DNA of 64,000 bases from Solidesulfovibrio magneticus RS-1 (GTDB lineage Bacteria > Desulfobacterota > Desulfovibrionia > Desulfovibrionales > Desulfovibrionaceae). The notes beneath the pieces were generated by a model, which had not been told where the DNA came from, made no database searches, and saw only the letters and a program-made list of their open reading frames with translations. Shown here piece after piece: positions 1 through 64,000 of the stretch. The stretch is taken from contig NC_012796.1 of assembly GCF_000010665.1 (NCBI RefSeq), positions 3,439,501 to 3,503,500 on the forward strand, given 5' to 3'. A program made the translations under genes and the position numbers. Each line of letters starts with the position of its first letter. Position 1 is the stretch's first letter.

Positions 1-124
1 CTTTTGTTTTATTAGGGTCATAATATTCAGCAAATTTCTCACTGAACCCTATACGACGCGTGTCGCGACCACGTTGCTTGCCAAGTTTAATTATAACATC
101 TTGACTTGAAATAAATTCATTCAA
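1..124 (-). CDS. Partial reading frame, probable continuation of a T7-type RNA polymerase
   Basis: This frame is open from TTG at 124-122 to the left edge. It overlaps the stop codon (119-117) of the upstream gene in the +1 frame and reads LNEFISSQDVII, then IGFSEKFAEYYDPN. From my recollection of phage T7 RNA polymerase, the last block matches its IELAPEYAEAI segment in position and pattern. It has no Shine-Dalgarno site and no ATG, so it is either the downstream half of a split or frameshifted polymerase or is translated by coupling. The junction is a run of six T (minus strand, 128-123); losing one T would fuse the two frames. The polymerase catalytic motifs would lie outside the window. 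Confidence 0.45.
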   Translation of the reverse strand, partial: MNEFISSQDVIIKLGKQRGRDTRRIGFSEKFAEYYDPNKTK

Positions 125-674
125 AAAAGTACCCGGCAATACGCTTTAAGTTGTTTTCTATAGGTGACAGTTTTTCATCAACAGGCATAATTTCGCTAAT
201 TGTTTGGCCAGATAAAATTTTGCTATCGACAAGCATTTTTTTTGTTTTTCGAAAAATTTCTTTAGCTATTCTTCCAACTACGTATTGATAGCTAACGTCA
301 GAACTGTCTTTGCTTTTGTTGAGGCAAATATCAAGAGTTATCTTGGTTGTTATAAAAACCAAATATTTGCAATTACTATGCATGAAGCGCAGCATAAGTT
401 TTTTGAATTTTTCCTTATGCCTTTCGTCTGCGATGCCAGATCCAATATGTTTAAATTTAACATCGAGATTCTTTTTTATATGCCCAGGGATGTTTTTCAT
501 GGTTTCGTTGTAGAATGGTCCAAGCTCTTTTTCCCACAGCGAAGAGCTAGTGGTTGAGTTGTGTCCATTCAAAGGATTCTTTTTTGCAAGAGACTCGCTG
601 AATAAATTGAAATCTATGTCGTTTAATAACTTCTCTCGCTCCATTTGAATTTTTCTCAGGCTATCGGAAGACAT
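117..674 (-). CDS. Putative N-terminal domain of a phage (T7)-type single-subunit RNA polymerase
   Basis: A 185-residue protein with ATG at 674 and a good AAGGAG site 6-7 bases upstream. Residues about 104-130 (YLVFITTKITLDICL, then VVGRIAKEIF after a short spacer) resemble T7 RNA polymerase AYITIKTTLACL and VASAIGRAIEDE. The early QMEREKLLNDIDFNLF helix resembles its N-terminal LEHESYEMGEARF segment. The stop at 119-117 is overlapped by a second open frame that continues the resemblance, so the gene is split, frameshifted or has an indel. Family knowledge: T7 RNA polymerase tolerates a break near residue 180, close to where this one ends. The assignment rests on remembered sequence and general layout, not on a database search; otherwise it is a hypothetical protein. 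Confidence 0.45.
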   Translation of the reverse strand: MSSDSLRKIQMEREKLLNDIDFNLFSESLAKKNPLNGHNSTTSSSLWEKELGPFYNETMKNIPGHIKKNLDVKFKHIGSGIADERHKEKFKKLMLRFMHSNCKYLVFITTKITLDICLNKSKDSSDVSYQYVVGRIAKEIFRKTKKMLVDSKILSGQTISEIMPVDEKLSPIENNLKRIAGYFFE

Positions 675-748
675 CTTGACAACTCCTTTCTGTTTTGAAT
701 ATTTTTACATGATTTCATTGGCGCTAGTTGAAGAAAAAATCAAAAATA

Positions 749-937
749 TCACGCTAAATAATTGCAAGGAGTGTTGTGCTTAACAATTGAGTACAACAAA
801 GATCTATCTTTGTCGAGCAAGTTTACTGCATAAAGGACGCATTGGGCTACCTCCGCTCTAGATGGCAGTGATGACATGGTTTGGCGGTATTGATTCCGGC
901 GACCAATCCACTGAGCCTGTGATTTCGGGTCAGACAA
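749..937 (-). CDS. Small hypothetical ORF upstream of the polymerase-like gene
   Basis: An open frame of 62 codons begins at a TTG; an internal ATG at 878 would leave 42 residues (MSSLPSRAEVAQC onward). The predicted protein is helical with no motif I recognise. It lies 75 bases upstream of the polymerase-like gene on the same strand, so the two could share a transcript. No Shine-Dalgarno site is visible at either start, so this may be a remnant or chance frame. Confidence 0.25.
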   Translation of the reverse strand: MSDPKSQAQWIGRRNQYRQTMSSLPSRAEVAQCVLYAVNLLDKDRSLLYSIVKHNTPCNYLA

Positions 938-1739
938 TTTGCAAACAAGTGGTGGCCCAGCCCCTCGGCGTGCCGTGGCCGGTCTTAACTCACATCAGCA
1001 ATCACAATTGACCGAAAACTGCCACGAGGAGCAGATAGCGTTTCAGGATGTTCTCCTGTCCCTAAATCCAAACCTACAAACCCGATGCATGCTGAGCGGC
1101 GACGGTCCAGGGTGCGCTCGAAGCTGAGCTCAACGAGTCCTGTCCCGTCCGCCATCTTCCAGCGACTTGCCACCCCTAGGCAATATCCGGGTGCAGTTGT
1201 TGTACACGGCGCGCCGAGCGTCATGTCTCCACGTCGGGAATTCAGCCCGTTGCGCATAGTATCGACGAGATTTTTTCTCCACGTCTCCCCACCGTATAGG
1301 CTTTTGAGGACATCTCGGGAGAAATGACCCTTGACCGCGACCTAGTTAGCCGGGGCGTCCGGACAGGGCGGTGTTGTGGCGTGACCCTGCCCAGGCATTA
1401 CCAGCGGCCTCCTCCTGCGTCTTGGGCAGAGCTAAGGTGCCGCCCTTGTTAGCCTCGTGAACCGCGACGCGACGGCGACAACTACGCCGGTGTCTGTCCA
1501 CGCGTGCTCGCGCCCCCGTGTCGGCCTGATCTGACCCGCTAGAGGTCCTTTGCAATTTACTCAGATCGTCCGCAGATGGCTAGAATTTTGGGTTTTATGC
1601 TTTTGATATTTTCAACTACTTGTTTTTATTGTACTAATTTTTTCATCCGGGGGACTAATAGAAAGACTGTCCATCGCGAAAAATCTGCGAAAAGGCCGGT
1701 AACACCGAGCCCATTCACAATGCTCTGCACAAGATTTTG
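938..1739. other. G+C-rich stretch without a convincing gene
   Basis: This 800-base stretch is markedly richer in G+C (especially 950-1560) than the element DNA on both sides. Open frames of 60-90 codons overlap on both strands, but none has a Shine-Dalgarno site, conserved motif or start I can defend. It may be eroded DNA from another replicon, such as transposon or gene debris. Its plus-strand end runs into the strong terminator at 1740-1798. Confidence 0.4.
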
Positions 1740-1798
1740 GCAGAGCCTTGCAAATTGATTGATTTATTCAATTAATTGCAAGGCTCTGCTTTTTTTTT
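1740..1798 (+). terminator. Strong rho-independent terminator
   Basis: A perfect 14-bp inverted repeat (GCAGAGCCTTGCAA at 1740-1753, complement at 1776-1789) is extended by further A/T pairs in the loop and followed by nine T residues. It ends plus-strand transcription coming from 938-1739, although no gene is recognisable there. It insulates the regulator at 1854. Confidence 0.85.
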
Positions 1799-1853
1799 GC
1801 AAGCAACCTTGATTAATACATTCAATAATCAAACGTAAATGAGGAGATGTCTC

Positions 1854-2252
1854 ATGTCAAATAAACTCCGGACCATCACGCCGGACCAGTTGAAAGAAAT
1901 GGCCATCGATTTCATCAACAATCACAAGTCAAGCGATGGCACGACTATTGGAGTAGACATTAAAGACATGTGTTCGCATTTCTCTGTTTCAAAATCTATT
2001 GCGAGGGATGTTTTCATTGAAGCAGTCAATCTTGGTCTTCGGAACGTCAAGCTCGACGCTCAGAAAACAAAGAAGCCGAGTAGCGAAAATGGATGCATCA
2101 ACGCCAAAGGTGTATACATTATCACTAAGAAAGTATTTACCGAATTCAACAATAGTCTCGAGGACGAAAGAAAATTCAAGATCAACGACAAGTTTAACCT
2201 CACTCTCGACGGCGAAAAAATTGTTCTGGAAAGAGTCGAGGATGAGTCTTAA
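1854..2252 (+). CDS. Small putative DNA-binding regulator with AbrB-like C-terminus
   Basis: A 132-residue protein. ATG 1854 was chosen over in-frame ATG 1839 because GAGGAG (1841-1846) sits 7 bases before it. The N-terminal half (about residues 10-60, with DIKDMCSHFSVSKSIARDVF) looks like a winged-helix or HTH domain. The C-terminal 25 residues (KINDKFNLTLDGEKIVLERV) follow the alternating pattern of a SpoVT/AbrB-type hairpin. The protein at 7398 has the same length class and the same kind of C-terminus. It lies between a strong terminator and the replication gene, so it may control replication-gene expression; that role is inferred. Confidence 0.6.
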   Translation: MSNKLRTITPDQLKEMAIDFINNHKSSDGTTIGVDIKDMCSHFSVSKSIARDVFIEAVNLGLRNVKLDAQKTKKPSSENGCINAKGVYIITKKVFTEFNNSLEDERKFKINDKFNLTLDGEKIVLERVEDES

Positions 2253-2314
2253 AAAATTCAAAGCTGCGATTGCCGAGGAGCATAAGAACAATTGGCAGCT
2301 AATTTAGCCTACGT

Positions 2315-2348
2315 GGCGTGGCTTTTGTCTGTTGTTAAAAGCCACGCC
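2315..2348 (+). terminator. Hairpin after the small regulator gene
   Basis: A perfect 12-bp inverted repeat: GGCGTGGCTTTT at 2315-2326 and its complement at 2337-2348, with a 10-base loop. The arms supply internal T/A tracts, but no long T run follows. It is probably a weak or bidirectional terminator about 60 bases after the regulator. Confidence 0.55.
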
Positions 2349-2359
2349 GCATCTGACAT

Positions 2360-2426
2360 TTTCTGCACTCATTTTGTACATAAACCTACAATTATACATT
2401 AGGATAATATTTCTGCATTCATTATG
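2360..2426. repeat. Two 17-bp direct repeats upstream of the replication gene
   Basis: TTTCTGCACTCATTTTG at 2360-2376 and TTTCTGCATTCATTATG at 2410-2426 match at 15 of 17 positions and start exactly 50 bases apart. The second copy contains a GCAT/ATGC dyad. They lie 110-175 bases before the PrimPol start in A+T-rich DNA. They suit an operator or replication-protein binding site. Confidence 0.5.
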
Positions 2427-2535
2427 CAGGCTGCAAACAACGACGTAAGTCAATCGCCGGGGTTGGTAAGCTGCGTTACTTCTCCAATTCTGTTAAATTA
2501 TTAAATTAGTATTTTTAATCGAAGCGAGAAGAATA

Positions 2536-5448
2536 ATGTCATGCAGTTACCCGGCAATCAGTATAGTTCCGTCGGAGTTTTTACGCATTGTTTGGAAAGA
2601 TTTTGCGCAAAAAGCAATTCAAAACATTTGCACATTAAACAGTAACGCAACTTACAATTTTGAGTTGCCAACAGAACTTAACCTTATCGATTCAACGGTT
2701 AAATCACTTATTGCAAAAGGAAGCAATGTCTACTTTCAGGTTGGCCTGCAGTCACACAAGTCGGGGCCGCATAAACGAGGCAAAGAAGTTACGACCGTGG
2801 CTATCCCTGGATTTTGGGACGATACGGACATTTTGGGCCCTGGGCATAAACAACAACGCTTACCGAAAGACCAGGACGCGGCGTTGGAACTTATCTTCGA
2901 CTTCCCTCTCCACCCGACCCTGATTGTGCATTCTGGCGGGGGACTATACCCGTTCTGGCTTTTCAAGAACCCCTGGGTCTTTACCTCTGACGCTGACCGA
3001 GAAGCGGCCAAGGACCTTTCGAAGCAGTTCCAGACTGCACTGCATGACAGGGGCAGACGGCGTGGGTACGAGTTGGACTCCACGTCAAACCTTGACCGTT
3101 TGCTTCGAATTCCGGGGTCGGTGAACTTCAAGATGCCCGAGACCCCTCGTCCCGTGCATGTGCTCTACTTCGACCCGAACAAGCGTTACACCCTGGACGA
3201 GATAAAGGATCACCTGCCGGCGAAGGCTATCGCTGTCGTCGCGCCGCCAGCCCAAAAGGGGACGAGCATCCCCTCGGGTGAGAGGAAATACCCCCCGGCC
3301 GATCTGAACAAAATCGTCCAAGGATGTGCATGGATGCGTCACATTCGTGACGATGCCACGGCCTTAACCGAGCCTGAATGGTATGCGGGCATATCGATCT
3401 TATCAAGATGCCAAGCCGGTCGTTCTATAACCCATCAATGGAGCAAGCCTTACCAAGGATACAAACAAGAAGAAACGGACAAGAAGTTTGACGATGCTCT
3501 TAACAATGCAGGTCCTCGAACGTGCGAAAACATCAGGCAAAGCTGCGGCGGCGAAGCATATTGTAGTAAATGTTCGTCGTGGGGCAAGGTCAAAAGTCCA
3601 GCAATCCTCGGCAAATCTCAAGCGTTCATAAAAGAGTATGTCGCAGACAGTTTGCCTGGGGCTCCAGTATCGCAAGGTATTGTCATACCGGAAGGATACG
3701 TCGTTAGCTTAGAGCATGGAGTTGAACGTATTGAGATGCGAGGCAAGGGAGATGCCAAATTCGAAGTAAGAACAAAGATCCTTATCACACCTCTTGTCAT
3801 ATCTAAGCGTCTTGTAGATGTGAACAATGGCGAGGAGTCCATTGAAATTGCGTGGCTTCGCGATGAGGTGTGGAAACCTCGGATAGAATCTCGTTCTACG
3901 ATCTTTAACGCAAGGGAGATCATGAGCGTCGCAGGACAAGGCCTCCCTGTCAATTCGAATACGGCATCTTTAGTTGTTGCATATCTAGCAGACTTTGAGC
4001 AAGCAAACAGGGATATCATACCTGTTGTGTCTGTCACGTCCGTATTAGGATGGCAGAAAGGCATGAAAACCTTTCTTTGGGGTAAGCAGGTCCTTGCGTC
4101 GCCAGGATCGAACAACCATGTCGTGTTCAAAGCGCAAGAGGATGGCGATGATCAGATTGCCTCTGGGTTTTACTCTAAAGGATCATACCAAGCATGGGTC
4201 AAAATAATCAACAGCTTGTATGACCATGAACGATCGATAATGATGGTCTACGCTTCGTTCATCTCTCCTTTCTTGAAAATAATCGAGGCAAACAACTTCG
4301 TTGTAGACCTTGCATTTTCAAGCTCTAAAGGAAAGTCAATAGCCTTGCGTTGTTCCGCATCCGCTTGGGGCGACCCTTCTGGAACTGGAAATACGGTGTT
4401 CTTCACCTGGAAGACATCCGAAGCATGGATTGGTCAAACTGCCACGCTTGTCACCGACCATCCGTTAATTCTTGATGAAACAAAGCTTGCCGGAACAGCC
4501 GGCAAGAAAGGAGAAGCTGCCAGCAAGGTAAGTTCAACGATTTATCAGGTATCAAGCGGACAAGACAAAAGAAGGGGTTCACTTAAAGGAACAAGGAGAA
4601 CCGGCACTTGGCGTTTGGTCCTTTTGTCAACCGGGGAACAACGTGCCGTTGATTTCTGCAAGGAAGACGGCGGTGCCCATGCTCGCGTCTTAAGTCTTTG
4701 GGGAATGCCATTCTCGGGCGACAACCTCGCGGACTACGTCAACAATGTAGAACTCACGGTCAAAGAAAACTTCGGTCATGCCGGCCCCAAGGTGGTCAAG
4801 TTCATCCTCGCGAACCAACGCGATTGGCCGCTGTGGCGCGAGACCTATCTGGAGCTTCGCCGACATTACACCAAACTTGCCGGCGGCAATAACATCGCGG
4901 CGCGGCTCAACGACCAACTCGCCGTCCTCAACACGGTGATCCCTTTGGTCCACGCCGCCCTGCCCGAGTTGAAGCCCAAGCGGCCTATCAGGGAGTACCT
5001 TGATGCCATCTGGAACACGGTCAGCAAGAATGCCATGGAAGCAGACAGAGCGACCGTTGCCTTACGGCATGTATATGACTGGTCGGTTGCAAACAGAGAC
5101 AAGTTCTTCGATGGCAAGTCTCAAGACAGCAACCAGCACTATGTTCCGTCTATGGGATGGGCTGGACGATGGGACAATGGCAAATGGAGTGAGATAGCTT
5201 ACCTCAAACCCCAGTTAACAAAGATCATTGAGGAGTCCGTCGGCGAACCCGATGCGATTATCAGAACGTGGGCTGACCGAGACTGGCTCTACAAAGACAG
5301 GCAAGGTCGAAACCAACGACAACTGACGATCCGTGGACAGAAGGCTTGGGTTTACTGCCTTAAGAAGGCAACCATCGAGACGGAACTTGGCATCAAGTTC
5401 GACGATGATGCAACATGGAATACCAAGAATTTCAAACCAACATTTTAA
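2536..5448 (+). CDS. PrimPol/DUF927 replication protein (primase-helicase)
   Basis: A 970-residue replication protein. Residues 1-230 look like an archaeo-eukaryotic-type primase/polymerase domain: FWDDTDIL (acidic motif I, about 93-100), VHSGGGLYPFWL (about 131-142) and LDRLLRIPGSVNFK (about 186-199). Residues about 260-350 form a linker with clustered cysteines (CENIRQSCGG, CSKC), a likely zinc site seen in phage and plasmid primases. Residues about 390-760 match DUF927: SSSKGKSIALR is a Walker-A-like loop near 595 and HPLILDET a Walker-B-like segment near 641. The C-terminus looks like a winged helix. This architecture starts replication of phage satellites, plasmids and integrative elements, so the element probably replicates autonomously. 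The start codon follows GAAGCGAGAAGAATA, a weak ribosome site. Confidence 0.8.
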   Translation: MSCSYPAISIVPSEFLRIVWKDFAQKAIQNICTLNSNATYNFELPTELNLIDSTVKSLIAKGSNVYFQVGLQSHKSGPHKRGKEVTTVAIPGFWDDTDILGPGHKQQRLPKDQDAALELIFDFPLHPTLIVHSGGGLYPFWLFKNPWVFTSDADREAAKDLSKQFQTALHDRGRRRGYELDSTSNLDRLLRIPGSVNFKMPETPRPVHVLYFDPNKRYTLDEIKDHLPAKAIAVVAPPAQKGTSIPSGERKYPPADLNKIVQGCAWMRHIRDDATALTEPEWYAGISILSRCQAGRSITHQWSKPYQGYKQEETDKKFDDALNNAGPRTCENIRQSCGGEAYCSKCSSWGKVKSPAILGKSQAFIKEYVADSLPGAPVSQGIVIPEGYVVSLEHGVERIEMRGKGDAKFEVRTKILITPLVISKRLVDVNNGEESIEIAWLRDEVWKPRIESRSTIFNAREIMSVAGQGLPVNSNTASLVVAYLADFEQANRDIIPVVSVTSVLGWQKGMKTFLWGKQVLASPGSNNHVVFKAQEDGDDQIASGFYSKGSYQAWVKIINSLYDHERSIMMVYASFISPFLKIIEANNFVVDLAFSSSKGKSIALRCSASAWGDPSGTGNTVFFTWKTSEAWIGQTATLVTDHPLILDETKLAGTAGKKGEAASKVSSTIYQVSSGQDKRRGSLKGTRRTGTWRLVLLSTGEQRAVDFCKEDGGAHARVLSLWGMPFSGDNLADYVNNVELTVKENFGHAGPKVVKFILANQRDWPLWRETYLELRRHYTKLAGGNNIAARLNDQLAVLNTVIPLVHAALPELKPKRPIREYLDAIWNTVSKNAMEADRATVALRHVYDWSVANRDKFFDGKSQDSNQHYVPSMGWAGRWDNGKWSEIAYLKPQLTKIIEESVGEPDAIIRTWADRDWLYKDRQGRNQRQLTIRGQKAWVYCLKKATIETELGIKFDDDATWNTKNFKPTF

Positions 5449-5778
5449 ACAGGAGCGAGGAAGAAAGGGGCATCCTGCGGCCCTGAGGGCCGCAGGACAG
5501 CCCTGCAGGATGTTTTTATACAATAAAAACGGTTGTTTATGTGCAATTTCCTGGGAGTCCTGAGGATTTTAGTGGGTGTGGTCGAAGGGGAACCCAAACG
5601 CACTTTCCCTCGTTTGGTCCCCTCTCAAAAGGGGCTACCCTTGTTTTACGCAGTCCCGCAGGAATTCAAGAAAAATTTAATAACATACTGAAAAATATTT
5701 ATTTTTTTCTAAACTGCGTCCTGAGGCCCTCAGGATTTTTCAGGACTGCCTAAAAAGAATGCAAAACCGGAGGACAAT
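5449..5778. other. Palindrome-rich A+T segment, possible replication origin
   Basis: 330 non-coding bases directly after the replication gene. They hold a perfect 12-bp inverted repeat with a 1-base centre (TCCTGCGGCCCT 5473-5484, complement 5486-5497), nested in an 8-bp one (CATCCTGC 5471, GCAGGATG 5505). Further on are TCCTGGGAGTCCTGAGG (5549-5565), a CCAAACG/CGTTTGG dyad near 5593-5617, an A+T-rich tract (5665-5715) and TCCTGAGG/CCTCAGGA (5719-5735). Repeated CCTGAGG words beside an A+T tract and next to a rep gene fit an iteron-type origin. The first hairpin, followed by TTTTTA, may also terminate the rep transcript. Confidence 0.5.
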
Positions 5779-6078
5779 GTGAGTCATTTCGACGAGATGC
5801 TTGATCGGTACGGTTTGTCCCATGATGTCTTCGGCCTTTACGAAAGTCAAAATCCGCCGCCGTCGGAAACGCAGGACGGCGCGGCAGAACACCTTCCTGT
5901 CGAACCGATTGAAATTGAGATGGCACCCGGCATGGGAACATATGGCACGCCACCACCTGACGGTTCCTTCGCCGACGGACCAGACAATTCCGAGAAACTT
6001 CCATGGGAAAGCGAGGAAGAACCTTCAACTTTCGAAAGGATTCCCATTTTCTCCGTTGACTATGACGGGTTCGATTAA
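5779..6078 (+). CDS. Small acidic protein of unknown function
   Basis: A 99-residue protein starting with GTG at 5779. A CCGGAGGA site lies about 5 bases before it, and the overlapping ATG at 5777 stops immediately. It is very acidic and proline-rich (PIEIEMAPGMGTYG, EKLPWESEEEP), probably disordered, with a C-terminal FSVDYDGFD. Such tails are common in small phage proteins that bind single-stranded-DNA-binding proteins or mimic DNA, but I see no diagnostic motif. It lies between the candidate origin and a hairpin at 6098. Confidence 0.55.
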   Translation: MSHFDEMLDRYGLSHDVFGLYESQNPPPSETQDGAAEHLPVEPIEIEMAPGMGTYGTPPPDGSFADGPDNSEKLPWESEEEPSTFERIPIFSVDYDGFD

Positions 6079-6097
6079 ACCACATTAACTGCATCGG

Positions 6098-6135
6098 CCT
6101 GGCATGGGCAAGATCGTTTCCTGTCCCATGCCAGG
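6098..6135 (+). terminator. Long hairpin after the acidic-protein gene
   Basis: A perfect 11-bp inverted repeat, CCTGGCATGGG at 6098-6108 and its complement at 6125-6135, with a 16-base loop. It begins 20 bases after the stop codon. There is no T run, so it may stabilise an mRNA end or be a protein-binding site rather than an intrinsic terminator. Confidence 0.45.
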
Positions 6136-6713
6136 ATCAAGCTGTTTAAGGAACATCGGATTGGCTGACTATCTGAATAACCACGACCATCCGAAGTAAT
6201 GTTATGACAAAACACTTAAGACTATACTCGCTAGTGAACTCTTGTTTTTATCGCTAGACAGATATATGCTTTTTATTTTTCGCGAGGCAAATAGAGAAAT
6301 TACCAATATATATTTTTGAACTTCAAAACTTGATATCAAGCAAAATAATTATAACCATATTTTTCAGGATTAAAGACATACATTGGTTCAAGATAACAAT
6401 TTTCAGACATTGCAGATACAATTGTCATGGGAGCCTTGCTAGGTCTTCGTTCTAGCGTTCAATTCGAACCATATATACTATATGAGGTCAAAAAATAAAT
6501 TGTCTCGTGATATACTTCAAACATCGTTCTCATCGAATGCTTTTGAACTCGAGATTATCTAGCTGACATATCGCAAGATAGCCAGTGGAGGAGATGAGGC
6601 CTTAAACCAGCCGGTAATACTTACTTCAGTATGAAACCAAGGTGGCGCATATGGCGAACGAGATTCATGGCAAATCGAAGTTCAATTTACAACCACCATA
6701 TGTATGCGATTAG
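6136..6713. other. Non-coding A+T-rich stretch
   Basis: Nearly 580 bases without a supportable gene on either strand; stops are frequent in all frames. It contains the first copy of the 20-bp directional motif (6291-6310). Nothing else is recognisable, although an untranslated RNA starting at that motif is possible. Confidence 0.5.
6291..6310 (+). promoter_or_regulatory. Repeated motif copy 1, candidate phage-type promoter
   Basis: ATAGAGAAATTACCAATATA. It matches copy 3 (7864) at 18 of 20 positions and copy 2 (7363) with one inserted base. All copies are on the plus strand and a TTCG lies 12-15 bases upstream of each. No bacterial -35 box is evident. The identification as a promoter is inferred from recurrence and from the polymerase-like gene on the same element. 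Confidence 0.4.
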
Positions 6714-7001
6714 GTGTCGGATGGTTTTGTTCTAGATTTGACTAAACCAAGGGAAGTCCATTTGCAATCGTTCAACCGTAAGGTTAGTGAGAAAACCGAA
6801 GTTGCCAATGGATGGCTGCGCATCTGTAAGGGATGCAGAGAGATGTTGATCCATAAACTTACTGAAAATATTGTCTTGATGAAAATGCTTGAATTCATTC
6901 CAATGAACAGTTTGCGCGAAAATTACAACAACTTCTTGTCAAGCTATGACTATACTTCAGAAATATACCTTAACTATATCAACATCTCTCGGAAAGCCTG
7001 A
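6714..7001 (+). CDS. Hypothetical 95-residue protein
   Basis: An open frame beginning with GTG immediately after an in-frame TAG. No Shine-Dalgarno site is visible. The product has one CxxC (ICKGC near residue 40) and is otherwise helical, with no family I recognise. Its codon use resembles neighbouring element genes, and a hairpin (CCTGATGCGGG, CCGCCCGTCAGG) follows directly after the stop, which supports a real gene somewhat. Confidence 0.35.
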   Translation: MSDGFVLDLTKPREVHLQSFNRKVSEKTEVANGWLRICKGCREMLIHKLTENIVLMKMLEFIPMNSLRENYNNFLSSYDYTSEIYLNYINISRKA

Positions 7002-7019
7002 TGCGGGAAAACCGCCCGT

Positions 7020-7165
7020 CAGGAATTCATGGACGCTTAGAACGGCGACGTTCTTCTCGATCCAAGAAGAACACTTCTTGCCAGCGGCATAACTTTGCTT
7101 GCTGGTGGAAGTGTTCTATCTGCAATAGCTACCACGAAGGCCTAGAGTTCTAGGCCTTCATTTTT
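7020..7165 (+). ncRNA. Candidate structured non-coding RNA
   Basis: The stretch holds a long hairpin (AGAACACTTC 7068-7077 with GAAGTGTTCT 7108-7117, plus CCAGC/GCTGG inside). It can switch with a shorter AAGAAG/CTTCTT pairing at 7064-7079. It is followed by a textbook terminator (7136-7165). No protein is encoded on the plus strand. This fits a small RNA or a regulated 3' untranslated region of the gene at 6714; its 5' end is unknown. Confidence 0.4.
7136..7165 (+). terminator. Rho-independent terminator
   Basis: GAAGGCCTAG (7136-7145), loop AGTT, CTAGGCCTTC (7150-7159), then A and five T residues. The stem is a perfect 10 bp. It ends the transcript covering 6714-7001 and/or the candidate RNA. 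Confidence 0.85.
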
Positions 7166-7362
7166 ACGCAATAATTTTGAATACCATGGCCAATTCGTTG
7201 GTATAAAAAATATACCGCTCTAAAATCCCATTTACTGCGCTTTTCCCAGATTTCCACAGCCAGTTCCCACTCCACGGCGAAAACCTCGGGAATCGCCGTA
7301 TAGGGCCAATGCCAGTTTTTACCCGGCGAAAAGTCGATTTTCCGCTCATATTTTCGATTCCA

Positions 7363-7383
7363 ATAGAGAAATATACCAATAAA
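7363..7383 (+). promoter_or_regulatory. Repeated motif copy 2, candidate phage-type promoter
   Basis: ATAGAGAAATATACCAATAA, ending one or two bases before the AAAGGAG ribosome site of the gene at 7398. If transcription starts within or just after the motif, the leader would be only about 15-20 bases, as is usual for T7-type promoters. It carries a one-base insertion relative to copies 1 and 3. Confidence 0.4.
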
Positions 7384-7397
7384 CAAAGGAGATTTCC

Positions 7398-7775
7398 ATG
7401 TCAAAGAAAGCTGGTCAGGCAACAAACGACGGAGAAGGACCTTCTGAAAAGAAGAAGGTCGAACCCAAATACAATCCTTCCATTTTGCGCGAATGCATCC
7501 AAAAAAACATGGATGCCATCAGCATCATGGAAAAGCTCGGCATCACCCATCGACAAACTTTGAAGCACTGCGTGCTGAAGTTGATGAGTGACGACAAGAC
7601 CTACTATGAGGTCAAAGGATTGTATCTCAAGAACTCAAGTCGCCCTCGGGTGAACAAAAAGATGGAGCTTAAAATCCATCTGAAGAATCTTGATCTTCGA
7701 GAACTCGCCGTGGCTGAAGGGGACGAGTTTACTGTCATGGTCGAAAATGAAATGATCATATTGACCAAAGTTTGA
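7398..7775 (+). CDS. Small putative DNA-binding regulator with AbrB-like C-terminus
   Basis: A 125-residue protein; ATG 7398 is preceded by AAAGGAG at 7384-7390. A lysine-rich N-terminal tail is followed by an HTH-like segment (RECIQKNMDAISIMEKLGITHRQ... about 31-57). The C-terminal LAVAEGDEFTVMVENEMIIL (about 103-122) is a good SpoVT/AbrB-like hairpin signature. It shares architecture with the protein at 1854, so the element carries two related regulators. A candidate promoter motif lies directly upstream and a terminator directly downstream, making it a one-gene transcript. Confidence 0.6.
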   Translation: MSKKAGQATNDGEGPSEKKKVEPKYNPSILRECIQKNMDAISIMEKLGITHRQTLKHCVLKLMSDDKTYYEVKGLYLKNSSRPRVNKKMELKIHLKNLDLRELAVAEGDEFTVMVENEMIILTKV

Positions 7776-7800
7776 CTACTACAATCTCCATCGATGAAAG

Positions 7801-7825
7801 CCACACCTCCGGGTGTGGTTTTTTA
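7801..7825 (+). terminator. Rho-independent terminator
   Basis: CCACACC (7801-7807), loop TCCG, GGTGTGG (7812-7818), then six T residues. It terminates the regulator gene ending at 7775. Confidence 0.9.
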
Positions 7826-7863
7826 TTTATGCGAACATCCTTTCTCTCAAACTTCGCTGTATT

Positions 7864-7883
7864 ATAGAGAAATTATCCATATA
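7864..7883 (+). promoter_or_regulatory. Repeated motif copy 3, candidate phage-type promoter
   Basis: ATAGAGAAATTATCCATATA, 18 of 20 identical to copy 1. It lies just after the terminator at 7801-7825 and about 165 bases before the recombinase at 8050, with a dyad at 7890-7913 immediately downstream. The order terminator, promoter candidate, operator candidate, gene is coherent. Confidence 0.4.
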
Positions 7884-7889
7884 GCCAAT

Positions 7890-7913
7890 GTACGTTTCTA
7901 CATAAAAACGTAC
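7890..7913. promoter_or_regulatory. Operator-like dyad upstream of the recombinase
   Basis: GTACGTTT, eight bases, AAACGTAC: a perfect 8-8-8 dyad of the size bound by a dimeric HTH repressor. It lies 7 bases after motif copy 3, where a bound repressor would block early transcription. Either small regulator of the element could be the ligand; this is inference. Confidence 0.4.
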
Positions 7914-8049
7914 TTTCCCCGGCAAAAACCTGATTCGGCGTTAGAATTTAACCAGTTACAGGCTGCTTGGGAGTCCTAGTCCTGGGAGCTGGCTTTTTAG
8001 AAGTCCGACTTCGCCCACCTAAACTGCAATAATTGCATTGGAGTAAAAG

Positions 8050-8607
8050 ATGAAGGTCGAACCAATTACTGAACCAAAGTCCATTAAGAGCATCAAGAAA
8101 ATCCTTTCTGACAACCATCGAGACAAATTACTGTTCATCATGGGCATCAACACTGGGCTTCGCGTGCAGGACTTACTTGCGCTTAAAAAGAAGGACGTCA
8201 AAGACGTCCAAGCTGGAGAGCGAGTAATCTTACGCGAGAAGAAGACTGGCAAGGAAAACGTCTTCATTATTAACAAGGAGATCAAGACTGCCCTTGACGA
8301 GCATCTATCAACAGCAAAGCTAGAAGACAACCACTACTTATTCAAAAGTAGAAAAGGTTCGAACTATCCGCTTTCGACATATGCCGTCACCAAGTACGTC
8401 AAAGCATGGGCTGAAGCTGTGAATCTCAAAGGAAACTACGGAGCCCATACCTTGCGCAAAACCTGGTGCTACCACCAGCGCAAGACCTTCGGTGTCTCCT
8501 GGGAAGTTTTGGCGAAGCGGCTGAACCATTCCAGCCCGTCGATTACGCGCCGGTACCTTGGCATCCAAGAGGAGGAGGTAGAGGAGATTTTGCTCAACAC
8601 AATCTAA
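8050..8607 (+). CDS. Catalytic-domain-only tyrosine recombinase
   Basis: A 185-residue protein with ATG 8050 after TTGGAG. It is the catalytic domain of a tyrosine recombinase with almost no core-binding domain: NTGLRVQDLLAL (first catalytic Arg), a lysine-bearing hairpin (REKKTGKENVF), HTLRKTW (His-x-x-Arg box) and LNHSSPSITRRYLG (His and nucleophile Tyr). Full-length integrases are usually 300-400 residues, so this is a stand-alone short type. It could resolve multimers or invert DNA instead of integrating, since a complete integrase follows at 8991. Confidence 0.8.
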   Translation: MKVEPITEPKSIKSIKKILSDNHRDKLLFIMGINTGLRVQDLLALKKKDVKDVQAGERVILREKKTGKENVFIINKEIKTALDEHLSTAKLEDNHYLFKSRKGSNYPLSTYAVTKYVKAWAEAVNLKGNYGAHTLRKTWCYHQRKTFGVSWEVLAKRLNHSSPSITRRYLGIQEEEVEEILLNTI

Positions 8608-8610
8608 TCA

Positions 8611-8637
8611 ATACAGGGGCTTATTAGGCCCCTGTAT
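8611..8637 (+). terminator. Hairpin after the short recombinase
   Basis: ATACAGGGGC (8611-8620), seven-base loop, GCCCCTGTAT (8628-8637), with partial TTGAT/ATCAA extension. The repeat is perfect and starts 3 bases after the stop codon. No T run follows, so termination strength is uncertain. Confidence 0.5.
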
Positions 8638-8761
8638 CAATTAACACTGTTGCGCAGAAGACCAAACAACACTTCAAAGCATAACGACGATAAATCTATC
8701 ATTAACGACTAAACATTAATTTATGCTTTCTTATCTGGAGAAGCAATCATGGACGGAGGAG

Positions 8762-8989
8762 ATGACTAGTTGTCTTGGGCCATTCTACGATTTAAAACAT
8801 GCTGCGAAGTATTGTGGATACAGCACTTCATACTTCGCAAAGTTAATTAAAAAGAAAAGCATTAAACGATATGGACCGTCTCAATCGCGGTTTGCTCGTG
8901 CTGATTTAGATCGATTAATGGCCAATCCAGAAAGTTTCTCATCTAGTCTCGAAATTAAACCTAGAACTCCTATCGAACTTGAGGTGTAA
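8762..8989 (+). CDS. Excisionase-like small HTH protein
   Basis: 75 residues from ATG 8762, or 88 from in-frame ATG 8723, which has no ribosome site. The sequence FYDLKHAAKYCGYSTSYFAK followed by a basic segment and ARADLDRLM is the MerR-type/excisionase HTH_17 fold: a helix-turn-helix and a wing that reads a short site. It ends one base before the integrase start, so the two genes are translated from one message, as for xis-int pairs. It probably sets the direction of recombination. A six-codon frame at 8749-8769, with a good GGAG site, ends inside the 8762 start and may couple its translation. Confidence 0.65.
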   Translation: MTSCLGPFYDLKHAAKYCGYSTSYFAKLIKKKSIKRYGPSQSRFARADLDRLMANPESFSSSLEIKPRTPIELEV

Positions 8990-8990
8990 C

Positions 8991-10037
8991 ATGTCCGTTC
9001 ATATGCGGAAAAACAACGGCACCTACTACGTTGCCTACCGGAATGCCGAGGGCAAGCAGACGACCAAAACCTTCGGCAAGGGCCGGGAGGGACGCAGGGC
9101 GGCCCAGAAATTCGACAAGCAGGTCAAGGACCACGGCCCGGTCCCGCCGAGCACCCCTGAGGCCATCTCCGAAGTGGTGGCCGTCGCCGACAAGATTTAT
9201 CTCGACCAACTGGCCCAGATGTATATCAACACGAGGAAGGTCGAAGGAACAACGGTCAAAACCCTTAATGAGATCAGGTCGTTCCTGAAGAAACACCTGA
9301 TACCCGTCTTCGCTCAACGACCCATCGACGAGATTCGTTACGATGAGATATTGACGATCGTGGGCAAGGCCTACGCCGATCATTCCCCCGTCACGCGGGG
9401 AAGGTATCTGTCCTACCTGAAGACCGTCTTTCAGTTCGGGGTCAAACAGGACCTCATCGAAAAGAACCCGCTGCGCCACTGGAAGAAAGCAAAAGAGCAC
9501 CCCCGTGACACCAAGCTGACCGTCGCTGACCTTATGAAGATCAAGGCCGTCGCGGCCCCGCATCTGGCCTGGGCCATCGAGATCGCCTGGAACCTGGGCG
9601 TCCGCACCGGGGAATCCGAACTCTTCGCCCTGAAATGGGCCGACGTCGACTGGGCACAATCGACCGTCAAGGTCTTCGCCACCAAAACCAAATCGGCAAG
9701 GGTGATCCCGATCTCTCCCGAGTTCATGGCTCGGCTGAAGGAAATGCAGGGACGCGCCAAGACCGAATATTTGATCGAATACGCCGGCCGGCCCGTCAAA
9801 CAGTTCCGGATGTCGTTCCGGTCAGCCTGCAAGCGGGCTGAAATCCCTTACCACGTGGTCCTCTATGACATCCGCCATCTGTTAGCCACCACCCTCCTTC
9901 AGGAAGGCGGCGACTTATCGGCGGTGAGCAAGCTTATGGGGCACTCGTCGGTGCACATGACTGCGAACCAGTATTACCACCTGCTCGGTGACGAGAAGCG
10001 TCGCACCATCGCCAAGTTGCCGAGCTTGAACGCCTAA
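8991..10037 (+). CDS. Tyrosine integrase of the element
   Basis: A 348-residue phage-type integrase. ATG 8991 was chosen because GAGG lies 6 bases upstream; an in-frame TTG at 8979 is less likely. The N-terminal arm-binding segment (GTYYVAYRNAEGKQTTKTF), a SAM-like core-binding domain (about 70-160) and the catalytic domain are all present. Catalytic motifs: GVRTGESELFALKW (Arg), YDIRHLLAT (Arg and following His; Tyr replaces the usual first His) and LMGHSSVHMTANQYYH (His and Tyr nucleophile). Its G+C content is visibly higher than that of its neighbours, which hints at a separate origin within the mosaic. It lies 2 kb from tRNA-Arg, the likely target. Confidence 0.88.
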   Translation: MSVHMRKNNGTYYVAYRNAEGKQTTKTFGKGREGRRAAQKFDKQVKDHGPVPPSTPEAISEVVAVADKIYLDQLAQMYINTRKVEGTTVKTLNEIRSFLKKHLIPVFAQRPIDEIRYDEILTIVGKAYADHSPVTRGRYLSYLKTVFQFGVKQDLIEKNPLRHWKKAKEHPRDTKLTVADLMKIKAVAAPHLAWAIEIAWNLGVRTGESELFALKWADVDWAQSTVKVFATKTKSARVIPISPEFMARLKEMQGRAKTEYLIEYAGRPVKQFRMSFRSACKRAEIPYHVVLYDIRHLLATTLLQEGGDLSAVSKLMGHSSVHMTANQYYHLLGDEKRRTIAKLPSLNA

Positions 10038-10050
10038 CAGATTGTTTTGA

Positions 10051-10085
10051 CAGGGGAGTGGGCCATTTGGTCTACTCCCTATTTT
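10051..10085 (+). terminator. Rho-independent terminator of the integrase operon
   Basis: GGGAGT (10054-10059) pairs with ACTCCC (10074-10079) through an internal GGCC/GGTC-like stem, followed by TATTTTCATT. It begins 14 bases after the integrase stop and may serve both strands, since the gene to the right converges on it. Confidence 0.7.
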
Positions 10086-10096
10086 CATTATCAAAT

Positions 10097-10501
10097 TCAA
10101 ATTTCCTGAGACTTAAGGTACATAAAAAAGTTTTGATCGACATATGGGATATGATTCATAATCCAAGTCACTAAAAAAGTAATCACATCAACCCGCAAAG
10201 ACATCGAATCTAAGCGTTCGTCAACAATAAACCTATCGATGCTCACAAGAAAGTCATTATGACTAGAAATGTGTTCATTAAGCATGGGGTAACCAGAAGA
10301 TCGCATCAAAGACTCTTCTTCAGAAAAATGATACCTAGCATATCTATACAAATCAACCAGCAACACACGAATATCACCAAGGACATATTTTTTTTCTATA
10401 GAATCCTGAAGTTTATTAATGTAAACAAAAAGTCTCTCATGCTGACTGTCTATCTTGCTGTGACCAACAGAAAGGTAGTCATCCCACTGCGCAATTGGCA
10501 T
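10097..10501 (-). CDS. Bacteriohemerythrin
   Basis: A 134-residue single-domain hemerythrin. The di-iron ligands are in the usual order: H in VGHSKID, H and E in DSQHERL, H and E in YHFSEEE, H in NEHISSH, H in IMNHIPYVD and its Asp. Family knowledge: bacteriohemerythrins bind O2 reversibly in the cytoplasm. It is the second gene after a GGDEF protein (66-base gap, same strand), so it may deliver an oxygen signal to c-di-GMP synthesis. It is A+T rich, unlike the chromosome, so it is probably element cargo. Confidence 0.85.
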   Translation of the reverse strand: MPIAQWDDYLSVGHSKIDSQHERLFVYINKLQDSIEKKYVLGDIRVLLVDLYRYARYHFSEEESLMRSSGYPMLNEHISSHNDFLVSIDRFIVDERLDSMSLRVDVITFLVTWIMNHIPYVDQNFFMYLKSQEI

Positions 10502-10567
10502 CAGCGCTCCTAAACTTTAGCCATACAGCCCAAATTAACGTGCACACGGAAAAATTGACACATCCTC

Positions 10568-11644
10568 TCACCATTCCGGCTCAACATTTATAACGCCAAA
10601 CTGAGCAACATTATTCTTTCCAGTACCTTTTACATCGTACATAGCCTTATCTGCACAATTCAAAAGTTCATCCGACGACATACCCAACTGATACCCAGCG
10701 ACCCCAATAGACACCGTAAATCGAATCGATCCATCTGCCAGCTTTCCGTTAATCCTTGGCTTGAATTCATAATTTTGAACAGCCAAACGTATTGCATCAG
10801 AATGCAGTAATGCTTCATCAACAGAAACAGCACACACAACAACCAGTTCGTCTCCACCATACCGAGCGGCAAACCACCCATATTTTTCAGAATGCGCACT
10901 GATAATTTTCGCTAAAGTCCTCAAGACATCGTCACCAACTTGATGACCATATGTGTCATTGACTTCTTTAAAATTATCAATATCAAGCATTAAGACAGAA
11001 AGAGGACTATTATCAACTTGATTTTGTTCTATAGCAGTCCGAAGGTAAGACTCAAGATACCGACGATTATGAAGTGGAGCCAAAAGCGGGTCAACATTTA
11101 CTGTTTGTTCAAGAAAGCGTGCCCTCCTTTCCCACTCCTTGGCTTTTTCCTTATAATGCACCAGCATGCTTTTCAGCAGAACTTTCAGCTTTGGCCTCAA
11201 AGCTTCGAGGTCATCAGCTTCGGAAAGCACTTCCAATGTCTCCCGCCCGAAAGCGTTCAGCAATTTTCCGCGCTCTTGTTCTGAAGACAACGACTCACTT
11301 ATAAATTCATTAACAACCATGGCCAATGAGGAGGTAACCTTTATCTGGGACTCAAGTTCCTCTTCCGCAGCGACAGTGGCCTGGTTGCTTGCTATAAACA
11401 CCTCAAGATCATCAATGATCTGCTCAAATTTGCCATCCAAAGAACCATTATTCGCCAATCTACCAAAGACGCTTCTTTGCATAGCTGACTTTTGTTCATC
11501 CGTAAATATAGAAAAGTTACTAACCAAGTTTCTAACAAAAAGAACAACTGCTAGCCAGGACAGGTCATTACCACATCCAATTTTATGCATTTCGGAACAA
11601 ATTTTTTTAATAGCGCAAGAATCGCTTTGACAATCTGTCGACAT
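10568..11644 (-). CDS. Soluble diguanylate cyclase (GGDEF)
   Basis: A 358-residue protein with no membrane segment. Residues 1-190 form a helical sensor-like region with cysteines near the start (CQSDSCAIKKIC). Residues about 195-350 are a GGDEF domain with DPLLAPLHNRRYLESYL, LMLDIDNFKEVNDTYGHQVGD and ARYGGDELVVV. The GGDE signature is intact, so cyclase activity is expected. The inhibitory RxxD site that normally precedes it is replaced by SEKY, so product inhibition is probably absent. It is upstream of and probably cotranscribed with the hemerythrin. Low G+C marks it as acquired. Confidence 0.88.
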   Translation of the reverse strand: MSTDCQSDSCAIKKICSEMHKIGCGNDLSWLAVVLFVRNLVSNFSIFTDEQKSAMQRSVFGRLANNGSLDGKFEQIIDDLEVFIASNQATVAAEEELESQIKVTSSLAMVVNEFISESLSSEQERGKLLNAFGRETLEVLSEADDLEALRPKLKVLLKSMLVHYKEKAKEWERRARFLEQTVNVDPLLAPLHNRRYLESYLRTAIEQNQVDNSPLSVLMLDIDNFKEVNDTYGHQVGDDVLRTLAKIISAHSEKYGWFAARYGGDELVVVCAVSVDEALLHSDAIRLAVQNYEFKPRINGKLADGSIRFTVSIGVAGYQLGMSSDELLNCADKAMYDVKGTGKNNVAQFGVINVEPEW

Positions 11645-11853
11645 ATAGTCCCCTTGATAACGCCCAACATCTACTATCCATTTTAGATCAATCGCACCAC
11701 CAGCACAAGTACAGCCTCTAAAAAAAATGGTATCCTCAAATCTGTCGACTGGTCGCTTCGGGCTTCAGGAGAAATGAGGCCATCTGCCTAAAATTTAATC
11801 CGCTCACCACAGCCCGATCAGAAAAACTCGTAATTCCGGGCCATCTACCCCGC
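11645..11853. other. Promoter-containing intergenic stretch
   Basis: No gene on either strand. It precedes the minus-strand cyclase gene, so its promoter must lie here; no clear -35/-10 pair stands out. Confidence 0.35.
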
Positions 11854-11954
11854 CGTCTGCCCGTACACGGGCCAACGTCTGCCCGAATGTTATCCAAAAT
11901 TACCTCGTTATCCTGTAGGGTTGGCCAAGATGTTATCCAGCCCGGTTATCCACA
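11854..11954. repeat. Short direct repeats near the attachment site
   Basis: CGTCTGCCCG occurs at 11854 and 11876. TTATCC occurs four times in the same orientation at 11890, 11908, 11933 and 11946. The last copy reads TTATCCACA, a perfect DnaA-box match. All lie within 100 bases, next to the tRNA terminator. Clustered same-strand hexamers at an element end suit integrase arm-type sites; DnaA binding is the alternative. Confidence 0.5.
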
Positions 11955-11956
11955 AG

Positions 11957-11992
11957 ATAAAAGGGGCCAGGCCAAACATGACCTAACCCCTT
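11957..11992 (-). terminator. Terminator of the tRNA-Arg gene
   Basis: On the minus strand AAGGGG, TTAGGTCA, loop, TGGCCTGG, CCCCTT form an imperfect long stem (11961-11974 with 11979-11992) followed by TTTT. It starts 11 bases after the tRNA CCA end. Confidence 0.7.
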
Positions 11993-12002
11993 GAATTAAT
12001 TC

Positions 12003-12079
12003 TGGTGCGCCCACAGGGACTCGAACCCCGGACCGTCTGCTTAGAAGGCAGATGCTCTATCCGACTGAGCTACGGGCGC
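12003..12079 (-). tRNA. tRNA-Arg (anticodon TCT)
   Basis: 77 bases including an encoded CCA. The acceptor stem GCGCCCG/TGGGCGC, D arm GCTC/GAGC, anticodon arm TCTGC-CTTCTAA-GCAGA (anticodon TCT, reading AGA) and T arm with GGTTCGAGTCC are all intact. It marks the junction between the A+T-rich element and the G+C-rich backbone and is probably the integration target, with the element restoring or flanking its 3' end. No second copy of its 3' end is visible in the window, so the other boundary lies to the left. Confidence 0.97.
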
Positions 12080-12193
12080 GCGGCACGAAAACTAAACAAG
12101 CCGCCCCCTCCGGTCAAGGCCGGCCTTGACGAAAGGCTCCTTGCGGCTCACACTGGCAAATCCCGGGACATTGCCCGCCATAAGGAGACTGGC

Positions 12194-12976
12194 ATGAAGC
12201 TGCGCGTGCTCGGATGCTCCGGCTCGGACCTGCCGGGGCACAACCTCACCTCGTTTTGCGTCAACGACACCATCCTCCTCGACGCCGGCTCCGTCACCTC
12301 CTCCCTGGACCTCGCCGCTCAGGCCAGGCTCGAACATATTTTCGTCAGCCACAGCCACCTCGACCATATCAAGGACATCCTGTTTCTGGCCGACAACCTC
12401 ATCGAGTTCTTCGTCGCCGGCAGCCGCGCCCCAGTGGCCATCCACGGCTTGCCCGAAGTCCTCGACGCCATATCCACACACCTTTTAAACGACACCATCT
12501 GGCCCGACTTCACCGTCATCCCCACGGATTCGCCGGTGTTGACCTACGCCCCCATGATCCCGGGCGTGCCGGTCGTCATTGGCGATCTCAGCGTCGCCGC
12601 CTATCCCGTCAACCACGCCAAGGCCGCCTCGGGCTTCGTCCTGTGGCAGGACGGCGGCACGCGAAACCTCGCCTACACCGGCGACACCGGCCCCTGCGAC
12701 GACTTCTGGAAGGCCATGGACGCCCTGCCCTTTGCGCTTACAAACCTGATCACCGAGGCCTCCTTCCCCTCTTCCATGGAAGCCCTGGCCACGGCCTCCA
12801 AGCACCTGACCCCGAAGCTCCTGCGCGCCGAACTCGACAAACTGCGCGCCCGGCCGGACATCTTCATCTACCACTTAAAGGCCCCGTTCGCCGACGTCAT
12901 CGTGGACGAACTGGCCCGTGAACTGGCCGGCTACCACTACCGGCTCCTGCGAGAACATGACTGCATCGACATCTGA
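12194..12976 (+). CDS. MBL-fold metal-dependent hydrolase, phosphodiesterase-like
   Basis: A 260-residue protein starting at ATG 12194, with AGGAGA 6-7 bases upstream. It has the metallo-beta-lactamase signature VSHSHLDHIKDI (HxHxDH, about residues 53-64), a later His in NHAKAASG, an Asp in YTGDTGPCDD and a C-terminal His in IYHLKAP. The layout (long insert, LLDAGSVTSSL near the start) resembles class II 3',5'-cyclic-nucleotide phosphodiesterases. The substrate is uncertain. Its last 20 bases overlap folC, so the two are translationally coupled. Confidence 0.75.
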   Translation: MKLRVLGCSGSDLPGHNLTSFCVNDTILLDAGSVTSSLDLAAQARLEHIFVSHSHLDHIKDILFLADNLIEFFVAGSRAPVAIHGLPEVLDAISTHLLNDTIWPDFTVIPTDSPVLTYAPMIPGVPVVIGDLSVAAYPVNHAKAASGFVLWQDGGTRNLAYTGDTGPCDDFWKAMDALPFALTNLITEASFPSSMEALATASKHLTPKLLRAELDKLRARPDIFIYHLKAPFADVIVDELARELAGYHYRLLREHDCIDI

Positions 12977-14249
12977 TTTTCCCGATTTCGCCGCCTTTGC
13001 GGCCTATCTCGACTCCCTCGGCCTTTTTCACATGGACCTCGGCCCCGGGCGGATGCGCGCGGCCCTGGCCGGGCTTCGCCTGGAAAGCCTGCCCCATCTG
13101 GCCGCCCAGGTGGTCGGCACCAACGGCAAGGGTTCCACGGCCGCCTTGCTGGCCGGCCTGCTCGCCGCCCACGGCCTGCCTACGGGGCTGTATCTGTCGC
13201 CCCATTTCGTGAGCGTGCGCGAGCGCATCCTCCTGGGCGGCAAGATGATCTCCGAAGAGGATTGGACCCGGGCGGCAAGCGCCGTCCAGGCCGCCGTGGC
13301 CGGACGCGGCCTGGACGGCCGACTCACCTATTTTGAACTTTTAACCGCCATGGCCGCCTGGCTCTTCGCCGATCTCGGGGCCGAGGCCGCCGTCTATGAA
13401 GCCGGCCTGGGCGGGGCCGGCGACGCCACCACGGCGCTGCCCCGCGACCTGACGCTCTTCACACCCATGGGCCTGGACCACGCCTCGGTCATCGGGCCGA
13501 CACTCGCCGACATCGCCCTCGACAAGGCCGGAGCGCTTATTCCCAGCGGCCAGGCCGTCACCGGTCCCCAGCCGGCCGAGGCCGCCGCCGTGCTGCGCCG
13601 CGAGGCGCTGGCTCGCGGCACGCGGCTTTTCGACGCAGCCGAACTGGCCGCCTACGATCCGTCGTCGCGCCAGGCCACGCTCCTTTTCCCCAAACGCCTG
13701 GACGTCCCGGACGTGAAGCTGAAACTCGCTGGGCCGCACCAAGCCCAAAACGCCGCCCTGGCCCTGGCCGGCTTCGCCCTGTGCGCCGAGGCCATGGGCA
13801 TCGCCCCGGACTCCGAGGCCGTGCGCCGCGCCCTGGCCGAGACCTTCCTGCCCGGACGGCTCCATCTACTGCGTTTGCCGGGCATGGCTCCGGCGTTGCT
13901 GCTGGACAGCGCCCACAACCTGCCGGCCCTTACCGCCCTGGAGACTGCCCTCAAGGCCCTGCTCGTCTCGCCCACGGCGCTTATCTTCACCTGCCTGGCC
14001 GACAAGGACTTCGAGGCCATGGCGTCGATGGCCGCCCGGCTGACCACCGGCCCCATCTACGTGCCCGAGCTGCCGGGCGTGTCCCGGGCCCGACCGGCGG
14101 CCGAAGTCGCCGCCCGCCTGGGCAAGCGCGCCATGGCCGTGGCCGGTCCGCGCGAGGCGCTGGAAGCCGTGGAAAAGCTCGACGGCACGGTGCTTGTCTG
14201 CGGCTCCATGTACCTCTTGGCCGCGCTGTTCGCCGACCGCCCAAATTGA
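12957..14249 (+). CDS. folC: Folylpolyglutamate synthase / dihydrofolate synthase
   Basis: A 430-residue Mur-ligase-family enzyme that adds glutamate to folates (and dihydropteroate, if bifunctional). The P-loop VVGTNGKGSTAALL and LYLSPHFVSVRERI are the FolC signatures. GLGGAGDATTALP and LDSAHNLPAL mark the metal- and folate-binding middle and the C-terminal domain. ATG 12957 was chosen because upstream in-frame starts lie deep inside the preceding gene. Its length suits the family. It is the second gene of a probable operon with the hydrolase and selA. Confidence 0.92.
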   Translation: MTASTSDFPDFAAFAAYLDSLGLFHMDLGPGRMRAALAGLRLESLPHLAAQVVGTNGKGSTAALLAGLLAAHGLPTGLYLSPHFVSVRERILLGGKMISEEDWTRAASAVQAAVAGRGLDGRLTYFELLTAMAAWLFADLGAEAAVYEAGLGGAGDATTALPRDLTLFTPMGLDHASVIGPTLADIALDKAGALIPSGQAVTGPQPAEAAAVLRREALARGTRLFDAAELAAYDPSSRQATLLFPKRLDVPDVKLKLAGPHQAQNAALALAGFALCAEAMGIAPDSEAVRRALAETFLPGRLHLLRLPGMAPALLLDSAHNLPALTALETALKALLVSPTALIFTCLADKDFEAMASMAARLTTGPIYVPELPGVSRARPAAEVAARLGKRAMAVAGPREALEAVEKLDGTVLVCGSMYLLAALFADRPN

Positions 14250-14317
14250 TCTCGGCCCCGATTCCGGGTATTGGTCGCGCCTTGACGCCTCGCCAACGCC
14301 AACCCTTCGGGATCGCC

Positions 14318-15730
14318 GTGCAAAATCTTTTCCGTCTGCTCCCGCCCGTGGATGCTGTTCTGACCGCCCTCGGCGATGACGTAGGCTTGGCCGCGCTGCC
14401 CCGGGCCATGCTGCGCGACGCCGTCACGGCCTACCTCGACGGGCTGCGCGACGACATCCGCGCCGGCCGCCTGACCGAACCGGCCCAGCTCGACCACGGC
14501 CTCGTTTTCGCCCAGTGCGCCCGGCAGGTCGCCGCCGCCACCCGGCCGCATTTCCGGCGTGTGATAAACGCCACCGGCGTGGTGGTGCACACCAACCTCG
14601 GCCGCTCGCTTTTAGCCCCCGAGGCCGCCGCCGCCGCCGCTGACGCCTGCCTGCGCTACTCCAACCTGGAGTTCGATCTGGCCACCGGCGAGCGCGGCAG
14701 CCGCTACAGCCACGTGGTCGACATCCTGCGCACCCTGACCGGGGCCGAGGACGCGCTGGTCGTCAACAACAACGCCGCCGCCGTCATGATCGTCCTGGAA
14801 ACCCTGGCCAAGGGCCGTGAAGTCATCGTCTCCCGGGGCCAGCTCGTGGAGATCGGCGGTTCGTTTCGCATTCCCGAGGTCATGGCCAAGTCCGGGGCCG
14901 TGCTGCGCGAGGTCGGAGCCACCAACCGCACGCATTTGCGCGACTACGAGAACGCCGTCAGCCCGGAAACCGCCGCGCTGCTCAAGGTCCACACCTCCAA
15001 CTACCGCATCGTCGGGTTCACCAAGGAAGTCTCCCTGGCCGAACTGGCCGAACTGGGCGCGCGCCTGGGACTCCCGGTCATCGAGGACCTCGGCAGCGGC
15101 AATTTGACCGATTTCGCGGCCTGCGGCCTGCCCGGCGAACCGACGGTGCAGCAGGCCGTGGCCGAGGGCGCGGACGTGGTCACCTTTAGCGGCGACAAGG
15201 TGCTGGGCGGCCCCCAAGCCGGCATCATCGTCGGCAAGGCCAAGTATATCGCCGCCATCCGCAAAAATCCCCTCAACCGGGCCATGCGCATCGACAAGAT
15301 GACGCTGGCCGCCCTGGAAGCCACGCTGCGCCTCTACCGCGACCCCGAGCGCGCCCGGGCCGTCATCCCGACCCTGGCCATGATCACGGCCTCCCCCGAG
15401 GCGCTTGCCAAAAAAGCCCGCAAGCTGGCTGGGCTGCTGCGAAAGGCCCTGGCCGGGCGCTACGCGGTTTCGGCCATCCCCGGCGCTTCCCGGGTGGGCG
15501 GCGGGGCCTATCCCGAACGCGATCTGCCGACCACCCTGGTGGCATTGCGTCCACTCACAGGCGCGCCCTCGCCCGACGCCCTGCGCCAGCGCCTGTTGGC
15601 CGCCGATCCGCCCCTGGTGGCCCGCACCCAGGACGACGCCCTGCTGCTCGACCCCCGGACGCTCGCCGACGACGAACTGAAGCTTGTGGCCACGGTGCTG
15701 GCCCAGGCCTGCCAGCCAGAAACCGCCTAG
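14318..15730 (+). CDS. selA: L-seryl-tRNA(Sec) selenium transferase
   Basis: About 470 residues. SelA is the PLP enzyme that turns seryl-tRNA(Sec) into selenocysteinyl-tRNA(Sec) using selenophosphate. Conserved blocks: INATGVVVHTNLGRSLL, YSNLEFDLATGERGSRYSHV, VNNNAAAVMIVL, LGSGNL and SGDKVLGGPQAGII, whose Lys (about residue 294) carries PLP. GTG 14318 puts QNLFRLLPPVDAVL at the start as in other SelA proteins; TTG 14282 and 14246 are in-frame alternatives. With selB at 19394 it shows that the organism makes selenoproteins; no selC or selD is in the window. Confidence 0.93.
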   Translation: MQNLFRLLPPVDAVLTALGDDVGLAALPRAMLRDAVTAYLDGLRDDIRAGRLTEPAQLDHGLVFAQCARQVAAATRPHFRRVINATGVVVHTNLGRSLLAPEAAAAAADACLRYSNLEFDLATGERGSRYSHVVDILRTLTGAEDALVVNNNAAAVMIVLETLAKGREVIVSRGQLVEIGGSFRIPEVMAKSGAVLREVGATNRTHLRDYENAVSPETAALLKVHTSNYRIVGFTKEVSLAELAELGARLGLPVIEDLGSGNLTDFAACGLPGEPTVQQAVAEGADVVTFSGDKVLGGPQAGIIVGKAKYIAAIRKNPLNRAMRIDKMTLAALEATLRLYRDPERARAVIPTLAMITASPEALAKKARKLAGLLRKALAGRYAVSAIPGASRVGGGAYPERDLPTTLVALRPLTGAPSPDALRQRLLAADPPLVARTQDDALLLDPRTLADDELKLVATVLAQACQPETA

Positions 15731-15767
15731 CGCCGCTGCCCGTAAAATCCCGCTCATCCCAAAAGAC

Positions 15768-15807
15768 AAGGCTCCCGCCGGTCGCCATGACCGGCGGGAG
15801 CCTTTTT
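15768..15807 (+). terminator. Rho-independent terminator after selA
   Basis: AAGGCTCCCGCCGGTC (15768-15783), five-base loop, then GACCGGCGGGAGCC followed by five T residues. The stem is perfect. Confidence 0.92.
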
Positions 15808-15900
15808 CGCCCGGATCTCGACGCCGCAAGCCGCGCCGGCCTGGGACGGTCGCGCCTCGGAGCTTGGCCGCTGCCTCGGGCGCAAGGAACACGCTGAACG

Positions 15901-17472
15901 CTAAATGTAGGCCCGCGAAGGCGGCGAACTGGGAAGCGTACCGGCGCGAAGCGCCTCCACCACGTCGGCGATGGCCGCCACCACCCCCTCGACGTCGCCG
16001 GCCAGATTGCAAATCGACGGCGACACGCGCAGCAAGTCCTGCCCCATGACCCGCAGATAGGCGATGGCGAAACGGTGTTTGGCGTAGACATGCTGCATGA
16101 CGTCGCCGGCCGCCACGCCTTCGGGAGTACGGAACAGATAGACCGCGCTTCGCAGGGCGTCGTTGGTCGTCGGCGTGACGATGTGCCGCCAGGCCGCGTC
16201 CTCCCGGAAATCCGGGAACATCCGGGGCAGATGCCGGAACAGGGCGTTTTTGAGCCGCGTGCCCAGGGCATGGGTCCGGGCCTCGACGCGCTTTGGCGTC
16301 ACGCCGGGATGGAAGTGGCCGGTGTGGAACAGCGCCGTCATCCAGGCCGCCACCAAGGTGACGTCGTTTTGTTGGCCCAGGTAGGAAAAGCGCCTGGCCG
16401 TGGCGTCGATGCCGCCGCTTTCGGGCGCGAAACCGTAATGGGCCGGGGTGTTGATGTGCTCGTCGTAGCCCCAGGCGCCCGGCGCGAAGCGTTCGGCCGC
16501 GCCCGTGGCCGGGTTCATGTAGATGACGCCGACCATGCGGGGGCCGCAGGGCCATTTGTGGAAACTGCCGGCGATGCTGTCCACGCCGGTTTCCTCAAGG
16601 CGCATGTCCAGCACGCCAAAGGCCTGGGCGCTGTCGGCGTGGATGTGGATGTCCTTGTTTACGGCCCGCAGTTCCTCGACGATGCGCCGCATGGGCAGGA
16701 CCAGGCCGCTTTCGTTGGACTGCCAGGAGAGGCTGACGACCTTGGTGTTGCGGTCCACCAGCCGCAAAAGCGCGGCGACGATCTCGTCCTCGCCGGCCGG
16801 GTCCGAGGGCACGACCCCGGCCCGGGCCTCGTCGACGGAAACGGTCTGCGCAAACAGCTTCGTGCGCATGATCCGCACCGAATCCGGCCCCCAGCCCTGG
16901 GTCGCCTTGCGGTAGAGCCAGGCTTCGTGGTTGGTCGGGTGGTTGACGTCCCAGACCACGACGTTGTCCCGGGCAGGATTGAAAAAGCCCGAGGCGACCA
17001 GGCCGTTGTTGATGCAGTTGTTGGCCTGGGTGGCGTTGGCTGTCAGCGCAAGCAAGGCATTGGCCGGCGCGTCCAGCCCGCCAAGGCCGATCCAGGTCTT
17101 GACCGCGTCCAGGCCGTGCACGAGGCCGGCCTCGGCCAGCTCGCCCCGCAGCGCAAAGGAAATGTCCACTTCCATGAGCCGGCGCACGAGTTCCCCCATG
17201 GCCGAAACCGGCGTCAGCGCCGGACACATGTTGGCGGCGTTGACGGAAATGCAGCCAAAGGCGTCGCGGTCGAAATAGCGCCGCACCAAGGCTTCCCACT
17301 GGGCCTCGTCGTCCGGGGCCAGGGCGTGGCCGGCAAAGGGACGGCCCTCCCCGCGCCACAAGGCGATGGCCGCGAAAATGCGCTCCAGGGCGGAACCGGG
17401 CGGGGCTTTTTTCCAGGCTCCGTCAGTGGCAAGGGCCGCGCCGAGATCGTCGCGCCAGATAAAATCGCTCAT
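15901..17472 (-). CDS. Class V aminotransferase (PLP enzyme, IPN-epimerase/cysteine-desulfurase superfamily)
   Basis: A 523-residue fold-type I PLP enzyme. HADSAQAFGVLDM contains the PLP-binding Asp, and SFHKWPCGPRMVG the Schiff-base Lys (about residue 310); SLSWQSNESG is the ring-contact region. The length and N-terminal extension resemble isopenicillin-N-epimerase-like proteins rather than SufS. The start is ATG 17472, with GGGGAGAG upstream. It sits between selA and selB but on the opposite strand, so a role in selenium or sulfur supply is only a guess. Substrate unknown. Confidence 0.75.
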   Translation of the reverse strand: MSDFIWRDDLGAALATDGAWKKAPPGSALERIFAAIALWRGEGRPFAGHALAPDDEAQWEALVRRYFDRDAFGCISVNAANMCPALTPVSAMGELVRRLMEVDISFALRGELAEAGLVHGLDAVKTWIGLGGLDAPANALLALTANATQANNCINNGLVASGFFNPARDNVVVWDVNHPTNHEAWLYRKATQGWGPDSVRIMRTKLFAQTVSVDEARAGVVPSDPAGEDEIVAALLRLVDRNTKVVSLSWQSNESGLVLPMRRIVEELRAVNKDIHIHADSAQAFGVLDMRLEETGVDSIAGSFHKWPCGPRMVGVIYMNPATGAAERFAPGAWGYDEHINTPAHYGFAPESGGIDATARRFSYLGQQNDVTLVAAWMTALFHTGHFHPGVTPKRVEARTHALGTRLKNALFRHLPRMFPDFREDAAWRHIVTPTTNDALRSAVYLFRTPEGVAAGDVMQHVYAKHRFAIAYLRVMGQDLLRVSPSICNLAGDVEGVVAAIADVVEALRAGTLPSSPPSRAYI

Positions 17473-17820
17473 CGACAACTCTCTCCCCGCCTCGCCGCCA
17501 ACACATTGGCCCAAGGCGACAACAATCGGGCCATGGCCCGTTTATTCATCAATATGCCCGGCCGAGCCGGCCGGGGGTCCGTCCATAGCCCCTTGGACCA
17601 CCGCCGGCAAGGGGGAAGCCGCCGCAACGGCGCTTTCCGTCCAAGCCCCCCTTTACCCCTTTTCCCGTCGAGGGGGTCCGGGGGGGATCATCCCCCCCGG
17701 CCGCCGGAGGCATCCTACACGCACCGCCCGGGCGGCGAACCCCGCGCCAAAGGGGGTTCCCTCGCCGGGCCGAGATGCTTATGATCAGCGTTCGTACGAT
17801 CATGGAGGAACCCGCGCATC
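17473..17820. other. Intergenic stretch with a palindromic repeat copy
   Basis: 348 bases between divergent genes, so both promoters lie here. The only clear structure is a copy of the intergenic repeat family (17671-17715). AAGGAGGAACC-like purine-rich sequence before 17821 serves the aminopeptidase gene. Confidence 0.5.
17671..17715 (+). repeat. Palindromic intergenic repeat, copy 1
   Basis: Centre GGGGGTCCGGGGGGG, ATCAT, CCCCCCCGG, followed by the family tail GCCGCCGGAGGCATCC. Forward orientation, upstream of the M18 gene. Confidence 0.75.
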
Positions 17821-19260
17821 ATGACCAACGACACCACCAAGGCGGATAGCCAACCCTCTTTCGCCATTGAAGCTAAAAGCTGCTGGGAGACCTACGCCTC
17901 CCCCGAAGTCCGCCAGGACATGCAGGCCCTGGCCGAGGGCTACGTGTCCTTTCTCACCGCCTGCAAGACCGAACGCGAAACCGTGCACTTCGTGCGCGAG
18001 GTCCTGACCAAGGCCGGATTCGCCGAATGCGACGACGAATTCAGCGGCGACGCCGTTTTTCGCGTCATGAAGGGCAAGACCGTCTTTGTGGCCCGCAAGG
18101 GCAAAAAGCCCCTGCGCGAGGGCTTCCGCCTGGTTGGCGCCCACTGCGACACGCCGCGCATCGACCTCAAGCAGCGCCCGCTCTATCAGGACTGCGGCGT
18201 GGCCCAGCTCAAGACCCACTATTACGGTGGCATCCGCAAGCACCAGTGGCTGGCCCGGCCGCTGGCCCTGCACGGCGTGGTGGCCAAAAAAGACGGCACG
18301 GTGGTGCCGGTGACCATTGGTGAGGACGCCGCCGATCCGGTCTTCGCCATCCCCGACCTTTTGCCGCACCTGGCCTACCGGCAGGTGGAAAAAAAGCTGT
18401 CCGAAGCCTTTGAGGCGGAAAAGCTCAACATCCTCATCGGCCATTCCCCGGCCGACAAGCCCGAACAGGCCGAAGGCGAGGACGCCGAGAAACCCGCCAA
18501 GAACGGCAACGAGGCCATCAAGGCCAAGGTGCTGGAACTTTTAAACGCCAAGTACGGCATCGCCGAGCCCGACCTCTACAGCGCCGAGCTGCAGGCCGTG
18601 CCGGCCGGGCCGGCCCGCTTCGTCGGCCTGGACGGGGCGCTGGTCGGCGGCTACGGCCAGGACGACCGGGTCTGCGTCTATACGGCCCTGTCGGCACTTC
18701 TCGACGCTCCCCAGCCCGAGCACACCCAGATCGTGCTTTTTTGGGACAAGGAAGAGATCGGCTCCGAAGGCTCCACCGGGGCCAAGTCGCGCTTTTTCGA
18801 ATATTGCCTGGAAGATTTGATCGACGCCTGGGACGCGGGCGCGCGCAAGAGCCGGGTGCTGGCTGCCGGCAAGGCCGTTTCGGCCGATGTCCACGCCGCC
18901 CTGGACCCGGATTATCAAGACCTCCACGAGAAGCTCAATTCGGCGCTTTTGGGCTTTGGCCCGTGCTTTTGCAAATTTACTGGTCACCGGGGCAAGGTCG
19001 GGGCCAACGACGCCCACCCCGAGTACGTGGCCTGGCTGCGTAACCTCCTGGACCAGGCCGGCATCCCCTGGCAGATGGCGGAACTGGGCCGGGTGGACCT
19101 CGGCGGCGGCGGCACGGTGGCCAAGTTCCTGGCCGTCTACGGCATGGACATCATCGATTTCGGCCCGGCCGTGCTCAGTATGCACAGCCCGTTCGAGATC
19201 ACCAGCGTGGCCGACATCTACGCCAGCAAACTGGCCTACAAGGCCTTCCTGTCGAGCTAA
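17821..19260 (+). CDS. M18 family aspartyl aminopeptidase
   Basis: A 479-residue cytosolic metallopeptidase that removes N-terminal acidic residues. The di-zinc site is complete: [10 protein letters not shown] (His), GYGQDDRVC (Asp), [10 protein letters not shown] (Glu pair), [10 protein letters not shown] (Asp and His) and LSMHSPFEI (last His). The length suits M18, including the insertion domain at about 110-240, which here holds a lysine/glutamate-rich low-complexity stretch ([15 protein letters not shown]). It is transcribed towards selB, with a repeat copy between them. Confidence 0.88.
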
Positions 19261-19274
19261 CGGCAACGCCCCTT

Positions 19275-19365
19275 ACCCCATGTTGGGGGTCCGGGGGCCT
19301 AAGGCCCCCGGCGGAGAGGTCCAGGAGAGGCAGCGCCTCTCCTGGCCGCCGGAGGCATCTTCATC
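19275..19365 (+). repeat. Palindromic intergenic repeat, copy 2 (composite)
   Basis: Starts with CCCATGTTGGGGGTCCGG and a CCGGGGGCCTAAGGCCCCCGG palindrome. It is interrupted by a second hairpin (CCAGGAGAGG, CAG, CGCCTCTCCTGG) and ends with the family tail GCCGCCGGAGGCATCTTC. It is the only copy carrying an inserted stem. Confidence 0.75.
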
Positions 19366-19393
19366 TTCTTCTTACGCTCACAAGGACGCGCAC

Positions 19394-21313
19394 ATGCCAG
19401 TGATCATGGGGACGGCCGGGCATATCGACCATGGCAAGACGACGCTCGTCAAGGCTTTGACCGGCATCGACTGCGACCGTCTGGCCGAGGAGAAGAAGCG
19501 CGGCATCACCATTGAGCTGGGCTTTGCCTTCATGGACCTGCCCGGCGGCGCGCGCCTTGGCGTGGTGGACGTGCCCGGCCATGAGCGGTTTGTCAAAAAC
19601 ATGGTGGCCGGCGCGGCCGGCATCGATTTCGTGACGCTGGTCATCGCCGCCGACGAGGGCGTCATGCCCCAGACCCGCGAGCACCTGGACATCTGCACGC
19701 TGCTAGGCGTGTCCACGGGCTTGGTAGCCCTGACCAAATGCGACATGGTGGACCCGGACTGGCTGGCCATGGTCACCGACGACGTGCGCGCCGAGCTGGC
19801 CGGCACGTTCCTGGCCGATGCCCCCATCTTTCCGGTCTCGTCCCACACCGGCCAGGGCTTGCCGGAGCTGCGCCAGGCCCTGTCCGATCTGGTGGCCGCC
19901 TTTGCCCCCAAGCGCCGCTCGGATCTGGCCCGGCTGCCCATCGACCGCGTGTTCACCCTGCGCGGCCATGGCACCGTGGTCACGGGCACGCTCATTGCCG
20001 GATCGTTTAAAATCGGCGACGACGTGCGTCTTTTTCCGACAGACAAACGCTCCAAGGTCCGGGGGCTGCAGTCCCACGGCGAATCCGTGGAGGTTTCGCC
20101 GGCCGGCCGGCGCACGGCCGTCAATCTGGCCGGCCTGGAAGTCGAGGACATCGAACGCGGCGAAGTGCTGGCCCTGCCGGGGACGCTTTTTCCGGACACC
20201 ATATGGGAAGCCGAAGTCCACTGCCTGGCCTCGTCGCCGCGCGGGCTCAAGCACCGCACCGAAGTGCATCTGCACCACGGCACCCGGGAAATCCTGGCCC
20301 GCATCCATCTCCTCGACCGCGACAAGCTCGAACCCGGCCAGACGGCCGTGTGCCAGCTGCGCCTGCCCGAGCCCCTGGCCGGCGTCCACGGCGACCGGGT
20401 GGTCATCCGCTCGGGCGCGCCGCTTCGCACCGTGGCCGGCGGCCGGGTCGTCACGCCCATGGCCTATCGCATCAAGCGCAACACCGAGGCCACCACCGCC
20501 CTTTTGGCCGAACTGGCCGCAGCCTCCGGGGCGGGGCTGGTCGCCCTGCAACTGCGCCGGGCCGGACCGGACGGCCTGGGGTTCGCCCGGCTCATGACCT
20601 TGTCCGACCTGGAATCCAAGGCCCTGGAAAAGGCCCTGGGGGCGCTTTGCGACAAGGGCGGCGCGGCCCTGGTCGACCGCGAAGGCAAGGAAGGCCGCCA
20701 CTACGTTCACGGCGACACCGTGGCCGAACTGGCGGCCACGCTCACCGACTTCGTCGCCGCCTTCCACAAACGCGAACCCCTCAAGCTCGGCGTGTCGCGC
20801 AGCGAGCTGGCCTCCACCTGGGGCAAGAAGCTCACCCCCAAACTGTTCCACTTCATGGTCGAACGCCTGCTGCGCGCCGGCAAACTGGCCAACGAAGGCG
20901 ACGTCATCCGCCTGCCCGGCCACAAGGTCTCCCTGGCCTCGGACCAGGCCAAGCTGCGCGGCATCCTGCTTGACGCCTACGTCAAGGGCGGCCTGACCCC
21001 GCCCAACGTCAAGGATATCCTCGAACCCCTGGACCTCACTTTCAAAGAAGCCCAGCCGGTCTACAAGGTGCTCCAGGACGAAGGACGCATCGTCAAGGCC
21101 CAGGAAGGCATGTACTTCTGCGCCGAGGCGATAAAGGCGCTCATCGAAAAGGTGCAGGCCTACTACGCCGCCGGAGCCGTGGACATGGGGCCGGCGGAAT
21201 TTCGCGAACTGACCGGCCTGTCACGCAAGTTCCTCATCGCGCTGCTCGAATACCTGGACAAGGAAAAGGTGACTGTCCGCGTCGGCGACAAGCGGCAGTT
21301 GCGTAAGCGGTGA
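19394..21313 (+). CDS. selB: Selenocysteine-specific elongation factor
   Basis: A 639-residue GTPase that brings Sec-tRNA to UGA codons preceded by a SECIS hairpin. EF-Tu-like G motifs: [13 protein letters not shown] (G1), [10 protein letters not shown] (G2), DVPGHERF (G3), LTKCDM (G4). Beta-barrel domains 2 and 3 follow, then four winged-helix domains (about 380-639, ending [11 protein letters not shown]) that bind the mRNA hairpin. ATG 19394 has AAGGA 7 bases upstream; longer in-frame starts run into the previous gene. Partner of selA in this window. Confidence 0.95.
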
Positions 21314-21328
21314 GAAGTAAAGAGGAAG

Positions 21329-21486
21329 ATGCCTCCGGCGGCCAAAGGGGCTGAGCCCCTTTGGAAACCCCGCATGGGGAAAATACGAGCGCCTGTTGGC
21401 GCGCGGCTTCGCGCGCGCCAACAGGCGCTATGGTTTTCCAGGTCGGGGGTCCGGGGGGCTGAGCCCCCCGGCCGCCGGAGGCATCT
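21329..21486. repeat. Inverted pair of palindromic repeats around an 18-bp hairpin
   Basis: Copy 3 (reverse, starting ATGCCTCCGGCGGCC at 21330) and copy 4 (forward, ending GCCGCCGGAGGCATC near 21485) face each other. Between them lies a perfect 18-bp inverted repeat (AGCGCCTGTTGGCGCGCG at 21388-21405, complement at 21412-21429) with a six-base loop. The unit lies between the convergent ends of selB and trpS, where it could terminate both transcripts. The layout resembles a bacterial interspersed mosaic element. Confidence 0.8.
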
Positions 21487-21497
21487 TCCTGCCTTAT

Positions 21498-22505
21498 CTA
21501 AAAAATAAAGTTCAGCTTTTTCTTGAGCGCGTCCAGATTCCGCGAAGCCCGGGCGCGGGCTTTGGCGTTGCCGGCTTCGAGGATGTCCCAGACGAGCTTG
21601 GGGTCTTTGTCAAAGGCCTTGCGCCGGTCGCGGACGGGTTCGAGGAAGGCGTTCATGGATTCGACGAGGAGCTTTTTGCAGTCGCCGCAGCCCCAGGTGG
21701 CGTGGGTGCAGCCGTCGACGATTTCGGGGAGCCTGGCCGGGTCGGTGAGCAGCTCATGGTAGGGGAAGAGGTTGCATTCCTTGGGATCGCCGGGATCGGT
21801 CAGGCGAGCGCGCTTTTCGCAGGTGAGCATGCTCATGACTTTCTTCTTCATAGCCCCGGGCTCTTCGGACAGGCCAATGGCGTTGCCGTAGCTTTTGCTC
21901 ATCTTGCGGCCGTCGAGGCCGGGCAGCTTGGAGTCCGGGGTGAGCATGGCTTGGGGTTCGGGGAAGAAGTTGCCGTAGAGGTGGTTGGCCCGGCGGGCAA
22001 TTTCCCGGGTGAGTTCCAGGTGGGGCAGCTGGTCGAGGCCCACGGGCACGAACCCGGGCTTGTAGAGCAGGATGTCCGAGGCCATGAGCACGGGGTAGCC
22101 CAAAAAGCCGTAGGTGTTGAGTTCCTTGGCGGCCAGCTCCTGGAGCTGGTCCTTGTAGGTGGGGCAGCGTTCCAGCCAGGAGACCGGGGTGACCATGGAC
22201 AGCAGCAGATGCAGCTCGGCGTGTTCCTTGACCTGGGACTGCTGGAACAGCACGGATTTTTCGGGATCAAGGCCGGCGGCCACCCAGTCCTTGACGAGTT
22301 CGGGAACAAAGCCCTTGATGCGCTTGGGATCGGCGTATTCGGTGGTGAGCGCGTGCCAGTCGGCGACAAAGAAGAAGCACTCGTGGCTGTCCTGGATGTT
22401 GACCCAGTTCTTGAGCACGCCGAAGTAGTGGCCGAGGTGGAGCGCGCCGGTGGGGCGCATGCCGGAGACGATGCGTTTGTTTTCCTTGGGGGCGTTGTCG
22501 CTCAT
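21498..22505 (-). CDS. trpS: Tryptophanyl-tRNA synthetase
   Basis: A 335-residue class I aminoacyl-tRNA synthetase that charges tRNA-Trp. The HIGH-like motif is GALHLGHYFG (about residues 20-29) and the KMSKS motif is GRKMSKSYGN. VADWHALTT and PVGLDQLPHLELTREIARR match the tryptophan pocket and dimer interface. WGCGDCKKLL near the C-terminus has two cysteines, as in many bacterial forms. Normal length. It follows the M50 protease gene on the same strand with a gap of about 60 bases, so both may be cotranscribed. Confidence 0.96.
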   Translation of the reverse strand: MSDNAPKENKRIVSGMRPTGALHLGHYFGVLKNWVNIQDSHECFFFVADWHALTTEYADPKRIKGFVPELVKDWVAAGLDPEKSVLFQQSQVKEHAELHLLLSMVTPVSWLERCPTYKDQLQELAAKELNTYGFLGYPVLMASDILLYKPGFVPVGLDQLPHLELTREIARRANHLYGNFFPEPQAMLTPDSKLPGLDGRKMSKSYGNAIGLSEEPGAMKKKVMSMLTCEKRARLTDPGDPKECNLFPYHELLTDPARLPEIVDGCTHATWGCGDCKKLLVESMNAFLEPVRDRRKAFDKDPKLVWDILEAGNAKARARASRNLDALKKKLNFIF

Positions 22506-22565
22506 GGGCTTGTGTTCCGTTTTCGTCGTGGAGGGTATCGGGTGAAGGCGGCCGGGGCCGCGGCC

Positions 22566-23216
22566 TTACAGCAGGATTTGGGTGAAGTAGCGCACCGGCG
22601 GTAAGATGATGCGGCCAAGGATGCCGGTGACGGCCAAAAGCAGCAGCGCGAAAAATCCCCAGCGACCGAGGTCCATGTAGCGCAGGGCAAGCCGCGGCGG
22701 CAGGAAGGCGGCCAGGACGTTGCTGCCGTCCAGCGGCGGCACGGGGATCAGGTTGAACACGGCCAGGGCCAGGTTGACCTGCACCCCGGCGGCGCAGATG
22801 TAGGCCAGAGGTTCGAGGATGCTGTAGGCGGCGGAGCCTTGGAGCGTGCCCATGGCGGCGTATTCGACCATGCGGATGGCCATGGCGAAGAAGATGGCCA
22901 ACAGCACGTTCATGGCCGGTCCGGCCAGGGCCACGAGCATCATGCCCTTGGCCGGGTCGCGGAAATAGCGCGGGTCCACGGGCACGGGCTTGGCCCAGCC
23001 GATCATGCGGGTGAGCAGGAAGGCCAACGCGCCGAAGAGGTCGAGATGTTTGATGGGGTTGAACGTCAGACGGCCGGCCAGTCGGGCGGTTGGGTCGCCA
23101 AGCCAGTTGGCCACGTAGCCATGGGCCACTTCGTGGAAGGTGACGCCCATGAGGACCGGGACGAGGAGCAGCGCGATTTCTTGAATGGCGCGCGAAATAT
23201 CGGGAAACATGGGCAT
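22566..23216 (-). CDS. M50 family (site-2-type) membrane metalloprotease
   Basis: About 216 residues with roughly six hydrophobic segments. The zinc site is HEVAHG in the first third and the distal ligand motif is NLIPVPPLDGS in the second half. Size and layout fit the small YwhC-like group of site-2 proteases without a PDZ domain. ATG 23216 or 23210 are the likely starts; longer frames add a G+C-rich non-conserved N-terminus. Substrate unknown. It is probably transcribed with trpS. Confidence 0.85.
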   Translation of the reverse strand: MPMFPDISRAIQEIALLLVPVLMGVTFHEVAHGYVANWLGDPTARLAGRLTFNPIKHLDLFGALAFLLTRMIGWAKPVPVDPRYFRDPAKGMMLVALAGPAMNVLLAIFFAMAIRMVEYAAMGTLQGSAAYSILEPLAYICAAGVQVNLALAVFNLIPVPPLDGSNVLAAFLPPRLALRYMDLGRWGFFALLLLAVTGILGRIILPPVRYFTQILL

Positions 23217-23432
23217 GGCGGCTAGCACGAACGCCGCCCCGGGGCAAGGGCAATCGCCCGGACGGCGGCAGGCGCTCCACGGCCGCCGCAGGGCATGTCC
23301 GGTCAAGTCGGCCTCGGCCGATACGTTTGGCGTTTTCGAGAAAGACGAGAAGGCATGATTACAGAAAAACAGATATTGGCACGAGCAACGAAGGGAGGGG
23401 CGTGCCCTTGGACGAGGGCAACAGGCAGAGGG

Positions 23433-23470
23433 CTCGTGCCCCCGCCAACGGCGACCGGCGGGGGCACGAG
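23433..23470 (-). terminator. Hairpin after the response-regulator gene
   Basis: A perfect 14-bp inverted repeat, CTCGTGCCCCCGCC at 23433-23446 and its complement at 23457-23470, 5 bases after the stop codon. No T run follows on the minus strand. Confidence 0.55.
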
Positions 23471-23474
23471 ACGA

Positions 23475-23852
23475 TCAGGACGCGCCGGCCAGGGCCTTGG
23501 CCATGGCCTGGGCGACCTTGGATTTGAGCTCGCCGAGATCCACGGACTTGACCACGTAGTAGTCGGCGGCGATGGATTTGAGGTCGTGCTGGAAGCTGTC
23601 GTAGGCGGTGCTTAAAATCACCGGGATGGCCTGGTCCTTGCCCCGGATTTCCTGGAGGAGATCAAGGCCCGAACGATTGCCGCCGAGCTTGATGTCGAGG
23701 ACCACCACATCGGGAGCATGCTTTTCCAGCAGGGCCAGGATGTCGTCCTCGCCGTCCGAAACCGCGACCACATAGCCTTCGCCTTCCAACTCTTCCTGAT
23801 AAAGCATCCGAATATGCTTTTCGTCGTCAACGACAAGTATTTTCCCGCTCAT
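23475..23852 (-). CDS. Single-domain response regulator
   Basis: A 125-residue CheY-like receiver with no output domain. DDE at residues 9-11, phospho-acceptor Asp in VVVLDIKLGG (about 54), Thr/Ser position in ILSTAYD and Lys in YYVVKSVD are all present. ATG 23852 has AAGGAG 6-7 bases upstream. No histidine kinase is adjacent, so it is probably part of a phosphorelay or signals by direct protein contact. Confidence 0.85.
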   Translation of the reverse strand: MSGKILVVDDEKHIRMLYQEELEGEGYVVAVSDGEDDILALLEKHAPDVVVLDIKLGGNRSGLDLLQEIRGKDQAIPVILSTAYDSFQHDLKSIAADYYVVKSVDLGELKSKVAQAMAKALAGAS

Positions 23853-23997
23853 GACAAACTCCTTGCAACGCTTGGCAAAACCGACAGGATGCCTGTCCGA
23901 TGCTTCCATCTTATGCGCAAAACCCTTTGCATGGTCAACCGTTTTCCTACCGTGACCGGCTTGATTCCGGGAAAGGGCCAGGATACTAAGCTGGGCC

Positions 23998-24195
23998 ATG
24001 ATCACCGTGACTTTTGACGGCAAAAACCAGCCGACCACCTACCCGAAAATCAAGACCGTCCTCCAATTGCTCAACAATCTTCACCTGCGCGTCAACGACG
24101 CGCTCATCATCCGCGACGGCGAACTGCTCACCCCGGACCGCCATCTGTGGCCCGGAGACCATGTCACCGTGCGGATGGTGGTTTCCCGGGGCTGA
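23998..24195 (+). CDS. ThiS/MoaD-like ubiquitin-fold protein
   Basis: A 65-residue beta-grasp protein (MITVTFDGKNQPTTY, LLNNLHLRVNDALIIRDGEL, GDHVTVRMVV). It resembles ThiS/MoaD/TtuB sulfur carriers in length and fold pattern. Active carriers end in Gly-Gly, which is adenylated and thiocarboxylated; this one ends Ser-Arg-Gly, so the penultimate Gly is missing. It lies 85 bases upstream of a TtuA-type tRNA thiolase, the natural partner of TtuB. Either the carrier works with Arg-Gly or it has another role. Confidence 0.7.
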   Translation: MITVTFDGKNQPTTYPKIKTVLQLLNNLHLRVNDALIIRDGELLTPDRHLWPGDHVTVRMVVSRG

Positions 24196-24280
24196 CGGCC
24201 GGCTTTGACGCCCTGCCCCCTTTTCGGCGCGGCGGGACATACGGCCGCCGATCCTTTTTTGCCATGACAAGGACCAATCC

Positions 24281-25207
24281 ATGAAGTGCAAGCGCTGCGG
24301 CGAACTGGCGGCGGTCAAGCTGCCGAGCCACCATGCCGGTTTCTGCCCGAGCTGTTTCGAGGGATTTTTCAAAAAGCAGGTGGAGACGGCCGTGCGTCGT
24401 CACGGCATGATCGGCCGTGACGAGAAGGTGCTGGTGGCTGTCTCGGGCGGCAAGGACTCGCTGGCGCTCATGCGCGTGCTCACCGACCTCGGCCATGTGG
24501 TGGAGGGCCTGCACGTCCACCTGGGCATCCCGGACTCGTCGGACCCGGTGGCCGAGCGCACCAGGGCCTTTTGCGCCGCAAGCGGCCTGACCCTGCACGT
24601 GCTCCATACCGCCGAACACGGCCTGGCCGTGCCGGACGTGAAAGACGCCGTGCGCCGGCCGGTGTGCGCCGTGTGCGGCAAGATCAAGCGGCACTACTTC
24701 AACCGCTTCGCCTACGAAAACGGCTTCGCCGCCCTGGCCACCGGCCACAATCTCGACGACGAGACGGCCCGGCTTTTCGCCAACGTCCTGCGCTGGGACC
24801 CGGCCTATTTGGGCACCCAGGGCCCGACGCTGCCCGGCGAGGGCAAGTTCGTGCGCAAGATAAAGCCCCTCTACCGGCTGACCGAATTCGAGACGGCGGC
24901 GTATTGCTTTTTAAAGGGCATCGACCACTGGAAGGCGGCCTGCCCCTACAGCGGCGGAGCCAGCTTCACCGGCCACAAAAAGCTCATCGCCGACCTGGAA
25001 GACCGCAGCCCCGGCCAGAAGATCGCGTTTTACGAGGCGTTTTTGGCCCAGGGCCGGCCGCACTTCGCCGGCGCGTCCCGGGGCGAGGGGCAGGATACGC
25101 TGTACGCTTGCGCACAGTGCGGTTTCCCGTCGTCCGGGGAGGTCTGCGGCGTGTGCCGGGTGCGCGAGCAGGTGGCGGCCCACAAGGCGCGGCGGGAAGC
25201 GGTCTAG
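24281..25207 (+). CDS. TtuA/Ncs6-type tRNA 2-thiolation enzyme
   Basis: A 308-residue PP-loop ATPase. It has an N-terminal zinc finger (CKRCGELA, FCPSCF), the ATP-binding SGGKDSLALM (about residues 53-62), a central CAVCGKIKRHYFNRFA and CPYSGGASF that supply Fe-S or catalytic cysteines, and a C-terminal zinc finger (CAQCGFPSSGEVCGVC). This five-part layout is that of TtuA/Ncs6 proteins, which adenylate a tRNA uridine and insert sulfur. The ThiS-like gene directly upstream supports the assignment. The target position on the tRNA cannot be read from the sequence. Confidence 0.85.
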   Translation: MKCKRCGELAAVKLPSHHAGFCPSCFEGFFKKQVETAVRRHGMIGRDEKVLVAVSGGKDSLALMRVLTDLGHVVEGLHVHLGIPDSSDPVAERTRAFCAASGLTLHVLHTAEHGLAVPDVKDAVRRPVCAVCGKIKRHYFNRFAYENGFAALATGHNLDDETARLFANVLRWDPAYLGTQGPTLPGEGKFVRKIKPLYRLTEFETAAYCFLKGIDHWKAACPYSGGASFTGHKKLIADLEDRSPGQKIAFYEAFLAQGRPHFAGASRGEGQDTLYACAQCGFPSSGEVCGVCRVREQVAAHKARREAV

Positions 25208-25220
25208 CGCCGCCCTTCCC

Positions 25221-27956
25221 CTACTTCTTGGGTGTGGCGGCCTTGGTGGCCGGCTTGGCCTTGGCTTTGGGGGCGGGCTTAGGCTTTTTCTTCTTCGGCT
25301 TTTTCTTGGGCAGCTTGCCTTCTTCGGCCAACTTGAACAGCTTGCGCTTTTTCGAATCAAAGGTCAGGGCGGTGTTGATGGCGGCCAGGGCCAGGGCGGC
25401 GATGGTCAAGATCACCACCAACCCTTTTTGCAACTGCCACTTCTGGTTCTCCATCATATCGGCCACCCAGCCCTGGCCGTAGCGCTGAAAGAAATAGACC
25501 ATAAGCGGCACGACGATAAGCGACAGCCCCAGGCTGGCCACTTCCATCCACATGAAATTGCGCCCGAAAAGCATGACGAAAAACGTGGTGTCGCGCACGA
25601 CCCGCAGCGTCACCAGCCGCGTGCGCAAGGTCTGGATGCGCTCGTCCACCTCGGGCATGGTCTCGCGGCTTTTGCGGAAATTCTCGGCCTCGTCCATTTT
25701 GGCCGTGCGCATCCAGTTGAGCCTTGTGGCGCAGTAGTTGAAGTCACGGTTGAACTCCCGCAGCATGGCCGGAAACGGGAACCAGGCCGCCTCGCGCTGG
25801 ATGGCCCGCAGGTCCTCCACCTGCCGGTCCTGGCGGGCACGCATGGCGGCCAGCTCGGCCTCAATGGCTTTTTTGACCTCGCCCTCGAAGACGTCCACCC
25901 CGGCCACAAACCGCTTGAAGGCCACATAATTGCTGACCTTGCCGAGCTTGCCCAGTTCCTCGGCTCGGCCGGCCGCCTCGGCCAGGTAGGGATCTTCGTC
26001 AAGAAACCGGCCGCGTACCGCCTCGGACAACTCCGTCAGGACCAATTGCCGTCCCTTGGCTTCATCCCGGGCCGCGTTCCAGATGCGCCACAAAGCCCCA
26101 AGCACCTGCAACCGGCCCCGCTCCAGCTCGGGATCGAGCATCACCCGATGGAAGGTCGGGGCGTCGGCGGCCACCAGGGGCAGGAGATACTGCAAGCCCT
26201 GGTCAATGAAGCCCATTTTCACCAGGCACACGCCCTGGCGGTAGGTCGGTTCGATCCACTTGGGGTTTTCGCGCAGGGTTTCACGATACTGGGCGATGGC
26301 CCGGTGGCAGTCGCCCTGAATCTCCCAGGCCCGGCCTTCGAGAAAATGGAAATAGCCGCGCTGCAGGGCCGTGTAGCAAAGCCGGCAGGATTCCTGCCAA
26401 TAATAGACGGTCTTGGTCCAGTCGCCGGCCTCCAGGGCCTGGAAGCCTTGCAGGGACTTGGGCTGGTAGGCCCGGGGATACTTGGACAGGGCCTCGGCCA
26501 TGAGCGCGTCGTAGTTCTCGCCGTCGCCGGCCCGAAGGGCCGACAGCGCCCCCCAGATGAAATCGCCCTCGCGCTGGCCGAGTTGGCTCAGGCCATCGGG
26601 AAAGGTCTTGCCCTTGCTGCGCCACACGATCTCCAGCAGGCGCAACTGGAAGGGCATGTCGGTCTCGAAGATGGACTGGTAATACAGCGAAGCCGCGTCG
26701 CTCCCGCCGAGCAGCCGGGCCGACTCGGCGGCGAAATCGGCGGCCAGTGCGCTTTCGAGGCCCTCGGACAAGGCTTCGAGGCTGCCCATGTCCACATCGC
26801 CAAACCGCTCCCACACGCCGGGATCCAGGGCCATGAGCTGCTTGGACGGGCAGTTGCGCGGCTCGTGGTTATTGAGTCCGCAGTAGAAGCACGGCTTGGC
26901 GTCGCCGCCGGACAAGGCCGAAGGCAGCGGCACGGCCAGCTCGCCCTGGGTCGCCTCGTCGGCCGCGGCCTCGTCGGCCGCCTCGACCCGGGCCAGGCTC
27001 ACGTTGCACCAGTCCTCGATATTGATGCCCCGGGACAGCGTGCGGGCCTCGTGGATGACGAAATCGCCGCCCAATAAAAAGGCCGTGCGGTAGCTCATGT
27101 GGGGAAAATCCGGGCTCATCTGGTCCCAGTCCAGGCCCAGGCGGCGCGGCAGGTCCTTGCCCAGGGTGCGGCCCTTGGACGAGGCGGCGACCATGACGCT
27201 TGGCCAATAGTGGCCGGACTCGCCCTCCTCCTTGAGGCGCATGATGCGGGCGATGGTGTCGCGCGCCCAGGTGCGCAGCTTTTTAAGCCCCGAAAGTTCG
27301 AAAAGGAGAAAGCCTTCATGGCGGGTAAACTTGACGCCCAGGCGTTCGACGATGTCGAGGAGTTCCTCGGCGATGTTGCGCCAGCCCTCAGCGGTGTTGC
27401 GGCTTAAGGGGTCGCCCAGGGGGCGCAGCACGCAGTACCAGATGAGCCCCGGATCGTAGGCCAGGGCGGTATCGGCGTCCAGGCGCTCGAAAGCCACCCG
27501 GGCCAGCCCCATGGTCGGCTTGACGGGCTGGAGCGACAGCCCCGGGATCATGGCCACCTGGGACTTCAAATTGGGATGGAGCAGGACTTCCAGGGTTTCG
27601 CCCGGCGAGACGTGCTGGCGCGAGAGTTCCACGGACATGGTCAGCGACCGGTCGAACTTGGGGCCGACCAGCATGGCCGCCGGCACCACTTCGATGAAAA
27701 GCCGCATGGGATTGACCTTGCCCCACACGAGAATGCGCCCCAGGGCCCGCAATCCCTCATCGCCGCAAAAAAACCACAGGGCTTGGCCGTAGGCGTCGGC
27801 CATGCGCAGGCCGCCGTATTCTTCGAGCATGGTGGGCACGCCCGGGTCGAGCTCGCCGTCCCAGGTCATCCAGACGCAGATGGCGTTGTGCACCATGCGC
27901 GTGGTCGGGATTTGCGGCAGCTTCTCCAGCAGATTGGCGATGTAAAACGTGGACAA
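25221..27956 (-). CDS. Large TPR membrane protein with a CCHC zinc knuckle
   Basis: A 911-residue protein. Residues 1-340 have no fold I recognise. Residues about 361-374 are CFYCGLNNHEPRNC, an exact C-x2-C-x4-H-x4-C zinc knuckle. Residues about 430-640 are TPR-like (FHFLEGRAWEIQGDCHRAI). A charged coiled-coil stretch (about 690-780) is followed by two transmembrane helices (VASLGLSLIVVPLMVYFF and VVILTIAALALAAINTAL). The cytosolic tail is extremely lysine/proline/alanine-rich (KKKPKKKKPKPAPK). The start appears to be TTG 27956 with GGGAG upstream. It diverges from the MoaE-like gene. Function unknown; scaffolding or nucleic-acid tethering at the membrane is a guess. Confidence 0.7.
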   Translation of the reverse strand: MSTFYIANLLEKLPQIPTTRMVHNAICVWMTWDGELDPGVPTMLEEYGGLRMADAYGQALWFFCGDEGLRALGRILVWGKVNPMRLFIEVVPAAMLVGPKFDRSLTMSVELSRQHVSPGETLEVLLHPNLKSQVAMIPGLSLQPVKPTMGLARVAFERLDADTALAYDPGLIWYCVLRPLGDPLSRNTAEGWRNIAEELLDIVERLGVKFTRHEGFLLFELSGLKKLRTWARDTIARIMRLKEEGESGHYWPSVMVAASSKGRTLGKDLPRRLGLDWDQMSPDFPHMSYRTAFLLGGDFVIHEARTLSRGINIEDWCNVSLARVEAADEAAADEATQGELAVPLPSALSGGDAKPCFYCGLNNHEPRNCPSKQLMALDPGVWERFGDVDMGSLEALSEGLESALAADFAAESARLLGGSDAASLYYQSIFETDMPFQLRLLEIVWRSKGKTFPDGLSQLGQREGDFIWGALSALRAGDGENYDALMAEALSKYPRAYQPKSLQGFQALEAGDWTKTVYYWQESCRLCYTALQRGYFHFLEGRAWEIQGDCHRAIAQYRETLRENPKWIEPTYRQGVCLVKMGFIDQGLQYLLPLVAADAPTFHRVMLDPELERGRLQVLGALWRIWNAARDEAKGRQLVLTELSEAVRGRFLDEDPYLAEAAGRAEELGKLGKVSNYVAFKRFVAGVDVFEGEVKKAIEAELAAMRARQDRQVEDLRAIQREAAWFPFPAMLREFNRDFNYCATRLNWMRTAKMDEAENFRKSRETMPEVDERIQTLRTRLVTLRVVRDTTFFVMLFGRNFMWMEVASLGLSLIVVPLMVYFFQRYGQGWVADMMENQKWQLQKGLVVILTIAALALAAINTALTFDSKKRKLFKLAEEGKLPKKKPKKKKPKPAPKAKAKPATKAATPKK

Positions 27957-27984
27957 CGGGGCTGTTCTCCCTTACTTGCCGCTT

Positions 27985-28347
27985 ATGGACATCTCAAAAA
28001 CCATCGCCTCGCTCAAAACCGAGCCGGGCTTCCTGGAAAAGGTCGGCATGGTGCTCGTGCACAACGGCGTGGCCCGGGCCACGTCGCGAAACGGCGCTCC
28101 CGTGGGCAAGCTCGAAGTCACGGTGAACCAGGAACTCGTCGAGGCCATCCGCCGCGAAGGCGAAGCCATGCCCGGCATGTTCCGGGTGCTGGTCACGGCC
28201 AACGCCGGCGTCTTCGTGCCCGGCGACGACCTGCTTTTTATCATCGCCGCCGGCGACATCCGCGAAAACGTCCTGGCCGCGCTGACCCACACGCTGACCC
28301 GCATCAAGGCCGAGGCCATCAGCAAGCGGGAAATCGCGCCCGAATAA
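27985..28347 (+). CDS. MoaE-like molybdenum cofactor protein
   Basis: A 120-residue protein beginning MDISKTIASLKTEPGF. It has the MoaE-type pattern VGMVLVHNGVARATSR, FVPGDDLLFIIAAGDIRENVL and a C-terminal KAEAISKRE, where MoaE carries catalytic lysines. It is shorter than canonical MoaE (about 150), and matches the short Desulfovibrio form as I remember it. MoaE transfers sulfur from MoaD thiocarboxylate to make molybdopterin. No MoaD is adjacent. ATG 27985 was chosen because the upstream in-frame start overlaps the divergent gene. Confidence 0.6.
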   Translation: MDISKTIASLKTEPGFLEKVGMVLVHNGVARATSRNGAPVGKLEVTVNQELVEAIRREGEAMPGMFRVLVTANAGVFVPGDDLLFIIAAGDIRENVLAALTHTLTRIKAEAISKREIAPE

Positions 28348-28421
28348 CGCGGCGCGGACGGCGACCGGGGGGCAATGCCGGCCTTGGCCGGCCAACCTGC
28401 CCTGCCAGGCAAACCCGGGAC

Positions 28422-28450
28422 GGCTTGGAGCCGCCGGGTTGGGGTGGTGT
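28422..28450. terminator. Hairpin between convergent genes
   Basis: AACCCGG (28422-28428) pairs with CCGGGTT (28444-28450) with an inner GGC/GCC step. It lies between the convergent MoaE-like and glycosyltransferase genes, with no T run. Confidence 0.4.
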
Positions 28451-28524
28451 TGTCGCGGCTTGCCGGGTGCGTTCATGCCTGTCTCGTTTGTCGCCGTAGG
28501 GCCTATCCGGCCGCGCCGGCTGAC

Positions 28525-29451
28525 TCAGCCGGCCGCCGTGGCCGGCCTGTCGGCCGTTGTCTTGCCGCCTGCCCCGGCCAGTCCGGTCCGGGCGGTGTCC
28601 AGGGCCGCTTCCACCATGGCCGAGACCCGGGCGGCCTCCTCGGGCCGGTCGCGCTTGAGGCAGCCGGCGGCGTAAATGGCGGTTTTACGTCGCAACTCCT
28701 TCTCAATGCAAGCAAAGTGCCAGGCAGTTGTTTCCGGCCGCCCCAGCAAGCCCACCATGGCCCGGATGCGAAAGAGGTCCTGGCCGATGTAGAGGGTGGA
28801 GAGCTGGTCGCCCCGGCCGCCGTGGCGCACGACCTGATATTCGTCCAAAAGCCCGATGGGGCGCGTGAGCATGATGCGCAGCCACAGGTCGTAGTCCTCA
28901 CAGGCCGGCAGGCTCTCGTCGAAAAAGCCCGCCCCCTCGATGACGCCGCGCCTGAAAATGGTGGTGGACGGACTGACCAGGCACATGCCGAGCGACGCCT
29001 CGAAAAACCAGCCGTCAGGCTTTTTGTGGATATGGGTGGGGTTGACCCGCTTGCCGCCGCGCATCCAGATTTCCTGGGTCTGGCTGACGGCGTGGCCGGT
29101 GGCGGCCATGTAGGCGAGCTGGCGTTCGGTCTTCTTGGGCAGCCATTCGTCGTCGGAATCCAGCAGGGCCAGATAGTCGCCGCGCGCCGCCCGCACAGCT
29201 TCGTTGCGGGCCGCCGACACGCCGCCGGGCGTGTGGCGGCGCAGCACCCGGATTCGCGGATCGTCAAAGCCGGCCAACACCCCGGCCGTGTCGTCCACCG
29301 AGCCATCGTCCACGATGAGGATTTCCAGGGCGGTCCAGGTTTGCCCCAGGGCCGAGGCCACGGCCCGGGGCAGCAACTCGGCCCGGTCGCGGGTGGGAAT
29401 GATGACCGTGACAAGGGGGCCGGCCGACGATAGGAAACCATCATGCGTCAT
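28525..29451 (-). CDS. Family 2 glycosyltransferase
   Basis: A 308-residue GT-A enzyme. It has VTVIIPTRDRAELLPRAV, the nucleotide-binding LIVDDGSVDDTAGVL and the metal-binding LLDSDDEW (DxD region, about residue 95). ACEDYDLWLRIM is a typical acceptor-site ED motif. No membrane segment is seen, so it works in the cytosol, probably on cell-surface or flagellar glycans. ATG 29451 was chosen; longer frames run into the divergent UPF0280 gene. Confidence 0.88.
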   Translation of the reverse strand: MTHDGFLSSAGPLVTVIIPTRDRAELLPRAVASALGQTWTALEILIVDDGSVDDTAGVLAGFDDPRIRVLRRHTPGGVSAARNEAVRAARGDYLALLDSDDEWLPKKTERQLAYMAATGHAVSQTQEIWMRGGKRVNPTHIHKKPDGWFFEASLGMCLVSPSTTIFRRGVIEGAGFFDESLPACEDYDLWLRIMLTRPIGLLDEYQVVRHGGRGDQLSTLYIGQDLFRIRAMVGLLGRPETTAWHFACIEKELRRKTAIYAAGCLKRDRPEEAARVSAMVEAALDTARTGLAGAGGKTTADRPATAAG

Positions 29452-29527
29452 GGCCCCGACACTACATGCCGGGGGCCGCGCTGCCAAGGCCGCCGGCCTT
29501 GGGACGCTTTCCCCAACCGGAGCCGCC

Positions 29528-30277
29528 ATGATGGACCAGCCGCATCTCGACCCCGTGCGCGACTACCGCCGCCGGACCGCCCGCCGTCCGGGCGAGCACA
29601 GCTTCCAGGTGGTGGTGGCCCAGACCGATCTTTACGTCACGGCCCAGCACGATCTGGCTCGGGACATGGCCGACTACGTGTCCGAGCTTCGGGCCGGCCT
29701 GTCCACGTATCTGCTCCTGCATCCCGACTTCCAGCGCAGCCTGACGCCGGTGGCGGCCGGCCCGGACGCGCCGGCCATCGCCCAGGACATGGCCGAGGCG
29801 GCGACCCGGTTTGGCGTGGGGCCCATGGCCGCCGTGGCCGGGGCTTTCGCCCAGGCCGTGGCCGACCGGTTCGTGGGCCGCTCCCCGGAGCTCTTGGTGG
29901 AAAACGGCGGCGACGTTTATCTGCACGGCAAAAAGGAACGGCTGGTGGCCCTGCTGGCCAAGCCCGTGGAAGGGGCACGGCTGGCCTTGCGCTTCGACGC
30001 GGCCAGCCTGCCGGCGGCGGTGTGCGCCTCCTCGGCCACGGTGGGGCCGTCGCTGAGCTTAGGGCGAGCCGACATGGTGACGGTGGTGGCCGACCGGGGG
30101 GCGGTGGCCGACGCGGCGGCCACCGCCCTGGCCAACCTGCTCGTCACGGCCGAGGACATGGAAGGCGTGCTGGCCGCCGCCAAGGGCATGGCCCGGCGCG
30201 GCGTGCGCGGCGTCTTTGTCCAGCTCGGCGACCTCGTGGGCCTGATTGGCGAGCTCGACCTCGTGGCCCTGGAATAA
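29528..30277 (+). CDS. UPF0280 family protein
   Basis: A 249-residue protein. RRTARRPGEHSFQVVVAQTDLYV at the start, FGVGPMAAVAGAFAQAVAD, LVENGGDVYL and VCASSATVGPSLSLGRADMV are the UPF0280 hallmarks. This family is related to ApbE flavin transferases. Biochemical role not established. Two adjacent ATGs (29528, 29531) are possible starts. Confidence 0.8.
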   Translation: MMDQPHLDPVRDYRRRTARRPGEHSFQVVVAQTDLYVTAQHDLARDMADYVSELRAGLSTYLLLHPDFQRSLTPVAAGPDAPAIAQDMAEAATRFGVGPMAAVAGAFAQAVADRFVGRSPELLVENGGDVYLHGKKERLVALLAKPVEGARLALRFDAASLPAAVCASSATVGPSLSLGRADMVTVVADRGAVADAAATALANLLVTAEDMEGVLAAAKGMARRGVRGVFVQLGDLVGLIGELDLVALE

Positions 30278-30374
30278 GCGCCGTCAGCGGCCTTTTCCCG
30301 GACCAAAATAGACAGTCTCTTCACGGGCGTCGACTCGTGCCCCTCTCCCGCCCGACGCCCTGCCCAGACAACAA

Positions 30375-30420
30375 AACGGGCCGCCTCCCCAACAAGGGAA
30401 GCGGCCCGTTGGCTATTTTT
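30375..30420. terminator. Bidirectional terminator between UPF0280 and clpB
   Basis: AACGGGCCGC (30375-30384) and GCGGCCCGTT (30401-30410) are perfect, with an inner CCC/GGG step. GGCTATTTTT follows on the plus strand and TTTTG on the minus strand. Confidence 0.8.
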
Positions 30421-30435
30421 CTCGCGCCGGGCGGC

Positions 30436-33036
<2,601 letters not shown>

Positions 33037-33151
33037 GCGTATCCTCCTCCGTGGCTGTCCAACAGATAAGATCGCTTCGGAGCTTGGCAACAACTCTGCA
33101 AAAATTTATTTTCCCCGCCGCAACCATAGTCTTGCAGCGTAAAAAAACAGG

Positions 33152-33469
33152 CTACAGCAGTCGATGCAGCTCGTTGACCTTGCCTTCCAGATACTCGATG
33201 CGTTCCAGCAGATCGACCACGATGCTGGCTCCGAGGAGCGGCAGTTCGAAATCGCGCTGGATGCGGTCGAGCTTGCGCAGGCGATAGACGTCGCGGCTGC
33301 GGAACAAATAGGCCTCGGCCGTGGTGCGCTCGGGGGTGATCCAGCCCAGTTCGATGAGTTCGCCGACAACGGTCGGGTGCAGACCGGTGAGTTCCTGAAG
33401 CTGGGCAAAGCTCAGCTTTTCGGACCGGGCGGGGACGCTGCCGGCGATGACGACGTGCTTGATTTCCAT
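33152..33469 (-). CDS. cbpM: CbpM-like chaperone modulator
   Basis: A 105-residue MerR-like HTH protein: SFAQLQELTGLHPTVVGELIELGWI, then YLFRSRDVYRLRKLDRIQRDFEL and a C-terminal coiled coil (LLERIEYLEGKVNEL). CbpM binds the J domain of CbpA and blocks its use by DnaK. It starts 18 bases after the cbpA stop, which supports the name and the pairing. Confidence 0.85.
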   Translation of the reverse strand: MEIKHVVIAGSVPARSEKLSFAQLQELTGLHPTVVGELIELGWITPERTTAEAYLFRSRDVYRLRKLDRIQRDFELPLLGASIVVDLLERIEYLEGKVNELHRLL

Positions 33470-33487
33470 GGCGGCCTCCCTCGCTCC

Positions 33488-34528
33488 CTAAAAGTTCCTG
33501 GGGCTGAAATCCGATGACACGGCGGCGAGCTTTTCCCAGAGTTCCTTTTGCTCGTCGCTTGCGCTTGTCGGCACCTGCACCATGAGCCGCACGAGCTGGT
33601 CGCCGCGCTGTCCCTTGCCGGAAAGGCCCTTGCCGGGCAGGCGCAGCTTGCGCCCGGAGGACGAGCCGGCCGGGATGTTCATCTCCACCGCGCCGTCCAG
33701 GGTCGGCACCCGCACCTTGCCCCCCAGCGCCGCTTCCCAGGGGGCCAGGGGCAGGTCGAGGATGACGTTGGCCTCCTCCAGCTTGAACAGCGCATGGGGC
33801 AGGATCTTGACCTTCAGATACAGGTCGCCGGCCTGGCCGCCGGCCCGGCCGGGATTGCCCTGGCCGGCCAGACGGATCTTGGCCCCGTCGCGCACCCCGG
33901 CCGGGATGGAGACGTTGAGCCGCTTGGTGCCCAGGCGCGGGGAACCGTCCGGGCCGATGGTCTGTTCCTGAAAGGCCACTTCCTTGCCGCCGCCCTTGTA
34001 GGCTTCCTCCAGGGTCAGCTCCAGGGTGGCGTTGGCGTCGGCCCCTCGGGTGGGGCCGCGCGAATAGCCGCCGGCCCCGCCAAAGCCGCCCGCGCCGCCA
34101 AAGCCGCCGAAATCGGTGAACCCTCCGGCCCGGCCGCCCCGGCCGGCGGACGCGCCGCCGCCCATGCCGCCGCCCATTCCACCAAAGATGGTTTCGAAAA
34201 AGTCGGAGAACGACCCGGCGTCGAACTGCTGGCCGCCCGGGCCGCCGAAATTGTAGCGGACGTTTTCAAACCCCGGCGGACGCTGGAAATGCTGGCCGTC
34301 CTGCCAGTTGGCTCCGAGGGAATCGTAGAGCTTGCGCTTTTCGGGGTCTTTTAAGACCTCGTAGGCCTCGTTGCACTCCTTGAACTTCTTCTCGGCCTCG
34401 GGGTCGTTCTGGTTGAGGTCGGGATGGTGCTTACGGGCGAGCTTCTTGAAAGCCTTGGATATTTCATCCTGGCTGGCGGTCTTGGAGACGCCGAGGAGCT
34501 TGTAGTAATCCTTGTATGCAACGCTCAT
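33488..34528 (-). CDS. cbpA: DnaJ-type co-chaperone CbpA
   Basis: A 346-residue J protein. The J domain (DYYKLLGVSKTASQDEISK..., HPD in RKHHPDLNQ) is followed by a long Gly-rich linker (FGGMGGGMGGG, about 130-185) and two C-terminal beta-barrel domains. The four CxxCxGxG zinc repeats of DnaJ are absent, which makes it the CbpA class. It stimulates DnaK ATPase. First gene of the chaperone cluster; ATG 34528 follows GGGAGATACTGCCCCT. Confidence 0.92.
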   Translation of the reverse strand: MSVAYKDYYKLLGVSKTASQDEISKAFKKLARKHHPDLNQNDPEAEKKFKECNEAYEVLKDPEKRKLYDSLGANWQDGQHFQRPPGFENVRYNFGGPGGQQFDAGSFSDFFETIFGGMGGGMGGGASAGRGGRAGGFTDFGGFGGAGGFGGAGGYSRGPTRGADANATLELTLEEAYKGGGKEVAFQEQTIGPDGSPRLGTKRLNVSIPAGVRDGAKIRLAGQGNPGRAGGQAGDLYLKVKILPHALFKLEEANVILDLPLAPWEAALGGKVRVPTLDGAVEMNIPAGSSSGRKLRLPGKGLSGKGQRGDQLVRLMVQVPTSASDEQKELWEKLAAVSSDFSPRNF

Positions 34529-34716
34529 AGGGGCAGTATCTCCCATTTCCGGCTGGTGGCCCGGCAAGTTTACATAATAAGTCGAGGTCCTGCCGCGTCA
34601 ACCGCCGGACCATTTTTTCGGCGAACTCCCTGCCCTGTCAGACCTACACCAGGGCAGCGGCAAAGGCCAGAGGCGCGCTTGCCAAGGCCGCCCCAAGCCG
34701 CTAGCCTGCCCCTCCT

Positions 34717-35454
34717 ATGTCGAAAAAAGACGACCCCACCGCCTTTCGCCCCTTTGCCGACTCCCTCAAAGGCGTCAAGGTGGCCCGGAAAAAGGACCTT
34801 CCCCCGGCCGTGTCCAAGGCCGTGGCCGCTGCCGCCGCCAAACCGACCGCTCCCGAGGAAATTGACGAATCGGATTTCCTGCGGGCCATGTCCGGCGTGG
34901 CCAAGCTCGACCGGGAAAAAATTGGCGGCCGTGACGTGCGTCCCGTCGCGCCGCCGCCAGCCCCCCCCTCCCCGGCCGACGAGGAGCAAAACGCGCTCAC
35001 CGCCCTGCGCGATCTCGTCGACGGCAAGGTGGAATTCACCCTGGAATACAGCGATGAATACGTCCAGGGCTTCATCACCGACCTCGACCCCAAGATCTAC
35101 CGCCAACTGCGGGCCGGCCAGTTCTCGCCCGAGGCCCATCTGGACCTCCACGGTTTCAACGCCGATCAGGCCAAGCTCACCCTGTTCCATTTCATGCGCG
35201 AGCAGTATCTGGCCGGCAAGCGCTGCCTGCTGCTCATTCCCGGCCGCGGGGCCAATTCCCCGGGGGGGCTGCCGGTGCTCAAGGAAGAACTCAAGTCCTG
35301 GCTCACCCACGACCCCTTAAAGCGCGTGGTGTTGGCCTTTACCACCGCCCTGCCCCGCCACGGCGGCGCGGGCGCGCTGTACGTGCTCATGCGCAAATAC
35401 AAAAAGACCAAGGGCAAGGTCCGCTTCGAAAAGGACTGGCCGGATTTCGGCTAG
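34717..35454 (+). CDS. Smr-domain protein
   Basis: A 245-residue protein. It has a low-complexity N-terminal half (APPPAPPSPADE) and a C-terminal Smr domain: LDLHGFNADQAKLTLFHFM (LDLHG motif), LLIPGRG (GRG-like loop) and HGGAGALYVLMRK. Smr domains nick or cleave DNA or RNA and are found alone or at the end of MutS2. The specific target is unknown. The gene diverges from cbpA. Confidence 0.88.
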   Translation: MSKKDDPTAFRPFADSLKGVKVARKKDLPPAVSKAVAAAAAKPTAPEEIDESDFLRAMSGVAKLDREKIGGRDVRPVAPPPAPPSPADEEQNALTALRDLVDGKVEFTLEYSDEYVQGFITDLDPKIYRQLRAGQFSPEAHLDLHGFNADQAKLTLFHFMREQYLAGKRCLLLIPGRGANSPGGLPVLKEELKSWLTHDPLKRVVLAFTTALPRHGGAGALYVLMRKYKKTKGKVRFEKDWPDFG

Positions 35455-35501
35455 TGTCGCGTCCGGCAACCGTCGCCATCCCTGCCCCGGATCACGAAAA
35501 A

Positions 35502-35534
35502 ACGCGGCCGCGCCCTTTCGGAGCGCGGCCGCGT
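35502..35534. terminator. Bidirectional terminator
   Basis: ACGCGGCCGCGC (35502-35513) and GCGCGGCCGCGT (35523-35534) form a perfect 12-bp stem. CTCGTTTT follows on one side and TTTTTT on the other. It separates the convergent Smr and Maf-like genes. Confidence 0.8.
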
Positions 35535-35558
35535 CTCGTTTTGCGTCAAATTTTCGCT

Positions 35559-37328
35559 TCAGGCCGCCCAGGACCCCGACGGGGCCAGACAGGCGTCGAT
35601 CTCCCGGGTCTTTTCCAGAATGCGGCCCCGGATGGCCTTGAATGCCGTCAGTTCCTTGACGCCATAGCGTTTTTTGGTCTGCACCAGCCCAGCCAAGTCC
35701 ATGATCTCGTTGTAGAGATAGGGCATGTAGAGCGGATCGTGGCGGGTAAAGAACTGGATCTGGGAGAGCAGGTCCTTGATCTCCTGCTGGTGCTTGTCGG
35801 CCTTGCGCATGAGCTTTTCCAGCCGCCGGGAAGCGTTTTTGAGCGACGTCGCCCAGGACGCGGCCTTGGGCGCGAAGATGGGCCGCACGCGCGGACTGGC
35901 CGCCCGGGCCAGGGCCGAGAGAAACACGTCCTTGGCCGCGCCCCGGCTGGCGAAAAGCTCCCCCGAGGCCAGATCGGCCGGCCCCAAGTTGACCGCACCG
36001 TCGATGACCACGCCGCCGCCGTAGAGGTTGAAAAACCCGGCCGAGGAGGCGGCGATGTCCTTTTCGATGTCGCGCTTGGCAGCCAAAAAACCCATGTGGG
36101 TGTAGATGGTCTGGCCGTGCAGATTATTGAGCTTCACGTCGTCGCGGGGATTGTAGGTGTGCACCCAGACGGCGTTGTGGTGGCCGTCCACGTGGGTGCG
36201 TTCGCCCTGCCAGGACAGGTCGCAGCCGACGAACACGAAGCGTTCGGCCCCGGCCCAGCCCAGCAGGCGTTCCAACGTCACCGACACGTTGCCGCCGGCG
36301 TCCAGCACCAGTTCCTGGTCCTTGAGCACGTAGGTGCCGATGCCGCCCTGGGTCCACAGCGGGATGCGCGGCCCGGGATAACGGGCCACCACCGCCGGGT
36401 CCATCTTGGTGGAATAGACAAAGGGGATATCGGCCGCAAACGACAGGTCGCGCAAATTATCCAGGCTTTGCATCATGTTGTCGTTAAAATCGATGGCCAG
36501 ACACAGGTCAGGCTTGATGCCCAGCCGCTCCAGGGCCGGCAGGGTCTGGAGGGCGGCGGCGTAAAAGCCCTTGTCGCGATGCTCCCGCAGCACCGGCGCG
36601 AACCCGGCCAGAGACGGACCCGCCCCAAGCAGCACGGCCGTCAGTCCCTTGGCCATACCGGCCATGCGGGCCAGACTGCCTTCGTCCATGGCCCGGGAAT
36701 AATTGCGCAGTTCGTTGCCGACCATGACTTCCTGCTTGTGGCGCAGCGTGGTGAGCTCCACCGACAGGCTTTCCATCTTGGCTTTGACCAGCGCCCCCAG
36801 GCGCGGATATTCCGGCCCTATCTGCTGGCAGGCCAGATCGTTTCGCAGCCAGACCCGGGAAAACAGGAAGCTCACGTCAAAATTTTGGATGGCCAGCTCA
36901 ATGTCGGCCGCGCGGGGCGGCACGAAACGCAGCTTGCCATGGCGCAGATAAGGCCGGTAATCGGTCTGGCCCAGGCAAGCCAGGAGCATCTCCGGCCGGG
37001 GTTCGGCCACCAGCACCTTGTGGGAATCCGGCGTGCCGGTCAGCACGTGGTTGAGGCCATAACCGATGCCCACGCCGACAATGATGGTTCCCGCGCCCTC
37101 AAGCTGCTCCTTGGGCCGCCAGTCGCGGTAGAAAAACGGCGGTGGCAGCTTCTCGAACAGCCCCACGCCGTCGTCCATGCGCCAATCCACGATGCCCGAG
37201 GCGTTGCGGTGCAGCCGCTCGTGGACAATGGCCGGATCGGGATTTTCCTCGGCCAGCCAGCGCCCGACCGGGTCGCCGGTCTCGGCCAGATACGCCAGGT
37301 TGTCGGCAAGGTACTTGTTGATCTCCAT
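35559..37328 (-). CDS. Maf-like (DUF115) motility-associated glycosyltransferase-family protein
   Basis: A 589-residue protein. The central region (about 200-440) carries the DUF115/MptE-like fold: AVLLGAGPSLAGFAPVLREH, PDLCLAIDFNDN, FVFVGCDLSW and the TYNPRDDVKLNNLHG segment. The N-terminal third (TIIVGVGIGYGLNHVL) resembles the nucleotide-binding portion of the motility-associated factor family. In other bacteria these proteins put nonulosonic acids on flagellin. No flagellin gene is nearby, so the acceptor is unknown. ATG 37328 has AAGGAAGGGG upstream. Confidence 0.8.
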   Translation of the reverse strand: MEINKYLADNLAYLAETGDPVGRWLAEENPDPAIVHERLHRNASGIVDWRMDDGVGLFEKLPPPFFYRDWRPKEQLEGAGTIIVGVGIGYGLNHVLTGTPDSHKVLVAEPRPEMLLACLGQTDYRPYLRHGKLRFVPPRAADIELAIQNFDVSFLFSRVWLRNDLACQQIGPEYPRLGALVKAKMESLSVELTTLRHKQEVMVGNELRNYSRAMDEGSLARMAGMAKGLTAVLLGAGPSLAGFAPVLREHRDKGFYAAALQTLPALERLGIKPDLCLAIDFNDNMMQSLDNLRDLSFAADIPFVYSTKMDPAVVARYPGPRIPLWTQGGIGTYVLKDQELVLDAGGNVSVTLERLLGWAGAERFVFVGCDLSWQGERTHVDGHHNAVWVHTYNPRDDVKLNNLHGQTIYTHMGFLAAKRDIEKDIAASSAGFFNLYGGGVVIDGAVNLGPADLASGELFASRGAAKDVFLSALARAASPRVRPIFAPKAASWATSLKNASRRLEKLMRKADKHQQEIKDLLSQIQFFTRHDPLYMPYLYNEIMDLAGLVQTKKRYGVKELTAFKAIRGRILEKTREIDACLAPSGSWAA

Positions 37329-37454
37329 GGCCCCTTCCTTGGTTGAACTGACCAAGCCCAAGCAAATTTCCTGCCACTCTTGCCGGTTGGCGGTTTTTTG
37401 CCTACCACGGACCCTGCCCGGACGAATGCGGGCCAAATTTCCGAGAGGCGCGCC

Positions 37455-39776
37455 ATGATCCACGATTCCGTGTTGTCCCTGGTCGGCAAGACACCGCTGG
37501 TGCGGATGCGCCGGGTTTGCCCCAATCCGCGCGTGACCATCTGCGCCAAGATCGAGTCGCGAAACCCCGGCGGCTCCATCAAGGACCGGGTGGCCCTGGC
37601 CATGATCGAAGCGGCCGAACGCTCGGGGGAACTCACCTCCGGGCGCACGGTCATCGAGGCCACCTCGGGCAACACCGGCATCGGCCTGGCCATGGTCTGC
37701 GCCGTCAAGGGCTACCCGCTAAAGCTGCTCATGCCGGCCTCGGCCTCGGAGGAACGCAAGCGCATCATGCGTGCCTACGGCGCGGAAATCGTGCTCACCC
37801 CGGGCAACCGGGGCACCGATGGGGCCATCGAGGAAGCCTACCGCCTGGCCCGGGAAGAACCCGACCGCTACGTGCTCATGGACCAGTTCAACAACCCGGC
37901 CAGCATCGAAGCCCACTACGCGGCCACGGCCGTGGAGATCTTCGAATCCACGGGCGGGGCCGTCACCCACGTGGTGGCCGCCCTGGGCACCTCGGGCACG
38001 GCCATGGGGCTGGTCAAGAAATTGAAAGAACTCAACCCCGCCATCACCGTGGCGGCGGTGGAGCCCAGGCCCGGCCATAAGATCCAGGGCCTTAAAAACA
38101 TGCAGGAGTCCTATCCTCCGGGCATATTTAACAAGCACGCCCTGGACGCCATCGTGCCGGTAGAGGACGAGGACGCCTTTGCCATGGCTCGGCGTCTGGC
38201 CCGGGACGAAGGCATCCTGGCCGGCATGAGCGGCGGCGCGGCCATGGCGGCGGCGGCGCGGCTGGCCGGGGAACTGGCCGAGGGGCTCATCGTGGTCATC
38301 CTGGCCGACAGCGGCGAGCGCTACCTGTCCACCACCCTTTTTGCCGCGCCCGAGAAAAAAGGCGTGGCGCTCACCAGCGTCGGCCAGCCCGATCCGGTCC
38401 ATCTCGACCCGGCCGCGGCCGCGCCCGGGCTTTTCACCTTCGGCCCGCCCCTGCCCGAACCCGGCGACCTGGACGCCTGGCGGCGCATCGTCACCCTGGA
38501 CGTGCTGCGGCGCACCCTTTCCCGCTCCGGCGGCCGGCCGACCCTGGCCGTGGGCCTGGCCGACCTGGACGACCGCTGCCTGGATGCCTCGCGGGCGGCC
38601 GGACGCAAGTGCCGGGAGTATGCTGCCGAAGCCCGGGAGCAGGTCGCCGCCCTGGCCGAAAGCCTGGGCGTCGCCGACGCGGTCTTTCCCCTAGCCGGCG
38701 AGGCCATGGACGAGGCCATGGCCCTGGCCCGAAAGCTTATGGACAAGGGCCTGGCCTACGAGAAGCTGCGCAGCGTCTACTTCGACGTGGCCCGGGACAA
38801 GGCCTACGGCGGCCTGCTCGGCCTGGACATGACCAAGCTGTGCCTGGGCAAGACCGTGGATCTCGACTCCTACGCCAAGGACCATCCCCGGGATTTCACG
38901 CTTTTAAAGCGCGTGAGCCTCAAGGATCTCAAGGCCGGCGACGTCTGGGCCACGGCCTGGGGCAACGTGCGGCCGAGCTGGTTTCTCCAGATGGCCTCGG
39001 CGGCCGTGCGCGCCCTGCCGGCCGTGACGGTGGTGGCCACCGACGAGGACAAGACCTTCCCACATATCGAGAACCTGCGCGCCGTCTGGGCTGGCGGGGC
39101 CGGGCTGGCCCCGGCCGTCTGGCTGGTCGGCGGGCGCATCTGCGGCCGCGAAGGGGCCGAGGCCGTGCCGACCCTGGCCGATCTGCTTGGCTACGGCGTC
39201 CATCCCCTGACCGTGCGGGCCTGGCTGCTCTCCACGAGCTACCACAAGCCCCTTTGCGCCGCGCCCGAGGCCCTGGCCATGTGGGAACGCAACCGGGCGC
39301 GCATCCAGGAACTGGCCGCCGGCCTGACCCTGGCCGCCGGAGAGGGACAACCCTCGGGCGCGGCCCAGGCCGAGGCCGAAGGATTGGAAGCGGCCCTGGA
39401 GGCCGCCCTGGCCGAAGACCTGTCCGTGGCCCAGTTCTGGCCGGCTCTTTTCGCCTTCGCCCGCCAGGCCAACGCCGGACTGGCCGCAGGAACGCTTGGC
39501 GGCGCCGACGCCGCCCGCCATCTGGCCGCCCTGGCCGCCGCCGACGCCGCCCTTGGGCTGCTCGACCCGGCCGGGCTGCCGCTGTCGCCCCCCCACTGGC
39601 CGGCCGAGGCGGCGCGGCTCATCGAAGCCCGAGCCCAGGCCCGGGCGGCCAAGGACTTCACCCGGGCCGACGCCCTGCGCCGCGACATCGAGGCCATGGG
39701 GCTGCGCCTGGAAGACGCTCCCGGGGGGGCGCGCCTTTTCGCTGCCCGGCCGTCTCCGGGCCGGGGCAAGCCGTGA
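37455..39776 (+). CDS. cysK: Cysteine synthase fused to a degenerate cysteinyl-tRNA synthetase
   Basis: 773 residues. Residues 1-310 are a complete O-acetylserine sulfhydrylase: ESRNPGGSIKDRV (PLP Lys43), EATSGNTGIGLAM, ALGTSGTAMG, GMSGGAAMAA. Residues about 325-773 follow cysteinyl-tRNA synthetase order (ALARKLMDKGLAYEKLRSVY, LDSYAKDHPRDFTLLKR, LGYGVHPLTVRAWLLSTSYH, and a DALR-like tail with KDFTRADALRRDIEAMGL). The HIGH motif, the zinc-binding cysteines (here NVRPSWFLQM) and KMSKS (here GRICGREGAEA) are gone, so it cannot charge tRNA by the usual chemistry. ATG 37455 follows GAGAGG. The fused half may bind tRNA, CysRS or regulate synthesis. It is coupled by a GTGA overlap to the next gene. 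Confidence 0.9.
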   Translation: MIHDSVLSLVGKTPLVRMRRVCPNPRVTICAKIESRNPGGSIKDRVALAMIEAAERSGELTSGRTVIEATSGNTGIGLAMVCAVKGYPLKLLMPASASEERKRIMRAYGAEIVLTPGNRGTDGAIEEAYRLAREEPDRYVLMDQFNNPASIEAHYAATAVEIFESTGGAVTHVVAALGTSGTAMGLVKKLKELNPAITVAAVEPRPGHKIQGLKNMQESYPPGIFNKHALDAIVPVEDEDAFAMARRLARDEGILAGMSGGAAMAAAARLAGELAEGLIVVILADSGERYLSTTLFAAPEKKGVALTSVGQPDPVHLDPAAAAPGLFTFGPPLPEPGDLDAWRRIVTLDVLRRTLSRSGGRPTLAVGLADLDDRCLDASRAAGRKCREYAAEAREQVAALAESLGVADAVFPLAGEAMDEAMALARKLMDKGLAYEKLRSVYFDVARDKAYGGLLGLDMTKLCLGKTVDLDSYAKDHPRDFTLLKRVSLKDLKAGDVWATAWGNVRPSWFLQMASAAVRALPAVTVVATDEDKTFPHIENLRAVWAGGAGLAPAVWLVGGRICGREGAEAVPTLADLLGYGVHPLTVRAWLLSTSYHKPLCAAPEALAMWERNRARIQELAAGLTLAAGEGQPSGAAQAEAEGLEAALEAALAEDLSVAQFWPALFAFARQANAGLAAGTLGGADAARHLAALAAADAALGLLDPAGLPLSPPHWPAEAARLIEARAQARAAKDFTRADALRRDIEAMGLRLEDAPGGARLFAARPSPGRGKP

Positions 39777-40594
39777 GCGACTGTCTGGCCACGGGATTCG
39801 CCGGCTGCGACCGGGCGGCCGATCCAGACATTTTCGTGCGCTGCCTGCGCTATCTCGCCGCCGCCCCGGGGATGCGATCCATCAAGGACGAAAGCCTGGC
39901 CTGGCTGGGCCTTGCCCCCGGCGACACCGCCCTGGACCTGGGCTGCGGCCTGGGCGGGGAAGCGACGGCCATGGCCGGGAGCGTCGCCCCGTCCGGTTTG
40001 GCCGTGGGCCTGGACGCCAGCCGGGTGATGCTGGCCCGGGCGGCCAATGCAGCCGGTCAAGCCGCCGTGCGTCCGGTCTTCGTGGCCGGCGACGGCGCTC
40101 ACCTGCCCTTTGTCGACGGAGCCTTCGCCGGCTGCCGGGTGGAGCGCACCCTGCAACATGTGCCCGTCCCTGGGGCTGTGCTGGCCGAGATGGCGCGGGT
40201 GACGCGCCCGGGCGGGGCAGTCGTTGCCGTGGAGCCGGACTGGGGCACGTTCGTGGTGGATTCCAGCCATACGGCTGTGGCCCGGCGGTTGGCGGAATTT
40301 TGGTGCGACAGCTTCCGCCGCGGCTGGATCGGCCGAGAACTCGGCCGCTTGCTGTCCGAGGCCGGCCTGAAGGAAATCGAGGTGATCGGGCGGTCGCTTG
40401 TGCTGCGCGAACTGGCCGCCGCCGAGGCGGTCTACAGCCTGTCCGACACGGCCGACCGAGCCGTGGCCGCCGGGGCGCTGCCCCAGGGCGCGACGGGGTC
40501 GTTTCTGACGGAACTGCGCCGCCGCGACGCGGCCGGCACGTTTTTTTCGAGCCTCACCTTCTTCCTGGCCCGGGGCCGCAAGCCCCGGACCTGA
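39773..40594 (+). CDS. SAM-dependent methyltransferase
   Basis: A 273-residue class I methyltransferase. It has DTALDLGCGLGGEATAM (SAM-binding motif I), VGLDASRVML (motif II), VAGDGAHLPFVDGAF and RVTRPGGAVVAVEPDW (post II-III). The GTG start overlaps the cysK stop (GTGA), so the two are coupled. It is similar in layout to UbiE/arsenite-type methyltransferases, but the substrate is unknown. Confidence 0.82.
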   Translation: MSDCLATGFAGCDRAADPDIFVRCLRYLAAAPGMRSIKDESLAWLGLAPGDTALDLGCGLGGEATAMAGSVAPSGLAVGLDASRVMLARAANAAGQAAVRPVFVAGDGAHLPFVDGAFAGCRVERTLQHVPVPGAVLAEMARVTRPGGAVVAVEPDWGTFVVDSSHTAVARRLAEFWCDSFRRGWIGRELGRLLSEAGLKEIEVIGRSLVLRELAAAEAVYSLSDTADRAVAAGALPQGATGSFLTELRRRDAAGTFFSSLTFFLARGRKPRT

Positions 40595-40613
40595 CGCCGG
40601 CCCGGCCGCCCGG

Positions 40614-41372
40614 CTATTTGGGCAAGGGCGCGGCCACCAGCAAAATCCATTTCTCGCCAAAGGTCTTTTCCGCAAAAGCCTTGCGAAAAGCGGCCATGCC
40701 GGCCGGCTCGGACAGCATCAGCTCATGGCTGCCCCGGCCCGGAGTGGCGTGGGCGAAGCGGACCTTGCCGGCGGCGTCGCGGTAAAGGACGCCGACGTGG
40801 TAGTAATAGAGGCGGCCTTTGATCTCTTTGCTCAGCGCCGCGTAAGCGACCTCGCCCGGAGCCAACTTCGGCAGCACGGCGGCCCAGGCGGCCGCGTCGT
40901 GCAGGGGAAAGCCGCGAAACCGGGCCGCGTCCACAGCCTCGGGAGCCGGCGGCAGGCCCGGGCCCGGCACAAGCAGCCGACGGGGCAGGCCGTCGGTGAC
41001 GTTTAAGATCAGGTCGTAGCCGAAGTCCCAGTCTTCGCCGGCCGCCGCGCCCGGGCCGGAATCGCTCTTGCGGTCGCGGCGCATGGCGTCCAGGGGCAGG
41101 GGGCGGCCCAGGATGCCCCGGGAGGCCGTGACCACGAAGCCGCTGCAATTGAGCCCCCGATCCGGGAAGGTTCTGGACTGGTCGGCAAACAGGGTATGAC
41201 GGCCGGCGGGGTCGTCCACGCCGTCGTCGCGGTAGGGCGTGCCGAGAAGCGGGGTCACGGCGTCGGACGGCGCGGCGGCCAAGGCGGCGTCAAAGATGCA
41301 ACAGACGGCCAAAGCGACGGCCAGGGCGACCAGGAGCGTTTGACCGCGCGGCAAAAGCCGCGTAACATCCAT
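40614..41372 (-). CDS. Secreted NlpC/P60-like protein of unknown substrate
   Basis: A 252-residue protein with a signal peptide (TLLVALAVALAVCCIFDAALAAAPS). LNCSGFVVTASRGILG looks like the catalytic Cys segment of papain-like NlpC/P60 hydrolases, and YYYHVGVLYRD could supply the His. The spacing is wider than usual, so the assignment is tentative. ATG 41372 was chosen because a longer frame would overlap the divergent gene's ribosome site. Confidence 0.55.
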   Translation of the reverse strand: MDVTRLLPRGQTLLVALAVALAVCCIFDAALAAAPSDAVTPLLGTPYRDDGVDDPAGRHTLFADQSRTFPDRGLNCSGFVVTASRGILGRPLPLDAMRRDRKSDSGPGAAAGEDWDFGYDLILNVTDGLPRRLLVPGPGLPPAPEAVDAARFRGFPLHDAAAWAAVLPKLAPGEVAYAALSKEIKGRLYYYHVGVLYRDAAGKVRFAHATPGRGSHELMLSEPAGMAAFRKAFAEKTFGEKWILLVAAPLPK

Positions 41373-41451
41373 AAGATAATCGGGCCGCAAGGACTGGGGC
41401 CGTTTCCCGGACAAGGCCGGAACACCACGGAAGTTGCTCAGGAGGCGGAGC

Positions 41452-42006
41452 ATGAAGTTTACCATTGAGATCAAGGGTTTCGGTCAGCGCATTTTCTATT
41501 CCTACATTGAGAAGGAAGTGGTGCGCGAGGCCCGCGAAGCCAACCGGGAACGCTACATCGAATACATCTACCACGGCGTGGACAACAATCTCCACTCTTC
41601 GGGCGAGGATCTGCTGGAAAGCAACCGCCCCGTGGTCTACATTATTGTCAATGAAAAAGAAAAGCTCCGGGTGAGCCTAAGCAAGATCAATTGCGAGGTC
41701 AAGAGCTACCCGGCCAAGAAGATTTTCCAGCCCTACGTCAAAAACAATCTGCTGTACTGCTTCGGCTACAATGAAGAATACATCCACACGTATTCCTTCA
41801 GCGACGTCGAAGAGATCGATATCGACAAGATCACCGCCCGCATTGTGGAGACAGAGATCCCCAAGACTATCGAAAACAACGTCTGGCTGCAAAAAGTCAT
41901 CCACATCGAAAGCATGCTCTACGACGGCAAGGAGATCAAGCGCGAGGAGTTCCTGTCGCGCCCCATGGGGACCAACCTCGGGCCGGTCATTATCGATCTG
42001 GAGTAA
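41452..42006 (+). CDS. Conserved hypothetical protein
   Basis: A 184-residue soluble protein with a strong GGAGG site before ATG 41452. It is rich in charged and aromatic residues (IEYIYHGVDNNLHSS, YCFGYNEEYIHTYSF), predicted alpha/beta, with no family I recognise. Its codon use is that of the backbone and it ends at a perfect terminator, so it is a real single-gene transcript. Confidence 0.65.
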   Translation: MKFTIEIKGFGQRIFYSYIEKEVVREAREANRERYIEYIYHGVDNNLHSSGEDLLESNRPVVYIIVNEKEKLRVSLSKINCEVKSYPAKKIFQPYVKNNLLYCFGYNEEYIHTYSFSDVEEIDIDKITARIVETEIPKTIENNVWLQKVIHIESMLYDGKEIKREEFLSRPMGTNLGPVIIDLE

Positions 42007-42027
42007 GCGCCGCCTGTTGGCGATGCG

Positions 42028-42059
42028 AAAAAAGCCCGGCGCATGCGCCGGGCTTTTTT
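42028..42059 (+). terminator. Rho-independent terminator
   Basis: AAAAAAGCCCGGCGC (42028-42042), AT, GCGCCGGGC (42045-42053), then six T residues. Bidirectional by its A/T flanks. Confidence 0.93.
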
Positions 42060-42061
42060 GT

Positions 42062-42115
42062 TGCCCCATGCGGGGGGTCTGGGGGCCTCAGGCCCCCAGC
42101 CGCCGGAGGCATTCT
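42062..42115 (+). repeat. Palindromic intergenic repeat, copy 5
   Basis: CCCATGCGGGGGGTCTGGG, a CTGGGGGCCTCAGGCCCCCAG palindrome and the family tail GCCGCCGGAGGCATTCTTC. It lies just after a terminator and before the thiE stop. Confidence 0.8.
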
Positions 42116-42136
42116 TCAATCTCCCCTCGCCCCCCG

Positions 42137-42772
42137 TTATCGCCCCTGTTCAGCAATTACCCGCAGCTCTCGGGCGGCGGCTTCGGGGTCCGGGGCGGCG
42201 CAGATGGCTGACACCATGGCCAGTCCGGCCGCGCCGGCGGCCATGACCGCGGCCGCGTTGGCCGCCGTCACCGCGCCAATGGCCACCACCGGCACCTCGG
42301 CCAGGGCAATCATGCGGATCAAGCCCTCAATCCCCTGGGGCGCGCCGGCGTCTTTTTTGGTGGCCGTGGCGAAAACCGGCCCGGCCCCGAGGTAATCGAC
42401 CGGCTCTCCACGGGCGGCCCGGGCCTCGTCCTCGCCGGTGACGGAAAGCCCCAGCAGGCGGTCCGGGCCGATGAGCGCGCGCACGTCGGCCGGGCGCATG
42501 TCGTCTTGGCCCACGTGGACGCCGTCGGCGTCGCAGGCCAGGGCCACGTCCACCCGGTCGTTGATGACGAGCCTGGCTCCAAGGGGGCGCACAAGGCCTA
42601 CCAGCGCCCGGGCCAGCTCCACGAACTCCCGGGTGCAGGCGTTTTTCTCGCGCAGCTGCACGAGCTTCGCCCCGCCGGCCACGGCCCGGCCCACGACGTC
42701 GAGCAGGTCGCGACCGGCAAGGCATCCCCGGTCCGTGACGAGATAGAGGGTTGGATCGAAGTTCGGTTTCAT
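42137..42772 (-). CDS. thiE: Thiamine-phosphate synthase
   Basis: A 211-residue TIM-barrel enzyme joining HMP-PP and HET-P into thiamine phosphate. [53 protein letters not shown] and [16 protein letters not shown] are the ThiE motifs. Its ATG overlaps the thiM stop (ATGA), so the genes are coupled. No TPP riboswitch is evident upstream of the pair. Confidence 0.95.
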
Positions 42773-43569
42773 GCGCTCACCCGCGCCCCGGCCGCGATTT
42801 CGGCCTCGGTGAGGCTGTAGACCACATCCAGGAAACGCACGGCCAGGCTGCCCGGACCGGCCACGCCGGCTGCGGCGAGGCGGCCGGCGGCGGCCATGAC
42901 GGCCATGGCGTGGCAGGTAGCGGCGAAATAGTCGGGATTGACGGCCAAAAACGCGCCCACAAAGGCCGTGGCCGTGCAGCCAAGGCCCGTGACCCGGGTC
43001 ATCATGGCATGGCCCCCGGCCAGCTCCACCACGCGCTCGCCGTCGGTCACCACATCCACCTCGCCGCTGACGCACACCGTGCAGCCCAGGGACCGGGCCA
43101 GGGCCACGGCGGCCGGCGCGGCCTCGCGGCTGGCGTGCTGGCTGTCGGCGCCCTTGGAAAGGGCGGCCTCGCCGGCCAGGGCGAGGATTTCCGAGGCATT
43201 GCCCCGGACGGCGGCCAGCCGCACGGTTTCCAGCATCCGCCCGGCCACCTCGCGTCGCCGGGAGGTGACGCCGGCGGCCACGGGATCAAAGACCACGGGC
43301 ACGCCGCCGGCATTGGCGGCCCCGCCCGCAGCCAGCATGGCCTCAATATTCTCGCCGCCCGGGGTGCCCATGTTGCACACCAGCGCCCCGGCCAGGGCGG
43401 CCAGTTCGGCGGCGTCGGCCGGATGGTGGGTCATGGCCGGCGAAGCTCCCAGGGCCAGCAGGGCGTTGGCCGTGGCATTGGTGACCACGTTGTTGGTGAT
43501 ATTGACGACCAGCGGCGCGTTTTGACGGATGCGGGCGAGATCGGCGAAGACGGCTGCGGCGAACGGCAT
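42769..43569 (-). CDS. thiM: Hydroxyethylthiazole kinase
   Basis: A 266-residue ribokinase-like enzyme that phosphorylates the thiazole alcohol in thiamine salvage. [55 protein letters not shown] and [15 protein letters not shown] (anion hole with the catalytic Cys) are the ThiM signatures. ATG 43569 has GGGA 8 bases upstream; longer frames overlap the divergent kinase gene. First gene of thiM-thiE. Confidence 0.95.
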
Positions 43570-43691
43570 GGCGATGTCCCGAGGGGTTGGAGTTGGCAAC
43601 AATCGACTGGCTTGGGGATAGCCCGAGGCGGCCCCCTTGGCAACGACGGCCGGGGGAGTTGACGGCAATTGTTGATCAGCTATATCGGATT

Positions 43692-45116
43692 ATGGTCCGA
43701 CGTGAAGTACGCATCCCCGCCCTGGCCGTCCTGGCTTGGACGCTCCTGCTTGGACTGCTGTTCACCATCCAATACCTGTCGGATAGGCAAAGCGCCGAAG
43801 CCATGATGCTGCAGGCGGCCCGGGGCATTTTCCAGCAGATCGTGCTCACCCGGGAATGGAACGCCCAGCACGGCGGCGTCTACGTGCCGGTGACCCCGAA
43901 CAGCCAGCCCAATCCCTATCTCCCCGACGAGCGGCGCACCGTGACCACCCTCGACGGCCTGACGCTGACCCGGGTCAACCCGGCCTTCATGACCCGCCAG
44001 ATTGCCGAAGCAGCGGCCCAACGCGACGGCCTTGGCCTGCATCTCACCAGCCTCAATCCCCTGCGCCCGGAAAACAGCCCCACCAGCTGGGAAGCCCGAG
44101 CCTTGGCCGATTTTGAAAGCGGCGACACCGAGGCCCACAACATCGGGGCAACCCCGGCCGGCCCGGTCTTTCGCTACATGGCCCCGCTTTTCGTGACCGA
44201 GAGCTGCCTGCCCTGCCACGCCAAGCAAGGCTACGCCGTCGGCGAGGTGCGCGGCGGCATCAGCGTCACATTGCCGGCCGGGCATTTCCTGGCCGCCCAG
44301 TCCGCCGCCGTCGGCGGCACGGCCGGGCTTTACACCCTCATCTGGCTGGTGGGCGCGACCTGCACCGGCGTCGGCACGGCCACCATCCTGGCCGGCAAGG
44401 CCAAGGCCGAAGCAGCCAACCAGGCCAAGACCACCTTCCTGTCCATCCTCAGCCACGAACTGCGCACGCCCTTAAACGGCGTCCTGGGCATGTTGGAGAT
44501 CCTGGGTTCCACCCGTCTGAACGAGGAACAGCGTTCCCTGACGGGCGACGCCCGGGCCGCCGCCTTGGCCATGAACGCCCAAGTCCAGGAGCTGCTGGAA
44601 CTGGCCGGCCTGGAAAACGGCCAAGGCATGTTGCACATGACCCGCTTCGCCCCGGTCAAGACGGTGGAGGAGGCCGTGGCCCCCCTGGCCCAGGCGGCCC
44701 GCGACAAGGGGTTGGCTTTCGAGCTGCTCACGGCGGCCGATTTGCCCCGGGAACTGCTTGGCGACGGCGAACGCCTTGGCCGCATCGTGACCATCCTGAC
44801 CGACAATGCCGTCAAATTCACGGCCACGGGCGGGATCAAGGTAGCGGTCTCGGCGGCAGCCGCCGCCGACGGTTCCTGCCGGCTGAGCGTGGCCGTGGCC
44901 GACACCGGCCACGGCATCGAGGACGATCGCCTGGATGCCGTATTCGAGCCGTTTTATCAGGCCGAAAACGTGCTCACCCGGTGCAAGCCCGGTCTCGGGG
45001 CCGGCCTGACCATCGCCCGCAAACACGCCGAACTCCTCGGGGCCAGCCTCGCCTGCCGCAGCACCCCCGGCCTGGGCTCCACGTTTACCATCACCGCGCC
45101 GTTTCGGCTGGTGTAG
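43692..45116 (+). CDS. Sensor histidine kinase with a Tll0287-like (DUF3365) CxxCH domain
   Basis: 474 residues from ATG 43692, though the start is uncertain because no ribosome site is clear. One transmembrane helix (ALAVLAWTLLLGLLF) leads into a periplasmic Tll0287-like domain with FVTESCLPCHAKQGYAVG: CLPCH is a c-type heme attachment motif. A second helix is followed by HisKA (FLSILSHELRTPLNGVLGM, phospho-His) and an HATPase (N box DNAVKF, ADTGHGI, GLGAGLTIA). It probably senses redox state or small ligands through heme. No receiver domain or adjacent regulator is present. Confidence 0.85.
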   Translation: MVRREVRIPALAVLAWTLLLGLLFTIQYLSDRQSAEAMMLQAARGIFQQIVLTREWNAQHGGVYVPVTPNSQPNPYLPDERRTVTTLDGLTLTRVNPAFMTRQIAEAAAQRDGLGLHLTSLNPLRPENSPTSWEARALADFESGDTEAHNIGATPAGPVFRYMAPLFVTESCLPCHAKQGYAVGEVRGGISVTLPAGHFLAAQSAAVGGTAGLYTLIWLVGATCTGVGTATILAGKAKAEAANQAKTTFLSILSHELRTPLNGVLGMLEILGSTRLNEEQRSLTGDARAAALAMNAQVQELLELAGLENGQGMLHMTRFAPVKTVEEAVAPLAQAARDKGLAFELLTAADLPRELLGDGERLGRIVTILTDNAVKFTATGGIKVAVSAAAAADGSCRLSVAVADTGHGIEDDRLDAVFEPFYQAENVLTRCKPGLGAGLTIARKHAELLGASLACRSTPGLGSTFTITAPFRLV

Positions 45117-45137
45117 GGGGAAAGCGGGGAGAAAGGC

Positions 45138-45165
45138 ATGCCTCCGGCGGCCGGGGGGGGGGGAC
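45138..45165 (-). repeat. Partial palindromic intergenic repeat, copy 6
   Basis: ATGCCTCCGGCGGCCGGGG, reverse orientation, then a run of G. Only the tail of the family is present. Confidence 0.6.
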
Positions 45166-45311
45166 CCAATGTCTGGCCTGGGCTATTACGTGACCAGCTT
45201 TAGCGGCCCAAGCCGCTGGTTTTCCTGCTCCTGCCGACGAAGGTATCTCGGATCAGCTTTTGTCACGACCAACGGTCGATTCAGGCTCCTTCACCGGAAC
45301 GGTCGGCGCCG

Positions 45312-45344
45312 CCGGCGAAGGCCGCAGGCCACTGCCTTCGCCGG
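45312..45344 (-). terminator. Hairpin after the secreted-protein gene
   Basis: CCGGCGAAGGC (45312-45322) and GCCTTCGCCGG (45334-45344) form a perfect 11-bp stem just after the stop codon at 45357. No T run. Confidence 0.5.
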
Positions 45345-45356
45345 GCGGCACACAGG

Positions 45357-46166
45357 CTACTTTTTGGCGCTGGCGCCGGCGTTGTACTGGTAGTTGCCCT
45401 CAAACTGGTCGAGAACGACGGTATTGGGTGGGTTGGAGTCGGCGGCGGCCGTCAGATTCAACTCCTTGTCCAACTTGCGTGATCTGAACTGCCATCCCTT
45501 AGGCAAGGTCAGGCGCTTGCCCAGGGTGGGCAGGTTTTCGATGGTGTTTTTTGGATCGATCTTCAGCGACAGACTGAACATGGTGTATACGGCGCCCTCG
45601 GGCGTGATCAGTTCATACACCGTTTCACCCGCATGGAAAACAAAGCTGCTGGTACGTTTGGAGACCATCGGCTCGTAGGTCGGCATCTTTCCGGAAGCGA
45701 ACTTTTCCAAATTCGGAACTTCAAAAATGCCGTCCAGTTTCAAGGGAATCCCGGCGATCACTCTCTGCTTGCAGCCATCCCAGGACATCCCGCTTACGGT
45801 GTTCGCCACCAAACGGCGCGGGCCATTGAAAAAGACACCGTTGCTCCCGTACTCCTTCATCAAGGTCTCCGCACGCAGAGCGCGGAAGCGGGCGTCCATC
45901 TCCTCGTTGGGCGCGGGAAGGTCGTTGCTGAGAGAGTTAAAGTAGTTGCCGATCCCGCCGCCGTCGGGCTGGCGGAACATGAACAGAATCTCGTAGAAAG
46001 CCCTGCCGCGCCAGTTCTCAGCCTTGATCGGGCAGGGATCGGTCAGCTTGACCACCGGTTGGGCTTCCAGTTTGGCTTGTGCTTGTGCCGTGGAGTGGCA
46101 GGCCACCGCAGCGACCAGCGTGGCAGCGGTGAAGAGGGTCGTCAATACGATCTGCATACGCTTCAT
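45357..46166 (-). CDS. Secreted protein of unknown function
   Basis: A 269-residue protein; ATG 46166 follows GAGAGGAGCC. The signal peptide (IVLTTLFTAATLVAAVACHSTAQAQA) suggests export to the periplasm; the AVAC is not a good lipobox. The mature part has paired cysteines (DPCPIKAENW, WDGCKQRV) and ends GNYQYNAGASAKK. I recognise no family. An upstream in-frame extension to 46325 looks coding in places (VTILVDEFLSVYDKTG) and starts with a GTG that overlaps the neighbouring remnant. Confidence 0.6.
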   Translation of the reverse strand: MKRMQIVLTTLFTAATLVAAVACHSTAQAQAKLEAQPVVKLTDPCPIKAENWRGRAFYEILFMFRQPDGGGIGNYFNSLSNDLPAPNEEMDARFRALRAETLMKEYGSNGVFFNGPRRLVANTVSGMSWDGCKQRVIAGIPLKLDGIFEVPNLEKFASGKMPTYEPMVSKRTSSFVFHAGETVYELITPEGAVYTMFSLSLKIDPKNTIENLPTLGKRLTLPKGWQFRSRKLDKELNLTAAADSNPPNTVVLDQFEGNYQYNAGASAKK

Positions 46167-46321
46167 GATGGCTCCTCTCGTTAGTGTGGATAAGCGGAGA
46201 GCGAAACTACCAATGGGGACGCGCGCCGAACCTGAACACTTCTGGCAGGTTCCTGGTTTGGAATTGCTCTTGCCGGGACCGGTCTTGTCGTAGACGCTCA
46301 AGAACTCGTCGACGAGGATCG

Positions 46322-46561
46322 TCACAACGTCTCCTTATACGCAACTGCGGTCCGCTTCATGTTGATGATTTCGACGAGCGCTTGTGGAGCACTTTCCCTG
46401 TTCACGGGCATGTCCGGGTTTACATACGAGCCGTAGCAATTCGCAACGATAACGCCTGTCTTCGGATCGATGGCGACGAGGTACCTTTGCAATATTTCAT
46501 AAAATCGCCATTTCTGGCCGGGGAGGTCAAGGGGAAAGTTTGGGGAAAGTGCTACTCGTGC
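46322..46561 (-). pseudogene. C-terminal remnant of an unknown gene
   Basis: An open frame of 79 codons with no ATG. It contains a clearly protein-like segment: FYEILQRYLVAIDPKTGVIV, then YGSYVNPDMPVNRESAPQAL and IINMKRTAVAYKETL before TGA. A TTG within ATA-TTG-CAA is the only plausible start and has no ribosome site. It probably is the end of a gene whose 5' part was lost. It lies directly upstream of the secreted-protein gene. Confidence 0.45.
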
Positions 46562-46919
46562 TTAAACTAAATCCAACTCGTTTCAAACCAGATAGAGTCG
46601 ACACAGGCAGCTGTACCGATAATCAGGCTACAACCAACCGCCAACTGATTAATACTTCAACATTATTCTGACGAATAACTTGCCTGAATCGCCACCGCCC
46701 CCCGCAGGGGAAAAAGGCGGCGGCCCGACAAAAAAAGACGGGCGTCGAACTTGCGTCCGACGCCCGCCCGGCCAATGGCGGCCTCCCCCTAGCTGGCGAG
46801 TGGTAACCGTGTGTGAGACTGCCTGCCGGCTCCACGGGGCGTAACCGGGTATCCCGGTCGCCGGAGTTTGCGGCAGGACTGCCCGTGATGGGGGCCTGGC
46901 TGGGAAATCTTGATGCTCC
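46562..46919. other. Intergenic stretch with the dnaA terminator
   Basis: About 360 bases between the gene remnant and dnaA. Apart from the hairpin at 46740-46765 I see no gene or repeat. The A+T-rich part at 46600-46675 may contain a promoter for the minus-strand remnant region. Confidence 0.35.
46728..46765 (-). terminator. Probable dnaA terminator
   Basis: GGGCGTCG (46740-46747) pairs with CGACGCCC (46758-46765). On the minus strand the stem is followed by GTCTTTTTTTG. It lies about 155 bases after the dnaA stop. Confidence 0.75.
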
Positions 46920-48317
46920 TCATCCCCGCATCTGCTCGATGGTGCGCTCCAGCTCGCGCCCAAGCGGGGTTTTGAGCGACAGATGCCGCTCCAGGGCGGT
47001 GATGCCCTTGACCACCGTGGAATGGCGGCGATTGAACTGCACGCCGATGTCGGCCAGCGACAGGTCGGTGTGCTGCCGGGCCAGCAGGAAGGCCGTGTTG
47101 CGGGCCAGGACGTACTGGCGCTTGCGCGACTTGGACTTGAGCTGGTCGGGCGAAAGGCGGTAGACGTCGCAGACGTAGCCCACGATGTCGTCCAGGCTGA
47201 CCGGGGCCTGGGCCACGTCGTAGTGGCGCAGCACATCCCAGGCCAGGTCCACGGAAATGCGGCAATTGAGGAGCTTGGCCTTGAGCACGAGGTTCTGCAG
47301 GCAGCTCTCCAGTTGGCGCACATCCGAGGGCAGCTTGTCGGCCAGAAGCGTGGACACTTCCTCGGGCAACAGCACCTGATGCACGGCGGCCTTGCGGGCC
47401 AGGATGCGGCGGCGCATGTCCAGGTCGGGCTTGTCGATGACGGCCAAAAAGCCCGAGTTGATGCGCGACAGGAGCTGGCTGTCCAAGCCCGAAAGCTCCT
47501 TGGGCAAAAAGGAGCTCGTAAAGACCAGACGGCAGCCCCGGGCGTTGAGGGCTTTTAGGGTATTGAGCAGCTCGTCCTGGATGCGCGGCTTGTCGCGGAA
47601 GAAATGAACATCCTCCAGCAAAAGGACGTCGACGTTTTCCCGGAAGGCGGCCTTGAACTGCTCCACCTGCTTGGTCTTGATGGCCATGACCAGCCGGTTG
47701 GCGAACTCCTCGGCCGACAGATAGGCGACCCGGGGCTGACGTCCGGGCTGGCCGCCGAGGATGCGACGGCCCATGGCCTGGATGAGGTGGGTCTTGCCCA
47801 GGCCCGGAGCCGAGCTGATGAACAGCTGCTCCGCCGACAAGGACAGATCGCAGATGCCCTTGCTTGCGGCGTAAGCCATCTCATTGGACGGGCCGACCAC
47901 GAACTCGTCGTAGCTGAAGCGGAACCGGTCGGCCAAAGCCGGCGGGGCGCTGGGGGCCACGGGCAGGGTCAGGGGTGCGGCCACGGGCCGAGGGCCGGCC
48001 GGGCGTTGTCCTGGCTGGCGACGGGGGCGGCCGGAGGCGGCCGGGGCCAGCCCAGCCGAGGCGGCGACCGGGGCGGCGGCCCTGGAGGCTTCGACCACAA
48101 ACACCTGGGGACGCGCGCCCATGGCCACGGCGGCGGCCTCGGCAATGGAATCGGTCAGTCGTTCGCGCACCCAGGTGGCCACAAAGGCGTTGGGAGCGAC
48201 AAGTTCCAGCGCACCATCACGGGCCCGGGCCGCGAGGGGCTTGATCCAGAGGTTGAACAGTCCGGGGCTCAGGGTCTTTTCGAGCAGTTGTTTGGTTTGT
48301 GACCAAATCGTTTCCAT
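46920..48317 (-). CDS. dnaA: Chromosomal replication initiator DnaA
   Basis: A 465-residue AAA+ initiator. Domain I (METIWSQTKQLLEKTLSPGLF), a Pro/Ala-rich linker (about 85-130), domain III with Walker A APGLGKTHLIQAM and Walker B VLLLEDVHFF (Glu-Asp where Asp-Asp is commonest), and domain IV with the DnaA signature (LADIGVQFNRRHSTVVKGI). ATG 48317 is preferred over GTG 48326. The gene lacks dnaN, recF and gyrB neighbours. Upstream DnaA boxes suggest autoregulation or a replication origin. Confidence 0.93.
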   Translation of the reverse strand: METIWSQTKQLLEKTLSPGLFNLWIKPLAARARDGALELVAPNAFVATWVRERLTDSIAEAAAVAMGARPQVFVVEASRAAAPVAASAGLAPAASGRPRRQPGQRPAGPRPVAAPLTLPVAPSAPPALADRFRFSYDEFVVGPSNEMAYAASKGICDLSLSAEQLFISSAPGLGKTHLIQAMGRRILGGQPGRQPRVAYLSAEEFANRLVMAIKTKQVEQFKAAFRENVDVLLLEDVHFFRDKPRIQDELLNTLKALNARGCRLVFTSSFLPKELSGLDSQLLSRINSGFLAVIDKPDLDMRRRILARKAAVHQVLLPEEVSTLLADKLPSDVRQLESCLQNLVLKAKLLNCRISVDLAWDVLRHYDVAQAPVSLDDIVGYVCDVYRLSPDQLKSKSRKRQYVLARNTAFLLARQHTDLSLADIGVQFNRRHSTVVKGITALERHLSLKTPLGRELERTIEQMRG

Positions 48318-48326
48318 GGCGCGCAC

Positions 48327-48760
48327 ACTACGGCCGCTCCGTGGCCGGGCAAAGGACGATTAGGCTCCGGATTCCGGGGGGCGTCTCTTTGGTTCTCTAC
48401 AGCGCAACCACCTGGAAACTGGTTCATTTCTCGCCAACCCCCGTGAAACGTGGGCTTTCGTGGCAGGCCCTCAAGCCGCATGGCGCAAGGGTTTCCCGGC
48501 AGCGGGCCATATTATGCACACCTGTGAAAGCGTTTTCCACAGGTATTCTCGTCATTATCTCAATCCATGTCACTTGAAGTCAAAATATTTCGTCTTCCAA
48601 CAGGCCACTTTTTGGTTGACCACCGCCAAAACCCGCTCGGCCCTTACCTTTGCCGGCCGTCAACAGGTTTCGGCAACATGCACACGACACGAACAACCAC
48701 ACAATTTCATTCATAAAAAAACTTTATCCCGCATTTCCCGGCTCTTCGGACGCCACAACG
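48327..48760. other. dnaA upstream region, candidate oriC or autoregulatory region
   Basis: 430 non-coding bases that are richer in A+T than their surroundings, especially 48540-48740. They include two consensus DnaA boxes on the plus strand and no coding frame. Position and boxes suit a replication origin or the dnaA promoter. No 13-mer repeats are obvious. Confidence 0.45.
48512..48541 (+). promoter_or_regulatory. Two DnaA boxes
   Basis: TTATGCACA at 48512-48520 and TTTTCCACA at 48533-48541 both fit the DnaA box consensus (TTWTNCACA). They start 21 bases apart, two helical turns, and lie 195-225 bases upstream of dnaA. Confidence 0.6.
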
Positions 48761-48789
48761 AAAAAGCCCGCCACTGGCGTGGCGGGCTT
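48761..48789 (-). terminator. Rho-independent terminator of thyX
   Basis: AAGCCCGCCAC (48764-48774) pairs with GTGGCGGGCTT (48779-48789). On the minus strand the stem runs into TTTTTCG. Confidence 0.85.
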
Positions 48790-48822
48790 GAAAATCAGAC
48801 AAAGAAAGCCGGATTTCGGGAA

Positions 48823-49569
48823 TTAGGCGGAATGGGGACCGATTTGCCCGAGTCTGGGATAGCGGCCGCAGGTGAAGCGCTCGGCCTCGGGACAGTAGCC
48901 AAGCCGCTCGCAGCGCGCCCCGGCCCCGGCAAAGATCACGGGCAGGGCCTGCCGACACTGGTCCAGCATGGCCAGGGCCATGGCCCGGATCTCCCACTGG
49001 GCCCGGGTGCAGCAACGCAGCTCGAAGAAATGCAACAGCGAGCGGCAGTTCATGGTCACGACCACCTTGGTCTCGCAGGCGTTGGGCAACATGAACCGGG
49101 CGTCCTCGTTGGCCTTGTCCCCGCGCCCGTGGCGGGCCAGGATCTCCTGCAGCTCGGCATACGCCGTCCCGGCCTGCTCCATGGCCGATTCGTACCGCGC
49201 CCTGGCCTCGGGAATGGCCGCGATCTGGGGCGGCAGCACGTAATCAAAGCCCAGGGCGTCCACGTAACGCTGGGACTGCTGGGAATAGCTGGCGATGCGG
49301 TGGCGCACGAGCTGATGGGACAGCGCCCGGGACACGCCGGAAATCGCAAAGGTGAACGACACGTGCTCGATGGGCGATTCGTGGCCGGACTCCAGTATCC
49401 GTGCCACAAAAGCGGCCTGCTTGTCCGGGGCGATGTCGCCGGACAGCAGGCGCGGCCACAGATCGGCCACGTCGCCGGCATGGTAGCACTGCCGAAAAGC
49501 GGCATAAATGAGGGCCAACGCGTCGGGGGTATGGGCCAGTAACGTCACGGCAAGCCGAGTCGGCGGCAT
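48823..49569 (-). CDS. thyX: Flavin-dependent thymidylate synthase
   Basis: A 248-residue FAD enzyme that makes dTMP from dUMP with methylene-THF and NADPH. RHRIASYSQQSQRY is the ThyX motif, and ESGHESPIEHVSFTFAI and NCRSLLHFFELRCC bind FAD and substrate. Size is normal. It follows dnaA on the same strand, with the candidate origin between them. Confidence 0.95.
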   Translation of the reverse strand: MPPTRLAVTLLAHTPDALALIYAAFRQCYHAGDVADLWPRLLSGDIAPDKQAAFVARILESGHESPIEHVSFTFAISGVSRALSHQLVRHRIASYSQQSQRYVDALGFDYVLPPQIAAIPEARARYESAMEQAGTAYAELQEILARHGRGDKANEDARFMLPNACETKVVVTMNCRSLLHFFELRCCTRAQWEIRAMALAMLDQCRQALPVIFAGAGARCERLGYCPEAERFTCGRYPRLGQIGPHSA

Positions 49570-49616
49570 GTTGCGTCCTTGGTAGAGATTCGTCGTGCTA
49601 GAGATTCGTCAGAAAA

Positions 49617-49672
49617 AAAGCCTCCGGCGGCCAAAGGGCTGCCGCCCTTTGGAATCCCGCATCGGGGCTGGC
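49617..49672 (-). repeat. Palindromic intergenic repeat, copy 7
   Basis: AGCCTCCGGCGGCCAAAGGG, CTGCCG, CCCTTTGGAATCCCGCAT. Reverse orientation, between thyX and ruvB. Confidence 0.75.
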
Positions 49673-49759
49673 CTTGGCGGGATAGTGGTCCCATCAATGT
49701 CGTCGCGTGAAAGACCATTGCCTGCTTCGCTTCCTGCGTTGGCCGACGGCCCGGCGCTC

Positions 49760-49858
49760 GTGTCGCGTCCACGAAAACCACACAGAGCTTTTCGAAGACA
49801 ACAGTCTAAACCATTAATATTTTAAAAATACTATGGTATTTTTTATGAGACGCGACAC
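49760..49858. repeat. A+T-rich segment flanked by 10-bp inverted repeats
   Basis: GTGTCGCGTC (49760-49769) and GACGCGACAC (49849-49858) enclose 79 A+T-rich bases in otherwise G+C-rich DNA. The right arm overlaps the ruvB stop codon. The same TAGTGTCGCGTC word occurs at the Smr gene stop (35452). It may be a miniature transposable element or insertion scar. Confidence 0.45.
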
Positions 49859-50859
49859 TAGCCCAATTTCCCCTTGATATGGGCATAGGCCTTGGCCGTG
49901 GCCACCCGGCCGCGCGGGGTGCGCTTTATAAGCCCGCACTGGATGAGATACGGCTCGTAGATCTCCTCCAGGGTGCGCACCTCTTCGCTTAGGGCCACAG
50001 CCAGGGTTTTGACCCCCACCGGCCCGCCTTCATAATGGTGGATGAGGGTCTCCAAGATCTTGCGGTCCATCATGTCCAGGCCGTGGGGATCGACGTCCAG
50101 GCGAGCCAGGGCCTTGGCGGCCAGTTCGCCGTCCAGGGTTTGCGCTCCGGCCACCACCGCGAAATCGCGCACCCGGCGCAGCAGCCGGCCGGCGATGCGC
50201 GGCGTGCCCCGCGAGCGCTGGCCGATGGCCAGGGCTCCGTCCGGGGTGATGGCGATGCCTAAAATCCCGGCCGCCCGGGTGACGATGCGGGCCAGCTCGT
50301 CGGGGCCGTAGAATTCCAGGCGAAAAATGACGCCGAAGCGGTCGCGCAGCGGCGAGGTGAGAAGCCCAAGCCGGGTGGTGGCCCCGACCAGGGTGAAGGG
50401 TTCGAGGTCGATGCGCACGGTGCGCGCCCCCGGCCCCTGGCCGATGATGAGGTCGAGCTTGAAATCCTCCATGGCCGGGTAGAGGATTTCCTCCACCGCC
50501 GCCGGCATCCGGTGGATTTCATCAATAAACAGGATGTCGCCCCGGCGCAGGTTGGTGACGATGGCGGCCAGGTCGCCGCAGCGCTCCAGCACCGGCCCGG
50601 TGGTCTGGACCAGATTGACGCCCAGTTCCGAGGCCATGATCTGGGCCAGCGTGGTTTTGCCCAGGCCCGGCGGGCCGTAGAGCAGGCTGTGGTCCAGGGT
50701 GCGGCCCTGCTCCAGGGCGGCGCGCAAAAAGACCTTGAGGTTGGCGCGCAGGTCATCCTGGCCGATGAAATCGGCCAGCCGCGACGGCCGGATGGTGTCG
50801 TCGGGCGAGGGCGCGGCCGGGATGAGCCCTTCTGGCGGACAGAAATCCTTGTCGTCCAT
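49858..50859 (-). CDS. ruvB: Holliday junction branch-migration motor RuvB
   Basis: A 333-residue AAA+ motor that drives RuvA-bound Holliday junctions. Walker [15 protein letters not shown], Walker [11 protein letters not shown], sensor [18 protein letters not shown] (with arginine finger) and the C-terminal winged helix ([18 protein letters not shown]) are complete. ATG 50859 is used; GTG 50865 overlaps the ruvA stop. The TAG stop falls in the inverted-repeat arm noted downstream. Last gene of yebC-ruvC-ruvA-ruvB. Confidence 0.96.
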
Positions 50860-50861
50860 GC

Positions 50862-51470
50862 TCACTTCTTGGCCGAGGCCAGCCGTTTGAGGGCCTGGCG
50901 CAGGGCGGCGGCCACGTCAAGGTCGGGTTCGGCCTCCAGGACCTCGGCCGCGACCTGCCGGGCCTCGGGTTCGGGATAGCCGAGGTTGGTCAGCCCGGCC
51001 ACGACGTCGCCGGCCACGCCGCCGGGGATCGGAACCGACGGGGCCAGCCCGGCCGCCGGGGCGCGGCCTTCGAGCTTGTAGGAAAGCTCGATAAAGATGC
51101 GCTGGGCGCTTTTCTTGCCGATACCCGGCACCCGCACCAGGGCCTCGGCGTCGCCGGAGGCCACCACCCGCAGCAGATCGTCGGCGGTGAAATGCGACAG
51201 GATGGCCAGGGCCGTGCGCGGGCCGAGCTTGGAGATGCCGATGAGCGTACGGAAGGTCTCGCGGTCGTCGAGGCTGGCGAAGCCGAAGAGTTCCAGGGCG
51301 TCCTCGCGCACCACGGTATGGACAAAAAGCGAAACCTGGCCGCCCGGGGCCGGCAACGCGGCGGCCACCGGGGTGGGCAGTTCCAGTTCGTAGCCCACGC
51401 CGCCCGGGGTGAGCACGATGGCAAACCGGTCGCGCCGGGCCACGACCCGGCCTTCGAGATAGCCGATCAT
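50862..51470 (-). CDS. ruvA: Holliday junction DNA-binding protein RuvA
   Basis: A 202-residue protein. It has an OB-fold N-terminus ([20 protein letters not shown]), helix-hairpin-helix motifs ([35 protein letters not shown]) and a C-terminal RuvB-contacting domain ([19 protein letters not shown]). The ATG overlaps the ruvC stop (ATGA) and its TGA overlaps the ruvB start region, so the three are coupled. Confidence 0.95.
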
Positions 51471-51976
51471 CTGGCCCCGCACAGGCGGGTTAGCCGCCGT
51501 TGATTGAGGTGGCACACGGCCGCAGCCAGGGCGTCGGTGGCGTCCACGGCGAAAGTTTCCCGACATGCCAGCACCCGCGCCACCATGAAGGCCACCTGGG
51601 ACTTCTCGGCCCGTCCCGTGCCCACCAGGCTTTGCTTGATTACGGTCGGTTCGTAGGAATGGACGCTAAGGCCGGCCACGGCGCAGGCGGCCAGGGCCGC
51701 GCCCCGGGCCTGGCCGAGCTTGAGGGCCGTGGCGGCGTTTTTGGAGACAAAGACGTTTTCCACCGAGACCTCGGCCGGGCCGTGGCGTTGGATGAGTTCG
51801 GCCACGGCGGTAAAGATGACGCCCAGGCGGCTGGGGAAATCGGGCTGGCTGGTCGTTCGCACCACGCCGGCATCCACGAGTTCGAGCACGCCCGAGCGTT
51901 CGCGCACCAGGCCATAGCCCGTGGCCCGCGAGCCGGGATCGAGTCCCAGGATGATGCCGTCGCCGGTGTTTGCCAT
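51467..51976 (-). CDS. ruvC: Holliday junction resolvase RuvC
   Basis: A 169-residue RNase-H-fold endonuclease. IILGLDPGSRATGYGLV carries the first catalytic Asp, VENVFVSKNAATALKLGQ the Glu, and AVDATDALAAAVCHLN the last acidic pair. ATG 51976 (MANTGDG) is preferred over a longer frame running into the intergenic repeat. It follows yebC, with a hairpin and a repeat copy between them, so it may have its own promoter. Confidence 0.95.
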   Translation of the reverse strand: MANTGDGIILGLDPGSRATGYGLVRERSGVLELVDAGVVRTTSQPDFPSRLGVIFTAVAELIQRHGPAEVSVENVFVSKNAATALKLGQARGAALAACAVAGLSVHSYEPTVIKQSLVGTGRAEKSQVAFMVARVLACRETFAVDATDALAAAVCHLNQRRLTRLCGAR

Positions 51977-52028
51977 GCCGTGGTCTACCGTTTTCGCCAA
52001 AGAGAAGAAAGCCCCCAGGGCCTCAAAC

Positions 52029-52059
52029 AGGAACCGGGAGGCTAACCCTCCCGGTTCCT
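52029..52059. terminator. Hairpin between yebC and ruvC
   Basis: AGGAACCGGGAGG (52029-52041), five-base loop, CCTCCCGGTTCCT (52047-52059): perfect 13 bp, no T run on either side. Confidence 0.5.
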
Positions 52060-52099
52060 GAACAATCTCCGTCACAGTACCGCCAGCACCCTTTACCCT

Positions 52100-52155
52100 T
52101 TTTCCCAATCGGGGGGTCCGGGGGCCTCAGGCCCCCGGCCGCCGGAGGCCTCTTC
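52100..52155 (+). repeat. Palindromic intergenic repeat, copy 8
   Basis: CCCAATCGGGGGGTCCGGG, a CCGGGGGCCTCAGGCCCCCGG palindrome and the tail GCCGCCGGAGGCCTCTTC. Between ruvC and yebC. Confidence 0.8.
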
Positions 52156-52164
52156 GCTCTTCTC

Positions 52165-52899
52165 TTACCCAAACATCTCGTCGGGCAGATCGGCGTTGGA
52201 GTGGACTTTCTGGACGTCTTCGTTGTCTTCGAGCATGTCGATAAGTTTGAGCAGCTTCTGACCGGCTTCCAGGTCCAGGGCCACCATGTTGGCCGGCACC
52301 ATGGCCACTTCGGCGTCCTCGGAGACCATGCCGGCGGCTTCGAAGGCGGCGCGCAGGGGTTCGAAGTCGGCCGGGGCGCAATGCACTTCCCAGACCTCGC
52401 CTTCATCCATGATTTCCTCGGCCCCGTGTTCCAGGCCCACTTCCATGAGCTGGTCCTCGGTGAAGGTCTTGGGGAAGGAGAAGACGCCCTTTTGGGAGAA
52501 CATCCAGGACACGCAGCCGGATTCGCCCATGGCTCCGCCGCCCTTGGACAGCAGGTGGCGCACTTCGGCCACGGTACGGTTGCGGTTGTCGGTGGCCGCT
52601 TCGACCAGGATGGCGACGCCGCCCGGGCCGTAGCCTTCGTAGAGGACTTCTTCCAGGTTTTCGCCGGCAAGCTCGCCAGTGCCTTTCTTGATGGCCTGAT
52701 CGATCTTGTCCTTGGGCAGGTTGACGGCCTTGGCGGCGGCGATGGCGGATTTGAGGCGCTGGTTGAGCGCCGTGTCGGCCCCGCCAGCCCGGGCGGCCAG
52801 CATGAGTTCCTTGGTCACCTTGGTGAAAAACTTGCTCTTCTTGGCGTCCTGCACCGACTTGCGGGCCTGGATGTTATGCCATTTGCTATGTCCGGCCAT
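52165..52899 (-). CDS. yebC: YebC/PmpR-family protein
   Basis: A 244-residue protein beginning MAGHSKWHNIQARKSVQDAK, the YebC signature, with GGADTALNQRLKSAIAAAKA, YEGYGPGGVAILVEA and the C-terminal NMVALDLEAGQKLLKLIDML. Members were described as transcription factors and more recently as factors easing translation of proline-rich stretches. The yebC-ruvCAB order is common in bacteria. ATG 52899 has AGGAGGAACC upstream. Confidence 0.95.
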   Translation of the reverse strand: MAGHSKWHNIQARKSVQDAKKSKFFTKVTKELMLAARAGGADTALNQRLKSAIAAAKAVNLPKDKIDQAIKKGTGELAGENLEEVLYEGYGPGGVAILVEAATDNRNRTVAEVRHLLSKGGGAMGESGCVSWMFSQKGVFSFPKTFTEDQLMEVGLEHGAEEIMDEGEVWEVHCAPADFEPLRAAFEAAGMVSEDAEVAMVPANMVALDLEAGQKLLKLIDMLEDNEDVQKVHSNADLPDEMFG

Positions 52900-53039
52900 G
52901 GTTCCTCCTGGAAAAAGTCTCGGGGGTTACCCGTGTAGTTTGCTGGGTCATGTCGACGGTCCGGGTGGTCCCGGCCCGCTGCCGCCGCAAGGGGCGAGGG
53001 TTGGCCCCTTGGTCGCGCCTATTAAATGAAGCGTCGCGG

Positions 53040-53681
53040 CTAGTCGTTTGGCGGCAAGGGCGAGGGGGCGGGATCGTCGGGCTGGCCCACGGGGGCAGTG
53101 AAGCCCGTGGCCACGAAGAAGATTTCCTTGCTCTCGGCCCGGGAGCTTTTGGGCTTGGCCACCCGCACGGCGGAAAAATACTGGCGCAGCCCCTTCTGGA
53201 AGGCCGGCGAATCCGGCCCCTGAAAAATCTTGACCACGAACGCGCCGCCGGGCTTAAGCCGCGTGACAGCCACGGACAGGGCCGCCTCGCACAGCTCCAA
53301 CGATCTGGCCTGGTCGGTGAACTTGTGGCCGATGGTCTTGGGGGCCATGTCGCTTAGAACGACGTCAAAGGGGCCGAAGCGCTCGAAGGCCTCGGCGATG
53401 TCCGGCCCGGGTTCGAGCATGTCGCCGATAAGGTAGGTGACGTTGCCCGGAAAGGCCGTGGCGGCGGGGTTGAGGTCGACGGCGAGCACCCGGCCGGACG
53501 GCCCCACCCGCTTGGCGGCGTAGAGGGACCAGGAGCCGGGGCAGGCTCCAAGATCGAGGACGGCCGCGCCGGGGGTAAGCAGGCGCGATTGTTTTTCGAT
53601 CTCCTCGAGTTTATAGACGGAGCGCGCCGGATAGTTATCCTGCTTGGCCTTGTTGAAATAGTGGTCGCGGTACGTTTTCAT
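53040..53681 (-). CDS. rlmE: 23S rRNA 2'-O-methyltransferase RlmE (FtsJ)
   Basis: A 213-residue SAM methyltransferase acting on U2552 of 23S rRNA. K in RSVYKLEEI, D in VVLSDMAPKTIGH, K in FVVKIFQG and E in AESKEIFFVA form the K-D-K-E catalytic set; VLDLGACPGSWSL binds SAM. A short acidic/proline tail (PDDPAPSPLPPND) is unusual but harmless. ATG 53681 is used. Divergent from the glycosyltransferase gene. Confidence 0.94.
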   Translation of the reverse strand: MKTYRDHYFNKAKQDNYPARSVYKLEEIEKQSRLLTPGAAVLDLGACPGSWSLYAAKRVGPSGRVLAVDLNPAATAFPGNVTYLIGDMLEPGPDIAEAFERFGPFDVVLSDMAPKTIGHKFTDQARSLELCEAALSVAVTRLKPGGAFVVKIFQGPDSPAFQKGLRQYFSAVRVAKPKSSRAESKEIFFVATGFTAPVGQPDDPAPSPLPPND

Positions 53682-53736
53682 GACGGGCAACCCGGATACC
53701 GTTTACCGGACAAGCTTTCAAGGAAAAGACGCCGCC

Positions 53737-55251
53737 ATGGCCCACATGGACCGCCCAAACCGCGCCGTGGTCATCGACGAGACCGGCGCACGCCGCACAC
53801 TGGCCGCCGGGGAAGCCGCCTTTGAGGCCCTGGCAGCGGGCGGGCGGCCGCTTTTTTTGGGCCTGGGACCCGATCCGGGCGTCGCCGTGGCCCTGGCCGG
53901 CGGGCAGCCGGCCGACTGGCTCGAATGCCCGGCCTTCGAGGCGGCCATGGGGCCGGATTGGCTTGCGCGCCTGCCGGCCGGCTGGAAACGCCTGACCCCA
54001 GGCGATCTGACGCCCGGGCGCGTCCGGGCCGCCCGCGTGATTTTCTATCGTCAAAACAGCCGGCTCTTCCCGTCATTTTGGGGGCCGGTCCTGGCCCGCC
54101 TCCAACTGGCTCTGCTCCCCGGGCCGGACCGGGCCGCGCGCAGCCCCGGGGTCATCCTGCCGCGCCCGGCCAAGGGCCTGCTTGAGCCGGAAATCGCCCG
54201 GGCGCTGACGGTGCTTGGCCGACCGGCCCTCGACATCGCCCCCGAAGCCTGCCCGGCCGCCCTGGCCGCCCTGCTCTCCCGGCAGACGCCGTCCGCTCTG
54301 CTCTCCATAAACGGGGCCGGCCTGGATGACGAGGGAATTTCCGCCGCCCTTTTGGCCGAGGCCGGCGTGCCCCTGGCCATCTGGTTCGTGGACAACCCGT
54401 TCCATGTACTGGGCCGGTTTCGCGGCGGCTTCTGGAAGCGGGCGCTGCTGGCCGTCACCGACGACAGCTTTATCGAACCGTTGCGCCGTCTTGGGGCCGC
54501 CCGGACCCTGCATCTGCCGCTTGGGGCAAGCGCCCATTTCTTCGCGGCCGCGCCGACGCCGGAGCTGGCCGACGGGGCGGTCTTTGTCGGGCGCAGCGCC
54601 TTTGCCGGGCGCGATGCTTTTTTCGCCGGCTGCCGGCTGCCGGACGGGCTGACGGACACGGCCCGGGCCATGGTCGCGGCCGGCGGCCGGCCGGACTACT
54701 TCTGGTGGGCGGAAAAACTCGGCTTGGGCGCGCTTTGGCCCGGCAAGGCCGGCCGCGCCGCCGGGCTGGGGGCCGAGACAGCCTCCCTGGCCCTGCGGGC
54801 CGGGGCGCTTGCCGCCGTGGCCGAGGCTATGCCGCTGGTCGTTTACGGCGACGAAGGCTGGCGCGAGCTTTTGCCCGAAGGCGTGTCCCTGTTCCCGCCG
54901 GTAGATTACTACGGCACGCTGCCGGGCCTCTACGCCGGGGGCGGGGTGACGCTCAACGCCACCAGCCTGCTGCTTCCCCGGGGGCTCACCCAGCGCCATT
55001 TCGACGTCTGGGCGGCTGGCGGCTGTCTTGTCACCGACGCGACCCCGGGCCTGGACCTGTTCCCGGCCGCTCTGACCGCGCCCGTAAGCTACGCTGCACC
55101 GGGGCAGGCCGGAAAGCTTGCCGCCAACCTGCTGGCCCAGCCCCAACGCCGGGCCGATCTGGCCGCGTCCTGGCGGGAGGCCATCGCCGCCGGCCATCGC
55201 TACGAACACCGGCTGGCCGCCCTGTTTGCACGGTTGTCAGACGACTTCTGA
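53737..55251 (+). CDS. CgeB-like glycosyltransferase
   Basis: A 504-residue protein. The C-terminal third (VVYGDEGWRELLPEGVSLFP, YYGTLPGLYAGGGVTLNATS, FDVWAAGGCLVTD) matches the glycosyltransferase domain of the CgeB/DUF3880 type. The middle holds VPLAIWFVDNPFHVLGRF, typical of DUF3880. Very Ala/Leu-rich. Probably glycosylates a surface protein or polysaccharide. The ATG follows AAGGAAAAGACGCCGCC, a long spacing. Confidence 0.7.
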   Translation: MAHMDRPNRAVVIDETGARRTLAAGEAAFEALAAGGRPLFLGLGPDPGVAVALAGGQPADWLECPAFEAAMGPDWLARLPAGWKRLTPGDLTPGRVRAARVIFYRQNSRLFPSFWGPVLARLQLALLPGPDRAARSPGVILPRPAKGLLEPEIARALTVLGRPALDIAPEACPAALAALLSRQTPSALLSINGAGLDDEGISAALLAEAGVPLAIWFVDNPFHVLGRFRGGFWKRALLAVTDDSFIEPLRRLGAARTLHLPLGASAHFFAAAPTPELADGAVFVGRSAFAGRDAFFAGCRLPDGLTDTARAMVAAGGRPDYFWWAEKLGLGALWPGKAGRAAGLGAETASLALRAGALAAVAEAMPLVVYGDEGWRELLPEGVSLFPPVDYYGTLPGLYAGGGVTLNATSLLLPRGLTQRHFDVWAAGGCLVTDATPGLDLFPAALTAPVSYAAPGQAGKLAANLLAQPQRRADLAASWREAIAAGHRYEHRLAALFARLSDDF

Positions 55252-55379
55252 CAGCCTGACGCCACTACCGGCGTCCGCCTTCACCCGCGTTCTCCTCCCG
55301 TGAAGCCATGTCCCCTAAATCGCGAACGCAACACGCCTTCTCCGTCCAGGGGCGGTTCCCGACCCAAGGCGTATCCCGC

Positions 55380-55781
55380 TTATTTGACCGGCAGCCGCCA
55401 GGATGGATCGTAGCGCCCCTGCCGGGGCCGGCGCGAGGTGCCGCCGTGCAGCCCCCGGCGCACGAAATAGAGCAGCCGTTTGCTGAATTTGGCCGCCCAG
55501 GCGTCGCAGGCCTTGTCCTGGCGGATGCGCTCGACCAGATTCTCGGCCCCGCCGGGCAGGCGCTCGCGCTTGGCGATGCGCCGCCGCAGGGCGTAGTGCC
55601 CCAACTCATCGACCAGGATCATGGTCTTGCGAAAATCCCGAATCGAGCGGTTGACGTAAATGTGGTAGCGGCCGTCGCGAAACAGCAAAAAACCCCAGCT
55701 ATCAATGTCGTCGACCTCGGTGACCACGAGGTCGACGCGTTTGCCGGCCATTTCCATGAGCCTGGCCAGTAGGCCTGCCAT
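55380..55781 (-). CDS. Hypothetical protein with a DELGH motif
   Basis: A 133-residue protein with AAGGAG before ATG 55781. YHIYVNRSIRDFRKTMILVDELGHYALRRR resembles the core of ImmA/IrrE-type metalloproteases, but HExxH reads DELGH, so the first zinc His is lost. WGFLLFRDGRYHIYV precedes it as in those proteins. The basic C-terminus (SRRPRQGRYD) may bind nucleic acid. It may be an inactive relative or a variant active site. Confidence 0.55.
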   Translation of the reverse strand: MAGLLARLMEMAGKRVDLVVTEVDDIDSWGFLLFRDGRYHIYVNRSIRDFRKTMILVDELGHYALRRRIAKRERLPGGAENLVERIRQDKACDAWAAKFSKRLLYFVRRGLHGGTSRRPRQGRYDPSWRLPVK

Positions 55782-55950
55782 AGGCGCTCCTTTGCCGGCA
55801 CGGGGCCGACCTTCCATGGATAAGCCTTGCATCCGGGCCGTCAAGACGCGGGCGGCCAGGGGCGATGCTTGTGCCGCCAACGATGGCATGATAACCATTT
55901 TCAGGCAATTGCTTGTCCCGTAAACGGCCAGACGTACCCAAGGCCCGACC

Positions 55951-56385
55951 ATGGCGCTCCTCGAATACCGAAACTGCCCCCGCTGCGGCCATTCGACCTG
56001 GCAGGAATTCACGCCCCTGGCCGACGCCGACAGCTCCTACTGGCGCTGCCGCGACTGCGGCGACCGGCGCGCCGCCAAGCGCGTGCGCATCGAAGAAACC
56101 GCCCTGCTCCACCGGGGACGGCTGCAAACCGCCACGAGCTGCGCCGACGTGCTCATCCGCGACTTAAGTCGCGACGGCGCGCGGCTTTGCCTGGACGAAG
56201 ACATGCCCGTCGCACTTGCCGTGGACCAGACCGTGGCCTTTAATCCGCAGCTCCAGCCCTTCGGCGAACTGGCCCAATACATCCCCAGCGTCGTGCGCTG
56301 GATCAAGGGCCAGGAATTCGGCCTGCTCTTCACCCGCCCCCTGGCCATCTCGTCCGGTGACATCCGGCGCATCGTCAAGAATTAG
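55951..56385 (+). CDS. PilZ-domain c-di-GMP receptor with zinc ribbon
   Basis: A 144-residue protein. An N-terminal zinc ribbon (NCPRCGHST at about 8-16, WRCRDCGD at about 31-38) leads directly into the PilZ RxxxR motif (DRRAAKRVRI), and the second motif is LIRDLSRDGARL. Both c-di-GMP-binding motifs are intact, so binding is expected. It could respond to the diguanylate cyclase at 10568 or others. The partner is unknown. Confidence 0.8.
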   Translation: MALLEYRNCPRCGHSTWQEFTPLADADSSYWRCRDCGDRRAAKRVRIEETALLHRGRLQTATSCADVLIRDLSRDGARLCLDEDMPVALAVDQTVAFNPQLQPFGELAQYIPSVVRWIKGQEFGLLFTRPLAISSGDIRRIVKN

Positions 56386-56494
56386 GCCCGCCCCGCCCAC
56401 CCTTCGGCCGTTGCCTCCGCCCCACCAAGGGCGTATGCTGGATCAGACCGGAATCCTCCGGCCTTCCCTCAACCCAGGCGCGGCGCGGTTAGCG

Positions 56495-56659
56495 ATGGAC
56501 TACGAAAAGATTCGGCACGCGGCAAAGACCGGCGACAAGATCCTCGAACTGGCCGTCTCCATCGGCCTCGATCCGGCCCGCCACACCATCCAGGAACTGG
56601 CCGACCGGCTGCTGGCCCAGGCCCTGGCCGAAAGCGGCGCGGACGCGCCGTGTAAATAA
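56495..56659 (+). CDS. Small hypothetical protein
   Basis: A 54-residue helical protein (MDYEKIRHAAKTGDKILELA, IGLDPARHTIQELADRLLAQ). No clear ribosome site. Its sequence looks natural and slightly helical-repeat-like, so it is probably a real small gene after the PilZ gene. Confidence 0.45.
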   Translation: MDYEKIRHAAKTGDKILELAVSIGLDPARHTIQELADRLLAQALAESGADAPCK

Positions 56660-56682
56660 GTATGGAGAGGGAAACAAAGAAA

Positions 56683-56706
56683 AGATGCCTCCGGCGGCCG
56701 GGGGAT
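56683..56706 (-). repeat. Partial palindromic intergenic repeat, copy 9
   Basis: GATGCCTCCGGCGGCCGGGG, reverse orientation, tail only. Confidence 0.6.
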
Positions 56707-56779
56707 TTAAGAGACCGTTGCCTCTGGCCCATCAGCCAGGGGGACAACAGCGAGCCTACGCATAGGCAAAATGTCTGCA

Positions 56780-56811
56780 AAAGGGGCCTCTCCATCTGGA
56801 GAGGCCCCTTT
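56780..56811. terminator. Bidirectional terminator
   Basis: AAAGGGGCCTCTCCA (56780-56794) and TGGAGAGGCCCCTTT (56797-56811) form a perfect 15-bp stem after the DUF1254 gene. Confidence 0.85.
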
Positions 56812-56828
56812 GCATTCCGGGACAAGGC

Positions 56829-58253
56829 TTAGTTAATGGCCTTGACCTCGGGGACCTTCCAGGTGTTGTTCAAGATCGACGGCGTTTTTTCCTTGGGCCA
56901 GTACATCCGCAGCATGAGCACGAAGGTGTCCTTGGGCGCGGGCAGCCAGTTCGACTCCTTGTCCGGGCCGGGATTCTCGTTTTGGATATACAGATCGACC
57001 GAACCGTCCGCATTGGCCTTGAGGTTGTCGCGAGCGCTGATGCTCTGCCGGTTGATGGGATTTTTGACGAAAAAATAATCCTTGTCATACATCGTCAGCG
57101 ACCAGAAGCCGTCCACCGGCGGCAGTTGGCCCTTGGGAAAACGCATGACGTACTTTTTTTCTCCGGAATAGGTTCCAACCAGGCTCGGGCCTTCCGACGT
57201 CGGATACACGGCGTCCTGGGACAGGTTGGCCCCCAGGCCGTAATAGGTGACCATGGCCCGCTGGACGTAGTCCGTGCCGTACGAACCGCACTTGCCCAGG
57301 ATCAGCCAGCCGTTTTCAAAGCGGTTTTCACCGGTCAAAATGCCTTCCTTCATCCACAGCTTGATGCGCTCCTGGGCCACCGTCGGCACGATGGCCAGGG
57401 CGTTCTTGGCCAGGGGACCGAGCTTGGCGGCGTCAAACGGCTTGCCCGGTTCGATGCCGAGCTTGGCCAATTTGGCGACCATGGCCTTGTCGGCCGGCGC
57501 GGGCGGATTGTCCTTGAGAAGCTTGGCCAGCAGATTGAAGTAGTCCACGGCGCTTAAGGCGTTGACCTGCTCCCGGACCGGGGTGCGCATGTCGATGGCG
57601 GGATCGACCGTGACCGGCGGCGGCGTGTAGGGCTTGCCGTAGGAACCAAGCGGCACCGCCGTAATGGCGTCCTGCATCTTATGCACGAGGTCGTAATCCT
57701 CGGGCGTTCCGGTGCAATAGATGCGGCCAAGCACCCAGACCAGGGCCGTCGGCGACTTGTACTCTTTCACTCCGGCCGGAAGTTTGCCCTTCCAGCCCGG
57801 CCCGGTAATGGCATACTGCTGCGGCCCCGTTCCGGTGGTGCGCTTGCCCGGCGAGGCAAAGACGTTGGTCCAGGCGTCAAGCATGGGGAAGAGATAGTAC
57901 CGGCCGCTGGCCTCCGGCAGGCTGATCACCCAGGGCTCCTTGGAAACGTCGAGCCAGGTGGTGGTGTAGAGGGTGTCGGCGTTGGGGGCCGTCACCTGCC
58001 GGTCTTCCACGGCGGGATAGGCCCGCAGCCGCAGGAACTGGCCCATGGGCGCAGCCATGGCCTCCGGTTTGGCCACATTGGTGAGCACGCGCTTCGTCAT
58101 TTCCATGGTGACCAGCGGATAGCCGTAGACATACGCTTCGACGGCAAGAGGCAGAGCCTCGATGACATTTTCCTTGGCCTGGACGGATGTTGCGGCCAGG
58201 AGGGACAACACGGCCCACAGGGGCAGCATCCGTTTAAACAGTCGGCACTTCAT
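56829..58253 (-). CDS. DUF1254/DUF1214 secreted protein
   Basis: A 474-residue protein with a signal peptide (LPLWAVLSLLAATSVQAKE). DUF1254 near the start (AYVYGYPLVTMEMTKRVL, APNADTLYTTTWLDVSKEPW) and C-terminal DUF1214 (PPVDGFWSLTMYDKDYFFVKN, LKANADGSVDLYIQNENPG, LMLRMYWPKE) are both present. Family role unclear; members are periplasmic. ATG 58253 has AAGGAG 9 bases upstream. Confidence 0.85.
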   Translation of the reverse strand: MKCRLFKRMLPLWAVLSLLAATSVQAKENVIEALPLAVEAYVYGYPLVTMEMTKRVLTNVAKPEAMAAPMGQFLRLRAYPAVEDRQVTAPNADTLYTTTWLDVSKEPWVISLPEASGRYYLFPMLDAWTNVFASPGKRTTGTGPQQYAITGPGWKGKLPAGVKEYKSPTALVWVLGRIYCTGTPEDYDLVHKMQDAITAVPLGSYGKPYTPPPVTVDPAIDMRTPVREQVNALSAVDYFNLLAKLLKDNPPAPADKAMVAKLAKLGIEPGKPFDAAKLGPLAKNALAIVPTVAQERIKLWMKEGILTGENRFENGWLILGKCGSYGTDYVQRAMVTYYGLGANLSQDAVYPTSEGPSLVGTYSGEKKYVMRFPKGQLPPVDGFWSLTMYDKDYFFVKNPINRQSISARDNLKANADGSVDLYIQNENPGPDKESNWLPAPKDTFVLMLRMYWPKEKTPSILNNTWKVPEVKAIN

Positions 58254-58705
58254 GTTGTTACGCTCCTTGCGGTTGGAATGACTCGAAAAGACGGCGCTAT
58301 CCGCCGGATATGCCTTTTGACCATCATCCACATAGCACGGAGCCGTCTCCGACTTCCAGAACTTTGCGAGATTGCTGCCCCCGCGCCACGGTCCGGGATG
58401 ACGCCAGGGACGGTCGCCGGCGACAAGGCGGCCAAGCCGGGCCGGAACATGTCCGGGACGGCCCGAACGGTCTTGCCGGAAACCGAAAGCGTTTGTCTGG
58501 AAACGCAGGGAAGATGGCGATGCGGAGCGCTGTCAAAAGGCAGGTGCGCTGCGGGCAGGGCTCAGACGGGCCAAGGGAATAAAAACCCCGAAGCCCTCGT
58601 CCGGCGTTGGCGGCGCCCGCCCGGGGCGAAGCCGGCGGCGGATGGGATCGTCTGGCGTAAGCCGCCGCCCGGGGCGGGCGGCGGCGTTGATTCAGGCGGC
58701 CGTTT
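58254..58705. other. Intergenic stretch
   Basis: About 450 bases. It holds the promoter region of the DUF1254 gene and, near 58610-58690, G+C-rich inverted repeats (GCCCGCCCGGGGCG with CGCCCGGGGCGGGC) that may terminate the Sel1 gene. No supportable coding frame. Confidence 0.4.
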
Positions 58706-59365
58706 TCAGCCGCCCCGGCGCGGGGCGGCGGCCGGCGCGGGCGCGGGCGGCGTCTTACGCGGCGTCCAGGCGTTGACCATGGCCTGCATGGAATCGATCT
58801 GGCGCTTGCTCAGGGTGGCCCCGATCTGGTCCCGCAGGGCCTGGGCCGCGCTCTTGTCCTCGGCCGGCGTGTCCGGCGCGGCCACGGCCAAGAGCGTCCA
58901 GAAGTAGGCCTTAACCGGATTGGCCTCCACGCCCTTGCCGTAAAGCTGCAAGGTGGCCAGCAGATATTGCGCCCCGCCCTTGCCGCCCTGGGCCGCCTCG
59001 GTGAGCTGTTTGACCGCTTCCTCGAAATTCTGGGGCACGCCCTGGCCGTAGTAATAGAGCTTGCCCAGACAGTACTGGGCCTCGGGGCTGCCGGCGGAGG
59101 CCGCCTTGCGGAACCACTCCGCCGCCTTGGCGTAATCCTGGGCCACGCCCTGGCCCATGTAGTACATGGCCGCGATCTGGTTTTGCAGGGTCACGTCGCC
59201 GGCTGTGGCCAGGGGCAAAAACTCCTCGAAAGCCCGGGTATGGTCGCCGTCGCGCCAGGCGGCGCGCCCTTCCTCCAGTCCGGCCCGGGCCATGGCGGCC
59301 TGTCCCAAGGCCACCCCGACAAGGCAGCCAAGCACCAACGCCAGCCTGCGGCAACGATCAGCCAC
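58706..59365 (-). CDS. Secreted Sel1-repeat protein
   Basis: A 219-residue protein starting with GTG 59365 (AAGGAGG 7 bases upstream); the start overlaps the stop of the permease gene by 8 bases. The signal peptide (LALVLGCLVGVALGQAAMA) is followed by Sel1/TPR-like repeats (AAMYYMGQGVAQDYAKAAEW, LGKLYYYGQGVPQNFEEAVK, LATLQLYGKGVEANPVKAYF) and a proline/alanine tail. Such proteins act as periplasmic scaffolds. Confidence 0.85.
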   Translation of the reverse strand: MADRCRRLALVLGCLVGVALGQAAMARAGLEEGRAAWRDGDHTRAFEEFLPLATAGDVTLQNQIAAMYYMGQGVAQDYAKAAEWFRKAASAGSPEAQYCLGKLYYYGQGVPQNFEEAVKQLTEAAQGGKGGAQYLLATLQLYGKGVEANPVKAYFWTLLAVAAPDTPAEDKSAAQALRDQIGATLSKRQIDSMQAMVNAWTPRKTPPAPAPAAAPRRGG

Positions 59366-60467
59366 GCCCGCCCTCCTTGACCGCCTCCGTGGAACACGGC
59401 GGACACGGCGCGGCCTTGCCGGTTTCCAGGTCCTGCCCGAGGATGACATAGCGGAAAATAAACACCGACACCGGCACGCCAAGCACCATGCCCCACAAGC
59501 CAAAAAGCTTATGACCCACATAGAGAATGATCAGCGTGACCAAGGGGCTGATCTTGAACATGGCGGCCACAATGCGGGGATTTAAAATATAGGTCTCGAT
59601 GGTGTGGACCACGATGATCATGACGATGGCCCACAGGGCGTGGCTGGGGCCCACGGTATTGACGGCCACGAGCACGATGGGGGCCGAGGAGATAAACGTT
59701 CCGAGGACCGGTATGAGGCCGCAGAAAAAGACCACCGTGGAGAGCAGCCCCACCGGCTGGATGCCGAGCAGATACATGCCCAGGGCGGTCAGCACCGTGT
59801 TGACCCCGGCGATCATCATCTGGGCCCGAAAGCCCATGCCCACCACGATGGCAAAGCGCACCACGCTGCGGGCCGTGACGTCGTAGATGTCGCGCAGCCG
59901 CGAATCGCGAAGCGAGATGGTCTTGGCCCGCAGCTTGGGGAAGTCGAGCATGATGAGGAAGCTGAAAAGCGTACCCAGCAGAAAGGTCGAGACGTAGGTG
60001 GTGACCTGATTGAGCGAATTGACGGCCAGGGCGAAAAGCGTTTCGGCCTTGACCCCGACCAGGGCTTCCAGGGCCAGGTAATCTTTGACCTTGGAGATGG
60101 GCGCGGCCATGTCCGGGGCCAGCCAGGCCCATTGGTCGAGGTGCTTGCGCAGGGTCTCCAGGGTGTCGGGGAGCTTTTTGAGGAAAGCGGCGGATTCGGT
60201 CCCGATCTTGGGCACCACCGAACTGATGATGGTCAGCACCACGGCCAGAAAGATGAGATAGATCGCCGTGGTCCAAAGCGATCTTGGCCAGCGCGTCCTG
60301 GCGGCCAGCTGCTCGATGGGGCCGCTGAACAGGAAGCACAGGATGTAGGTGGTGAAAACCAGCCCGAAAAGGCCGTAGTAACTCGTCAGCCACACCAGAC
60401 CGAAAAAGGCCGCCCAAATGGCCAGGGTCTTGTTGGTGCGCAGGAGCTGGGCAATGTCGAATGCCAT
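59358..60467 (-). CDS. AI-2E family transporter
   Basis: A 369-residue membrane protein with about eight hydrophobic helices. The family core (LIPVLGTFISSAPIVLVAV and HTIETYILNPRIVAAMFKISPLVTLIILYVGHKLFGLWGMVLGVPV) is plain. Members export diverse small molecules; the substrate cannot be predicted. ATG 60467 (MAFDIAQLLRTNK) is chosen. Translationally coupled to the Sel1 gene. Confidence 0.88.
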   Translation of the reverse strand: MAFDIAQLLRTNKTLAIWAAFFGLVWLTSYYGLFGLVFTTYILCFLFSGPIEQLAARTRWPRSLWTTAIYLIFLAVVLTIISSVVPKIGTESAAFLKKLPDTLETLRKHLDQWAWLAPDMAAPISKVKDYLALEALVGVKAETLFALAVNSLNQVTTYVSTFLLGTLFSFLIMLDFPKLRAKTISLRDSRLRDIYDVTARSVVRFAIVVGMGFRAQMMIAGVNTVLTALGMYLLGIQPVGLLSTVVFFCGLIPVLGTFISSAPIVLVAVNTVGPSHALWAIVMIIVVHTIETYILNPRIVAAMFKISPLVTLIILYVGHKLFGLWGMVLGVPVSVFIFRYVILGQDLETGKAAPCPPCSTEAVKEGGRG

Positions 60468-60648
60468 AGGTTCGTCCCGGTAGCACAATCGGAAGCCGGC
60501 GACAATCGCGGGCGGGCGGCGGCGGCACGGCAAAGGCGTGACGCCACGGACGCCCCAAGCATCTTGCCGGTCGCTCCGATCCTGCGTATGACCCCTTGTC
60601 CCTTTTTTCCCAGGGACCCTATCCTCACTGCAAAAGGACCGCAACGCC

Positions 60649-61782
60649 GTGCAACTCCCTCCCTTTCGCCTGGAGCGTTTTTTCGCCCGCCACGAGTTCA
60701 CCGCCCCGCATCTTTTGTGCTGCTCCGACGGCGAGTCGCTGTCCGTTGGGGAGCTTCTCGACCTCGTGCCCGGCGCGGCCGACGGACTGTCCCGGGTTCA
60801 CCTGGGCTACACCGAATCCAAGGGCGCGCCAGCCCTGCGCCAGGCCGTGGCCGACCTCTACGAGTCCACGCAACCCGACGACGTGCTGGTCCACGTCGGG
60901 GCCGAAGAGGCCATCTTCACCTTCATGGCCGCCACCCTTACCCCCGGCGACACGGTGGTGGTGGTCGATCCCCGCTACCAGTCGCTTTCCGACGTGGCCC
61001 AAAGCCTTGGCGCGCGCGTCCTGCCCTGGCGGCTGGACCCGGCCCGGGGTTTCGCCCCGGACCTGGGCGAACTGCAGGCCCTGCTGGCCGAGCCGACGGT
61101 CAAGGCCTTGGTGGTCAATTTCCCCCACAATCCGACGGGCTATATGCCCGCGCCCGAGGATTTCGCGGCCATCCTGGCGGCGGCGGCCGCGCGCGGGGTG
61201 CGTGTTTTTTCCGACGAGGTCTACCGCTGCTCCGAAGCCGAGGGGGTCGCTCCCCTGCCCGCCGCCTGCGACCTTGATCCCCGGGCGGTGTCGCTGGGGG
61301 TGCTGTCCAAATCCTACGGCTTGGCCGGGCTTCGGGTGGGTTGGGCAGCCTGCCGCGACCGGGAACTGCTTGCCCGCATGGCCTCGGTCAAGGACTACCT
61401 GTCCATCTGCGGTTCGGCCCCGTCGGAATACCTGGCGACCTGCGCCCTGGCCGCCGGGGGCAAGCTCCTTGCCCGCATGGCCGGCATCCTGGAGCCGAAT
61501 CGGCGCGCCCTCACGGAGTTCTTCACGTCCCGGGCCGATCTGTTCGATTTCACGCCCCCGCGCGGCGGCCTGACCGCTTTCCCGGCCCTGCGCCAGGGAT
61601 CGACCGACGCCTTCTGCCAGGCGCTGCTCGAAGCGACCGGCGTGCTGCTCCTGCCCGGCAGCCTCTACGGCGACGCCTGGGCCAAACATTTTCGCATCGG
61701 TTTTGGCCGGGTCGATTTCCGGCAAAATTGCGAACGCCTGGCCGGGTTTTGCCAAAATTGGAACCCCGCCCAGGGTTCCTGA
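60649..61782 (+). CDS. Class I/II aminotransferase
   Basis: A 377-residue PLP enzyme with GTG 60649. HLGYTESKGAPALRQAVADL, VVNFPHNPTGYMPAPEDF, VRVFSDEVYR and LSKSYGLAGLRVGW (PLP Lys in SKS) are the fold-type I motifs; the C-terminal Arg is in HFRIGFGR. Length is typical. Amino-acid specificity unknown; it precedes an amino-acid ABC transporter. Confidence 0.85.
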   Translation: MQLPPFRLERFFARHEFTAPHLLCCSDGESLSVGELLDLVPGAADGLSRVHLGYTESKGAPALRQAVADLYESTQPDDVLVHVGAEEAIFTFMAATLTPGDTVVVVDPRYQSLSDVAQSLGARVLPWRLDPARGFAPDLGELQALLAEPTVKALVVNFPHNPTGYMPAPEDFAAILAAAAARGVRVFSDEVYRCSEAEGVAPLPAACDLDPRAVSLGVLSKSYGLAGLRVGWAACRDRELLARMASVKDYLSICGSAPSEYLATCALAAGGKLLARMAGILEPNRRALTEFFTSRADLFDFTPPRGGLTAFPALRQGSTDAFCQALLEATGVLLLPGSLYGDAWAKHFRIGFGRVDFRQNCERLAGFCQNWNPAQGS

Positions 61783-61919
61783 CAGGGGCCAAGCTCCCGG
61801 TTTTCGAGCGGCCGAGTCTTGAATTTTGTTGAAGATTCGGCCACAAGAGCGTGACAAACTTTCCCGGCGTTAAGGGTACGTTCCCTTTTTCCTATTAACC
61901 GCAGCCACAGGAGTTTTCC

Positions 61920-62660
61920 ATGGTCAAAAAACTCGTCCTGACCCTCGCGCTTGTCGCCATGACGGCCTCCCCGACCCTGGCCAAAACCATCGTTTTCGCC
62001 ACCGACGCCACCTGGCCGCCCATGGAGTTCGTGAACGCCGACAAGAAGATCACCGGCCTTGCCGTCGATCTTATGGAAGCCGCCGGCAAGGAAGCCGGAT
62101 TCACCCCGGAATTCAAGGCCGTGGCCTGGGACGGCATCTTCGCCGGTCTGGCCGCCGGCAAGTACGACGCCATCTGCTCCTCGGTCACCATCACCGATGA
62201 GCGCAAGAACACCATGGACTTCTCCACCCCGTACATGAAGGTGCGCCAGGCCCTGGTCATCCCCAAGAAGTCCGCCGCCAAGTGCATTGAGGACCTCAAG
62301 GGCAAGACCCTGGGCGCCCAGATCAGCACCACCGGCCACTTTGCCGTCAAAAAGACCGAAGGCGTGAAGGATAAGTCCTACGACGAAGTCGGCCTGGCCT
62401 TCGAAGACCTGTACAACGGCCGCATCGACGGCGTGGTCTGCGATGATCCGGTCGCCAAGCTGTATGCCCTGAAAAAGGACAACTACAAGGACGCGCTGAA
62501 GATCGCCTGCATCATCCCGGCCGACGACGAACTGTACGGCGTGGCCGTGCAGAAGGGCAACAAGGAGACCCTGGAGCTCATCAACAAGGGTCTGGCCGCC
62601 GTCACCGCCAAGGGTCTGGACAAGGAAATCCTCAAGAAATGGCTCGGCACGGCCGACTAG
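61920..62660 (+). CDS. Amino-acid ABC transporter, substrate-binding protein
   Basis: A 246-residue periplasmic protein with a signal peptide (KKLVLTLALVAMTASPTLAK). Family 3 signature: VFATDATWPPMEF, ITGLAVDLMEAAGKEAGF, FTPEFKAVAWDGIFAGLAAGKYDAICSSVTIT. Binds a polar amino acid. ATG 61920 follows CAGGAG. First gene of a three-gene transporter operon. Confidence 0.93.
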   Translation: MVKKLVLTLALVAMTASPTLAKTIVFATDATWPPMEFVNADKKITGLAVDLMEAAGKEAGFTPEFKAVAWDGIFAGLAAGKYDAICSSVTITDERKNTMDFSTPYMKVRQALVIPKKSAAKCIEDLKGKTLGAQISTTGHFAVKKTEGVKDKSYDEVGLAFEDLYNGRIDGVVCDDPVAKLYALKKDNYKDALKIACIIPADDELYGVAVQKGNKETLELINKGLAAVTAKGLDKEILKKWLGTAD

Positions 62661-62734
62661 GCCCGACCGGTTAACCGTCTCCGTCCGCCGGCCGCCCACG
62701 CGGGGCCGGCGGACGCGCCGCGTGGAAGTGCCGC

Positions 62735-63533
62735 ATGAAACACCAAGGCAAGTGCGTCGTCGAAGAAACCCAGCCCATCGTCATTGACGTCGGCGACGGG
62801 GCCGCCATCCCCAAACCATCCGACAAAGGGCTGGTCTCGGCTTGGTGGCTGTCGTTTATCGGCGCGCTCATCACGCTGGGCTGCCTGCTCTATTTCAAGC
62901 CCGATCCGTATTTGCGGATTTTCAAGTTCATCCCGGACGGCATCCTGGTCACCTTCCAGGTCACCGTCAGCGCCATCGCCCTGGCCCTGGTCATCGGACT
63001 CATCACCGGCTTGGGGCGCATCTCGCGCAACAAGTACATCAACCTCGTGGCCTCCACCTATGTCGAGGTGGTGCGCGGGGTGCCGCTTCTGGTGCAGCTT
63101 TTCTACATCTACTACGCCCTTGGGCGTGTGGTGCACGTGCCGGACCTCCTGGCCGCGGTCATCTCCATGAGCGTATGCTACGGGGCCTACATGGGCGAGG
63201 TGTTCCGGGCCGGCATCACGGCCATCGCCGTGGGCCAGACCGAGGCCGCCCGGTCGCTTGGCTTCACCCGGTCCCAGACCATGTACTACGTGATCCTGCC
63301 CCAGGCCTGGCGCACCATTTTGCCGCCGGTCGGCAACGAATTCATCGCGCTGTTAAAGGACACCTCCCTGGTCTCCATCCTGGGCGTGGCCGACCTGCTG
63401 CGCCGGGGCCGCGAGTTCGCCTCGGAATCGTTTCTGTATTTCGAGACGTTCACCATGGTGGCCGTGGTCTACCTGATCATCACCTTGATTCTCTCCAAAC
63501 TGGTGAGTTTCATGGAGGAGCGTCTGTCGCACC

Positions 63534-63547
<14 letters not shown>
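62735..63547 (+). CDS. Amino-acid ABC transporter, permease
   Basis: A 270-residue HisM/GlnP-type permease with five or six transmembrane helices. The EAA loop is EAARSLGFTRSQTMYYVILPQAWRTILPP. The unusual N-terminal 40 residues (MKHQGKCVVEETQPIVI) are cytosolic. Its end overlaps the ATPase start by 14 bases. Confidence 0.93.

Positions 63548-64000
<453 letters not shown>

Follow-up and report, generated by a model that had tools for sequence, protein, structure and literature searches.

The 64,000-nucleotide stretch of the Solidesulfovibrio magneticus RS-1 genome analyzed here (the window) encodes a cysteine synthase fused to a relative of cysteinyl-tRNA synthetase (CysRS), and this CysRS-like arm, an accessory domain derived from a synthetase and attached to a biosynthetic enzyme, is unusual in keeping the part that reads the genetic code. 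We tentatively propose, with a likelihood just short of even, that the arm is a non-charging docking site for tRNA-Cys and that its occupancy by tRNA switches or boosts cysteine synthesis. The features of the locus are listed in Table 1.

Table 1. Coordinates of the fusion gene and associated features in the window
Feature	Position	Strand	Remarks
Promoter-like block TTGCCG-N17-TACCAC	37380..37408	+	Putative function; leader conservation
Fusion gene, cysteine synthase and CysRS-like arm	37455..39776	+	773 aa
Cysteine synthase (CysK/CysM, PALP) domain	37455..38351	+	Residues 1-299
PLP lysine K43 codon	37581-37583	+	
CysRS-like arm	38367..39746	+	Residues 305-764; CysRS fold complete, catalytic motifs absent
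Place of zinc ligand C28 and of HIGH	38439..38477	+	Now F329 and DLDA (338-341)
Fusion-specific conserved CP-domain loop	38847..38942	+	Residues 465-496
Places of zinc ligands C209, H234, and E238	38991..39077	+	Now M513, I538, and L541
Anticodon-reading set	39630..39716	+	R726, R730, F735, D739, R742, D754
Class I methyltransferase gene	39773..40594	+	Overlaps fusion; not a conserved partner

The fusion gene and its cysteine synthase domain

An ATG at position 37455 opens an uninterrupted frame of 773 residues (37455-39776, forward strand) in which Pfam profiles detect PALP at residues 8-285 (E 5.8e-72), the CysRS catalytic domain tRNA-synt_1e at residues 342-544 (E 6.3e-23), and the anticodon domain CysS_C at residues 715-754 (E 7.2e-5). 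The fusion is not a product of chance, since the protein is conserved across 80 loci with 41-97% identity. The original prediction of a CysK-type synthase joined to a CysRS relative is thus borne out, with the right coordinates, by domains, fold, and conservation. Our search found no description of the fusion in the open-access literature, a scope outside of which most subscription papers fall. DVU0663 of D. vulgaris is a putative orthologue of the fusion.

The synthase domain of the window protein has an intact PLP lysine (K43) and intact SGNTG and GTSGT motifs, and K43, S71-T74, G178, T179, and G181 are invariant in 79/79 fusions of an alignment from which rows more than 85% identical or shorter than 700 residues had been removed (an earlier alignment set comprised 102 rows after removal of identical rows and of one locus with a frame break, L041). 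From these intact catalytic residues, it seems likely that the fusion is a working PLP-dependent cysteine synthase. The protein passes the cut-off of the cysKM subfamily model TIGR01136 (360.1 bits; cut-off 344.15) and stays below those of the cysK equivalog TIGR01139 (322.9 versus 350.95 bits) and the cysM equivalog TIGR01138 (354.7 versus 394.2 bits); judged by these profiles, the domain is a cysteine synthase assignable to neither the cysK nor the cysM named type. Its nearest solved structure is E. coli CysM 2v03 (Z 43.4, rmsd 1.6, 294 residues aligned), and M. tuberculosis CysM 3dki_A matches similarly (Z 43.0, rmsd 1.6, 296 aligned). Other CysK-type genes are present in the same genome, which is 100% complete by its record.

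A CysRS fold without a catalytic site

The arm finds its top PDB match by sequence in E. coli CysRS (1li5, E 2e-26), and when the arm was modeled by itself, AlphaFold reached a mean pLDDT of 94.2 and a pTM of 0.93. Structure prediction against CysRS, which had been suggested as a check of the original prediction, placed this model nearest to CysRS structures: it aligns with 1u0b_B (Z 41.4, rmsd 6.1, 432 residues) and 8qhp_A (Z 41.4, rmsd 2.5, 389 residues), the first 14 of 50 listed matches are CysRS and MshC with Z scores of 36.4-41.4, and MetRS follows next among the listed matches at Z 27.3. Alignment to the separate CysRS of the same genome confirmed that the window arm has lost all three motifs, as had been anticipated: DLDA stands in place of HIGH, the KMSKS block falls into a gap, and the zinc ligands C28, C209, H234, and E238 (E. 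coli numbering) are replaced by F, M, I, and L. Against the CysRS equivalog TIGR00435, the window protein scores about 114-117 bits and so stays under the cut-off of 340, compared to 535 bits for the separate CysRS. By sequence and predicted fold, the arm is a CysRS relative without the catalytic site.

Anticodon-reading residues and a fusion-specific loop

In the 1u0b complex, as set out in the pertinent part of its description, G34 of tRNA-Cys is hydrogen-bonded by Arg427 and Asp436 of E. coli CysRS, stacks on Trp432, and takes part in a water network that includes Asp436 and Arg423 (PMC12684709). The window protein carries R, R, F, and D at these four published positions, and its whole anticodon-reading set of R726, R730, F735, D739, R742, and D754 corresponds to E. 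coli R423, R427, W432, D436, R439, and D451; R439 and D451 joined the set after their invariance had been seen, unlike the four published contacts. Two of the 164 fusions surveyed have no C-terminal residues, and counts for the G34-reading residues therefore cover 162 fusions. R423, D436, and R439 are each kept in 162/162, position 432 is aromatic in 162/162, R427 is kept in 152/162 (with K in 8 and Q in 2), and D451 in 161/161, its place being absent from one more fusion.

Retention was assessed in 141 non-redundant fusions (more than 85% identical sequences removed) over the 160 columns in which true CysRS reach a conservation of 90% or more. Among the 63 non-redundant fusions without the zinc site, these columns have a mean retention of 0.385, compared to 0.97 for the five anticodon columns (permutation p 4e-4 for random sets of five) and 0.02 for 12 catalytic columns; the aromatic position 432 was judged apart because true CysRS vary between F, W, and Y there. 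By segment, retention amounts to 0.84 in the anticodon domain, 0.54 in the CP domain, 0.35 in the helical bundle, which serves as a structural baseline, and 0.22-0.31 in the rest. This pattern indicates that anticodon reading is kept under strong selection in fusion arms. The selective conservation of the anticodon readers favors binding of tRNA-Cys by the arm and, with it, the binding part of the earlier idea that the arm could sense this tRNA.

The fusions also have conserved positions of their own. At 11 positions, the fusions are 93% invariant or more while CysRS have a different residue or none, and 8 of these positions fall within the CP domain at residues 467-495, within a loop (residues 465-496) of the consensus GKTVDLxxYxKxNPxDFTLLKRxSLxDLKxG. 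Given the low pLDDT of residues 467-474 in the arm model, we infer that this is a mobile new functional loop. A new local function, to which the loop points, would also suit an arm that is a leftover structural or small-molecule module and that stabilizes the enzyme, oligomerizes it, or binds a partner, as would the better retention of the CP domain compared to the rest of the catalytic part. The C-terminal residues would then be kept for folding, and R423, R427, D436, R439, and D451 might indeed be retained for the folding of a small C-terminal domain. We consider this explanation unlikely, since the kept residues include the G34 contacts reported in the cited part of PMC12684709, while other positions in the same C-terminal helices vary freely.

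Distribution, descent, and the separate CysRS

By hand count, a full-length fusion is present in 120/296 genomes of the phylum (a sample of genomes at least 90% complete) and in 59/119 Desulfovibrionaceae genomes; beyond the 120, contig ends truncate two fusions and a frame break interrupts one. In one single-contig genome, an apparent frameshift divides the fusion gene (L273, G129:C1:2736760-2739056) at a point where the catalytic part of the arm gives way to the helical part. All fusions fall on one side of a branch both in a CysRS-domain tree of 71 rows (SH-aLRT 99) and in a second domain tree of 22 rows (SH-aLRT 96), in which the sister synthases, from other families of the phylum, are unfused. 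A single origin of the fusion is therefore apparent from these trees. Spread beyond the phylum is possible in two cases, L089 by its Pirellulales label and L077 by its tree placement in Myxococcota. DsrJ, which marks the sulfite-reduction complex, occurs in 106/123 fusion genomes and in 39/173 others (raw counts, uncorrected for shared descent).

The window genome has a separate intact CysRS, and a hand count among 89 genomes examined found one in 41/41 fusion genomes (38 full-length, one of a divergent type in G209, and two in two pieces in G029 and G179). The metagenome-assembled genome (MAG) G405, which is labeled Pirellulales, has the fusion L089 as the sole protein that exceeds the CysRS cut-off (351.6 bits), with DLGL in place of HIGH and KVSRA in place of KMSKS. 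Some genomes encode further CysRS-like proteins. L260 (G258:C20) is a CysRS paralogue of 410 residues whose match ends before the anticodon domain and which is perhaps of the CysRS* type reported for Desulfobacterales, while L254 and L255 (G135 and G171), each a second CysRS-like frame, comprise 742 and 729 residues and extend about 260 residues beyond the CysRS match in genomes that also have the fusion and a normal CysRS.

The invariable presence of a separate CysRS in the 41 fusion genomes, together with the same conservation pattern that argues for tRNA binding, would also be compatible with a scaffold or channel in which the arm holds tRNA-Cys so that cysteine forms beside this tRNA and the true CysRS and free cysteine stays low, with the activity of the synthase uncontrolled. 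A remark in the relevant passage of one study that cysteine above 1 mM affects the growth of D. vulgaris (data not shown there) fits a need for low free cysteine (PMC3431258). Such channeling appears improbable to us: the arm and CysRS would share their anticodon contacts, and handing over the tRNA would require its release. We prefer regulation because a tRNA docked on the arm could not at once engage CysRS via these contacts and because HisZ, the nearest documented analogue, is regulatory according to the passages that describe it (PMC9437257).

Graded loss of catalytic motifs across fusions

We surveyed the catalytic motifs in 164 distinct fusions, after removal of rows below 800 bits and identical rows, and in 30 true CysRS of the phylum. 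While the four zinc ligands, HxGH, and KMSKS are present in 30/30 true CysRS, KMSKS is kept in none of the 164 fusions and HxGH in a single one (L139), which has RTSKA in place of KMSKS. KMSRS occurs in 18/164 fusions, and all zinc ligands are kept in 64/164. The ATP-site motifs are hence broken in every fusion surveyed. By record titles, many deeper lineages (Desulfobulbales, Desulfobacterales, and Thermodesulfobacteria) retain the zinc/cysteine site, which is wholly lost in Desulfovibrionales, the group of the window as judged from its nearest relatives; on the CysRS-domain tree, the class without zinc ligands requires one change. The losses are thus graded across the fusions, with the window protein at the most decayed end. 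The expectation that orthologues would share the losses holds insofar as no fusion keeps both HxGH and KMSKS, but the full set of losses in the window is not general to the fusions: many retain the zinc site, and L134 from a near-canonical clade even passes the CysRS cut-off of TIGR00435 (441 versus 340 bits).

It is conceivable that some fusions, not including that of the window, still activate or load cysteine as a second CysRS. The retained zinc ligands, the KMSRS motifs, and the score of L134 would agree with such residual synthetase function, and so would the lone fusion of G405, which has no other clear CysRS match, although this MAG is perhaps incomplete. We nevertheless find this very unlikely, as no fusion combines HxGH with KMSKS, L134 itself has HLGI and KMSRS at these places, and all three motifs are gone in the window protein. 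Formation of cysteine directly on an acylated tRNA (e.g., a serine derivative) brought by the arm is barely plausible despite the kept tRNA-Cys contacts and the precedent of SepRS-SepCysS in methanogens (described in part of PMC5424206), since the synthase closely matches free-substrate cysteine synthases (2v03, Z 43.4) and a true CysRS is present.

Genomic neighborhood and leader

The GTG start of the methyltransferase gene (39773) overlaps the stop codon of the fusion (39774-39776) in a GTGA sequence, as had been noted from the sequence, but the suggested role of this gene in the system did not hold up. In a phmmer search with the encoded protein, the gene adjoined the fusion in only 3/120 loci, all of them in Solidesulfovibrio. 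No operon is conserved across the fusion lineages in the 120 loci compared, of which some are cut by contig ends and some may come from genomes counted twice. Just upstream of the fusion on the same strand, DsrP is encoded in 12/120 loci and dTMP kinase in 13/120, and an MptE-like gene lies near the fusion in 21/120. In the 12 loci with DsrP, including L100, L102, and L111, the fusion directly follows genes of dsrMKJOP, the membrane complex of dissimilatory sulfite reduction (dsr genes confirmed at NCBIfam equivalog level, one representative each). In the window, a divergent gene (35559-37328, reverse strand) lies 126 bp from the fusion, and its relative in L066 is MptE-like (PF01973). Regulation via proximity to cysE was considered and rejected: the best cysE-like match of the genome, at 172 bits under the cut-off of 210.65, adjoins another CysK paralogue (C2:1907297) and not the fusion.

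The leader of the fusion gene is conserved in 9 aligned Solidesulfovibrio sequences with invariant TTGCC and TACCAC, and a terminator-like match overlaps the promoter-like block formed by these elements (37380-37408). A sigma-70 scan found nothing, and a sigma-54 promoter in the leader was rejected by eye since its spacing is inconsistent between species. An Rfam search of positions 36900-41000 gave no match up to E 1.

Proposed control of cysteine synthesis by tRNA-Cys

According to the regulatory reading that we prefer, the arm would no longer activate or load cysteine and would dock tRNA-Cys via its GCA anticodon. A tRNA-Cys bound to the arm, most plausibly an uncharged one, would switch or boost cysteine synthesis, and the loop at residues 465-496 is a candidate for relaying the signal to the synthase or for touching the 3' end of the tRNA. 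In a sulfide-rich sulfate reducer, cysteine supply would then follow translational demand instead of the sulfide level. Sulfide as a respiratory product cannot report the demand for cysteine, whereas tRNA-Cys could. The zinc pocket kept in deeper lineages points to an ancestral arm that responded to cysteine as well; in these lineages, the pocket could add free cysteine as an input that was lost in the Desulfovibrionales line. That a whole branch of sulfate reducers controls cysteine synthesis by direct and anticodon-specific binding of tRNA-Cys to the synthase, as a bacterial, covalent, and RNA-gated device that arose when a duplicated synthetase lost its chemistry and went on reading the code, is a possibility that we rate somewhat below even.

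Sulfate reducers dominate sulfur cycling, and the mechanism, if true, would explain how cysteine supply could be set in cells whose respiratory product is sulfide. The role of a gene that may easily pass for a plain cysteine synthase in annotation thereby becomes directly testable.

Comparison with known systems

The synthase part resembles the O-acetylserine sulfhydrylases CysM and CysK in its catalytic domain, with the CysM structures 2v03 and 3dki closest, but these enzymes lack the arm, and the synthases of the fusions form a clade of their own, whose sisters in related families are not fused. The arm, in turn, shares with E. coli CysRS (1u0b/1li5) the full fold and the residues that contact G34, while the window arm lacks HIGH, KMSKS, and the zinc/cysteine site.

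If binding of tRNA-Cys alters cysteine output, the fusion would parallel T-box and GCN2 control at the enzyme level. In GCN2, which is a eukaryotic kinase, a HisRS-like domain without synthetase activity senses uncharged tRNA within the same polypeptide as the enzyme.

Dead synthetase paralogues that regulate metabolism are already known, and HisZ is the best case. This HisRS paralogue is a regulatory subunit of HisG without adenylation activity, according to the section of the source devoted to it, and thus likewise a synthetase relative that takes part in making its cognate amino acid (PMC9437257). The fusion resembles HisZ in that its catalytic motifs are lost, a true synthetase is encoded elsewhere, and the arm is joined to a biosynthetic enzyme of the same amino acid. 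In contrast, HisZ is described in that section as a separate subunit that mediates histidine feedback, whereas the arm of the fusion is covalently attached and keeps the anticodon reader. CysRS paralogues with a new role are listed in the same source and include CysRS* of Desulfobacterales and MshC (PMC9437257). In the passage that describes it, CysRS* lacks an anticodon domain, unlike the window fusion with its CysS_C at residues 715-754, and MshC structures align only up to residue 400 of the 469 in our arm model. As far as these descriptions go, CysRS* and MshC keep the chemistry of the synthetase, and the fusion arm is the reverse case in which the anticodon reader was kept and the chemistry was lost.
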